This document shows positions 1 through 64,000 of a DNA stretch of 64,000 nt, piece after piece (the stretch's first letter is position 1; each line of letters opens with the position of its first letter). The translations under genes were made by a program, and so were the position numbers. Below the pieces are notes generated by a model that worked only from the letters and a program-made list of their open reading frames with translations, had not been told where the DNA came from and made no database searches. Source of the DNA: Owenia fusiformis (taxonomy: Eukaryota; Annelida; Polychaeta; Sabellida; Oweniidae). The stretch covers positions 1,614,001 through 1,678,000 of the forward strand of contig CAIIXF020000006.1 of assembly GCA_903813345.2 (NCBI GenBank). Reading direction: 5' to 3'.

Positions 1-763
1 ATCACTAAACTAACTCAAGCCCTATTTCAATCTCTGTTTCTGTCACTAAATTCTTTTACTACTCTAATATTAACTTTTCTACCCAAACGTTATATTAGAA
101 TAAATCAACTTACCCTCAAAGATTGCTAGATTGCCTACCACTGAAATGTTATCATTCCCGCCTCGTGCAGAATTGAAAAAGGTCCAGCATGCATTGCATT
201 TTCCGGAACTCAACTTCCGGTGACGTCACTGAAAAATCTCAACAAACTTACAATTATCTCATATTACCTCAATGTCTAACTTGGTAAGTAGGAAGCGTCA
301 TCTTCAGGCAACATAAATCATTATATTGAGCATATAATACATTAACGTAATTGGAAAGGTAAATGTCTTCCAATTTTTTTTTATCCTAACATAATTAATT
401 GACATGATCACAGTATTAATTCCTGTATTTAAATCAGTCATGTATAGCCCGATTATAGCAAATGCAAAGATTACCACGAGTTAGCGTGAACTAATCGCTA
501 TTGATTTTTTCAATATCAGTCACATCCTGCATCACAGCACATCAACCAGCGCTCTCCTGCAAAATCCGCACATTCCGGTAAAAAGTCGTGAGATTTTGGA
601 AATTGTTTTGAAAATGAATTCGAACGCTCTTTCTTGTAAGTTCACCGACCTTGCTTATTCTTGTTAGTGTATTCAGCTAGCAGAATGTGTTTCACATCAT
701 CTGTGTTTTTAGGATACTTAAATAATATAAGTCTAAGTTGTTCGTGAGACTGCACACAAATTG

Positions 764-993
764 AAATCTCAACTGTGTGCCAGTTTATGAAGAAACTTGA
801 GGTAAGCTGATGTCAGCCATGGATGAATAGGGAAGGTAAATATGTGATTCGACTTAATAGATCATACACAGATAAGTTAATTATATATAGTAATAAATCT
901 CAACTGTGTGCTACTTTATGAAAAAACTTGAGGTAATTAAGCTGACGTCAGCCATGGATGAAATAGGATATAGGTAAATATGTGATTCGACTT
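764..993. repeat. Tandem duplication, two ~95-bp copies
   Basis: Two direct copies lie at about 764-855 and 895-993. They share blocks such as AAATCTCAACTGTGTGC and TAAATATGTGATTCGACTT, with small indels between them. The short flank ATCATACACAGATAA also recurs after each copy, near 861 and 1081. The block lies in what should be intron 1 of copy A of the beta-lactamase-like gene. I see no exon in 1-1145. Confidence 0.75.
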
Positions 994-1149
994 CGAACCC
1001 CATCCCCCCCCGGCAATGGGCCTGAATGGTCCTTACTTTTTGCGACTAAGTATTAAAGAAGAGTTCATTTGAAAAATTAAATCATACGCAGATAAAATTT
1101 TAATGAATATTCAACTGGGTTTGTCCCATTCTCTTTAATTTATACTCAC

Positions 1150-1451
1150 TGTGGATATTTCGTTAACATTCTGGCAGTGAGAATGGTCATCATGAGTTTG
1201 GAAGTGCTTTGAATCGACATTGGTGTCTGCGTGGTAAACGGTTCCTTTGTTTCAACATTCTTAAAGCCATAGCCTCTGCTCAGTGTAACCTCATCATCCT
1301 TTACAATAGTTAGGAACATCCCCGGCACATTCCTGCATTCCATCGTCGTTGCTATGAATTGATCTAAGTTCGCTGTGTCGTTTGCACTCCATTCCATGGA
1401 GAGACATCCATGGATGCAAACAAGTAATATGATGAAATCGTACTTGGCCAT
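1150..1451 (-). CDS. Beta-lactamase-like secreted protein, copy A, first coding exon (partial gene)
   Basis: This exon encodes the first 100 residues plus two bases of a serine beta-lactamase-fold protein (peptidase S12 / beta-lactamase family). The chosen Met opens a signal peptide: MAKYD, then a hydrophobic run ending near Ser18. An upstream in-frame Met at 1493 exists but is not shared with copy B. The active-site motif S-T-S-K (SxxK) is at residues 82-85. The exon ends at a consensus donor (GTGAGT) in phase 2, exactly as in copy B at 27054-27355. The copies differ at 7 of 100 residues, and copy A has an N-glycosylation sequon (NDT at 24) that copy B lacks. The remaining exons would lie left of position 1, since intron 1 of copy B is 5.8 kb. 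Whether copy A is intact cannot be judged here. Function is inferred from the family only. Confidence 0.85.
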
Positions 1452-2015
1452 TGGTTCGAAAATGAACCTCTTAAACCCATGTGCACTTTTCAATAAAAGT
1501 GAAGTAGAAATTGTATTGCTTAGAATTTGAACTTGACTTGAATCATTAAAACAAATGTCTGAATTTACATTTCTTATTCAGCTTATTCAGGTAGACTTTG
1601 TGTATTTAATATATACCCCTTGTATTTTCATATGTTGTTAAGTTAGACTTTTGTTTAAACGATATATGACCCTCGTAAAGAATTTCAAGTGACATTAATT
1701 AGATTATCTGGGTCACTGGGCACATAACCTGATAACTCAAAGTCAATTTCCGGTATGAAAACACGCCTAGGACCTTTAAAATTATGGTTTGTATGGCATT
1801 AAACGGTATAAAATAAAAACAAAACTGAAGATAATGAGCATTTTTGGTATAATTCATATAACAAAGATTACACGCAAACACTGTACATTGTCCAGGATGC
1901 GTTCTCAATTTAATAATTTTCGGCTTGTACTGTACAAGAATTAATGCGGCTCGACAAGAATTGGTCAAACTACCATGAGATTTAAGCTTATCTGGGTTCC
2001 TCAGGTTTTGTACTC
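1452..2015 (-). promoter_or_regulatory. Duplicated 5' flank of copy A
   Basis: The sequence upstream of the copy A start matches the upstream sequence of copy B in two pieces: 1452-1680 with about 27356-27556, and 1681-2015 with about 34266-34530. In copy B the two pieces are split by the 6.7-kb inserted element. A TATA-like TATATATTAA lies on the minus strand near 1606-1615, about 150 bases upstream of the start codon. It is a plausible core promoter, but no start site can be proved from sequence. Confidence 0.6.
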
Positions 2016-2052
2016 TGCTCTAAAACTGCCCCAACATTTTTTGCCCCAAAAT

Positions 2053-2103
2053 GGGGGGGGGGGGGAGGGTGTACTCCATGCCTCCCCCACTGGATCCGCC
2101 AGT
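2053..2103. repeat. Poly-G tract plus CACTGG..GATCCGCCAGT motif
   Basis: A run of 13 G (2053-2065) is followed by CACTGGATCCGCCAGT (about 2088-2103). The same pairing, a long C run next to AGATCCGCCAGTGG, recurs at 12427-12451. A CACTGGCGGATC-type end next to G-rich DNA resembles the ends of dispersed animal DNA transposons, so both look like fragments of one repeat family. Confidence 0.45.
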
Positions 2104-2273
2104 ACGTGCTTTAAGATAGCCTTGCCCAGGTCGGTCTCTTACTTATATTGATTTCTATTATGACCGCCTTGTACCAATGAGAAAGCCACGTGCTTAAGTT
2201 AACCGACTCAATGTTTATGTCGGTAGACCAATCAACGACGGCCCTGCAGTGTTAGCTCATTATTATGCATATT

Positions 2274-2371
2274 TACTTTTAACGCCGTAATAAATACTTA
2301 TAACGCCGTTTTAACGGCGTATAAAATCGTTTTTGACGGCGTTATAAGTATCAATTACGGCGTTAAAAGTA
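2274..2371. repeat. Hairpin with repeated TAACGCCGT motif
   Basis: Arms 2274-2309 and 2336-2371 are inverted copies matching at 34 of 36 positions. The octamer AACGCCGT or its complement occurs six times between 2281 and 2390, including the inner inverted pair ACGCCGTT-TT-AACGGCGT. This is GC-rich motif repetition in otherwise AT-rich DNA. It lies just left of, and may have replaced, the left end of the neighbouring MITE. Confidence 0.8.
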
Positions 2372-2395
2372 GATTTTACGGCGTTAAAAGTAGTC

Positions 2396-3257
2396 AGTTT
2401 GTCAACTTTAGCTCCCCCATTGAACTACGTGTTAAAGCCGCTTTACCTTTGAATTTTTATTTACTTAACCTGCGATGAAAATACTTATACTAATAATGGA
2501 AACGTAATTTTACTTTATTTCCAATACCTCCAAATTTTCTCAATTTTTTTCCTCAATTCCAATAAGTCGAAAATTGATGATTTTGATGAATTTTTGAAAA
2601 TCGACATTCCCATGTTAACCAATGGGAAATGGTAGGTTTGCCGCAAGTCATATTACTGACTATCCATCCATCCGAGTCATTACAAAAAATACGAGTTAGG
2701 TAGGCAATTGAATTTGCTAACTTTATTTAACAAAAAATTGATATGTTTCTTCAGGTTCAACAAAGTTATAGGGCTTTAAAGTCAAAAATTTTTTTCAAAA
2801 AAACTCTCCCATTGAAATAACACAGGAGGCGAAAAATTATTTTCAAAAATGACTTTGACGCGCTGTAACTTTAGTATTCATCAAATAAACTAAACACTTA
2901 GTGTACAAAAAAGTTAGACAATTCAATTTTCTATATAAAAATATTTTTTGCTGAATCTTTTACTGAAAAGATATCCTGATTTCTTGTTTGCCCCGAACCC
3001 ATCATTTCCCATTGGATTACATGGGAATGACGATTTTCAAAAGTTCATCAAATTTATCATAAATTTTCGACTTATTGTAATTGAGGAAAAAAATTAAGAA
3101 AATTTGGAGGTATTGGAAATAAAGTCAAGTTACGTTTCCATCAATATTATAAGTTATTTCATCACAGGTTAAGTAAATAAAAATTCAATTAAACGTATAG
3201 AGGCTTTAACACGTAGTTCAATGGGGGAGCTAAGGTTCCCAAACTTATGGAGGGAGT
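2396..3257. mobile_element. Palindromic Tc1/mariner-like MITE, copy 1 (left end truncated)
   Basis: The element is a large imperfect palindrome. The arms are about 2396-2660 and 2990-3257, and both carry the block TTGAACTACGTGTTAAAGCC or its complement. The right end is GGAGGGAGTG followed by TA. The left end has lost the matching terminal ~15 bases. A second copy at 60358-61061 retains both ends and lacks part of the right interior present here. No coding capacity is seen. Confidence 0.75.
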
Positions 3258-3322
3258 GTATGACGATACATTGGTCCAGATGGCCAGCCATAGTCAATCA
3301 GACTGAAGTCACACGTCGTGGC

Positions 3323-4021
3323 CAAGGGCGAACGTAATACCCGGGACGTTCGCAAATTGGTTCGGTTTTTAACCGTTCGTTTTTTTACCGCATCCGATTT
3401 GAATTAGCCAATAAACAAATAGGGGTGTGAAAACTTGAAATTTTTTCTGACGATGTGTCTTACCCCCCTTTGGACATAAAGTCCAGAGCTGAATATATCA
3501 GCACATGTTGATGATTGGTAAGTAAACAATCTATCCTTATAACGTAACATATTTTCTATAGTTTAGCGAATTTCGGTCACGAACCGTTCGGAAACAACAG
3601 TTAAAACGAAGATTGTCCGCGTCCGTTTTGATTGCGCTAAAGAGAAACCAACGGGGTCTTCTCATTTGCATAATCAGGTCACCTTATACTACGCTATAGA
3701 GCTGGGTAAGAGGGGTAAGACTGACTGACAGAAAACACAATCGCCACTACAGTACATTTCCCTGTTTATTCTGTTGGTATTAACCCTTATTTACATATCA
3801 TATATTTAAGTTAATCAATTATGTAGCTAATGATGTGAACGGATTGCAATGCCATAGAATAAAATAACCGCAAAACGGTACAGAAAAAGGTACCTAGGTC
3901 TGAGAAATCCTACCCCTCTATACACCATTAACTAATGAAGACCAAACAAAGCCCCGGATGTTGTCCCGTTTCTCGTTTCGTTTGGTACACAACTAAGCCC
4001 CGGGTATTAAATACGCCCTTG
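3323..4021. mobile_element. hAT-like non-autonomous element with 8-bp target duplication
   Basis: The element is 699 bp. The left end CAAGGGCGAACGTAATACCC and the right end (reverse-complemented) CAAGGGCGTATTTAATACCC form imperfect terminal inverted repeats. It is flanked on both sides by GTCGTGGC (3315-3322 and 4022-4029), a perfect 8-bp direct repeat. An 8-bp duplication with a CA-start end is typical of hAT elements. It holds no significant ORF. Confidence 0.85.
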
Positions 4022-4272
4022 GTCGTGGCCACGCGATCTGCCAATCAATAAGGTTTCGCGATACCCCTGGCAGCGTAGGAATTATGGAAATCCCGAAACC
4101 GCTGAATATCTTATCATAAAATCAGCGATGATGCATTAGGTTGTACAAGGCGGTAATAATTCAAGATCAAATAAGTAAAAAATACCGATTTGGGCAAGGC
4201 TATCTTTAAGAATAAGACATGTATTAACGTAAATACCTGATCACTCATTATAATTATCTTACTTTGTTTGCA

Positions 4273-4300
4273 CAAAGCTATCTCCTGAGAGATAGCTTTG
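4273..4300. repeat. Perfect 12-bp-arm hairpin
   Basis: CAAAGCTATCTC (4273-4284), loop CTGA, then its exact complement (4289-4300). It lies about 70 bases outside the outer nested element. It could be a remnant of a MITE; no transcript is implied. Confidence 0.7.
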
Positions 4301-4977
4301 CATATGTTGATATTCCCAATCCTTTATAAAGGTCTTTTGTAAAAATGTAAGAAATCTTGGAAACATTTACCCTACTTCAATCGATGCATAACATTCTAAT
4401 GTATCGTTTTTGCGCATTGGCAAGACTTCCTATTCAGACGACATGGAAAATAACAAGTTCATTTTCATTTTTAAACAATAATCTAAATATGCCTTAAAGT
4501 TGTACAATTTGGAGGCTTTTGTTGCATTTTCTTATTATATATTAGTAGTATTTTCCTATAATTATAACCATATTTTCAAAATCACTCCATTTAGGGTTAC
4601 CAAATAATACTGTAAGCAGAGAAAAATTATTTGTTAAAATGACAAAGATATGACGAAAATGGAATAAAGGATTCCGTTTTTGACCACTTTGTACATTGCC
4701 TTTGCCGAATATCTGTCTGTAACCCAAATTCTTAAATAATGATTGACCAGTGTGTACTACATTTGTATATTGTATTGGGTTGTATTTTATTGTATGATAT
4801 ACCACCAATGAAGTTTAGCGCGCGATACCTCGATATATGCAGTCGTAATTTACGCAAGACAGACCATGAAACCCCTCCTTGAAGGAGTCCCGTGTTTTTT
4901 ATATGCATTCTTACATAGACCACGTCAAGCACCCTGACCTGAAGTACTTAACACAACAAGTAAATTAATCTTGCCTG

Positions 4978-5030
4978 AACCAGGAATCGAAACCGTGACT
5001 CACCTCTCTACCGCTGAGCTACGGGATTAC
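4978..5030 (-). repeat. Degraded tRNA-derived sequence (probable SINE head)
   Basis: On the minus strand an A-box-like TAGCTCAGCGG (5011-5021) and a B-box-like GGTTTCGATTC (4984-4994) appear in the right order. Only about 16 bases separate them, too few for an anticodon arm, so this is not a functional tRNA gene. A decayed tRNA pseudogene or SINE head is the likely reading. I see no feature in the rest of 4301-5530. Confidence 0.5.
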
Positions 5031-5534
5031 TCCACAGATGTAGCGTGAAAAGGTAGAAGACAAAAAAAACTATATTCAAAATCAGGATGATGCTTGATGG
5101 AATTCCATTTTTATCAGTGCAATCAAAAGTGCAAATGTACAGACTTTACAATTTATTTTGTTTATCTCGTGTGTATATAATTTCATGTAAAAAGCATGAC
5201 GAATATATTTGGCTTACTACGAATATTTGACTTTTTGTTAAAGGTAGTCTTGAGTTTGAAATCTGTTTAAAATTTTTGAAAATTCGAATAGATGGCGGAA
5301 AAGCGGTCAGATCTTTTGATTTTGGTGGCTCTTTTTTCTTGAGACATTTCGAGTTACAAGGAGAACATATTGAGCTATAACAAATGTGTTTTTTAGAACT
5401 TTGACTATAGCGGATTAGCTATAGCTAGCGATATTTCATTCTTTGAAAAATTTGAATATGTGGTTAGGTAACTGAAATCTTTTTTCATGTTGACCCGAAG
5501 ATTTCCATGTTTTTCAATTGAATTGTATTCACCC

Positions 5535-6785
5535 TGTTATAGCATGACGGTTACGCGACCTCTGAAAGCAAGGTTGGACGGCTACATTCACTGATTTATC
5601 CGATAAAATGGCCTCGATGGAACAGAAAACTAGGTTGATGCATTATTTTCTACTACTGTGTATCAGGATGAACGATTTATGTAAGCGTCGCATTCGGTGA
5701 TGCATTCAGTAATGTATATTTTGAACGTAGTCTTTGCAATTGATGCCTGATAATAACATGAAATAAGCGAAAAACTGTTGAGTTTGAAATTCAAAACTAC
5801 ACAAAATTTAGTAATTTTTGTCGTTAGGGCATGGTCTACATTGCCTAACAACCTCGGGGTATGTAGATGTAACCTACATACGATTATACAAAGCCAAATG
5901 AGCGTTGGAAACCACTTAATATGTTCCAATCAAGCCATAATAATGTATTTGAAATTTGCAGTAACGCAAAAAATTGATGGACGGTTACGCGAACCTCGTT
6001 CAAATATGAATCCCCGATTCATTGTTCTTAATTTTGTCATATTCATCAGTATTTGATGCTAAATATTATTTTGCCTCTTCATTGCTATCTTTTTCACTTT
6101 CATTGGTTTCATAAAAAAGCAAGCCATAGTTTTTTTCTTGCCCTATAGAGGCTCAAACAAGAACGTATCTTGCGAGCCCTGAAAACAAATATAAGCAATT
6201 AAATATTCCATTTCTTACCCATTATAACAATAACATGGAAATAAGCTATCAGATCTAGCAACCTTGACTTGACAGGTGTACATGCACGTAATCGTCCGCT
6301 AAATATCTAATGTACCACTAATACAATACATTACCGTCCATAGAATTCATACGTAATCGTCTATTCTAACGACATTGCGTTTGAAACCTTATTATTTACA
6401 ATATCAACACGCTCCTATTCTGGATTTGTCATTTTATGGCTTGTTTATACACAGTTTACTTACAGTTGATATTCTGAGTGACTTTGAGGCACATATACTG
6501 AGAACACGAGAATGGACTAAAAATTATATATAAACTTGGATATCCCAGTCGGTAGATTGACAACTTACATTCTGCTTCTTGTAAACCACCTGTCAGATTT
6601 GACCCAGTCTTTATAACCATCTATATATACGTCACCGAATGGAACTAGTTGAAAAGGAAACCTTATCTGCGAATCTTGCCTACAGGTGAGAAAGAGGACA
6701 TGCTGTCTTTCCCATCCGCGATTTTTTTGTTATCGTTACCGCAAAATTTTGCAAATCGCCTTAACGTAACCGTCATGCTATAACA
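5535..6785. repeat. Element bounded by 21-bp perfect inverted repeats
   Basis: TGTTATAGCATGACGGTTAC plus one G (5535-5555) recurs as an exact inverted copy at 6765-6785. A related partial copy (GGACGGTTACGCGAACC) lies inside near 5980-5996. Perfect ends 1.25 kb apart suggest a non-autonomous DNA element. I could not identify a clear target duplication and I see no coding sequence inside. Confidence 0.55.
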
Positions 6786-7079
6786 CCTTGGTATTGGGAC
6801 ATTTAATAGTGGCGTTACCCCGACACGGGTAGACGAAAGTGTTAGCAATGAAAGAGGTTCAGATAAACAGTTGTTAATGTACATTTATTTAACTTTGTAT
6901 AATATTTAGAAATATACACAACTAGACATTCTGCAGAAATCCTAAGCCATGTAAGATGCTTATTACCTTGCCTTACTGAATATGTGGAATTATTACACCA
7001 AAAGTAGTGCGAAATGGTCTTTTCACGTGTTGGCATAAAGTTTTGACGACATTTAGAGACATAGTTCCTCTTTCACGTA

Positions 7080-7640
7080 CATGATCTCATGGAAATGGGC
7101 ATACCAGCGCAAAGATCTTTGTTCCGTGGTAAAGAAAAGCTATCAAACATTGTCTGAAGAGCAGATTTATCTCCGTAATTCTACTTTTAACATGGCGACC
7201 TTGAACTTGAAAAAATATTGCCATTTGGGCGATAATAGGTGATTCAAAAGTGAAAATAAGTGCTTTTTTCGTAGTTTTACTTTGACCAAGCCTAGAAAAA
7301 AATCGAAGTGGTAAACCTACCCCCAATTTTTGATATTTGTGTTGTCTAGAAGTGTCCTAGATGATATCAAAGTTTAAGAAAAATTGTATGTCTAGAAATA
7401 TTTTATAAATTAGTGCCAATATGGTGGGTTTGGGTACTTTTTTGCCTTCATTTTTTACCCCATTTCTACGGTTGCCATGGCAACTATTAGGCTCTGGTAA
7501 CCATGGTAACTTGATTTTTGAAGGACATCCACCTGATAGTAGTTGGGCCAAGTTTGATGGAAAATGGGCCTGGTTTGATATGCTGGCAGTGAGGTTGATT
7601 GTGGCATGTAGTAAAACGGCAAAACAATGGTGGAGTCATA
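7080..7640. repeat. Dispersed repeat, also at ~20710-20960
   Basis: Blocks such as TCTAGATGATATCAAA, GGAAAATGGGC and GGCAGTGAGGTTGAT-like text recur in the same order at about 20800-20945. The segment runs up to the stop codon of the fucosyltransferase, so it probably forms part of its 3' untranslated region. It contains the palindrome GTTGCCATGGCAAC at 7471-7484 and GGTAACCATGGTAAC at 7497-7511. No AATAAA is visible on the minus strand within about 350 bases of the stop. Confidence 0.6.
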
Positions 7641-7664
7641 CCATGTGTTATTGGTCGGTTTACT

Positions 7665-8083
7665 CTACCGACTAGCACACTGTGTCCTCCAGTCATACCA
7701 AGAACTGATCTTGTATACCTTGTTAAATGAAATATTCTGTCTTCTTTCATTTAGCACAGTGCATAGTTTACAAACATTATCAGGATTTTGTAGACCTGCT
7801 GCAGATGTGAACTGATAAAGTTCCTTCCATTTAAAATATGAATTATAAAGCGTCTCGCTCTGTGAAACTTTCGTGATATATTGAGCCAAGTATTTTGTTG
7901 ACTTGAAATTATCCGCATGAATGAACGAGTTTGGTGGGAGATGTTTCCCATATTCAACTTTAGATCCTTGTACGACAGGGATTAAGTTTTCTTGAAATGA
8001 ATTTTTCCAAAGTTTTTCTGTGATGTAGTCTTTGCAGTCAGCATTTTCCAGGGCCATGTAAAACATATATGGGTGGGTGCCAC
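7665..8083 (-). CDS. Fucosyltransferase terminal exon
   Basis: This exon encodes the last 138 residues, including the GDP-fucose-binding DYITEKLW segment and the F-x-W end of the domain, and stops with TAG at 7667-7665. The acceptor is CTTTCAG at 8090-8084. That acceptor is itself the first unit of the minisatellite at 8084-8990. Confidence 0.9.
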
Positions 8084-11000
8084 CTGAAAGTATAGACAGT
8101 TGGCTGACATACGCATGTATATGGCTGAGTGTCATCTGAAAATATAAACGGTTATTTACAGGACCATGGTTAACATTTATGGTTGAGCTCTATCTGAAAG
8201 TATACTATTAGACTGTTATTTACAGGACCAGGGTAAACATTTATGGCTGAGCTCTATCTGAAAGTATACTATTAGACTGTTATTTACAGGACCAGTGTAA
8301 ACATTTATGGTTGAGCTTTATCTGAAAGTATACTATTAGACTGTTATTTACAGGACCAGTGTAAACATTTATGGTTGAGCATCATCTGAAAGTGTAGACA
8401 GTTAATATGTACAGGACTAGGGTAACATTTATGGTTGAGCTTTATCTGAAAGTATACTATTAGACTGTTATTTACAGGACCAGTGTAAACATATATGGTT
8501 GAGCATCATCTGAAAGTGTAGACAGTTAATATGTACAGGACTAGGGTAACATTTATGGTTGAGCTCTATCTGAAAGTATACTATTAGACTGTTATGTACA
8601 GGACCAGTGTAAACATATATGGTTGAGCATCATCTGAAAGTGTAGACAGTTAATATGTACAGGACTAGGGTAACATTTATGGTTGAGCTCTATCTGAAAG
8701 TATACTATTAGACTGTTATGTACAGGACCAGTGTAAACATATATGGTTGAGCATCATCTGAAAGTGTAGACAGTTAATATGTACAGGACTAGGGTAACAT
8801 TTATGGTTGAGCTCTATCTGAAAGTATACAGGACCGAGGTCAAAATATATGGTTGAATAGATATGAATGGGCATGAGCTTTACCTAGTTAAACCAATGTA
8901 AACATATATGGCTGAGCTCTTCCTAAACGTATAGACAGTCATGTACAGGACCAGTGTAAACATATATGGTTGAGCATCATCTGAAAGTGAGACACGTTAC
9001 GCACTGCTCAGATTGAGGAATTGGGCCTTAGAAAGGTCAGATGTTTCATTCAATGGTGGTCCCGTAGGGTTGATGCTCTGATTGCAGCACAAAGAGGACA
9101 AAACGCATATAAGTGCTATCATTTGATAGACATCCTCCGATCACAGGGCTTCAAAATCCAGAATATCTTCTTTCTTTTTACAGGACACTTCAATCTTCAT
9201 GACCAGATGTTTATTTTGTTTGCTCTGTTTTACATGACGATTTGGATCGGGGTGTTTTGAAAATGCTAAAATTCTTAGCGTACCCCTGTTTAAATAACAG
9301 TAATTTTCTAAACTTAAACGTGAATATTTTTTCCCCAAAAAATGTTGATTTGTAAATGAAATATGTGGTTATGATTTGCCCAGAAAATAAATATCTAAAC
9401 CGCCTTAAAATAAATGTTCTCTTACTCCAAAATTTGAATTCTGAGCTGCCACATCTAATATTCCATATTTATGAGCAACAGTGTATAATAGAGCCAACAA
9501 AAAGGTTCTAATAAACAAGCCCGATGTCCTGTAAAGAACACCTATTCTTATTATTGAAAATGGATTTTACCAATACTTTCCCACATGAATCTAGTTTGTT
9601 GAGTTCTTCTCTGAAAGTGAGGATTTCAGCAAGGGTGCATTGACTATAACATGTTGGTATACACCATTTACTAGAATCGGGATACCATTATGTATGACAC
9701 CGTAGATAGATACATTCATGCAGGATAGTATTGCAGGGATCCATTTTAATAGTAAAAATAGGGGTCCTTAAACAGAACATTAAAGCTTAACTGAGGCCTT
9801 TTAAGATTTTGAGTTGGTACTGGTGAAAATATATAGAGTTATAGTATATACTGTACTTTCATCATTAACCTTCCGTTGAAATAGGATAGTTATATCGATG
9901 CATGTAATGTGATATTGATTAAAACTAAACCTTGTCAGCAAAGTTTGGGCAAATATAACATGGCATAGGTCAATTAGGGATTTATTCCAGAAAATATATT
10001 GCATTTTTTGAAATTCCACATTTGCTAATGCATATCTGATATTTAAAACTTTGGGAACCATAAATAGCTTAGGCGAAGTGATAGGCTAAAGTCTAGTTGA
10101 ATCGAGTTAGAAAATTTTGTAAGGTATTATTTGCGGGCAAATTTACGATAATTGCTATTTTAATGTCAACACAACTGGTTATCATGACCGTGAAAAAATT
10201 GCTTGTTAATTCTTAAATTTGTATACCAAAAGGATCGACAGATATGCCATAAACAACAAATGCTCATCTCAAAAATGAAATTTTATTTTTTGGGATGAGA
10301 TTTACGTGAATCACCCAATAATTTTTCATTTCAAAGATTTTTGATTGGTTTTGCTTAATGAAATATACCTACCCTATTATACATAAAATGTAATTTCATA
10401 AAACACCTTATAAAAGATGCAGAATATCCTAGCTGTCTCCGATTGCAAACTTTTTGGAGAAACCGACATCATGTTTTCTGCGTTTTTAACTACCAAGAGT
10501 GACGAGAATTCTCGTCGTCTCAGAAATGACCTTGAAAGCCAGAGTGACGAGATACTCCGTCACAAAATTTGTCACTAAAATTGCTCTCATTTGAACAATT
10601 GTCATTTGATTTACACAACAATTGATTTCAGATGTCTAGAAATAATCTCGGTCGTCTAATTTTACTGCATCATCTGTTGTATATTTATGTACTAAAATCT
10701 CATTGATTGCAAAGGGTATTTTCGCTGACATGGTACTTCCACTTACAGGGCACTTCCGCTCACAAAACATCGCAACAATTTCTCTACTCAATTAATGAAT
10801 AAGTAAACTGTAAAATGTACATTTAATAGACTGTCAAAGATATCAATCTGTCAAAATATATCATTTGGCTGCCAATAAGGGAGTGCAAGAAAACAAAATG
10901 GATGACAGAAAATATATTGATGACAGATCGTATGAGTCTCATATGTCAACAAAAACTCAACTTATGCACATTTCACACTCGTTTGATGGTTTTGGTGAGC

Positions 11001-13549
11001 TAAGATGATTTACTAAAAAATTAACATTGGCAGATGTGTTCCCGTGGCAAAAGTACATATTTCCTGAAAGTTTTCAAAATTACCCTCACTTCGAGGCCTA
11101 AAATTGTCTGCTAGTTGGCCAGAGACCAATATTCTAGCAGAATTTGAGAACAGAATCGATTTTTTCGTTCTGCGTAGGGCAAACAATGATTTGAAATCTC
11201 TTTCAACCATTCTGTGAGTATAAGAATGGTCATAAGAGGCCCGTGGAGGGTCATGAATGAAAGAAAGCCCTCTGAAATTCCGTCAAAATTGCAGGTTATT
11301 TCTTCATTTTTTGCTAAAATTACATGATTTTCAGGGCCCTTATCTCAGTGAAATTGCTACCATTTAGCGATTTTTCATTTTTACAGGCTAGATACACGTG
11401 TCAGGTCGACAGAAACAGTAAGCATGTGTGATTTTTAAATTGCTACATTGTAGCAATATTTATTTCAAAATACAGGTGTGAGAGAAACTGCAATTTAGTT
11501 AGATTTGGGCGAAAATGGACAAATTTCAGTCAAAATCCTCGGGACACAGGGCCTTTGTCTTAGATTTAGTCAATGATGCAACTCTTAGTAGAAAGTGTGC
11601 CATATAGGGAATGAAAGCTGTTTGTCAGACGTATCATTTTCTTCAATAAACTCAGAGATAGTCAGGTTAGATTTGAGACGTCACAGTGGCAAAGTTAGAC
11701 TAGCATATTTAGACGTATTTGGGGTAGGGCAAATTAACCCTTTCTAGCCTAAATGGATAAATTTTTCACATATTCAGCCAGTTCCGACGTTTTTATGAAT
11801 TTTTGAACTAGAAATGATATTTTCTGCCAAAAAAAGTTGCAGAGACAAAAATCAGTGTGATGTCATAAAACATTAAGGTACGAGGTTCCATATCCATCCG
11901 CCAAAAGGTATGATAGTATATAGTCCATTTAAAAACTCGTGGTATTGTTCTAAATAACGCCATAGTTGGCTTCTAGGGTTGGCTTCTATTTGGTATCAAA
12001 ATAAAGAGGAGGAGTTCAACTTTCATTTGAATTACGAAAATAGCGACGTAGGTCAAAAATAGTTCCGACGTAAGCATGTTTACTACGCGTTTGCCCATCA
12101 TATCAGAATTGAGGAAGTGGTAGCAAACGCGAGTCACAATAAATGGACGCTGATATCTCAAAAAGTAACCTGACTCCCTATAATTTGATGTAGATCAATC
12201 GAACCCCTATATGAACAGGTACATTTTGATATATAACACTATGGGGGGGGGGTAAGCGTTTTATAGTTGGTCACGAACGCCATATGTGCAAAGTATTGGT
12301 ATGAATTTTCGAATTTGGTGTTGGATTACGGTACTCATACCCCAATGCTGCCTTAAGATAAGACAGTGTCGGCCTCAAAAAATTTTTGGGCACATTTTTT
12401 TCTTTGCCCACCCAAGGGGCACCTGACCCCCCCCCCCAGATCCGCCAGTGGCTTTAAAAGTATTGTTCCTTTTCTCAAGTTCCATTTACCTCGGCTTCAC
12501 CTTAAAGGCAGTTTGCATTCAGCAGGTCTAATTAAGTTTTTAAATATAATGTTAAATTGCAGTTAGAACCTGTGAAAAATGGAATAATTTATGGAATTTT
12601 GTATTATTCAAATATTTTACGATTCAAACTCTGCCAATATTACATTAATGTTATCACTTTAAATGTATGACTTACATTTTGTGCCCCGTTCGCAAGGTTT
12701 TCCACATCTTCCAAATATATCAATGGCTATATATTTCTGTAAATTCTTTACAAACTGCATCCGATTATTAACTGTTTCACAATTACTTACAACCCAGAGG
12801 ACACTGGCACCTTTATCTGTTTTATTACGTCTATTTTCCATGTAATAATTCTTCGAACTTGTTAGTTTAGACCTTAATATTCTTGGAACATATTTGCCAT
12901 ATGGCAAAGGCACATCTGAGCTTTGTTTGTACGTTGCTGTCAGGTTATAGAAACCATCCAAGAGTTTTGCGTATTTTGTGAAGTAATTCCTCGTTGGATT
13001 TTCTATTGAGAAAAATATGTAGTTCTGCCAAGAGAATCGGATCTGGGGAATAGGGTCACTAATCTTAAAGTCACTGCCCCACTGATGGAATAAGACTGCG
13101 TCACTTGATGCTATCCCTGCTCTAGATTTATCATAATGGAAACTACAGTGCTTTATAGAACAGTTAGACGTTTTCAGCGCAGGTTTTGTTTTGATATAAA
13201 ATCTCGTCTTGAAAAATGTAGTCCATATGAGAATTTTGATTTCTCTATCTTTCTTAGGTGCTGTCTTCTTGGCTTTTGTCTCCTGTATTCCCATGGCCAA
13301 GGCATTGTTTTTTAGTTCATCAGTAGCATTGTACACTTTGTATCCTCTATTTCTTAGTACCGTCAGTGCGTGAGTTTTGTGTGGTAATTGACGACGTTGA
13401 GTTTTGTCCATATCATATGTCTTCTTTATATTTAGAGGTTGGATGTGTTGCACTGTCAGGGAAATTGTTGAATTGGCTATAAGAAGCAGCGTAATCACCA
13501 TTATAGTGAATGTTAGACAAGAGACAAAAACTGGGAACAAATTCTGTAA
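7665..13549 (-). CDS. Alpha-1,3-fucosyltransferase-like gene (GT10), two visible exons
   Basis: This gene encodes a GT10-family fucosyltransferase, a type II Golgi enzyme that moves fucose from GDP-fucose onto N-acetylglucosamine-containing glycans. Exon 13549-12676 joins exon 8083-7665 in phase 1, rebuilding the Cys codon. From the ATG at 13501 the protein would be 414 residues. Visible features are a hydrophobic signal anchor at the start, a stem, several N-glycosylation sequons, the YKQSSDVPLPYG motif near 190-202, VVSNC near 236-241, GRCG near 264-267, and FYMALENADCKDYITEKLW at the start of the last exon. The C-terminus has the CxxC pair expected in the family. The open frame continues upstream to an acceptor-like TTTTGTTACAG at about 13550, and the hydrophobic segment also extends there, so a short 5' exon probably supplies the real start. 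Acceptor specificity cannot be read from sequence. Confidence 0.9.
8084..8990. repeat. Minisatellite, ~15 units of 60-68 bp, copied from a splice acceptor
   Basis: Each unit has the consensus order ACAGGACCAGTGTAAACAT, TATGGTTGAGC and TCTGAAAGTATA or TCTGAAAGTGTAGACAGTTA. Units recur near 8131, 8191, 8257, 8320, 8384, 8444, 8509, 8569, 8633, 8693, 8757 and 8817. Degenerate units lie to about 8990. From about 8384 two variants alternate, giving a ~124-bp higher-order period. The unit touching the exon supplies the real acceptor (minus strand ...CTATACTTTCAG). All other units therefore carry an acceptor-like CTTTCAG inside the same intron. Confidence 0.9.
9000..12240. other. Fucosyltransferase intron, no gene seen
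   Basis: This AT-rich stretch is the rest of the 4.6-kb intron (8084-12675). Short open frames here have no recognisable similarity. It includes the perfect 16-bp palindrome GACGAGAATTCTCGTC (10501-10516). A G run lies at about 12242-12251 just beyond it. Confidence 0.6.
12427..12451. repeat. Poly-C tract plus GATCCGCCAGTGG motif
   Basis: Eleven C (12427-12437) are followed by AGATCCGCCAGTGG. The arrangement matches the tract and motif near 2053-2103. It is probably an end fragment of a dispersed transposon lying in the fucosyltransferase intron. Confidence 0.45.
12676..13549 (-). CDS. Fucosyltransferase exon with signal anchor and most of the catalytic domain
   Basis: This exon holds the transmembrane anchor, stem and N-terminal part of the GT10 domain. 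It ends at the consensus donor GTAAGT (12675-12670) in phase 1. Reading through the donor would end after only six more codons. The first in-frame ATG is at 13501-13499. The bases upstream resemble a splice acceptor, so the left limit used here is the putative acceptor junction. Confidence 0.85.
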
Positions 13550-14409
13550 CAAAATATAACAATTTTCAGATACATTATCCTCGAGGTGTTAAAAGGATCG
13601 TCAATTTTCTCCCTTTTATTGCACAAGATTTTAAGGAAATTATAAAGTTTCCAGTACTTTGGCTTTATCATCGGGCTTCATGGAATATCACTTGTGCAAA
13701 ATTCACCTCAATATTCACCTCAATAGAATTAAATATTTGTATGATATTAGGTTTTCAAACCTCATCGCATTTCAGCGCTGTTCCACTTTCAGAGGTTATT
13801 AGTACTATTACTATGTATGATAACGTTTTATCTTTTAAAGTCGATAATAAAGCCCCATTCAAAGGATTTTATTCTAGGGTCAGAATATGCTTGTTGTCTT
13901 GAAAATATGACTGCTTTGAATCATGGTTTAATTAAATTAATACATCATTGAATTAGCCCCTCGGATACAGTTCATAATAATCAACTTTAGTGTGTCAATA
14001 GTCTTACATTTTTGAATGAAATGTTGTTCATATTTTTCATAGTCACGAGTCTTTTGTTCTAGTTTGACATCATGTCCTTCCACTGTAACCTCGTATAATT
14101 CAAATTCTCATTTGAACCTCAAAAATGATGTGAAATGCGAGAAAGAGGTGGTTTTGGAAATAAACGATCAGACAATTAGCCTATGTGATCATAATCGGTA
14201 AACATGTTAACTCTCTCGCAATATTATTTTCAATTATACAGACTTCCTGGTCTTCGCTGTCCATCTCGACGCTTTTTTCTTTATTTCTTTTCAAAGCACC
14301 ATTTTTGGTGTAGGAAGCTATTTTGAACATAAATGTTTTTGAACAATGATATTTTCTTTGTGCCTTTGTGCCACGATGTATCACTAACACCATTTGCACA
14401 GTGTCTATC

Positions 14410-14687
14410 CAGGCCCCGCTGACATCGCGAGCAATGATCGAGCTCATGTTAGAAGCGGGGTCTCGAGAGATAAGATAAAATTGAAATAGCAACATTTCAA
14501 TGGAACTTTAGTACGTGAAACTCAGTACAACTTTATTTCATAGGACAATGGCAATTGCAGGGCAACGACGTTTTTCAATTTTCGTACAACTGTATTTTAT
14601 CATACCTCTCAAGGCCCCGCTTCTAATTATGAGCTCAATGCTCGCTATGTAAGCGGGATTTTGCTCGCGATATACGGGGCCTGGAAA
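14410..14687. repeat. Inverted repeat with GC-rich CCAGGCCCCG ends
   Basis: The left arm (about 14410-14470) carries CCAGGCCCCG, ATCGCGAGCA, GAGCTCAT and AGAAGCGGGG in order. The right arm (about 14607-14687) carries the same blocks inverted, with about 20 extra bases. The spacer is about 137 bp. The GC content stands out from the AT-rich surroundings. It is probably a small MITE. I see no gene in 13560-14400. Confidence 0.7.
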
Positions 14688-15002
14688 GTCACCGTGACTT
14701 GGCATTCAATTCATAGTACATGTTAGTATTGATTTAATCGTATTGCTTGTCAATGCTCATAATAGATGAGCAAAAATTAATTACATTTTTACAATACTCA
14801 GTGGTAATTTGAAAAAAAAGTTTTCAGAAAATTTATAACTAGAAATCGGCAACTCCACGGAGTAGCAAATCCCAACATACAGTATATATAAATCATGAAT
14901 ATGTACAATCACAATGTAATATTTACCATCTACTCTCCTTCAAAAAATATTTGAGATCATTATTGTTGTATCAAGTAACCATACTTTAATGATATCTGTA
15001 AT

Positions 15003-15200
15003 GGCGAATTCCTGCTTTAAGCAGCCATTTTGAATTTTCCGAGGCACAAATAAGAAAAACAATACCATTATTGCAATACACTCTAAAATTCCTTCAATTT
15101 GAGTATAATTTTAGCCATACTTCTAAGAGATCTGAAAACCATTGCGAAATCCCACATTAGGCGGCCATTTTGAGTTTTACGAGGCCCGAATCAGAAAAAT
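15003..15200 (+). repeat. Two-copy ~142-bp tandem repeat beside a LINE fragment
   Basis: A block with GCGGCCATTTTGAGTTTTAC, GAGGC and AGAAAAA at about 15145-15200 resembles the block at about 15003-15058 (GCAGCCATTTTGAATTTTCC, GAGGC, AGAAAAA). The second copy runs directly into the reverse-transcriptase reading frame, so it may mark the junction of the truncated element. Confidence 0.6.
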
Positions 15201-15735
15201 ACCTTTTAATAATGAAAATGTCCCTGCTCTGCTTTTTGCAGATGATATCGTCCTTTTGGCTGAATCTGAAGGGGAATTGAACAAAATGTTGCAAATTGCA
15301 AATAAATTTTCACTAAAATGGGGCATTAAATATAGCCCAAAAAAGTCAAAAGTAATGGTGATAGGTAAGCGCATCAATAAAGAAAAGATTTGGCATCTTG
15401 GTGATCTTCAACTAACTGAAGTTCAAAACTATAAATATCTGGGGGTCTACTTTGATAGGACATTAAAGGACACCTATCACATAGATGCCTTCCTTAAGTC
15501 AAAAGCTAAACGCATGCACGGCATGTTGTGTTCAACTCTGAGTAAACACTGTAATGCAAAACGCATAAGCTTTGGTGATACTATATATAATTCAATGTTT
15601 GTACCTGCAATTTTGCATGGTTGTAGTACCTTATGTTTTATGTTTTTGATAGCTTGCCAAGTGTCCATTCTTTAAAAACAATAGAGAAACAATGTACTTT
15701 CCTTTTGATAGAACCACACATTCTTTAAAATAAAC
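15175..15735 (+). pseudogene. Non-LTR retrotransposon (LINE) reverse-transcriptase fragment
   Basis: The frame encodes the polymerase core of a non-LTR reverse transcriptase: ALLFADDIVLLAE with the FADD catalytic box at 15235-15246, then the conserved KYLGVYFD block. The upstream palm and endonuclease domains are absent, so it is 5'-truncated. The original frame ends early at 15675. The family-like continuation (LPSVHSLKTIEKQ) is found in another frame, indicating a frameshift near 15630-15645, and it then stops near 15730. This is a dead copy. The clade cannot be assigned from this fragment. Confidence 0.85.
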
Positions 15736-15874
15736 CACAGCTCATTCTATCTATGTGTTGCTACCTACAAGTGGGGTTTAATTATAAATTGCCTTGTCCT
15801 ATATCAAAAGAATTATCGCTTATATTGTAAGTTAAAAAAGTATGCATCACTAATACAGTATTGTGACCTACTTT

Positions 15875-16500
15875 GACTACATTGACCTTCGACCTTAAAC
15901 ATTTTACTTTCTGGGACCTCATTAGCTCTTTTGTGATTAAGCTGACCTACATTTGAATTCAAAGGTCACTGAAGGTCAACCAAAGGGCAGTTCTCAAATT
16001 CAAATTCAGATTTCAGCTCCTAAGACTTTGTATACGATCTAAAGAAATTTGGTCAATTTGAAGCAAGTTAAAAAAATCATTTCCCTTCAATATCTCAAAA
16101 TCTTGGACAATTTTGTATAGACGACAAATTCTATTACTTATATAAAAGTATTAGACATATGTGTACAAAATTTCAACCCAGAATCTTTACTGTTGAACTT
16201 GGTTTAGATAGCAGAGATTTTGACCTTGACCTTTCACCTTGGAAATCTTACTTTTCAGACGTCAATAGGTATTTTGTGATTAAGCTGACCTTTTTAATTT
16301 AAAAAGTCAGAATAAAAATCAAGCTTTTTACCTTTCCAAGGTCACTGAAGGTCTACCAAAGGTCAAAAAGCTATCACAAATTCAATACTTATTAGTATAC
16401 AAAATTTAAGACAAAAATGATGAAGTATAGTGAGACACTTAAAATTTTGATTTGATCCAGATTTTGACTTTTGATCTTGACCGATAAAAATTAAAATTCC
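15875..16500. repeat. Diverged ~320-bp repeats rich in TGACCT / AGGTCA
   Basis: The blocks TTGACCTTCGACCTT (about 15900) and TTGACCTTGACCTTTCACC (about 16220) recur about 320 bases apart. Each is followed by TTTTGTGATTAAGCTGACCT and then by AAGGTCACTGAAGGTC. A third weaker copy starts near 16460. The many hexamers match nuclear-receptor half-sites, but they sit inside a repeat, so a regulatory role is only possible. Confidence 0.65.
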
Positions 16501-16589
16501 TTTACCGCCAAGTTCAGCTCAGGTCCCTATTTTCGGGAGCATAGAGTGGATAGTGAAAACTGTCGGGTCTCCTAATAAAAAGAAACTGA

Positions 16590-16690
16590 TATGAAAGGAT
16601 AAAATGAAATGTGCATTTTCGGTATATTCATATAACAAAAATTACACACACAATTGTACATTCAGTTTGTAATACTCAATTTAACACCAT
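16590..16690. repeat. Fragment resembling the copy A 5' flank
   Basis: The text GCATTTTCGGTATATTCATA, TAACAAAAATTACAC and TGTACATTCAG resembles about 1835-1890, upstream of copy A. Here it lies just downstream of copy B, between the two genes. It may be a relic of a duplication junction or of another lost gene copy. Confidence 0.45.
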
Positions 16691-16815
16691 GGTGATGAAA
16701 CGGTTCATTGGACATCTGTAGCTAGCGGCACTCAGTAATTAAATCTGCCAGATTCTCAAAGCTGACACTCCCACCTTTCAAATGGTATATTGGAATCATC
16801 GGGCAAATTGTGATA

Positions 16816-16821
16816 TTTATT
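16816..16821 (-). terminator. Polyadenylation signal AATAAA for copy B
   Basis: AATAAA on the minus strand lies about 53 bases past the TAA stop at 16876-16874. That would give a very short 3' untranslated region. No other strong candidate lies closer. Confidence 0.45.
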
Positions 16822-16873
16822 TTTCATATTTCCATTGGACTGGACTGAACCTCTCGTCCAGTCGTTACACAGT

Positions 16874-17496
16874 TTAAAAGTCTGTACCATTCAGACCCGT
16901 TAGATAATACGAACATAACTGCTCACTGTCACCAGAAATTCTTTTCAATTTTAATCCTAGAAACCTCATCTCGCTAATCGATCCATCTGATTCTGTAAAC
17001 CCAGCAGAATGACCCCCAGTATACCAGTAGTGGAACATATCATCAAGGCCCTTTAGCCAAAACTGATGCGCCTGTCCTTCTTTGGGATAAGCAAACATTC
17101 TACCCCACCCTAAAGCAAACTGGAGTACTTCAACATCATCTTCGGTTCTATTTAAAGTCATGGACAAACATCCAGCTCCTTCTTTGCCAAATACACCAGT
17201 GTATTTATCAAGTGGTAGAGCCGGGACCACGTCCTCTGGGATAGCTTGAAATGATGGTATCCCCACTGGCTCACCCCACGGTGCGGGAAATGTACAAGCA
17301 GTTGTGTTGTTAAGATAACTTGGCAATTCGAGCAATGTGTCAAGAATGTATTCCTGAATGACTGTTTCTGCAACCCATGAGACGTCTGTATACGGACCAT
17401 TCAAACCAGTGTAGATACCGATGTTTAATTCAGGAACATACGTCATCAGAGTGTCACATCCGCCGTGGCTTCCGGTATGCTGGACCAATTGGAAAC
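16874..17496 (-). CDS. Copy B exon 7 (HTG motif and C-terminal domain)
   Basis: Acceptor TTGTTTAG completes Gly352, then FQLVQHTGSHGGCD with the third catalytic motif H358-T-G360. The domain after about residue 385 (LDKYTGVFGKEGAGCLSM) matches the accessory C-terminal region of this family. N-glycosylation sequons NTT, NRT and NGT are present. The TAA stop is at 16876-16874. Confidence 0.93.
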
Positions 17497-20400
17497 CTAA
17501 ACAATACAGGCACAAATAATATACTTAACAACACTCTGTTGACACGAAATTCATATTTGTACAGATACCCCAATGAATTTAGATGTGTTTGATTGAACAA
17601 TCGTTTTTCTAAAAATGATTTACCTGATACCATGATCCTGTCAATTATCTAAAACTATTGCTAGGTGTGATCTCTTACAACCACTGGTCCCCACCTGGTT
17701 CATCCATTTTGTTATAAAGACGTCTTAATAACCAGGTAGGGACAAGTGATATTGGCCTCGAGATAAACAATGCAATTTACCTCGGTAGTAGCGATGCCAC
17801 GAGGCCATGCCGTATGACTGTGTCTGGCTTGTACTTGGGAAGTCGGGTCTCAAAGAATAACCATCGGCGACTTTCACGTATGGTAAAGGGTAAAATATTT
17901 GTGGTGACAATACCTCTTTCATTAGATCTGGGTTCACATGCTGAAATGAAAACATCCAATTGTGAATATTTTATACAGTTATAATGGTTCTTTTAGGGGG
18001 TATTGTTTTTTATGGATAACCCTGCAGGATCTGAAGATATGATCGAATAAAATTTAAAATAGAGTTATTTATAATGCATTACATCCAAAGTAATCCGTTC
18101 TCACAAAAGGCCATTTGATCGAAAAGCTTCGAATAACCGCATATGTTTGAAAGCTGCAGACCAAGTTTTAAAGGTTTTTAATATAATTCCTGCAACAAGG
18201 GCCGAAGAGAATCCTGTTTCTTCTTAGGAAGGCAGGCTACACTAACTCATTGGATCAACAGAGAATTCTCAATTTTAGTTGAGAATTTCTTTTGAGATAA
18301 TAAACAACATTCATCGTCTTTATGCCCCACTACACAACTTTTGATGCCGTCACACAAAGGTCACATGACCCATTTTGCCCAGTCTTCTTTATTTGTTCAA
18401 AACGATTTCAAAAAGATCGGTTGACTTTGCAGACAGGGATTTTGGTTGATTATGCCAACTGTACAGTACATACTTGCGTCCCATCTTCTAATTTGCCTTC
18501 TCTAAGAACGAATCTTAGATATTTTGCAAGATCATCTGCGGTGCTGGCCAATCCCCATCCACCAACATTCTGGGCATTTCGACTAAAATAGAACCCAATA
18601 TTAAATAGCATCAATTATTTTACGACATAAGCGATGATCCTGTCGATATCAAAGAACATAATAGGCGCGTTTGGTGAAAAACTTTGAGATGCTTTTTTAT
18701 TAGTTCTAGACTAAACTGATATAAAGGGTGGGCCAAAAAACCAATACCCAAATTAAAATGATGAATATGTTAAACCATTCCATGTCAGATTATATATCAT
18801 TTTAAAAGAATAATCAATTCTTAGCAATATGATACCATACGCAAGAGGCTAAATTGCCACCAGGGGTGTCATGAATGACTAAAAAATAATTCACTGCGGA
18901 TTTCAAAAAGGCGGAATTCGAAAATGGAGGGAAACTCAAATTCTAGCACCTTCAAAAGAGGTACATTTATACAAGTTCAGTGCTAAATTCACCCATAATA
19001 CTTATATATTTTTAATTAACTATCAATTGTGCATAACCCTTAAATAAATTTATAATGATGTAGTCCAGCATATTTAGTGCAGCTGTAACTGTAATATTGG
19101 GGGGGGGGGACATTTTGGACACCCCTGAAATGACGGCTTTTTCAATCGGATGGTGTCATATTGTTAGAAAATGATTTATCTTTAAAATGATGTAGAATAC
19201 ATGGCATGGTTTAACACATATAATTTGATATGATCATATCATACTTGGGTATTGTTTTTGGCCCAACCTGTATTTAATAATATTATGTTTTACGGGTGTT
19301 TTCGAGTGCAATAAGGCAACGACATGACAAAATGTCAATGAGCTAAGAGAAACAGCAACTGAAATAATTTCATGAAATAAGATGATATTAAATATTGTGA
19401 ACGTTTTACTGCTGAGTTCTAAATATTATTAGTCGTTGTTTTATATACATCTATATATGCAACGTCCAAGAGAAATATGAGGTGTCTTTCAAACGAATTC
19501 AGTTAACATTTACCTAATGTAGCTCCTTTTTGTTTTTAACAATGTCCCATTAGGTCCAGGTTGATATCCGGTAGCATAACTCTCATCATATCGCGCCTCA
19601 TTAATTGTATTAGAATGAATCATGCCCAGTGGGTCAAATAGTTCATCTCGAAATATTTTTTCAATCGATTTATTCTCCATTAACTCAAATGCTTTATCAA
19701 GAAAAAGAAATGCATCGTTTGAGTAGTGGAATCCTCGCCTTATTTCGTCCACAACCGGGTAATGTTTTACACTCCTGAAAAAACGAATCTTTCATTTGTG
19801 TCATTGTATGGGACAGGGCTGTTCCTCCACACACCAGGGTACATAGGAACTTTTATCCCATGATTCGTCACATTTTGAATTTTAGCCATAAATCTTATAT
19901 TGCAGTACACAAAACAATACCCAGACAGTAAATTGATACGCCCAAAGTAAAAAATCAAGACAGTTTTTAAACTGTACCTTCGCCATTGCATAACAATGCT
20001 CTAATAAACTACTTAGGGAAATGTGTAATGAGGTGTTAAAACAGATTTTCTGTAATGTTTCATGGATACTTTTTGGTTTACAGGCAATTTATTGGTGGGG
20101 CGTGCAGTTTTTCAAGATGTTTTTCATAATACCTTAAAAGGTCATACTTCGTCATCGTAAACCATAACCAACTACTATCTGGAAAACCCAACCCATGAGC
20201 ATGTGAAACTATATCCTGAAAATAAAGTGCGAGTTTAGAAATCAAGAATATATTAAGTGTAAGTATCATACATGAACATATCGTAATTATTGCCAACTGA
20301 AATATTTACTTTAGAATAACTTTGTTTGTTATACATGTACATGGAAGGCACTAGATCTACTATATGTACCATATTACATGTATGTACCATGTACCATGGT

Positions 20401-23400
20401 GGGTACTGATTAGAGGTAACGAAGTTCAGCCCGCGCACCTGTTAAAAAGAGCCCACTACGATTAACATATCCTTTTCTTCCTCCATTTCTTCCAAATCTA
20501 AAAGGCAACCTTTTGGGAAATCACGCTTGACAATCTAAGTATGAAAAGACATTCAAAAAGTAGATATTTGACCCATTGGGTTTAGTGTCAAAATGTACCT
20601 TACACATTTCTATAATCTGCCTAAGAATCTACATTGCTTGTTAAAATCCCCCATAACTTCAAAAATCTCCAAGCGATTTGCTTCAAAAACAGGAATCAGA
20701 AGAACAATATCAATACTATTTCACGTGTATTATCTCATGGAAATTTATCAAAAACTGATTAACCTCCCCTCGCTTTTTGACATTTTTGTTATCAAGTAAT
20801 ATAATGTTCTAGATGATATCAAAATTTAAAAAACGTATGTCTTAAAATCTAAACTTGATTACTGAAGGATTATCCGCTTAGTGAGAGTTGGACCAACTTT
20901 GGCGGAAAATGGGCATGAGTTGATATTTTGACAGTGAGGTTGATTTCATCAAGTCCTGAATCGGCAAATCGATGGCAATATACATGTAATATCATTTTAT
21001 CGAGTTGCAGTCTCGTTTTGGGTAGACATGCAAGGTCGGACAGCATCGCATCTATCCACCTAATATATAGGTTTTATCACCAAATTATAATATTGCCCAA
21101 CATATGGAATTTATGAGGCGTACATTCAATAACAGTTTACACTAAAGTAATTCTTCAAGAGAATAGTTTAATGTTTACCAACCCTTATTGTCACGATTTT
21201 CTCTGCCGTTTTGTCGGACAGTTCCAAATAATCACCAAGTAACTCTTTGATGGTCGTGTCAAATGTATATCTGGAATGAAATATGACATATTAAGTTCCT
21301 ATCTATATTCATACTAGAGAAATCATAAAACACATTTACCAGATACTTTGTGTATTGGCCTCGTCATATTAACACTTATTTATTTCAAGAGAAGATGCTA
21401 CTTTAGTGAGAAACAAATTGATCCAAAACAATAATGTTGCCCAGTTTGAAACAGAAAATTTGTCCACTATTCTAATGGGGAATTTAATTGGAAAATAACA
21501 CACTTCTTTGGATCCCAATGGAAACTGACTGAATTATCAACAGAAGTCAAAGGTATGAAAAGAACAGGGAATTATGCATTAACCGATCTGTATATCATAA
21601 ACAGATTCTTTCAAACCTCACTTTTGATGTTTTAAAAAAAGCTCTTTGAGTTACCACTCTTGATCGTTTTGGATTCTAGAACATGAGCATTGTTTTGTTT
21701 TAAATCATGTAATGTATGCTTTCAATAGTCACAGGCTGGTATCGAAAAATTTGTCCGCTGTGACGGAGCATGCTATTTTGCATAGGAACACTAAGAAACC
21801 CACACAATTTATTTTTTACTCATATGTTTCGCTATACCAAAGAAAGTTTCTTACTCCATGCAATGGGTATATCATTTGCGGGTAACTTTAACTTTTGTTT
21901 GAAGTCCAACAACGCTAAGAGTAAAAGTTATTGAAAACGGTGCCGGGGTATCATACTCCAAAATGTACCATTTCTTTTATTTCTTTTTAATGGTACAATA
22001 TAGTGACACGATAATATTTACATATGTTTTCAGCATAACTCTGAAGGTATTAAAGATATCTTGATGTATTGGGTATTTTAAATATTTTTTATAAAAAATA
22101 ATGTTTACATTTTTTGTCAGCTGTGACGGAGCAGTTTTAACTGTGAACTACGTTAAGAATTTAAGATTCAAATTGTATCTTTTAAACGTACCCTTAGAAG
22201 AGAGAACGTCCCAAATCACTTTCCTGAATTATGACAAGTAGCCTCTGGTGATCTGGGGTAATGTAAATCTGAGATATAAAGACGACCATTCTTAGCATTT
22301 TTCGGAGGTTTGTACTGAAATCAACATGAATCAACATGGTGTAACTCAACATAATATTTCTAATACGTTTTCGCCAAGACGTCTTAGAATGTCACATGTA
22401 GTGTAAATTGTTACGCAGAATATGGCATACATTCATGGTTGCGCGGTATTTGTGATACGGGTGAATATGCCATACTCACCTGTGGTATATGAATATATGA
22501 TGCATTGAATTCAGTGAATACCCGATACTCACCTTCAGAATATGTCACACTCACTTGCGGGATATGCCATATACAGCAGGTGAATATGACATATTCCGCA
22601 GGTGAATATGACATATTCCGCAGGTGAAAAACGTGATACAGAAAGACTTGGTTTGATTGGTTGCGAGAATCGACTCTGAATGTAAAACTACGCTGGATTA
22701 CCAATACTGTCAGTGCGTCGAGTACTAATATATGAATCCTGGATTGATTGGGTAAGTTTATTACGTGAGATTGGTGAGTGATACTTCTGCATACGTTGAT
22801 GTATTCGATAAACTGTACTGTTGATTCAGTAATCATTATAATAATTTATAAAGTTTTACTTGTTCGTTCAATCGATGCAATTGACAATTGCATACTTCCG
22901 TATCACGTTCTCATTGGTTAGTGTGTATGCAATGTACCACAGGTGAATCTGTCATACACCGCAAGTGAATATGGCATACTCGTTGCGGAATATGGCATAT
23001 TTTTGTATCGTGTTTACCGCGTAACATAAATAAGGATAATATGAATTTATTCGAAATAGCGCACAGACATCCTGCATTCCGACAGATGTATAACCTTTTA
23101 CCACATAATATTACTGTATATAAGTTACCATAAAAAATGACCATGTCAGGTGATGGATACACAGTAGGCACAACGAAAGGCAAATACCCTATACTGAAAT
23201 AGAGTTGACTATCATTTTCATGAGTTACCATGCATAACTTGGATTACAGTACAAACTGAGAAAAGAAGCTTAAAGAGTGGTCGTATATACATCTCAGAAT
23301 TTGAATTGTGTACTTTTATTCCGTTTTATTTTTCAGAATACTAAATACGAAAGAGATTTGATACGCTCCCTCCTCTAACGTGTAGTTATAAAGAGATATA

Positions 23401-26400
23401 TTATAAATCTAAATTCTTAACGTATTTCAGATTTGAAACTGCTCCGTCACAGCGGACACAAAATTTAAACATTATTTTTTATTTAAAAAATTAAAAATAC
23501 CCAATGCATAAAGATCTCATTAATACCTTCAGAGTTATGCTTATTATTATTATTATTAGATTTATTTTCCCTCCATTGATTGGAGATAATATAATAATTA
23601 TATATTACAGTATTATTGGATGCGTATCAAAATATAAACAATAGACAAAATAGAACTCTAATAAACACCAATAACATTATAAGTAAGATCTGAGAATTGA
23701 TAAGAGTAGGTATAATACACAAAAAAGCTATGAAATACTTGGAACCGCATACATCTTCCCCAAGGTCGATGTTGCATGACCAGGTGATCATTCTTGCTAC
23801 GTGTTGAAATATTGTATGCAATTCATTGAGCTATACATGATTTGACAAAATAAAAATTTTCCCTATGAAAATACACCTGTATTCTATGATAACTGACGTT
23901 CCGTTGGTCACACACGGTGCCCATCACACACTCATCGTAGGGGGGGGGGGCGGCCTGTTTATATATGCCTATTTATACTAGGCCATAGCTATCCCAAGTA
24001 AATCTAATTGACTCCAATCCGGGCGAGGTACATGTTCTGTATAATAGTGCTCACACGTTTAAGTCCACTTTCGCTGAAAACATATGTTAATATTATCGTG
24101 TCGCTATATTGTACCATTAAAAAGAAATAAAAGAAATGACATTTTGGAGTATGATACTCCGACGCCGTTTTCAATAGCTTTTACTCTTAGCATTGTCGGA
24201 CTTCAAACAGAAGTTAAAGTTACCCGCAAATGATATATTCATTGCATGGAGTCAGTAATTTTCTTTGATATAGCAAAACATTTGAGTAAAAAAATAAATT
24301 GTGTGGATTTCCTAGTGTTTCTATGCAAAATAGCACGCTCCGTCACAGCGGACAATTTTTTCGATACCAGCCTGTGATAGTACATACCTAAAAAGAATAT
24401 GTAAATTGCCTGCATCATAAATCTCAAAATATGTAGCATTTGATTATAAAACATGTGTTAAAATCAATTAATAAAGGCACCTTAATGAGGTATGCCAGAT
24501 CTAAACTGTTTGTCAAAGTTCTTAACAGTTCTAAACAAGGCTCTATTTACATTAAATGATCATACGTATTAAATATCATAAGATATCCAAAGATAAAAAA
24601 TGGATGGGGTTGAGTTTTACGGGATTGACGAGTTGTCCAAGGTCTTAAGGACTATAAGTCAACAAAACATTTGATCGTTAGGTGCTTGTCGGCTTAGAGT
24701 CTGTTTGTATGACGTAGATACTGACACAATTATTCTATCTGCGCCAAGATAATCTTATAACCAGGACAAGTTTAATTTCACTTGAAACTAAACGCTCGCA
24801 TATTACACTGGAAATCATAGAATTTGCAGGACCATGTCTGAACTTGTATAACCTTGCCCAAAAAATATCAGGAATATACCACAAAATCACTTCTTGACAA
24901 ATGGCCCTTACTTTCTGTGCAAAAATATTTTCGGGGTTTGCTAACTTGGAATTAAAGGAGAGGTTATCCGAGATATTAAATAATCAACAACATTTAAAGG
25001 GACAAAGTGCGTAAATGAAGTTTCACTTTTGATCTTCATAGTATTTCCAATGGATTAATAAGTACCTGATCTTTCATTAGACACCAAAAACAGCTCAAAC
25101 AGACCAAATCAGAGTTGACACTAGATCATGAAAAAATATTTTTGATCTACCAATTTATAGATGTCAAGTTTTAAGCAATGCCATAGAAAGATGGCATTGT
25201 TGTTTGCATTAATTATCCATTCATTTTGATAGGATTTTCAACCATGCGCCATCTTTTAATCCAAGATTTATTTAAAAACATACTCTTTGTGAAATGTGGT
25301 TTACTTCTTTTCATCTTCAAATGCTCTTTTCTATGTGAGTAATTTTTTTCACTTCAGTATTGACCCAAATTAAAGTTTTTATCATATTTGATTGACTGTG
25401 TGAGTGACATGTCTCAAATGATATTTTGTTCTTTTTCCTTCAGAAATAGGCGCATTGCCTGTTTAAAGAATATTCAGCTAGGTCTGTCCATCTTAAGGTG
25501 CCGTGGTACAAAACAGGAAGTGATAAAGCCATGCTGGATTTCAAACATTTTGTGAACCATGATAACAGAGTTCTGTTTTGACATCCAGTCAGTTTAATAC
25601 GTTCCACACGTCATGTAAATGACATGTGGAACTTATTAGCTAAAAGTACGCGCTTAGGAAAAGTCACTGAACAGAATCTTTTGAATTTTTCAGAAAATGT
25701 GCTCAGTGTATTGCTCTAAATGATACAATCTTTGAAAATTTGATACCATTCATAGAAAAAGAAAAAAAATGAAAAAAACGTAATTGAATTGAAAAGCGAT
25801 CTGATTTCCTTTTTATGACCGCCATTTTTGCTTCAGATAAATTTCTAAATTTTCAAAGATTGTATCATTTACAGCAATTTATTGGGCACATTTTCTGAAA
25901 AATTCAAAAGATTCTGTTCAGTGACCTTTTACTTAGCTCCTATTTTTAGCTATTTTCAGTCACATTTTCAGAGGGCTGAAAAAGCTATTTCATCATGTTT
26001 AGGGTCATTCTGACCATGTAAATTGTGATTCTGGTCCTGTAAATGATATGTGGAACTAGTTAAACTGACTGGAGGTTAAAACAGAACTCTGTCATCTTGG
26101 TTCAAAAAAATGTTTAAAATCCATCATGGTTTTGTCACTTCCTGTTTTGTCATTTCCTGTTAAGTACCACGGCACCTTAACACCTCCTTATACCTAATGC
26201 TGCATACAAACTAGAGTTGATGATATCACTTCCTCTGTGAAATCTTAAAAGATGGCAGCAATTTTCAAAATAACTTTGATTTGAACAGAGTTAGGCATTT
26301 GCCTTTATTCAATTTTCAAGTTTTCTAATAAAAAGGTCGGGCTAAATCCCCATTGACACAATGTTAAAAAGGGGATTCATTCTTATAAGGATCAATATTT

Positions 26401-27355
26401 TAATGTGTAATCACAATCCACATGCAGGGCTTGCATTAATGGTGTCCCGTACATGTTAAGGACTCAAAAATAATTTGGAGGATGCAAAAATTGAAAATAT
26501 TTCCGTTTTTTGGACGCAAATTTTTTTTAGGTCAATACTACAATGTGTTTACAACAATACCTAACATAAACAAATAATTATGATCTCTCACCTTTATTTG
26601 AATCATAAATAAGGCTCAACATGTTGAATATTTAAAAATAATCATGATATATTCTCTCGAATTTTTTCGACTTTGTTTATTTTTAGATGAATGAACGAAC
26701 ATGCATTTATTCAGTCCGTACTTAACGTTTACTTCCGTTTTAAATTCGCGGCAAGAAATCAAAACTGAAAAATAAGGGACACACTTTTTTTCAAAGGACA
26801 CACTTTTTTTTAAAAAATTGCGTCCTTGGGACTCACAAATTTTCTAATCTAATGCAAGCGCTGCACATGTCAACAAGATCATGTAGTTACATTCCAATGA
26901 TAGATCACGTTAATCCAAATTAAAATGCTTGATACACCAAGAAATTGAGCGACTCTTGCCATGAGTCTCCATGTATTCTAGCCCTGCCATGTTCTAACAT
27001 ATGTTCTGCCATCTTTTTTCTGTCTATATAGCAAATAGTCTATTTGTACTCACTGTGGATATTTCGTCAAAATTCTTGCGGTGAGAATCGTAATCATGAG
27101 TTTGGAAGTGCTTTGAATTGACATTGGTGTCTGCGTGGTAAACGGTTCCTTTGTTTCAACATTCTTAAAGCCATAGCCTTTGCTCAGTGTAACCTCATCA
27201 TCCTTTACAATAGTTAGGAACATCCCCGGCACATTCCTGCATTCCATCGTCGTTGCTATGAATTGATCTAAGTTCACCGTGTCGCTTGCACTCCATTCCA
27301 TGGACAGACATCCATGGATGAAAACAAACAATATGATGAAATCGTACTTGGCCAT
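16874..27355 (-). CDS. Secreted beta-lactamase-like serine hydrolase, copy B, complete seven-exon gene
   Basis: Exons are 27355-27054, 21270-21183, 20215-20082, 19774-19514, 18582-18474, 17940-17781 and 17496-16874. All introns are GT-AG and the phases match at every junction, giving 558 residues. The protein has a signal peptide (1 to ~18) and the three motifs of the serine beta-lactamase / S12 family: S82-T-S-K85, Y192-S-N194 and H358-T-G360. A C-terminal domain of about 170 residues follows the catalytic fold. The family includes bacterial PBP4*-type hydrolases, mitochondrial LACTB and secreted animal proteins such as the oyster shell protein gigasin-6. The signal peptide argues for secretion rather than a LACTB orthologue. 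The substrate is unknown; a peptidase or esterase role is inference. Introns host several transposons. Copy A lies downstream in the same orientation. Confidence 0.93.
17687..17743. repeat. Intron hairpin GTCCCCACCTGGTT
   Basis: Arms 17687-17700 and 17730-17743 pair at 13 of 14 positions inside the 284-bp intron 6 of copy B. It may be a tiny MITE remnant or could shape splicing. There is no evidence for either. Confidence 0.6.
17781..17940 (-). CDS. Copy B exon 6
   Basis: Acceptor CATTTCAG precedes HVNPDLMKEVLSPQIFYPLP. The exon ends YGMASWHRYYR, as expected just before the KTG/HTG strand. The donor is GTAAAT in phase 1. It encodes residues 299-351. Confidence 0.9.
18474..18582 (-). CDS. Copy B exon 5
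   Basis: Acceptor CTATTTTAG completes Ser262, then NVGGWGLASTADDLAKYLRF, the conserved family segment in which a gate helix follows the active site. The donor is GTATGT in phase 0. Confidence 0.9.
18724..19270. mobile_element. Tc1/mariner-like foldback MITE in intron 4 of copy B
   Basis: Ends AAGGGTGGGCCAAAAAACCA and (right, reverse-complemented) CAGGTTGGGCCAAAAACAAT are flanked by TA (18722-18723 and 19271-19272). The arms extend inward about 150 bases with shared blocks such as TGTTAAACCAT. Length is 547 bp with no ORF. The interior has an 11-G run near 19099. Confidence 0.8.
19514..19774 (-). CDS. Copy B exon 4 (YxN motif)
   Basis: Acceptor TTTTTTCAG completes Leu175, followed by SVKHYPVVDE and GFHYSN with the Y192-S-N194 motif. 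The family segment FRDELFDPLGM follows. The donor is GTAAAT in phase 2. Confidence 0.92.
20082..20215 (-). CDS. Copy B exon 3
   Basis: Acceptor TATTTTCAG precedes DIVSHAHGLGFPDSSW, the family segment that follows the SxxK helix. The exon ends at donor GTAAAC in phase 2. It encodes residues 131-174. Confidence 0.9.
21183..21270 (-). CDS. Copy B exon 2
   Basis: Acceptor TTCCAG precedes A-TAT-ACA-TTT, which completes Gln101 and adds 29 residues (YTFDTTIKELL to EKIVTIR). The donor GTTGGT is weaker than the others. The exon is too short to stand out as an ORF, but its phase joins exon 1 and exon 3 exactly. Confidence 0.88.
22407..23020. repeat. Degenerate GGTGAATATGACATATTCCGCA repeats in the foldback spacer
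   Basis: Short units built on GTGAATATGACATATTCCGC recur from about 22420 to 22630, with two near-perfect copies at 22579-22625, and again at about 22930-23000. GTTACGC-like ends and GTGATAC blocks flank both groups in opposite orientation. The long frames across this block are by-products of the repeat. Confidence 0.65.
23542..24072 (-). mobile_element. Secondary insertion, probable SINE or short LINE piece with (TAA)n tail
   Basis: This 531-bp segment interrupts the right arm of the foldback element. The left arm shows the uninterrupted order GTTATGCTGAAAACATATG. GCT is duplicated at both sides (23539-23541 and 24073-24075). On the minus strand the insert ends in (TAATAA)n, as expected of a retroposed 3' tail. 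A 10-G run lies near 23940. Confidence 0.7.
25497..26176. mobile_element. TTAA-flanked foldback MITE in intron 1 of copy B
   Basis: Ends GGTGCCGTGGTACAAAACAG and the inverse at 26176 (GGTGCCGTGGTACTTAACAG) are flanked by TTAA at 25493-25496 and 26177-26180. The arms pair for most of their length (about 240 bases or more each). Target choice suggests a piggyBac- or Kolobok-type source. No coding capacity. Confidence 0.82.
26425..26863. mobile_element. Small inverted-repeat element, CAGGGCTTGCATTA ends
   Basis: Left end CAGGGCTTGCATTAATGG and right end (reverse-complemented) CAGCGCTTGCATTAGATT. CACATG lies directly outside both ends (26419-26424 and 26864-26869). The end sequence resembles hAT elements, but the visible direct repeat is only 6 bp. 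It lies in intron 1 of copy B. Confidence 0.65.
27054..27355 (-). CDS. Copy B exon 1 (signal peptide, SxxK)
   Basis: This exon encodes residues 1-100 plus two bases. The start was chosen because it opens the signal peptide and is shared with copy A. An upstream in-frame ATG at 27373 would add six residues not shared with copy A. The donor is GTGAGT. The nucleophile Ser82 and Lys85 lie here. The exon is 302 bases, exactly as in copy A. Confidence 0.92.
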
Positions 27356-27556
27356 TGGTTCTAAATTGGACATCTAGCCCATGTGCAGTTTTCAATAAAA
27401 GTGAAGTAGAAATTGTATTGCTTACAACTTGAACTGAGCTTGAATCATAAAGACAAATGTCTACATATTTACATTTCTTATTCAGATAGACGGTGTGTAT
27501 AAAATGTACCGCTTGTACTTTCATTTGTTATTTAGTTTAAACGACATATGACCCTT
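27356..27556 (-). promoter_or_regulatory. Proximal 5' flank of copy B
   Basis: This segment is strongly similar to 1452-1680 upstream of copy A and must contain the 5' untranslated region and probably the promoter. The conserved sequence stops abruptly at 27556, where the 6.7-kb element begins. Confidence 0.55.
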
Positions 27557-27888
27557 TAGGCGAGTGGGAGATCCAGCAAAAAGGCCTTATTTGTTGACCT
27601 TAATTAAGATAGCTTGCAACCGCATGAATCATACCTGACTATCATAATATGAATATGTAGATTTCAAAAATGACAATAATAAAAATTGAAAAATGGCCGA
27701 TCACTATGGAAACGGGACGCAAAAGCCACGCCCACTTTTTAAATTTCTTACTTGGTGGTAAATACATTTTAGACTGTAACTTTCTCGATTTTTAACAAAT
27801 CTTCTCATTATTGGTATCTGCTGAAGCGTAATAATGAGTCCTTTCACCTCAAGCATAAATTATGTGAATTCGCTCATTTGCATATCCA

Positions 27889-29430
27889 TTATGACATCAT
27901 AACCCTTCTTTTGGCCTCAATTTTCCATACAGTTGCAACAAAGTAACATTGTTTTATTAGTTACACTTCTTAAAAATGGATAAAAGTGGGTAAATGTAGT
28001 GCCAATACAAGCAAGAGTATGTCGGCTTTTCGGATATACTGATATTGAAGGCTGCATGTTGGTTAGAATAACATAAAAACTCGTTGCCATGGTTACCATG
28101 AACTTTTCAGTAATTTAGGCAAAAAAAACGTTTTGGACTGTAACTTTCTTTGTTTTTAAGCAATCTAAGCATTATTGGTTACAGAAGAAGCGTAATAATA
28201 AGTTCTTTCACCGCAAGCATAAATTATGTTAATTGGCTCATTTGCGTATCCATTATGATGTCATAGCCCTTCTTTTGGCCTCGATTTTCCATATATTTAC
28301 AATAAAATAACTGTGTTTTATTAGTTAAACTTCTTAAAAATGGATGAAAGTAGGTAAATACAGTGCCAATACAAGCAAGAGCATGTCGGCTTTTCCGATA
28401 TACTGATATTGAAGGTAGCATGTTGGATAGAATATCATAAAATCTCGTTGCCATGGTTACTGTGAACTTTTCAGCAATTTAGGCAATAAATACTTTTTGG
28501 ACTGTAACTTTCTTAGTTTTTAAGCAATCTTAGCATTATTGGTATCAGAAGAAGCGTAATAATAAGTTCTTTCACCGCAAGCATAAATTATGTTAATTGG
28601 CTCATTTGCGTATCCATTATGACGTCATAGCCCTTCTTTTGGCCTCGATTTTCCATATATTTACAATAAAATAACAGTGTTTTATTAGTTAAACTTCTTA
28701 AAAATGGATGAAAGTAGGTAAATACAGTGCCAATACAAACAAGAGTATGTCAGCTTTTCGGATATACTGATATTGAAGGCTGCATGTTGGTTAGAATAAC
28801 ATAAAAACTCGTTGCCATGGTTACCGCGAACTTTTCAGCAATTTAGGCAATAAAAACATTTTGGACTGTAACTTTCTTTGTTTTTAAGCAATCTTAGCAT
28901 TATTGGTATCAGAAGAAGCGTAATAATAAGTTCTTTCACATCCTGCATAAATTATGTAAATTAGCTTTATATTTACATATACATTATGACGTCATAACCT
29001 TGCTTTATCATCAATATTCCATATATTAACAATATGATAAGATTGTTTTAATGGCCTCACGTCTTAATAATGGTTAAAAGTAGGTATATGTATTGCCAAT
29101 ACAAAGAAGAGTATGTCAATCATCTAGATATACTGATAGATTAAAGTCTTCATGTTGGTAAGCATACCATAAACACTCATTCCCATGGTTATGCATGTAC
29201 TTTTTAGGCGATTAATCCTATTTTGACTAACTTTCTTGGTCTTATATAAATCGATTCTGGTATCAGAGAAGAGTAATAATAAATTTTTCACCTCAAGCAT
29301 AAATCATGTAAATATGGTCATTTGTTTATCCATTATGACATCATAACCATTGTTTTGGCATCAATATTCTATGTGTGAACAATATAATAAAGACACTTTT
29401 AAAACTATTGCCAATACAAAGAAGAGCATA
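27889..29430. repeat. Tandem array of ~362-bp units (4-5 copies)
   Basis: ATTATGACGTCATA-type blocks recur at about 27889, 28251, 28615, 28982 and 29332. Each is followed by TTTTGGCCTC, AAAATGGAT, GCCAATACAA, GATATACTGATATTGAAGG and CGTTGCCATGGTTACC. The first three units are close copies and the last two are decayed. The inverted end at 34265 contains single related blocks but no array. Open frames here (27917-28099, 28224-28454) are repeat by-products. Confidence 0.88.
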
Positions 29431-29761
29431 CCAGCCATTCAGATAGTCTGATGTTGGTTAAAATATTATGAAAGGCTAATTTATATGGTTACCATTGCTT
29501 TTCAATAAAAATAATTGAAAAATGGTTCATTGCTATTACCCATGGCTTGATTAAGCCTTAATATGGAGTTAATGTTTTTGCTTGAACTTTCTTATTTTCG
29601 AACCATTTATTATGATATTGATATCAAAATGAATGTGTCAGCAAGGTAGACCACGATAAATTGAGACAATTGAGCTTCAGTATAAACGATGTGTTTTATG
29701 GTGCCATGATAGCAGAGTTAGATCTCCTTTGCCTGCTTTTGAGCTCTCAAAGCTCTTCATT

Positions 29762-31100
29762 TTATAACCCATCTGGTTCAGGAAAACACATCAGCACAGC
29801 GCCATAGTTTATCACAGCTATATGAGCTCTGATGAAATCTGTCCTCAGAATTCCTTCTCTGTTAATGCTGTTAATGTCAGCAATCGCCATCTGCGTCAAG
29901 GTTATTCTCCCATCTCATGCCATCTCCATAAACAGGAGCCATAAGCAGCAACAGAACAATCAGCTTGAACAAGGACATTTCTCACGCTAGGTTTCAACTA
30001 TTCTCCTCACTGTTTGTGCCTTGCAAGAGTTGGTAACCATGCTTCTATCCAGATTAAGAAATTGTACAGGATGAATTGCTGAGTTACTGGATATAGAACT
30101 CTTACTCTCGGGGAGCTTTTCTCTCTTCTGACCTCTTTTGGGGCTTTGGGCAAACATAAGACATGTGCCCTTAGGCTGATCAATCAAAACATACCAATTG
30201 ACAGCTCTACAAAATATGTACCTTCTCACCACAACTCCTACAAGTAATGCCACAATGTGCACAGAGCTCTCTTCTTGAAAAGTTTGACAGCCTCTCTTAT
30301 ATTCCTCTTCATCCCCTTCTTTATTTCTTCAACCATATAAGGAGGTTTTCCCCCACATGATCACTGGTAGAAAAGGAGATATGATGATCCCGTTGTATTA
30401 GCTTGAGTCCTTTCTGGATCCATTCAGATTCCTGATACGCTTCCTCCCTCTGGGCCACTTCCATGGCCTGATCAAGAGACTTTGGATCGCTTCTGTGTAA
30501 TGCTGCTCATCATCATCAGTTATGGCATTCCCAGAGCTCTACCTCGTTAGTCTATCTTGTGAAGAGCAAGGCATCTCAGGATATGTTAAAACCTCCACCA
30601 GGTCATCATAGGCATACCCCTCTTCCAGCTCCTGCACTAGCTGCTTAGTATCTCCCATCAACTGGTTAGTAAGGCCTGCCTCTTCTCTTCATCATTTCTC
30701 TGCTTGCTATCCTGTGGGAAATCATGTTTCTGCTCTGGGACTGGGTCCAAGCTCTGGGACTATCTTCTGCTCCGGGAGTTGTCTCACTACCAGAGTGATC
30801 CCCTATCTACCTCTGCTCAAAAGAGAGCTACATCTATATGAGCAAACTCGTCTCTCGGAAGAGTCGAGGCTCTAGAAGTAACCTCTGCTTTGGAAGTCAC
30901 TTCGAAACAGGAGTAACCTGAGCCTCTGCTCTTTGGTGTGGTCCAGTACACCGATCAACAATATGAGATTAGACAGAGTTATAATCACTCGGAAGAAATC
31001 AGTACCACCTGCGAGAAATTTTCTCTCAAAGAGGCTATCACTTCCGGCGACATGAAAGATGGCTACCCACAAGTTCTATGGGATGAAGAAGGCAAAAGGG
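29762..31100 (-). pseudogene. Decayed LTR-retroelement gag-protease remnant
   Basis: This segment is visibly richer in GC than its surroundings. On the minus strand, 30242-30150 encodes two adjacent CCHC zinc knuckles (C-x2-C-x4-H-x4-C spacing) typical of Gag; the first has one stop and the second has two, one of them at a Cys position. Further along, 29878-29762 reads GILRTDFIRAHIAVINYG, which resembles the C-terminal part of a retropepsin. The order fits gag then protease. Upstream fragments (QELEEGYAYDDLVEVLTYPE near 30620) may be more gag. No reverse transcriptase, integrase or LTR is seen. It is dead, and it is nested in the 6.7-kb element. Confidence 0.6.
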
Positions 31101-31659
31101 CGGACCGCAAACTACGCATGATGGCGTCAACCTCAAGGAGGACTCGCCCTCAATCTCCTTCCTAACGAGGTCTTGTCTCTTCAAGATCTTGAGTTACTCT
31201 GATTCACATGATCAGTTTCTCACACCCAAGTTCAGACACCCATTATTGATGAAAATTTATTCAGCCAGGAAAAGAAGATTAAGGAATATGATTGGCTGGT
31301 GGCCAGTTACTTGATAGCTGATTATTTGAAACTGTCTGCCGAACCAGTAATCATCAGTATGCCTATGTGTCATTATGCATATACACTACTCTTTACTAAA
31401 GAAATTCTGAACTACAGGGAACAAAATATGAAATGAAGTCAAAATGACATCAACTGAAACTACCTATAATTGACATAGTATTGCCCAAAACTGACCATTT
31501 TAGTCCATAACCTAACTTTGCTACATTTAAGTGGTTGATAGGTTAGCATTTTAACGTCCCCCTAGTTATGCCTAATTGTGAATTAGTGAAAGTAAATGGC
31601 ATAATACTGACAAAAATACATCATTTTTGTGAATGTTTTACCGTTGCTAGGTGTATCTG

Positions 31660-32235
31660 GTCAACTTGGACCTAGTTAACTCAGACCCTAGCTAAAGGTA
31701 TTCTGGGAGATACAAGTGACAAAATATTGCTTCTGGAACGAGATCAAACGACTTTGACATATTCTTTACACTACCTAGTTTGCAATTTAACAATCAACGC
31801 AAGTATACCATATTTAAGCACATACCGGACAAGCATTTAATCAGGGTGTTGAAGTTAACAAAATATAGAGGTACTATATTAATTCCAATATGCAGTATGA
31901 AGAAATATATCAGTACATTTTTGTTTTAAGGTACAGCTTGAAAATAACATTTATTGTTTGTAATACATTTTGGGCATATTATTAAAGATTCATGTAAAGT
32001 CATACTATTGGTGACTACGTTTTAGGCATATTTAATCCTATTTGATTTCAAAATTAGAATGTATGATTTAAGATTGACCCTTGCAATTATATATGATCAT
32101 TTTTGCTTTTATATATTAATTTTCACTTTAACGCTCAAAATATCGAAAAAAAGATTTGGAAATACATTGGTACAAGTTGACTAGGGTCTGTGTTGACTAG
32201 GGTCGGAGTTAACTAGGGTCTGAGTTGACTAGGAA
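31660..32235. repeat. 16-bp tandem repeat GTTGACTAGGGTCTGA with an inverted partner
   Basis: Four exact-period units of 16 bp start at 32176, 32192, 32208 and 32224. An inverted pair of related units lies at about 31665-31692. The arrangement suggests an internal inverted repeat about 570 bases across within the 6.7-kb element. Confidence 0.7.
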
Positions 32236-32288
32236 CCGTTGATACGTGTTTGCTAGGCATATGTTATGACTACACAATGCCTAAATAT

Positions 32289-32441
32289 ATAAGGGTTATG
32301 TACTGGGAGGCTTTGGATATGGGGTTTATCCAGAGGGAGATATGCATATCTACCTGAGGGACCATATGGACCAAAGGTAGATGTGCATATCTCACGAGGG
32401 ATGAACCCAATATTCAAACCGACCGTACATAACTGCTTTAT
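32289..32441. repeat. Long hairpin, ~65-bp arms
   Basis: The left arm (32289-32354) and right arm (32376-32441) pair along their length. The innermost 19 bases (GAGATATGCATATCTACCT) pair at 18 of 19 positions around a loop of about 20 bases. It is an element-internal palindrome or a separate MITE. Confidence 0.75.
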
Positions 32442-33129
32442 CCTATATCAAGCAGAGTCTATTCTCACCTTAACTTTTTTATTTTGAAAGTTATCACATT
32501 TTCCAATATACCATTTTAAAGCTTATGTAAAATGCTGATCACCCTTATAATATCAAAAATGAACTCTTTCCAAATTGCTACAATGTTTCTTGTAAGGTTG
32601 TAGTTGACCATTGATTCAGACGTCAAAAGAAGTTAAATTACCAGGATAGTGAATGGACGGTGAAAACTTGATACTGCAATTATGGAGGACAGAGACGAAA
32701 AATTAATTGAAGATTAACCAGAGGAGAAACTTTATAGCCATGAAACATTGCTCAAATGTATCAAAAGGCTCCCAGAAGCCTGGAAAGTGCAACACTCCTG
32801 TTAGTGAACATTTTGGAAGCATATCCTCGTAGAATTGAGACTGCCTGAGCTGCTTGGGGGAAACATACGAACTATTAAAAATGTGAAATATGGACATCAC
32901 TAAAAATGCTCTAAAAAAATTGGAATGTAACCTATCACTCGGAAAATTGGTGTGTGATCAGCAAATTGAATTCCCTTTAAGATGATTTTTGATAACCCTG
33001 TGTTATTTCTAAATTAAAAAATTAAGGGGGATGGGGAACAGACTTATTTGATGCCCTGTACATTGTATTTATGAAGCTCAGATGTGTTTTGTGGTTGCAT
33101 AAATTGTAAATTTGGACAAAACACCTCAT

Positions 33130-33560
33130 TTTCGGCATCTTTTGACCGTTTTTAGGTGGTTCCTAGGCAGGGCAGGTATATTGTATTTTGTTGCAGAGTG
33201 CCCGTTTTGAACACACACATTGGTATTTCTTAGATTATTATACTATTATCTTAATCTTAAATGAGTGTTTTGATAACATAACCTGTGAGTAAATGGTAGA
33301 ATACTGGATGAATTATCTCATTTTTTGGCAAACTTTAGAACATTTCTATGTGGTTTCTAGGCAACATAGATGACATCACAATAACCAGTGTACAAAGACA
33401 GTGATATACTGTAGGTTCAATGCTGAGGGGTGATTCTTTCTCCATATCTAGATGTTTGAGTGCCTATACAATGATGAAACTAGGGCAAAATGGCCATAAT
33501 AAGGCGTTTTAATCCATTCCTAAGTGGTTGCTAGGCAACACGATGACATCACAAGTACTT
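33130..33560. repeat. Diverged ~190-bp direct repeats
   Basis: Blocks of the type TTCCTAAGTGGTTGCTAGGCAAC recur near 33155, 33345 and 33515. The last two are each followed by GATGACATCACAA. They lie near the right inverted end of the 6.7-kb element. Confidence 0.55.
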
Positions 33561-34265
33561 AACTACTTTATATTCGATGGGGGTACTATACTGGACATAT
33601 GTTCCACGTTTTGTTTTCCAACGTCTAAATGGTTTGGTAGCAAACACGCACACATAAACACACACAGATAGACAGTGAATCAGTAAATTGTAGTAAGATG
33701 CGATTAAATATGGATTCAGCATTTTACCATAGTGTAGCCATAGGTTTAAGAGGCTTTAGAACAAAAATGTATCAGTGTTATGTAACATCAAAGGTATCAC
33801 TGGAAAGAGCACATTAACGTGAACAAAAATAATCTCATTTTATTTGATAAGAATATTCACTAAGGTATTCAATTGACATTGATGTGGAGCAATTCGTTAA
33901 ATATACCTTAAAATGGGAATTTAAGGATATTATGATGTCATAATTGCCGGGTGAACAATTGAAACTGACTAAATAATACATAGGGTGGCGGGATATTTTA
34001 TTACCTTCAATATGGTACCAATATCATTAAAAATAGTTAAAAATTAAAAAAGTTATGGCCAATATTGTATTTATCATACTTTATGGCTAATGAAAAGTGG
34101 GTGTGGCACTTTCCATCCGTTTCCATGGTAACGGGCCATTTTTCAAAACTTTTCATTGTCATATTTGGAATCTACATATCAATATTATGAAAGTGAAACA
34201 TGTTTTGAGCGGTTGCAGTCAATCTTAATTAAAGTTCCATATTTGACCCTGCTCCCACTCGCCTA

Positions 34266-34530
34266 CTTGTGATGAATTTGAAGTGACGTTTTCTCCATAA
34301 ATTGAGTATTTGGGTCACTGGGTAAATAACTCATGGTCAGTTTGGGGTATTAAACACGTCTAGATTCTGTTGCCTATCTAACACCAAAGGTTATACGCAA
34401 AGACTGTACATTACAACTAGTTTTGTCCAGGATTAATTTTTGATTTACATCAAAAAGTAATGAAGCTCGACAAGAATGGACCAGAATACCATGAGATTTT
34501 AGCTCATCTGGACTTCTCAGGTTTTGGCCT
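34266..34530 (-). promoter_or_regulatory. Distal 5' flank of copy B, displaced by the insertion
   Basis: Blocks GGGTCACTGGG, ACTGTACATT, TTGTCCAGGAT, GAAGCTCGACAAGAA and ATACCATGAGATTT occur in the same order as at 1710-2010 upstream of copy A. The 6.7-kb element now separates them from the gene by 6.9 kb. Confidence 0.7.
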
Positions 34531-35750
34531 CTTTTGGCCTTTGAACATCAACCTTTTAATTTGGGTAAATAATTAACTGGAAATGAATCAAAATGGAATA
34601 ATTCTAAATGTTCACTCTTTAATTTTTTTCAATGCCTAGAAAATGTCTCGAAATTGTAATGAGCACGCTTAGTCATTCGAATTCAATAGGTAAACTTTAA
34701 ATGTTCATCCCATTGCATGTTAAAGTTCTAATTCATGTTGTTATTTTTGAAAATGATGTACACGTCTATGAGGCTTATATTTACAAGGCCAATAAAATTC
34801 GTCTACAACATGTCACCACAAATGGATGTTCCTATTCAGATTTTTCATCCTGAATGACTTGCACTTAGTCAGATTAACAGACGGAAATACAAAATGGCCA
34901 CATTAACATTAACACAGATTGCCGAAAACTGATCAGTTCGAAATGTTATACTAAGAATCATTCCTGAAAACATGATGTCGATCTGTGGAATGGTTCGGCC
35001 GAAAACACTTGGTAAGATTTTGACAGAATTTAAGGACGGATGACCGCCTTAACATTTACCCACCTAAAAGTGCTAAAAACTAATTTGTTCAGTTTAGGAT
35101 TGTTATACAATGATTAATCCCTGAAAATTTGAAATCGGTCCGTCAAAGAGTTTGCTTTGAAACGAGTTTTTAAAAACGAGTTTCACAAGATTTCACGATT
35201 GAAAATCCAAAAATGGCCGGCAATAAAATAGCAAATATAATGTTTTTGCCACTTTGTTACTTTAACAGTGGCCTGGTTTTTTTTACATTGCAGAACACTA
35301 AAAATCATTTAAAGATACTAATTAGTAGCTTTAAAGCATTATGTAAGCTCAAAGGCGCAACATGTTAAATGATACAAAGTAAGATTGCTCGCTGACTTTC
35401 ACAAGCCATGCAAAATGGCTGCCATGGTTTAGCCAACATGTCCAGAACCAAATCAAACGTAGAATGAATTGGGGTAGAGGAGACGTTAAACTTTAAATTA
35501 TTTTTTAAGTTTTCTGAAACGGATATTTAGTATTTTACTTCAAAATGGCCGACAAGAATGAAGTCGGAAAGAGTCGAAATTTTCTGCTCTGCATTAGTAT
35601 GTACCCAAAATGTTATCCTTGAAAATCTTAAGTTGATATCTATAGCGTTTTAAAGATAACTGTCGGATGTACAGACGGACAGACGGGCGAACAGAAGCGC
35701 CTAGACCGACAATATGGCCCCACGCTAATGTGGTGGGGAAATAATAAAAA
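34531..35750. repeat. Dispersed repeat ending in ACAGACGGACAGACGG
   Basis: Diverged internal repeats of the form CAAAATGGCC, CTGAAAA, CGGTCCGTC lead to ACAGACGGACAGACGGGCGA and a GGGGAAATAATAA end near 35740. This layout is common in repeats of marine invertebrate genomes. I see no coding sequence. Confidence 0.5.
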
Positions 35751-36059
35751 CACACATTTTAGTTGCTTTGAGAAGTTGCTCTGTCTCTGGACTGCCGATT
35801 CATCTTTAAAAGATGGCGTAACTGTTGATTATTGTACCATGTTCACAACATAAACTGCTGTTGTATTATATGCCCTCGATCAATTAAACTCATCGAAAAC
35901 AAGACTGAAAAACATATAGCATTTTAATACTCTATACCTCTATAGTCTGTATCAATCTTGACTGCTTATCCCCCTATCACATCAAACTAGTTCTCGACCG
36001 TTCTTTCCAGTCCTACGAAAACGTGATGAAAACGGGCTATGCAAGTTGTATGTCTAAAA

Positions 36060-36660
36060 TAATTAGCTACTTCGTTCATAAACAGTCTTCAATACATTCA
36101 TCTCGTTCGCAGTTCGTTCAGGTCGCACCACGTCGGTGTGCAGACGTAAGTACGAGTTGTAAGTACAAGTTGCAATTGATATCCTATTGCACAACGTCGT
36201 ATTACGGTCGAAGTACGACAATGCAATTACGTTCCTTGTTTAGTAGGTCATCTCGTTTGAAGTATGTCGTCACACGATCTGATTACAGAACGGAATGGTC
36301 ACCATTTGAAATGATTCAAAATTCACCCTCCCGTCCGAGAACGTTCATGAAGTTTGTAAACAGACCTTAGAAAGTTGCAGCTACGTTCATTCAGTTTTCA
36401 CACAGTTTAAAACCAGCTAGTTCGGTAACGTTTTGAAGAACACAGTGGCAACTTGTTTGGTATGATAGCTATATTTTTGCTAACTCGTTCATAAGCAGTC
36501 TTCAATACTTTCTAAATCATCAGTTCAAAACCTTTATCAATTAGTTCTACCTCGTTCTCAATACGTCCTCAGACAGTTCGACTCGTTGTAAAAACGCCCC
36601 TAGTACGACAATTCCGTTCGTAGTACGTCCAGCTCGCCGTTAGTACGTTGTCACTTCAAG
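36060..36660. repeat. Degenerate CGTTC/AGTACG-rich repeat
   Basis: A block ACTTCGTTCATAAACAGTCT (about 36069) recurs at about 36482 as ACTCGTTCATAAGCAGTCTT. Between them CGTTC, GTACG and CGTCG motifs are frequent. The 115-codon plus-strand frame at 36023-36370 reads through this repeat and resembles nothing known. Confidence 0.5.
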
Positions 36661-39600
36661 TTCATTATTAATCACAGGTACATTGACAGGGTCATCCCAT
36701 AGTATGTTTTGAAGTTAAATGTACTCCGACATCGTCAAATACGCTGTAAGACGTAACATTTCACGCTTGCACGGTTCGTTGAAATCGGGATAACTTTTGT
36801 AATACTGATCAGAATTTTACTAAAATTTCACATTTTATTCATTGAAACATGTGCTTTTATGACGTCACAATTGCCTAGCGGCTACAGTTCAAATCGTCTT
36901 ATATGAACGCTTTTAAGATTTTCAAAATTGTGTAAGGTTTTGAAGGCGAAGGAGACAAGCAATAAGTTTACCTTTATTTAACCTTCTAATTTAGGTCTGA
37001 TTTCAAAAAAAAATTAACTGCACAATATTGTCATGGCGAAATTTACAAAACAATAACCGATTTCTTTATTTTTCAAATAATAAGAGAATAAGAGTTGCTT
37101 TTAGAGACTTGAAAAAATGTAACGCATCGATTTTTTACCACAAATCCCATACACATCAATTTTTACTAACGCCCCGAGTGGACTTCCTGAGCGTTTTTCA
37201 AAAATCAAAAACATTTTAGAAATATTGTCCTCGAGATCTTGTTACTCTGTTAATTTTACCAGGATTGAATAAGAATAAAGCATCTTATTTTTATGTTGAC
37301 TAAACTTGACAAAATGTAACGCTTGTCGTTTTTGACGTTATAATGCTAATTGCGCCCTATACTGCCCATTGTATTGTTTTGGTATTTTGACGCCATAATG
37401 TTACTCTAATTGTCCCCAGTTTCGTGCGACGTGTACATTCGAGTTTTAGACAGATTCAACCATATCACTTTTTGGTAAATCATGAAATTAAGTGACCATT
37501 GCAAGCTTTTAACATTGAAGTGAATGGCAGTCTGGCCCAAGCAAAATTGAGAATGACAAGGGTGAAATCTATTATTTCAACTTTGTTCAGTAGAACATAG
37601 GAACTATAGCTATACTATTGAAATCCCTGAATTTGTATAGCTATATATATATAGTTCTTTATTGCGACCAATTCTGATCATATACATATAGTTTAACATA
37701 AAAAGTTATAAAGGGTTATAAAGAAAAGACATACAAAAATATAACAAAATATAGTTGTTTAGTGCAGGACGTTTAGAGCATTGAGAAATCTAGTTCTCAG
37801 TTGGTACATATGATACACCGTCCTGGCTATTATAATACAATCATCATACATAGATCACTGGTTTAGCTGTTTCCTTAATGACACTTTTGGAACAAATAGT
37901 ATTTAGGCTTTGACAAATATGCCCCCGTCCAATGATTTTAAAGTGACATAATTGCAACTCTCTTTTTTATAAATTGTTCATACTCGATCGGGCCAGTACA
38001 AAAAGTCGTACAAGAAGGGAAAAATAAATACTGAGACTGCGGTTCTTTGGTCACAAAGTGAAACATAGATATTTGAGTTTTCTTCTGTCAATTTTACAAT
38101 ATTATCATCCATCAGCGGACCTATAAGCTGTAAACACAACATATAATCGAACCTGATTTTAAGTGCAACCAGAGACATATAAAATGTGTCTGGTGCACCC
38201 AAGTCATTTGCACCATACCCCACTTGTGGCTTCACACTGACACGTCAATACAGTATTGAGTACTTATGGACCAGCAACATGTGAAAGACTCATTAACTGT
38301 AAGAAATCAAGATATATTCATTCTGCAATGATTACCTGCGGGTATCCCAAAAATGCATGTCCTTATTTCATTTAACATAATTACATAGATTATTAGAGGT
38401 ATGGCTTTTTGTTAATTAATTGGATGTTTTAATGCGACCTAGAAGTCAATGTACTAATAAGCTAAATAAATTTGTATCAAACTAAAATATTAATTTTCCG
38501 GGAAAGCACCTGGGACCGCTTGTTTAACACAATTAAAAGTTGTTGCAGTTGAGGCACGATACGATTTATTTAGTAATGTGAAAAGTGCTCTTGTAATGTT
38601 ACAAATCACTGAATATTCATTAAACCAACAACAATACTAGGGATTGGCCAAATAACGTCAAATCGAGAATTCGAGCACATTAAAGATGCTTTCCCATTTT
38701 GAAATTGTCAATAATGTATTTAAAATGATAAAATTATCACAGACACATAGAGCGCTATGACGCCATTATCGTAATTTATTTTTACTGACCAGTTGAACGG
38801 TGCAAAGTCTTCCTGATTTTTTGTGTTTAATAGTGACAATTTATGGAATACCATAATTTGATGGCTGGCTTTTTAATTGATATATAAGAAAAGGGTGTAG
38901 CTGCATTTTCTATTACGGATAATACATCAAAGGAAAGCATTGTCGCATTGGGACTTACCAAGGATTAGTACCTTTTTAAAAGTGTGGAAAAATATTGTGA
39001 AAGTCTTCTTATTTTGAAAGATAGGTTAGTAAAAAGCGTAAGTATTGTCAATTGAAAAGAATGATTTACAGTACATTAATGTAATTATTCAAACCCTTGT
39101 ACAACACTCGCCGTAAATATATTTTTGGAACGCTACACATGTATTTTAACGCGTGGCGAATAGAATTATTAATCATTTCGACAAAGGTCAATCAGATAAC
39201 CATACTAAGATAGCGTCGCTAATAATTGTGGATTACCTCTCAGCGTGGATAGTATTTTTTACTGCATACCACTTATTCTTCAATCACCATTTGATGCCTT
39301 TGAAGACAATTATTCTTACTGTTTTTGACTTTTTTTTCAAGATAATCTGATTCAGGTACTTCAATCTTCAACGATATGAGAAAATCTTCCAAAACCCCGG
39401 GGCATCTCTAGGGTTAAGTAATTTAAGAAAGGTAGGTTGTCTGAAGTGTGTTCTCTTGTTCGACATCTCGTTTTCCGCACGTGGCTCTATAATTACCTAT
39501 ACATTTGTTGAGATTCCTTCCGAATGAACGACACGAGGACAAAAGGAATCAAATGTAATGTATGTAGTCTAATCCGCTCGCGACGGTCTCCTTTATAATG

Positions 39601-42600
39601 CAATGCCGATTCCACAAGTTGTAAACCATAAAACAAGTTAGTAAAAGCTTTATTTTAACCAAGTGATGTACAAATTAATGAACTTCGAATTTTTCGCTTC
39701 GGCGGTTTAAAAGTGTGCAGTGTGCTCCAAGTAATGCAAGAGCGACCCGAATCCCCAGTTTAATTGACGCCGTGCCATTTGATAAATGCCATACATTTTA
39801 TGATCCATTTCATGACTCATTTATAGGCGATCCTCATTCTGTGTGCCTTCTTGGGATTCTGGTATACGTAATTTATGTCCGAACGAAAGTAATTGAAATA
39901 ACAACGTTTAAAGTCGTACACCAAGACTGATTTACGGTAGTTTACGGCACACCTCTATGATGCACTTCAAGAAATAAATGAACGCTCTTCCCATAAGTCA
40001 ATAAAAATAAGTAAAAACAATTTGAGGGGTTAAAGTGATGAGTTGACCCAAAACGACTGTACCACCACCCCGGTGATCGTTCAACAAATAACAAATTGAC
40101 ACTTGACAACCGAGCGTCCGCGGATGATTAACCCAAGTCCAGGTACTAATTATGGATGTACCCATAGACCCTGCACGTGTGTAGGCTATGATTAGGGTTA
40201 ATTTTTCATCTCGAGCCATTAATTTACTCACAAGACTACTTCTAAGGCACCACAAGTCAGCCTCACTGGAAGACTGCCTTCAAGGTATAACTCTTTGATG
40301 AGCTAAAAGGCAATATAAAGGAATTTAAAATAATATTCTAATTAAAAGTACCTTTTAACAATGCACTTTACAAAAATTTACTAAAAACCGTTATTCTTAA
40401 CACATCGCATATAGGGTCCTTGATCTCGCACGCATACGGTTTCGAAAAGATATTTGAGACTTATTGTCACCTATCCCCTCACCCTTTAAAATGAAAGACA
40501 TTGTCTATTTTTCACACCCGTTTTTCTATTTTTTCCGATTATTGCTCGTGTTCTACATAATGAATAAAAACAAGAGTGTTTTCAGCAGTAACACTCATTA
40601 TAGACCATGGCGCTGAATAATCGAATAGTTGTATGGCCGGGTGACATTTAAATGTCACGAAATGCTTGCCATGAACTCAAAATTTGTAATTCACATTGCG
40701 TAAAACACTGACACTCTTCCTATTTTAAGTGAGACGCTTTTCAAGTATCGCCAGATAAAAAATTCAATTTAAAACAATTCATGAATGGAAATAGTTTTAT
40801 TAGAGGAGATTCCAAGACTGTTCTACCTTCCCTATCAGACGATATCCCGATGTTTATCATGACAGACAATCTCAGGCGACTTGATACTATATCCCCAGTA
40901 AAAGGAATTTAAATGAATAGGAAATGAAAATCATGCCAACCTAGTACAGTCCTATTTTCTTCAAAAAATGAAACAAAGTCTAAATTCAAACAGAAAAAAT
41001 CAAAGATCTTAAAACATGACCAAAAGATAATCCTGAAATAAAGTCAGAAATGTTTGACTTTCTAGAAATTAGGTATAATGAGTGCAAGAACTATCGTGAA
41101 ACTTTGACAATTTTGAGTAAGCGAGTTCTCGTATCAATTGTTTCTACCTTCTGTGATAGTTTATTTTACATATAGGTTAAGTTGATTAATACTAACAGAC
41201 AAACCGTTAAAATCCGAAAGCCTGCTAAATATACGAACGCCATCGGGACCAGCTAAATGCGTTCAAATTAGGAGGTGTTCCCATTTCAAGGTTTTTGTGT
41301 TCGTGAGATTCTATTTACAACATAGCTTTATGGCATTCCAACTATTTGAAAATCTGATTCAATTGAATTGTATTGAAAGTCATGGTAGAAATTAAAGGTA
41401 CATTCTGATTGATAGTTGAGACAATTTAATGTTTTTTCTTAAGGTTTGGTGATATATTATAGGAATATTTGAGTAGTCTTGTATGAGACATGTGGTATTC
41501 CATGAAAAGTGTTCATATTTTTCAGATATTGACTATTCACTTTTCAAATTGAGAGGTGTTCGTGGTTCAAGGTTTCATTAACACGAGAGTCAATGGAAGA
41601 AGTAATGAGACGGAAAGGGTGTTCAAATTGGAACGTGTTCAAATTTGCTGTTTGAATTTGAATTCTTGTTTGAATTTCGAAGTGTTCAGATATACACGTT
41701 AAAATGTACAATATGTTGTTTTATGATATCTAATATAGAGGGGCTTATTTGATGAAAAGATAAAGGCAGACAATTTTAAAAAGGTTTTATCTGAATAATA
41801 ATGAAATATACTTGATCTCAAACGTAACGTGTGGTATCTATATAGGAGAGCATCGAAGGCTCTTCCCTTAGATGAAGGCTATGTGGTAATCTTGAATATC
41901 TGTTGATCTCAGCCCTTGGTAACAATATCATGGCATGATATAGAAACTCAATTGTTACGGTTTTAAATCCATGCAAGTTTTACTTAATAAATAAAGAAAT
42001 GTAGAGGTATATTTTCTGTTAAAACACAAGAATATGATTGCAATGAAGCAGCTAAATTCTTCCAGTACACATTGAGCAGTTGACGCATGAATTATTACAG
42101 TAACTGTGCGTGAAAATGTTTAATCAAATCTCTATAAGGCCCAAGGGAAATCAACGGATTGGCCTGACCATCTCGGAATTGTTCCGTCAATGGCATTATC
42201 AATCATATCACAGACAAGCACCAAGATCTCATAGCTCTTGATCGAACTCAAGTCGTGCGTTATGGACGGATTTATCCATTTTGTTGACAGGATATTGTTG
42301 AACACTCCATCATTTTTATAGCTTCCTCACTAGTATCGTTTCGTATTTAATTCAGCGCTTAGTAAAGCAGAAGTTGTATGGTGTTAATGACGTGGTTGTC
42401 AGGTTTACCTATCCTTCTATTACACTTATTGATGAACTGGTCAAAGAGAACGTTTTAGCTTTAAACTTTTACCATACACTCATCCATCCTGTTTATATAA
42501 GAACGGACACGGTACGTGGGTAAAGGCGATGTGTACATCCGATTAAGTTGAAAAATGCGTCGGCCTAAAATGCGGAATATTTAGTTCAGCGTATCGCTTT

Positions 42601-45600
42601 GAGTTCGACACAGTTCTCAATTTGAACATTCAAGAATAACACAGTCGGCACCGGATACAGACATATTCGACATATTTGACATATTCGGAACTATCTGGCA
42701 ATGCGAACTTGTTATTGTGGTTCAGTCTGTACCCGTCCCCTGCAGGAAAACGTATTATGCATCTTTGAGAGAGTTTCCGTTTCGGGAAGACCCATGGTGA
42801 TGAGCAAAAAGTTGGATATCTTGACGACTTGTCAATATAGTGTGACGTTTCGCCATTTCTATGCTCTGAGCAATTGTATTTTGATTCCAATATTTCCTTA
42901 AATATACAGCTGAGAAAAGTCTTAATAAATTATATCCATGATGTCAATGTATAGCGAAAGTGATTTACATGTAAATCCTAATTGTGTAAAGCTATCTGTT
43001 TAACAATAAATCCTGAAATAAAATAAAAAGCATTGATTTTCCTACGTTTTGAAATTCCTCATTACCCTTTTTTAAATCCATCACACCTCTTATCCGATCA
43101 CGTCTAAATGTGGCAAAGAAAACTTCGTATAGCTGATCTTATCTGACAATCGAAAGAGCCACTAAATTATTGAAATTTCATTTGGCTAAATTTCATCAGT
43201 GTAGGGTTGTTGGTTTTAATCAATTTGATTACTAGACCGACCGGGAAATCATTTTCTGGTGATTATATTGTTACACCTAATAAGGTCAATATGTTGATAA
43301 ATTAAATGCAAAATACAGTGTTCTTTCTTTAATAAAGAGATTAGCACCCACGGAACAAACAAAACCGTATTAAAGGTTACTTGACATTATGACATTTGTG
43401 TTCCCAACTGAGTCTTCGCGCTTTGATTTTGCCACATACTCCCCATAGTTAGGTTAAATCAAAAGATTGTTCGTTAAAATATACAGTGCGTCCGAAAAAC
43501 GCAACAAAAACATTGTAAAATCACAAAACCAGTGATGATTACATCATATTGATTTAGTTAATCAGGAAGCCGCATATCTCCTCTTTCCAATGGTATGTCA
43601 ATTATTCATATACGAACACAGACCACTGAATAATCATTCCTTTTGCACAACGGGCCAAAATCTGCTGTGGACAAGTTTTAGACATTGCAACAGTTAACAA
43701 AGAGTCACCAATGAGGTTAACGTTGCTGCTCTCTGCCAGAACCCATACAAATGATTCAAAGGGATGTGCGACGTGGAGACACAAGCCAGTCTATGTGTGT
43801 AGAGAAATAGTGGTCATGTGAAAGGGCATGGAATGTAATCTTTCGTGAGTAATCTTTCATAAGATGACAGACAACGACTTTACGCCACCTCTTTTTCTTC
43901 TTTTCTATCCAACAAGGATACTGATGAACAATTAAAATTAAATTCTCTTTTCCTTTTTTTCTTAGTAAATCTAAATCAGAAACTTATGTTATGTAAATCT
44001 TGTGACAATAATTTAATCCCCAGTACCAATTACATAATGATTTACCTGATTGCACAATAAGGATGAGACAAGATACCAAAGTCAACGCGGATATAGCTTA
44101 GTGGTGAGCATGTATCTTTGGTTAAAAAGGTCTACTGAAAGGTAACTGGATTGCCAGGTTAAAACATTCAATATCAAGTGGTTGTAATTAATGTTTGCAA
44201 TTATTTCTACGACAAGAGCACCGTTGTGTTTATTGAAATAAACAATGTTGCATATATTCACTTGTTCCAGAAGACAACGGTGTGTTGACGTGTACATGTT
44301 GTTTGATTAATGCATGACAAAATACGCAGCCATATAACTGGGTCGATATAACTAGCACAATGATAAATAATATATTCGATGATAGCCAGTAAATAATCAT
44401 AATGTCCTTTTGTTCATTTAAAATTGATGAGAGTCATGGTTAGTTATTCCCTTCAATATTATAATTTTATGCATGCTGTATACAAACAAGAATTGAACAA
44501 CAGCGTCATCAAATGTAATGCCAATGATATGCCTCCGATCAAAATAGAAATGGATGTTTTCTGATCAGGTGAACTTATTGAACAACCTGGTATTTGTTTT
44601 TTCAAACTTCAATACCCTGACATCATGACGATATAATCATTACCTATTTCAATAAACAAATTGGCTCTACGCATAGTCAAGGGTAGAGTATGTGCAAATA
44701 TGGCGTAGGTCTGTAGCCAGTTTTTGCAAAGTAGGGTTCACTTTTCACAAAATTCCAAGGGTGGTTCACATTTAACAATTTAGCCCAAAATCACTTAAAA
44801 CTTGCTCAGAATGGTGGAAAACTGCATGATTTTGGGATCGCCCGAACCCATCCTGGCTACGGTCCTGAACTTTTAAAGAAATCACAAGACCATAAGATAT
44901 TTCGAATACTACAGGACACTCAGAAGAAAATTCAAAATAGACACAGATTCAGCCACTTACAGTCTCCATGTGTTATGATCATAGACTAATCAAGTAATAG
45001 GTTATGATTTTAAAAAGCTTTACTCATAATTAACAAGCGACATTATTGGTATAAATGACGGTGTCAGTTACCATAGTATGACAGCAACAACAGCTGGGAT
45101 ATAGACTTCACATTTACCCTTTATAGATTAAGCCAACAACTTTTAAATTGGACCCCTTCGACAATTCCCTTCATGCCCCGAAAGGATTTTATTTGAAGTT
45201 TGCGTGGTTGGTAATCCTTAATATTAATCGAGGCCTTGATGTACTTTCCTTCATTGTTTAGGTAATGTTTTAAATTGATAATGGAGTTAATCAAGATTTT
45301 ACGTAAGGGACTTCTTGTTTATGTTAACCACCGTGACTATAACATAGCCGCATTTTAATGCTCACCAACTGGTGTGAGTTCGTATATTTGTTTAACTTGT
45401 TTAATACCCTTTGCATTCGTTAAACTTCACTTCTTAAAAGAGAGCTTCGTCTTCGATAGTTTATAACTAGACTCTGCTCGCAGGGTACTTGTTTAATCTT
45501 AAAAATACTGATATGAGATGATGTAGTGATGTATATCATGGGCCTCTCTTTTGCTTTTTAAATAACATAAAGAATTAACATTTAATAAAACGTTTATATA

Positions 45601-48030
45601 TGGATGTTTTTAGTTTTATTTGCGATGAACCACCACGTCTTATCATCCGCATTCAAATGGAGTGATATAGCGATGTAGAATCCTACCAATATAAGCGCAT
45701 AGTTGTAATATATATAATTGAGCCTTCCACTCGAGTGGGAAAAATTTTAAGAATATCTGTATACTTTCGAAAAGTGAAAATATATCTCTGGATTCATCTG
45801 ATTTAAGTATTTGGTCTGTTCTTTTGATCTAGACTGAGGTGAAAATATGCCAATCTGGAAATTTTTAGGCCCTCATATCGTCTAATACAATTATTTATTG
45901 TCCATAAATAAAAGATTTTCATACAGAGTGACAGCTGATTCGGGTAGATTACGATGAGTGAAGATACTTATATCACTTTAATCAAACACGGTAAACAGAT
46001 ACTTAAATGCGTTATATGGGAGAGTTCCGATATAGGGGTCATTTTAGAGGGAATAATTTACAGTTAAAAAAACATGAACCCTTTAAAGAAGTCATTATTT
46101 TGAATAAATGATTTGAAAAAATGATTTTCCCGATACCTCTACTTATCAAAGCTATAGACAGATATATGAGGTGATGAGCTGTGTACTATAGACTTTTCTA
46201 ATAAACTCACTGGCCCCTTTTCTCGTGAGCCAAGGAACTGAAACTACATGTAGGGTACAAAGTCAAGATAAATGGTTGTATGATTGTAAAAACAAGTTAT
46301 CACAATATCAAAAATTATAACAACAAAACGTGACATAATTTACTAGATTGGTGGTCCACACCCCTTGTGAGAAATAGAAGTACCGGAGTTTCTCGCTTAT
46401 GAGTCCGCTGTGCGTCCCAATTTTGTTAATTAAGAGGCCCTAAGAAAAAACGCCCATTGACCTTTAAAAAGCGGGAAATACCCTTTTCACACACACCTCC
46501 TTTGAACAAACGTCCATGGGTTTATTAGCGAGAACCTCCGGTAAGCTTACTACTACTTTCCCTTATAGGTCTATGGATTTGTCTATTAAACTCACTCATC
46601 CATTCCGGACTCACATTCTTGTTAAGAGGCTTAAGATGCTACTTCTTTACTGTAGTCATGATAGCCCTGTACACCGGAATTACTTTGATGTTATCACGAT
46701 TGTGTGCTTTCCAGCAGTCGACGTTTCTAGATCAGCTTTGTCAACTACATCCTGATTGATGCCCACTTACAGATACCCATCTTCACTGATGTTATTAATG
46801 CCAGTGTCGTCTCTTTGGATGAGTATAAGAATGTTCCGTATTGGCAATGTTGAAAATTAGGTCTTGCCCCTATGCATTTCCAATAGTATATGCGATAACC
46901 GGTTTTGATCCTGGGCTCTTTCATCAAATATCTAACATCAATTTCCCCACTAATCTCACCTTTTGGGAACCAAGGTGTATATGCAAATATGTGTGATCCT
47001 TTGTTTAAATAGATACAATAATTTCTTAAAATTCAAATCAAGCTATGAAATGCATGGGAACTTTTGAAGGTGGCTGATAGAAGATATATAGAAAGTTATT
47101 CGCTCACTTTTCACTTTTAAAAATCAGAAAATGAAACTTATTGGTTTTCATCGCCACTGACAACGACGTTATATGTTTAGGACCTATTCCATGCGATTCC
47201 ACTTTGTCGCGCCTTGTCAACTGGTCAAAACAAATCACGAGCTCGCTTAATGAAAATCTTTACAGAAGACCTCCTGTGACGATGGTTTCATATATTGCTC
47301 TGATTTCACGTGGAAGATGCTGGGGGAAAGTTTACTTTTGTCATCACATCAGATTGGTTTGTCTATTGTCAACAGTGCGGCTTAATGCCTGATTATATAG
47401 ACCGAGATGACTGATAGCTTTTGAAGCCGATTAGCGCAAACAATGGATACTTTTACGGTAAAATACCATAAAATCTTTTTCTAATATCTTCCTTATCCAC
47501 TATTATGACTTCATTTATCTCAGGTATAGAAACAAGAAGCTACAAAAGTGACTATAAAGGTCTCTATGAATAGAGAAATTAATTAACAAAGTAGGGGTTA
47601 GCAAGTCGGTCTTTTAAAGTGCTGTCTTAACCAGGATGATCATGGTGATAAAAAGATTTTCAAATGCTGTGAAAAACATAGGCCTATCGATCCCATGATG
47701 GGTCCCAGTATGGTGATGTAAAATGACGATCCACACGAGAAGTTTGGTCAATGTATACTATAACGGATGAATCCCAAGAGATGCTCTATATTCTGCTATT
47801 GTTCCCTTAAAGCGGCATGGGAATGAATAATTTATTCACCCCAATCACGTGATCTTTCCGAGTTGTAGTTAACATATCTCCCCAAGAATTGGATTGACAA
47901 TGATCACCCGAATGGATCACTTATAAACAACTCGTAGCTTTAATTACGTAATAAAATATAAAAAACATCGTTTGAACAAGATACAATTATTTTGGACTTT
48001 GTGGATGTTATTTTTATACAGTGACTGAAA
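36661..48030. other. No gene recognised; AT-rich unique and repeat DNA
   Basis: No open frame here shows recognisable similarity. Minor items are a possible retroposon 3' end near 37640-37990 and a pair of repeats with AGGTGTTC and TTCAAGGTTT at 41265-41297 and 41547-41578. There is also an inverted pair around TACCGGAG.TTCTCGCT at 46382-46399 and 46525-46541. This could be intergenic or part of a long intron. Confidence 0.55.
44088..44160 (+). repeat. Possible tRNA-derived SINE head
   Basis: GCGGATATAGCTTAGTGGTG resembles the 5' half of a tRNA with its A box. A convincing B box is not seen downstream. It is not a functional tRNA. Confidence 0.25.
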
Positions 48031-48178
48031 ATGAGCAAGCAAATAGTAGGAAGAGAACGTGAGAGAATTCCACTGGGTCAGAATTCGAACTATCAAAATG
48101 TTGAGAATAATAATTGCAATTCGCCCCCCAGTGCTCAGGAACTGAGTGAAATGATCGCCAGGAATAAATATATTGAAG
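48031..48178 (+). CDS. Candidate first coding exon of an unrecognised gene
   Basis: An ATG opens a frame of 49 codons plus one base, starting MSKQIVGRERERIPLGQ and ending KYIEG at a strong donor, AAG followed by GTAAGA. An acceptor-like TTTTTATACAG lies just before the start, so it may be the first coding exon behind a 5' untranslated exon. The peptide is hydrophilic, with an Asn-rich middle and a possible helix (SAQELSEMIARNKYIE). I do not recognise the family. Reading through the donor reaches a stop 20 codons later. No partner exon was found in the next 16 kb. Confidence 0.4.
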
Positions 48179-48564
48179 GTAAGAAAAAACTAATTAATTA
48201 TGAACCTACCATGCGATCTGTCTGCGTTGTGAAATGTTCTTAAATTTTCTTCCCTCTTATCGCGTTGGGACAATTGAGAGCGATTTTAATGGAATTATCA
48301 ATTATGAAGCATCTTAATTGAGATTGAATATATGCAACAATTTTTGATCGATTTAGTTTTTATTTTTATATTCGCGCGGATTATTGATGTTTTCTAAAAC
48401 TTTATAATTGCATGATTGTAACGTTGCCGCAATAATAAATAACATACACTGTAATTAGAAGGTAAATAAAATATTTTAAATGATGATATTAATCACTTAA
48501 TTATAGTGAAACATAATATGGTTAGTTTGCCAACATGTGGTGAATTGATAGAGTCAGGTCAGAG

Positions 48565-48635
48565 GTGGGTCTTCGAACGGGAATTAACGTCCACCCGGGA
48601 CAGCTAGCGACTTGCGCGTCAACCATACCCGTTAC
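48565..48635 (-). repeat. tRNA-like sequence (probable SINE head)
   Basis: On the minus strand TGGTTGACGCG (about 48614-48624) could be an A box, and CCCGTTCGAAGACCC (about 48568-48582) closely resembles a B box. The spacing is tRNA-like, but a full cloverleaf with matched acceptor stem is not evident. Confidence 0.35.
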
Positions 48636-51600
48636 TTCGACATATGCGTGCCCAAAGGCACTTTGTGGCCACGTTCAACCATGGTCAACTATTTTTCAAC
48701 ATCACATAATTTAGCGGAATTATATGAACAAAAATACATGATTTTGCACAACTGCGTGGAAATCATATGCATATATCAACCTTCTTAGAAAGTCCTAGCT
48801 AGGATGAAGAAATTTGTCCTAGTAGTTCTTGTCATTCAAAATATCTATAGGGAATAAATTAAAAGTCAGAGGCTATAGTTAAACTACACGCAATTTGAAT
48901 TCGGATTACACAAAGTCTAGTTAAATTATTGATGTGAACACGTCGCTATGTATTATTTCTTAAGAAACTGAATAAATATGTATATACATTATTTATCATT
49001 TGAAAAATGACTTCACTTTGATGTATATCGGTACACATTCTTGAAGTAGATCAAAAATAAGGTAGATAAACACTCCACTCATCAAATACATGTACAGACC
49101 CTCGAAAATATCAACCAGTAATTTCTACAATACCTTAATTCATTTTTGTATATTTAATATAGGATTTATGATTTTTACATTTATAATTTATAAACTTTCA
49201 ATTAGTAAGCCAGAGCAACTCTGTAAGCATTGATGCGAAACCGCATTAACATCGTGAAATTCTAAACAGAATCTACAAACACGATTCGCTATTGTTCGCA
49301 ATCGCGAGAATATTAAAGTTCTGAAAACCGAAGCGGAATTTACTGCTATTAATAATAGCAATTAGTTCCTTCCTCTAGTCAATATTGTAAATTATTTAAC
49401 TGGTCTTTCATTGAAGACCCAAGAGGCTTTGCATCAATAGATCTGACAATAGTAACTCGGGTATTGTTTGGCATTCAGAACCCTGTGAGTAGGTATTCTC
49501 TCTTTCTAAACCAATGTATGCAATAAGCCCTCATGACTCTTCACCCTAACACAATTGAAGGATTATATCCCTTCCCGTGACTTCTGCTAATCTGATAATG
49601 TACGTCTTCAGTTAAAGGATTCGCAACAGTTTATTTTATGGTAATACTGACGCCATCAAACATTAATCATATTTTACTCTCGTGATCGGTGTCTTTAAAA
49701 GAAAAAATTGAACTGATCTTATGCTAGAATGTTACAATGCTCTTTGCAGAATATATTCAAGTTGCTGCAAAATTCTCGTTTTATCTTCTCTAACCTTGGT
49801 GAAAATATCCCATTTTCATGATTTATCACATTTTCAAATGGGTGCCAATAGAATATTTTCAGAATCTCATGATGTGGGTGCAGCGTTAGTTGCTTCATTG
49901 TGCGTAACGTTATTGGTGACAAGAACAAATATACTCGTCATGGTCTACCAAGACTATACTCGTGATATTTATATTTAAAAGTGTAATATCAACTTAATCT
50001 TATATAATTTTACTGAGGACCAGGAAGGTCTTTAAAAATAAAACAAGTCTATAATGTTTGGGTAAACGCGTTGCCACAACCAGTGCCAAACAGTATCAAC
50101 ATCGCAAAAAGCAGAGTGGCATTAACAGAAACGTCCTGAAATCAATAATTTCGAAAGTTTGATTTGTTGTTTCACTATGACGCCAATATGTTTTGGGAAT
50201 TCTTAGTTTTACAAATTTCTGACAAATCGACTAATCGGCAAATTCTGAAGCAGCATCCAATTCCTGAATATTGCTCAAGGTCCACAATTTTATGCCGTTT
50301 GCAATTGGTATATGGGGATGCTTTTGCACATGTATGTTGTGACCATCACAATGTATATGTATATATTGGAAGAAACACGTAGATGCTAGATGATATAAAT
50401 TCATTATTTGTCTCTGATTACGCTTATTCATGATGTCGTGTCAACAGAAGCAATGACAACGGCGTTTGTCATACTCCTCCACGAGACCTATAAATAAACA
50501 TCAACATAAATCATGAAATTACCTTGGTGAGGATCGTTTTCCATCTGGCATAATCCTACTTGATAATCTTATTTTGATAACTTTATTTTAATTACACAAC
50601 ACCACTATAAATCACCTGGTTGGATATTTTGTACGTTATCATACGTATAATATGTACAATCCTGAATCAGATGGTGTGATTGAATGGCAAAATAACGAAC
50701 AGTTATACTTTTATGTAGTAAAATTTTAGAAAAAGTGCAGTATATACTTGACGGTCTACCCCAGTTGATGTATTGGAAAGATAAAATTATCTCTTCCAAA
50801 TATGCATTCTGCACTCTCGTAAGTCTGAATTTAATCATGTTCAGTAAACAAAACTAGATTCTGAAAACATGGGATCGTTGACATGATGCACTGATTGGTT
50901 CTTGCAGACCACTCTGTGGTGTCCATAAAATCCCACGCCAATATTGGATACAGTCCATTGCCTGCACGAGATTTCCTTTTTATTGAAAAAATATATAAAT
51001 ATCATGAATGTGATCGTAACATTGCATGTGAACTTGTCGATCTAGGCACATGCCTTGAGAAAATACTAAAACAATTTTGACAATTTCGTAGGGAGATTCC
51101 CTGATTAGTTTTCTCCAAGACTAGAGTAATCGGATTAAAAACTCTAAGTAAGATAGATATCATGGCTGCTTTTATTTTGCTCCTTTCTATGAAAGAACGA
51201 CATCTTACACAAACGCGTGTCACCAGATTTCAATGAGAGCCCTAGTGATAACTTCTAAATACATTACATTAAACGCTTGGACACATGTTTAACCTCAATA
51301 GTAAGACTTATACACCATTTGAGGCAAACTTTCACTTAAGATGACAAACTCTCCGAAGCGTTGGTTCTGTGGTTTTTAGTCGTAGATTCTTATAAAACGT
51401 TCAGATATCATCGTAAGGGAACCCAACGTGAAATTTCTAGTGACACTAGATGTAATCATCCTAACCACGGGGGACTTGTGATTGTCAATGGTTTTGACTT
51501 TAACTCAGGTGTTTTACCTAATACTACATCTAATTTAATTTGAACTGAAGCCAAATTTTGTTATATTTCATTTGGTGGTGTTTATAGTTCTTCCTTTGGG

Positions 51601-52680
51601 ATGAAATTGTATATAATCCGTGTCGTCTGCTGTACTAAAATTGAACAAAATCTCAGCTTTGATGAATATTCCAAGAATCTGAACCGTTTAATGGTCTATG
51701 TCTTTAAACCCGTGTATACAATGTAGTATACTAAAAATAAGGAACAAATTACAATAAAACTTAAAATGAAAATGACAACACAAGCAGAACACATACAGCT
51801 TTACCAGTTTTTATTCTAGTAGCAGGCCATGCATTCTTGTGTCATATGAACATTTATAAAGGTCGAACATTTGCACTGTCGTTTGACATGTCTAGAATTT
51901 TGCAATAGTAAATTCATTAGACGATGAACATAAAAATTCTAACCTTTCAAAATTTTGTCCCATATGCGATATATTTTACAATAAAGGTCGTAATACTTTA
52001 CAATAAAGTGCATGTATTAAGAGTCGAAAGCGTTATAATGATCTTTTAATAGCTAGGGCCACTTACTCTAAGGGTAAGGGGACATAACAGGGCTCTGTTA
52101 TAATAGCGTTACAGCCAGATAATTAGCTTTAGATGATAATTCGTCTGGTAATCACTATAATTTAGAGTCTTGTTATTATGGGAAATTATAATCTAGTTAA
52201 CAAAACCTCACAATCAATGGAAGTGGACACCTTGCGCCTAATGGTTACCGTTTCCTAATATATCTTTATTGTGAATATATGTTTCCAAAAGCATGTGACT
52301 TCTTTTCAGTTCATTCTTAAAACCTCATATAGGTTTTATAAATGCTTGAAATTCTTTATTCCAATTTGTTTGCGTTTCATCGATGATGTCAGTCCGTCTT
52401 ATAAAATGGATGCTTTTGGTTGTTATACTACCAACTGCCGTTGTGCACAATCATTTCTAGGTTTAAAACACTAAAACTTTTATTTCTATAAATGGTCTTA
52501 AAACGTACTGCATTTAATTATTTTATATCAATTTAGCTCTACGCCTTCTTTCCAAAATTTTATGTCAGTTGAACATCTTAAGAAAAAGTGTCTTCGTCAA
52601 TACATAAAAAACAAAGAAAGACAAATAGCAGTTAATAGGTATATAAGATAATATAGCATATAACTTTCTACCATACCTAC

Positions 52681-52732
52681 CATGGAGAATCATTGGAAAG
52701 TATTCCATGGCGCGCGGCATCTCGATTTTCAC
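52681..52732 (-). CDS. Candidate 52-nt internal exon, unrecognised
   Basis: On the minus strand an acceptor ATAGATTTTTCAG precedes 52 bases ending at CATG followed by GTAGGTATG. The segment is open in frame (VKIEMPRAMEYFPMILH), contains two further ATGs and is more GC-rich than its surroundings. The length is 17 codons plus one base. Chance splice sites are common, so this is weak. Confidence 0.25.
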
Positions 52733-55700
52733 CTGAAAAATCTATAAATGAGTTTAGAAAGGAATAAGATGTTCACTAAGAGGATTACGTTCCGACGTGA
52801 ACTGCTTATCGTATTCAAGGAGGTTTTTTCAACCTAGTACTGTGATAAGATGATGTGAAAACATGTTCAAGATCTGTAAACCCTGTGTATGTACTTATAT
52901 AATGTGCTAGTGGCAGCAGGAGGTAAATATGATGAGTATCTTATGATTGTTCCAAATGTGCATATGATTGGTTGGTGATGCATTATTTTGTTATCCAAAT
53001 TGATGCGGTATAACTTGAAACTATTTTAAATGTTGGCGTAAAGGGTCGCGAGACCCGGATTTAATCAGTTAATGTGCTGAAGCTCTCTGTAACTAACTCC
53101 TAGCGATGATTGAAGAGACTGAGAGAATGTTAAAATGATGCAGTAACCATGTAATGGATTATCATTATGAGTTCTTTAGTCAATACGCTTTAGGCAATTT
53201 TTAAAATTGGAAATGGAAATAAATCACTGCCTAAGTTGGGCGCATTTCAGGGTAGATAGCTGACTGCTCTGATATTCTATAGTAGTCGGACAAAAAATAT
53301 TCACTAGGATGTAATTGAAAACTATACCCTTCAGTCATGTTTCTGATGCTCCGTTTCAGTGAATTATTCTAAAAATCATGAAACTTCAATTATTTGTCTG
53401 GGATACATGTCGATGAATAAAGGCTCAGCTCGGGTTTCAATTACGAGCGTGTTAATGATTCTTCTCATTTTGATTTTAACGCTTTTTCACAAAAAGACAA
53501 CCCTTTTATGAGCAATTACAGAAACGTAATACCTTTAAACACGGTTTTATTTTTTAAACTGGCTTTGTGGGTACATTTGAGAGGGTTCAAGACACTTCTG
53601 GTGCAGCGTATTGAAATTGTTTTTGAGGTTTTAATTGTTATTTTTACAATTTTTTAAATTAAAACTGAGTATAACTAGCACTAGAGGTGTTAACATTTTT
53701 CTTTTATCTCAGAAATTGATTGTGATCTAAATCAATTATTAATATTAAAAAAGGCTTTAGACATCAGAACAACAGTCGATCAAGTACTGTTTTTATATGA
53801 ATTTTGAAGTAAATTAACTTACAAACGATATTGCAATTAAATAACAAATATCTAGTCCGAGGATGAACCGTTTTTAGAAGAAGGGAGTGTGATGGAAGTG
53901 TGATATCATAAACACGATCAAGGCAGTGTTACAACTGGTCAAGCGTTATCATTGTTTACACCTCAATGCATTAAAACGTCTGAGGGGATTTCCAAGGTGT
54001 TAAAATCCGTGTTTCTATGAGCAGAAAATAAGACACTAGAGATGCCTTCGAGCCGAAACTAATTATAACGATGTCTCTAAATGGGAAAGGGCTGTGGATG
54101 AGCAGTATGGATACGCTTCAACTTCAAACGACTTTTATTCAGTATCAAGCCAAGAAGGTTCCCTTATTCTAAACAATACATATGCGAAGTACGAATAGCC
54201 TCAAATAGGAAGTATTTTGCCGTCATATATTTATCCTTTGTTTTACCATATAGCTGTTTTGATTTTTGCAATGGTTGCTAGTCCATGGCCATACAACGTT
54301 TTAGGAATGTGATATGCCATAAACATAAAATTAACTGCCTGTAAGAGATGCACCTTGTTCCACAAAATGCTTCATCTGATATTTTGATTGAGGTGTAAAT
54401 TTTCAACGTTCTCTATCTCTCAGGTGGTTGTCTACTGATTAAAAACTCCGATCCTTTATCGTAGGATATTCTTTCTCATTAACGTGTAAGATGAATACAG
54501 AATGTTCTCCTTTGTTGGTTTAATTAAGGTACTTGTTCATCACCGAAACTATGGCGATAAAGCCGAACGTCAAAAGTATCAAAATTCAAGTCAATTCTGG
54601 AGAAAGGCATAATGAACGATAATTGTTTGTCCGCTATAAGAGTCGTGTTACAAAAATATAATCCTCACTTACGACAATTCAAATGATTAATCTATTCAAA
54701 AGTACAAATTTATCCAATTTTTTATATGATATTTGTTGTATTTAAGAAATGATTCAGTTGTATTTATTAATACTAATATGACTATTCACACCGGATTGCC
54801 ATTCTCGGCTAAATGGAATCGAATATTAAACGAAGGCATTTTGTTGTTTACATTGAACATGTATATTTAGATGTTACATTTTCAAAATTGTATCTTAATA
54901 AATTAAACTGCAAAAAGACTATGAGGAATCCTGTTGTCGTTGCGTTAGTTATTTAATGATTTAATCATGGCTTTTACAATCGCCGCCCGCTTTAAATTAG
55001 TTTGCCCACGATTTGAATAACTGCCTTTTATATGGTACTCCATGTAATTAAGGTTTACACAACAGATCTAGTTAGTGATCAATTAATGAAAAAATTAATC
55101 AGGTTACACATTACAAATTTTGTACTATTAATTCAAACGTGTTACAATCTTTTTACTTGTTATAGAAGATAGCAAGTAGTATTTCAAAACATGCTGTGAT
55201 TCGATTTTATTTTAAAAATATCATTTTCCATTGAATCTATTTGTATTGAGGCGTATTAGAAAAATACATTTTTACATTTTTGACTCAAACTCAATCTATT
55301 TTACAATTATAAATGGTTAAAACGTTGTGTCCGACTTCTATGAAAGTCTGGCATAATTTATATTCATAGGAGACTATTTCCAATTCTGCAGGATTAATGT
55401 TTCATCTTCATTTAAGTCCATGAATAAAATTCTTAGATTATAAAATCCGTTATAATGTATAAATACGCTCAGATTAATTGCTCGATTAAGCCAAGTGTTT
55501 AGTGATGTTTTAATGTAAAAAGTGCAAAGAATGGTCGTCGCCCATCTGTTGTGGATATAAGCGAAACTGGTTAAGGTATATCTTTAGAAACACACTGGCG
55601 ACATAACTATTTACAATAAAAGGTCTTGCCGTTTTATTTCCAATTATGATGTCAAATTATTGTCAACGTTTTTGGAATTTTTTGCTAAAATCAAATCTTA

Positions 55701-57586
55701 ACTGCATATGTAATGTATACTGAGGTGTGTCGCTTAATCTAACGATATCAAAATAAATAACGAAAAAATGATTTTCGAATTTAGAATGACATTTTTGGTT
55801 CAACCGCCAATCCATCCAACTGGCAATATATTTAATATGGATAAATCAATTCAAATATACTTTTAATTTAGTTACCCACAAGGATCTAATGATCGCTGCT
55901 AGGATTGAATAAATCGAGTGAAATGAGCCTTCCAATCGATCAAGTTCGATGTCAAAATTGAAAGAATCGTATCCTCTATTTTCAATCCTTTTTCAACACC
56001 TCGTCAAAATTGTGATTTGTAAAACTGCTTTTTCTATTCGTGATAATTATAAATATTTCGTGACTTATGCGTCATAAATTCAGTTTTTCGGATTTATAAA
56101 CAAACCGTGGTATGGATTGTCCAATTAATCTTGATACAAGGGCATCGTACATTGTAATCCACACTGTATTTGATCATAATTAGCAGTCTCATTTGAGAAT
56201 TGACTGCATCTGTTAACAATATTTCCTCAATGATCTACCCCAGTTGGTTCCATGTTTAACGCTGTTTCATTGAACAGTTTTATTTTATGGGGTTCGTCAT
56301 TTTCACTCAGTAAAATTACTGTTATATCTAATCTTTTAAATATCTACATGTCGTACACACGTTTATCAATACGTTATTTATATTCCATTTTGGTGATAAA
56401 TGATATCAAGTTGCGACATCAAACAGGTATAAACAGAGGCACTTATAATTATTTGCAATTATCGAGAGTACGGTATGTATACCTAAACATCTGACTACAG
56501 TTTGGTAAGGAAGAAACTGAGAACATCGCCGTATTTAATTGAAAATTATTAGTGTCACTTTCTTGGTCATATCAATTACCCAACAGTATTAGACAAGGGA
56601 AAGCGAACATCGACCACAACAAAACGACATCATCGTAAGAATTACGGCCATCCATATTCTGGTCCCAAATCATTTTTATATTGAGACTGAAATTAAACGA
56701 ATTTCAAATCAAAGAAAAGAAGACTTAGCGCTAGAACTTCAACCTTGCGTCACCAAACCTTATATAGTTAATATTAATAAAACATTAATTTTCACCATAC
56801 GGCTCGTGAAGATATTTTTTCGTGAGAACGAGTATATAAAAGTAGAAAACAATGCTGAAGATCTGATATAAAAATATCATGTTCATATCCGACTATGATA
56901 TTATAACTAGTTCGATATGGGGCGTCAGCAGAAGATATATAATTGCTAAACTCTATTTGAACGCCAGACTTGACAGGGCATATTGACGATATAGGGATAC
57001 AAGAAAAGAAATTAAAAATAGTATGATGTACCTAAACTAGGCTCTCGTCTCGATTCCATAATTTCTTAAATTATTGACCATGGAAGAGTCACCCAGTTTA
57101 AAATAAAAGCCCTTTGTATAAGACTGTCCCATTCACAATTTATCATTTTCATGATTTGTAAAATGTAAATTGTTCTTATTTGTATGTAGGAATAGTTCAA
57201 GTAAACTATAAAAGAGATTGTTGAATTCTGCGCCAGGCTTCAAGTATTGTAGAATGTGCGTACTTGAAGCATGATCCGAGTAGCAATAAAGCAAGATGGG
57301 GATGAGGGGACTGCACTCATGCTTAATCAAACGCCAGATTTTCAAAGGTGCTCAACTTCATCTTATATCCATAGCTAGACCATCTCGACTCTTGTGACTT
57401 GTCTAGACCCAATATTTCTATATACTGGAAAAGGAAAGTAAATTACTAATTCCATCCCATCTTGGTAAATATTTACAGTACCAGTCAAGCCGCTTTCCAG
57501 TTGCGACAAGCCAAAGGCTGCATATAAATTATGTTTAGTCCAGATGTTCACAGGAAAGTCGAAGCAGAGTGCCGTAAATAGATAAA

Positions 57587-57599
57587 TGCTGAATCAGCA
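57587..57599. promoter_or_regulatory. Possible Maf-type site TGCTGAATCAGCA
   Basis: A palindrome that differs from the T-MARE consensus only at its central base. It lies in non-coding DNA with no nearby known gene. Single-site predictions are weak. Confidence 0.2.
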
Positions 57600-58441
57600 C
57601 ATGAGTTTCGAATTCTCCAAATGCTGAATTTTACTGAAACGTAGGCCTACAGTACAATATTTCTGATTTCAATCTGTGAGAAAAAATAAAAGGTAGGCTA
57701 ATGATAATGGTGAGAGATATCAAATTCCATCTGATGATGATGACATTTACTTTAGAAATAGTCATCCTACTTTTTATGACTAACTATAAATCTATCACCT
57801 GAGAAACAATAACCTAGATATTTAAAATTGGCAAAAATATCATTTGTATAAAACAAATACAGCAAGTGCTTTATTTATCAAAGACTCATAACTTTGCAAA
57901 CATATTATTGTTACACTTTGAAATAGTCTTTCTGTATATATATGGATCATGTAATAGGTGTAATTTTATGATTTAGGAAATATGACGAGTTGGAAAATTA
58001 TCACAATTTTACAATATATATTTTTCCTTATCAAAGTTATTACTAATCTCAGTTTTTAGGAAATGAATTTAGGAACGGCATACTTCTTGAAAATATTACT
58101 TCCAACATTGTCCAATATGTGCCCCTTCTAATAGAGACCATATACATGAAAAAGTTAAGCCATATAATGAGCAATGGTCAAATGTAGATAACTAATGAAT
58201 CAAATGTACATTCCAAGGATCTACAAACTGGGTGGATACATGAAGCTATGGAGTAATTCAAACTATCACAATCAGTTATCCAGTGTCTTTAATTCGATGC
58301 AACCATCCAAACACCGCTTCTTAAAAGCTCTGTCACCTTTTTCGGCAAATCTAATAAACGGGTTCTGAGTAACACGAAGTATCTCAAGGGGAAAATAGAA
58401 TGTCTTACACATAAATCGTCCCCAAAAGGCACCCTTCATCC

Positions 58442-58455
58442 GTTGCCATAGTAAC
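58442..58455. promoter_or_regulatory. Possible RFX X-box GTTGCCATAGTAAC
   Basis: This fits the RFX X-box pattern (two GTTRCC-type half-sites). It lies in apparently unique DNA. A cilia-gene or other RFX target nearby is not seen. Similar motifs at 7471 and in the 28-kb array lie in repeats, so chance or repeat origin is possible. Confidence 0.25.
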
Positions 58456-60357
58456 GGATTCCCAGTGGTCCAAACCGAGAATTAACCCATCAGCATTCGT
58501 ATTATTAATTGAATTTGTATTCAACAGGGACTATTTTAATTTAATTTCCTAATACAGGGCCATAAAGCCCCGTAATCAAGTAATCTGTCGATGCTATTTC
58601 TACGCCGAATCTAAAAACCATGTAAATAATTCTATAAAGACACTCGGAGAATCAATTCGACTGCTTGTTTGCACTAATGTGATACAGCAAGAGCTAATTC
58701 ACTAAATAATGCAAATGGATCTTATCGTTTGTAAAGAAATCTTGACAATACGACCTGTACCTTTCTTGGTAGAATTTCAATTCACGAGTCGGAGTTATTT
58801 TTTCAGGATCCTGAATTCGACATTATGAAGGCGATATTTGAAATTAAGCTACTTATAACTCCACAAATAAACATTATATTACGAAAACTTTAAGATGATC
58901 CTGACGGATTAATGTTTGAGAATTGAGAAATATTGTTAATTAAAAAAGTGTTTGGTTTATTTTTCTCCTGAAACTTGATATACAGACTGTAACTTACCAT
59001 CCAATGGCAAATGGAGAATGGTTTTGTTTTAGAGTAATATTTCATGAACGATATATTTATTTGTAGAGACACATTTGAGATTCGATTTGAATCATGTGCT
59101 TTAAGCTTTTAGATTTGCTAAATATATCTGGGCTTTATTCATCACGAAATTCAGAATGAATGCAAATTTCTAAGTTTAGTCTTATTTGGATAATGGTGGG
59201 TCCTGGCTCCCGGGGCTCCACTCTCACCTTTCACCTCTTCTTCTTTGTTCCCGATTAACGTCATATTATTTGTAAGTTCAAGTTCATAATTATAATTCGC
59301 TGTAAACCTGATACACTGAGAACTCTTAATGAGTTATGCCAAACCAGAAATTATCTCTTTAAGAAATAACAATTCGGAAAATTCTAGAAGATAATCCCAT
59401 GTTTGAAATGCAATGGCATGAATTGAATCGGACAAGTTCCGTTTTTATAATATATAACACTATCCCCGGGCTAAAGTCGGAAATATAATTATTTGACATT
59501 GCGCACTACAGGTCATCATGTTAAATTAATATCATAAAGAAAACAAAGGCTAAGACAATTATTTGGTTGAGGAGTTATTTGGCTTCTGATTTACTGCACG
59601 CGACAACCCCGAGCGAATTTTCTAAATCATCGACTCAATTTTAAATCGCCCACCCCTTTTTACTTTTGCTTATGAATTCCAAACTTGAGGTCTTCAGATA
59701 GCGTTAATTTTTAATTATCAATCCAAAACGCTAATTGTTTTTATTTGTAATTATTTTTAACACGAATGCTTTTTTGAGTTGTCATAAAGAAATAATAGTT
59801 TAATACTGGTCATTTTTATTACTTTGATTATTAATTAATTATATATCAGATGCTGTTAACAAAGAAACTATTCAGCCGTATTTTAGACTCAAGCGTCCAT
59901 TTGGCTTTCCATTGGCTTTCCATTGGTACATATACATACGTGGGGATGTTGTGTCATCATATCGCGTAGTGCTGTGATAGCTTATTCTATTTTTCATGAC
60001 GTAAAAGTGTCAATTGAAACGTCTAACACAAAGTTGTCCCCAATGAGAATTAATACTTGCGATAGATTGGTCTATTTATTTAATAAGTAGTTACCCATGG
60101 AAATAATATGGTTAATTTATCTAATATAATAGAAGTGTTGTTAACAAAGTAAAATAATTGATGTATTCGTGCTAGCGGTTTGAAGTGCATCTCACTCAAC
60201 GAGGTTAAACGACAGTGACTTGTAAATATCCGTGAATTCCGTATTTAAACTTTTTTTCGTCGGATATTTAATAAAGTTAGGCTATATTTAGGAACGTTAC
60301 CACAAATGTTATTTGATACAATATAGAGAGCATCCGGGATACAATCGGAATAAGGTA

Positions 60358-61061
60358 CACTCCCCTCCATACGTTTGGCAACCCTAACTCCCTCATTGAA
60401 CTATGTGTAAAAGCCTCTTTATGTTTGAATTTTTATTTACATAACGTGAGACACTTATAACACTTATACTATTGATAGAAATGTAACTTAACCTCATTTC
60501 CAATGCCTCAAAATTTTCCAATTTTTTTCTCAATTACAATAGGTCGAAAATTGATGATAAATCTGATGAATTTTTGAAAATCGATATTCCCATGTAAACC
60601 AATGGGAAATGGTAGGTTTGCCGCAGGTCATATGACAGAATATTCATCCATCCGAGTTCTTGCAAAAAATACAGGTTAGGTAGTAAATTGTATTTGCTAA
60701 CTTTATTCAATAATAAAACTGATACGTTTCTTCAGCTTGAAAAAGTTAAATGTCTTGTCAAAGTCAAAATTATTTTTCATAAACTCCTTCCATTGAAATA
60801 ATAACACAGGGGCGAAAAATGATTTTCAAAAATTACTTTGAAGCTCTGTAACTTTAGTATTCATAAAGTAAGCTGACCTATTGTAAGCGAGGGAAAAAAT
60901 TGGTAAAATTTGGAGGCATTAGAAATGAAGTCAAGTTACATTTCCATCAAAAGTAAACTAGTGTTTGTCTCACGTTATGTAAATAAAAATTCAAATGTAA
61001 AGAGGCTTTAACACATAGTTCAATGAAGGAGTTAGGGTTGCCAAACTAATGTAGGGGAGTG
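60358..61061. mobile_element. Palindromic Tc1/mariner-like MITE, copy 2 (both ends present)
   Basis: Ends CACTCCCCTCCATACGTTTG and (right, reverse-complemented) CACTCCCCTACATTAGTTTG are flanked by TA (60356-60357 and 61062-61063). The arms pair over about 110 bases or more. It aligns with 2396-3257 but lacks about 170 bases of that copy's right interior, after TTCATAAAGTAAGCTGAC. Confidence 0.82.
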
Positions 61062-61930
61062 TATCCAGTTGTAGACTTTCAAGGACCTATATATTTGGAT
61101 TCAATTCTTAATGATATATACAATTGTATATTCAATTAATTACTAAACAAGCTTAACTTTTAACAACGTGGAAAATATTTTTCAGTTTTCATGATAAATT
61201 TTTCAAATCTCTAATTTAAATGTACTTCTCTTTCTTTGACAATTTAATTAGGCCATTAAAATTCAAATGTCGTTTTTAACATGAATGCTATATCATTTTT
61301 GTATTCATGCGCGATATTATAGGTCGTGCAACTATGAAGACAACCAATGACTACAAGTGTTTGAATATATTGGCCTCATCGACCTTTTCATGAAGGTCAA
61401 ATCAGACAAGTCATACTGTCAAGTTGTATCTCCCGTCTGATTGTAATTGTCGATGAAATCGTGCCTAACTGGTTGTAGGCACGTGACAAACGCGCGCTAC
61501 CTTCGTCAAGAGTCCATTATTTTTACAGAAATATGTCTCGCATCGGTCATCCAGGCGATGGTTTAAAATAACAGATTCAATGAGTAAATGTCTGCAATTG
61601 GATAGGCATGGGGATTGTGAAAGTTTCATCACTTTATTTAACCAACCAAAAATCTCTCAACGCGTTATTTTGCAAAAAATGACGTTCGCATTCTTTGTTA
61701 ATATTTCACCCATGGCTATTATAACATTCCGTTCTGTAAAAAATGAAAATTGCTACTGATTCGCTATTGTACCTACATGGAAAGCTTTTTGTAGCGCATT
61801 TGGTTAACCAAGATCTACATTTTTAATCCCCTTGTCCTAGATTATAGGTCTAGATGAATGTATATTAATTGAAATAATAAAAAAATCCTATATCTTTTGA
61901 TAGTTTGTATTGTCGTTAAAAGTTTTTAAA

Positions 61931-62127
61931 TGACAAGCAAAACGAGGGTTGTATTTTCTGAAGTGTTATCTTCGAGCAATCGATTCCCGGTGAATAAAGC
62001 GACACCATCTCGAGAGGCTTTCCGCCATCTGGTCACCCCAACAAACCAGAGGACACATGGTATATCAGCCTTCTATAAACACAAGATGAGCAAACACAAG
62101 TTCGTCCTCTGGGATACGATCCGTTGA
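61931..62127 (+). CDS. Unrecognised 65-codon ORF
   Basis: The ATG-to-TGA frame (MTSKTRVVFSEVL to KFVLWDTIR) has less biased composition than neighbouring DNA and a protein-like residue mix. No family is recognised and no promoter or splice structure supports it. It may be a small gene, a terminal exon or chance. Confidence 0.2.
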
Positions 62128-64000
62128 TCAGCGAGTGTTACATTCCCCGGGGACTCTTATAGGCTGGTTAATGGATATTGCCCCCCCCCCCTCCCGAGGT
62201 GTCAGGTGAAATATCCTAAAAATGATACCATATTATGTGACGTAATTCTGAAAACGCCGCTAACACCACTTTTCACTGTTGAAGTGTCATGGGTTGGCAT
62301 TTATAAATATTTTGAACATACCAGGAACGCTTATTGGCCACATCAGCACATTTTGGCACGTTCCACAACCCCACATGTTGTAAGCTAACTATCTTTCACG
62401 TCATGTACCTACTGTGTTTTAAAAGCATAAAAGAACACAATCGCTGTCAGGTGATGTTCGAATTACAATTAAATAGCGAACAAATTACATAACCCCTGGT
62501 GTCATTTTTGCAATCACAACTTAATATAACAAACGATAGCACTATATAGTGAATACACAAAATGGACAAAATAATTCTTAACATGCGAAAATCAGCTGCA
62601 GACCGTATGGACCTGCTATATTATAACAACATGTGGTATAAAGCTTGTTTCGACTATACCTAATTAAAAATTCATGATCCTTTCATTGTCTCTGGAGATA
62701 TAAAATTAAAGCTACCACGGTGAAACTAGCAGATTAACTACGAACCTTTACTATACGGAGCATCAACCACCAATACCTGTTTAACACAGAGACGCTATCA
62801 CTGCCGCTACACAACCCCGCTATTAAGAAATATTGTCCTCGGATCCAAGAGTACGTTGAGGATTACGAAGTGCGGACACCTCGGATTTATTTCACAAATT
62901 ATCTAGATGATGATGAAAGATCGGCTCAAGGATCTTTGTATAGAAAATGATATTTATAATGGAGACATTACAGGTAGGGGAAATAATTATATAGTATATT
63001 GTGATCACACATTGTGTAAATAAACAATCGCGCGGGTAAATTGCGATAGTTTAAATGCGCATTTTAATAATTATTTAAAGCAAAAAATGTGAGAGATAGC
63101 AATTGTTATTAATTTCTCTCTGGAATTTGATTATATTGATCGAGAATAAAAATATAAACAATTTCATAATTGATGCTTTGTTTTTGTTTAATACATCATG
63201 GAAGAATCCTTGTTTGTGCAAAGGAAAAAATGTGTGTTGAAAACCGTAATGTGTTGTTGTATCCAATAAAACTTCTTGACTTTTATCGTTGACATATTCA
63301 ACTTAAAATTAACTGACAAATTAACTTTTTTAAATATTTTTTTATAGTTTTATTTTCAAAATAACTCAAAGTGGAAATTGACGTTAATGTCGGTTGTAAT
63401 AAATGTACAGATTGCTCGTTTTTGTAGATTTATTAATTATCAAAAAAAATTGCAAATGGTTGAGTCATTTTCATCACTACCGTTCATATGAAAAATTAAA
63501 AATGCATGCCAATGTAATTGAAACAAGGTATGTTGAAGTAGCACGGTGTCATGTAAAAGTTATACGAGGACATTTGGCGTAAAACAAATGAGAACATGTC
63601 GATGAATAAATCTAGTAGCGCATCAATAAAAGTATAGATTCAGACATTTTCGAATAATTCCGGGACAGATTTTTCTAAACCCGGACCCATTGTTTTGAGG
63701 CTTCGAACAAACAATTCACGCAGTTTGTATTGTTAGCTATGAAACCTCAAGAGAATTCCCCTGAAGTACAGCTATGTCTAAATACAATAGAGCACTACAA
63801 TTGACTATTTGCCTCCGAATGATACCCAATTACGGTCGCACTAATAACTTTATGATATATTTGAATTGGGTAATTTTCCAAAACAAACAAAAATGGTTTA
63901 TTGAATTTAGCAACCATAATCTCTATGGGGAAGAGTTACAAAGGTTTTCAAGAAACAAAGTTTATAAAACTATTTAGAATTGTTACGCTATATTTATATC
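62128..64000. other. No gene recognised
   Basis: AT-rich DNA with an 11-C run at 62181-62191 and no supported coding or repeat structure. The short open frames here resemble nothing known. Confidence 0.5.

Follow-up and report, generated by a model that had tools for sequence, protein, structure and literature searches.

A mirage-type minisatellite probably derived from a duplicated 3' splice junction in a fucosyltransferase gene of Owenia fusiformis

We analysed a stretch of 64,000 nucleotides from the 498-Mb genome of the annelid Owenia fusiformis (hereafter the window), in which a fucosyltransferase gene on the minus strand carries a long tandem array directly in front of its last coding exon (Table 1). 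PF17039 and PF00852 both score above their cut-offs, placing the gene in family GT10. The upstream coding exon was delimited by its open frame, hence 13588 is a frame limit and may not be the 5' boundary of the exon. At its other end lies a T|GTAAGT donor, the G being at 12675, and joining this donor to the AG at 8085-8084 gives, as read from the sequence, a Cys codon split in phase 1 (T|GT). The terminal exon then supplies two nucleotides of the split codon, 138 codons and a TAG stop (7667-7665). An AG in the same phase is present in 21/21 two-exon open-frame paralogs, all of them picked for having this intron, and the spacing between AG and the YxFY codons is 8 nt in 17 of these and 14 nt in a clade of four genes, to which the window gene and its relatives discussed below belong. 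Compared with the most closely related copy, on contig C8, the last exon shows dS 0.53, dN 0.11 and dN/dS 0.20 (Fisher p 2e-8); it is under purifying selection. Elsewhere in the window, an open frame at 15136-15675 contains FADDIVLLAES, which we take to be a reverse-transcriptase-like motif, and may represent a fragment of a LINE lying upstream of the gene, and a second large tandem array occupies 27759-29390 (364-bp unit, 4.5 copies, 84% matches).

Table 1 Features of the window and of the related locus on contig C8
Feature	Position	Strand	Remarks
GT10 fucosyltransferase gene	window = contig C6:1,614,001-1,678,000	-	PF17039 and PF00852
Upstream coding exon	12676..13588	-	PF17039, E 2.1e-20; PF00852 positions 3-42
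Terminal coding exon	7665..8083	-	PF00852 profile positions 57-179, E 2.1e-38
True 3' splice site AG	8084..8085	-	ctgtctatactttcag|GTGGCACC; phase 1
Mirage-type array	8086..8990	-	14 decoy acceptors and one partial unit
Decoys, nearest seven (first base after AG)	8135, 8193, 8257, 8321, 8385, 8445, 8509	-	
Decoys, farther seven (first base after AG)	8569, 8633, 8693, 8757, 8817, 8922, 8980	-	
Partial array unit	near 8826-8856	-	without recognisable acceptor
Dispersed repeat	8984..9100		adjoins distal edge of array
C8 fucosyltransferase locus (L006-L008)	C8:35,688,179-35,710,111		three open first exons, one terminal exon found
Two inserted elements in C8 array	L008:3647-3925 and 4323-5455		inverted CAGGGTGTCCC and CAGGGTGGGCC ends

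Each unit of the array is about 58-64 nt long and combines about 24 nt of intron end with about 35 nt resembling the start of the exon. The initial annotation correctly recognised the functional acceptor as the 3'-most unit of the array, missing that the units also reach ~35 nt into exon sequence. Its figure of about 14 decoy CTTTCAG sites is accurate for acceptors counted loosely (13-14) and too high for the exact motif: within the 900 bases before the acceptor, CTTTCAG occurs 13 times on the minus strand, i.e. as the true site and 12 decoys. The shorter TTTCAG occurs 14 times on this strand (the true site and 13 decoys, one of them reading TTTTCAG), and one further unit carries GTTTAG, giving 14 decoys in total. 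TRF reports the array at 8118-8829 with periods of 64 and 124 and 5.7 copies of the latter; this two-unit higher-order period arises because the units largely alternate as a 60/64-nt pair.

The homology of the units extends across the splice junction. The consensus of 13 decoy units is identical to the exon start at 22/35 positions 3' of the AG, and to the true junction at 35/51 positions when the 16 nt before the AG are included, with single units reaching 16-24/35 and the lowest value belonging to the decoy nearest to the exon, at 8135. None of the 6,235 other AGs on both strands of the window attains 22/35 or 35/51 (maxima 19 and 26, means 9.4 and 15.4, respectively), ruling out chance CTTTCAG motifs. 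As the units continue like the start of the exon, the array represents an amplified intron/exon junction and not merely an amplified acceptor. At its distal edge, the array meets a dispersed repeat with at least 34 further places in the genome at 87-90% identity (40 of 132 candidates scored), the matches covering query positions 1-117, 1-120, 5-117 or 1-110. The array meets the end of this repeat, and an insertion may have cut it there.

The genome contains at least 98 PF00852 matches. Arrays were examined at 22 two-exon loci with an intron at this position, namely the window, C8, 17 further loci (L009-L025) and another three (L026-L028, with in-frame stops in L028), and the other PF00852 matches were covered by DNA searches only. 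A profile of the unit matches four of the 22 loci: the window, C8, L010 (C1:56.27 Mb) and L009 (C6:22.0 Mb). L010 gives clear matches at its junction (E 1.1e-8) and at one decoy (E 1.4e-7), a second, partial unit scoring no better than chance (E 0.94); L009 has a clear genuine junction (E 1.9e-9) and a weak and doubtful decoy (E 0.0067). The clear decoy of L010 is identical to the exon start of the window gene at 28 of 33 aligned bases, identifying the exon as the source of the unit. In C8 and C1, too, the repeats directly adjoin the acceptor, in agreement with the placement of the array originally noted in the window. In a tree of 19 terminal exons (L026-L028 not included), the four genes form one clade with support of 98/99, within which the window and C8 are sisters (97/94), so that the junction was probably duplicated before the four genes split. 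The number of decoys in these sister genes runs from one clear case in C1 through 14 in the window to 24 profiled in the longest C8 array. In own-genome DNA searches, array units turned up nowhere but in these fucosyltransferase genes (40/132 and 4/4 candidates scored, hence lower bounds). We note that another fucosyltransferase locus, L025, has long arrays of AAATCTCCCGTA-like units at 1302-2568, without a match to the unit profile.

At C8, the three open first exons (frames of 539, 279 and 326 aa) have identical donor sequences at 35,689,692, 35,697,711 and 35,705,325, and are followed in this order by one unit (A1), an array (A2) and a longer array (A3). The TRF period is 58-59. The array reaches the acceptor and is broken up by two inserted elements whose inverted ends match. 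A single terminal exon lies at about 35,709,680-35,709,694; a tblastn search over 30 kb gave no second one, other matches having E-values of 0.093 or worse, and we rejected a hidden second terminal exon for these first exons. All pairs among the three C8 first exons and the window exon show dN/dS of 0.31-0.37, with Fisher p of 5e-4 for A2-A3 and 2e-6 for A1-A2. An open frame alone is weak evidence here, because neutral simulations leave the frame open in 17% of runs at 33 substitutions and in 5% at 60. This arrangement suggests alternative first exons that would share one last exon, as in UGT1A, where alternative first exons share one last exon. By eye, a short start exon (ATGAAGAATATGAAC...) precedes copies 2 and 3, and the first exon of copy 1 overlaps a 129-nt tandem repeat of 4.6 copies (L006:4387-4996), which lengthens its 539-aa frame.

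The units resemble one another mostly within genes. The unit tree comprises 56 of 65 profile matches, nine that fill under 45 of 60 columns having been dropped and the window decoy 8135 being absent. In this tree the four genuine junctions cluster together (local support 0.92), beside the exon-nearest decoys of C1 and C8 (0.58 and 0.88). Mean p-distances, genuine junctions included, are 0.137 within the window, 0.058 within C8-A2 and 0.131 within C8-A3, as compared to 0.184 between the window and C8-A3. With edge units excluded, the units evolve in concert, as judged from tree and distances on these 56 matches, with two exceptions: the only unit of C8-A1 is placed with those of the window, and a distal unit of the window is joined to a proximal one of C8-A3. 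The consensus units of the window and C8 differ at 5/60 positions only, although dS between the last exons is as high as stated above, and a short alignable intron piece next to the upstream exon shows 78% identity across 74 columns. Constraint on the units, exchange between the loci or an unrepresentative yardstick could account for this low divergence.

Translation continued from the upstream exon reaches a stop 0-33 codons into each of the 14 window decoys and 19-77 codons into each of the 16 TTTCAG decoys of C8-A3. In an acceptor matrix built from 17 paralogous sites, the true site of the window scores 11.2, 13 of its 14 decoys 2.4-8.3 and decoy 8135 10.9. All 16 TTTCAG decoys of C8-A3, in turn, score 10.2-12.9 versus 12.1 for the true acceptor, and L009 and L010 reach just 8.1 and 4.2 with their genuine acceptors. 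Owing to these overlaps, the 17-site matrix fails to separate true sites from decoys across the clade; local strength does not settle the choice of acceptor, which would have to be decided by exon context. The AG is intact in 13/13 profiled window decoys (and visible in the unprofiled 8135), in 11/12 of C8-A2 and in 17/24 of C8-A3. Its loss from the remaining seven C8-A3 decoys is in keeping with decoy AGs being dispensable, and selection on decoy AGs is not supported. With a stop no more than 33 codons behind every window decoy, and with purifying selection acting on the last exon, heavy use of these decoys appears unlikely.

Taken together, we propose as the probable explanation that a tandemly duplicated 3' splice junction gave rise to a mirage-type minisatellite, which was amplified separately in each gene and whose decoys are bypassed. 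A segment of ~58-64 nt, consisting of the intron end, the AG and ~35 nt from the start of the last exon, would have been tandemly duplicated in the ancestor of the clade, presumably once. Later amplification and extensive, if incomplete, homogenisation would have proceeded gene by gene, through unequal exchange or slippage. Observed directly are the content of the units, their confinement, within the set of loci examined, to a single clade, the differing copy numbers and the mostly gene-specific unit types. The 3'-most unit would remain the working acceptor because it alone precedes a real terminal exon, and the decoys would be bypassed because no exon is defined downstream of them. Occasional use of a decoy would produce a transcript with one of the stops found in the sequence, and would then constitute noise, not regulation. 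The array is probably harmless to splicing.

A regulatory role appears improbable in comparison. Here, the decoys would trap a fraction of transcripts, dependent on repeat number, in stop-containing mRNAs and thereby tune the dose of the enzyme, in line with the premature stops behind every window decoy and every C8-A3 TTTCAG decoy, with C8 decoys that score like the true site and with the persistence of arrays in sister genes. However, copy number ranges widely among these genes, 7/24 AGs have been lost in C8-A3, and arrays in lancelet Adh3, globin and troponin C are reported without mRNA disturbance (PMC3087553, PMC3902484). The structural half of the original interpretation stands, whereas shifted splicing, cryptic exons and dependence on repeat number are not demonstrated, considering the stops behind the decoys, the constrained exon and the mostly normal lancelet analogues. 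We give very little credence to the units being short cryptic exons, or ratchet points with juxtaposed acceptor and donor as in recursive splicing. The AG of a unit is indeed followed, after 33-34 nt, by donor-like GTACAT or GTAAAT, and many C8 units read CAG|GTAGAG; yet the donor-like sites, as read from the sequence, lack the +5 G, the 34-nt form breaks the frame, and the 33-nt form preserves the length, yet contains a TAA when read in this intron's phase (YRAQP followed by a stop). Moreover, 13/13 TTTCAG decoys in the window continue with AT and not GT, making ratcheting impossible there. Least credible of all is an unrelated satellite with TTTCAG that landed beside the exon by chance: polypyrimidine-AG motifs are common, but the exon-side homology of the units, the exon-like decoy in C1 and the confinement of units to fucosyltransferase loci in the own-genome searches, with their lower bounds, led us to reject it.

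Beyond the bypassed-decoy minisatellite favoured above, it is possible, if doubtful, that mirage arrays have served as recombination substrates. At C8, 35,697,723-35,698,979 is homologous to 35,706,184-35,707,446. The 5' part of the gene, comprising the large first exon, the start of the intron and the array, may have been duplicated without the last exon, in a block ending at the array. This would have left three selected first exons with one catalytic last exon, the transcripts from the earlier first exons skipping the decoy arrays.

The findings extend to a further animal genome what has been described in lancelets, and provide a natural series of sister genes that have the same junction with one clear decoy, 14, or 24 or more. 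With such a series one can test what leads the spliceosome to one acceptor among many that are nearly identical, and ask whether arrays at junctions give rise to new introns or to loci that share exons. Drosophila introns arising from tandem duplication are reportedly the subject of one paper (PMC2891723).

By analogy, the closest known kind is the mirage minisatellite of lancelets, described in Adh3, the globins BflGb6 and BflGb9 and troponin C, with similar repeats in PGBD5 (PMC3087553, PMC3902484). The Owenia array consists of head-to-tail minisatellite repeats with a boundary-spanning unit, a splice signal in many but not all units, and concerted evolution. The lancelet repeats likewise extend across an intron/exon boundary, carry AG/GT signals in many, not all, units and evolve in concert within a cluster once edge units are excluded (PMC3087553, PMC3902484), and in BflGb6 it is again the 3' end of an intron and the 5' part of an exon that are duplicated (PMC3087553). 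Unlike these, the present array resides in an annelid, whose genome has about 12 chromosome-sized contigs as against n = 18-20 in lancelets, and in a different gene family, has a unit of 58-64 nt at the last exon of the gene, and is common to several paralogs of one clade that differ greatly in copy number. The assembly gave no COX1 match; its 38 forkhead matches are spread over nine large contigs (C1, C3, C4, C5, C6, C8, C9, C10 and C11), with close groups on C8 and C10, a distribution consistent with the 35 Fox genes on 9 of 12 chromosomes and the tandem foxQ2 genes on two of them that are described for O. fusiformis under a different chromosome numbering (PMC9539403). Within the literature searched, including PMC12783039 and PMC3045353 and with subscription literature mostly outside, boundary-spanning acceptor arrays appear only in the two lancelet papers; minisatellites of earthworm metallothionein and of seabream are intronic and not at junctions. 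Turri 1995, represented by its title as cited in PMC4526556, concerns a splice-junction minisatellite that similarly offers many copies of a splice signal, differing in that it lies on the donor side and that its repeats, going by the title, do provide splice sites. As to the consequences for splicing, globin RT-PCR and Adh3 data are said not to show disturbed splicing in lancelets (PMC3087553), and Adh and troponin C are reported to splice normally, the same being only suggested for PGBD5 (PMC3902484). The globin paper also argues that such repeats can become exons or introns over time (PMC3087553), and repeats at splice junctions therefore need not stay inert.
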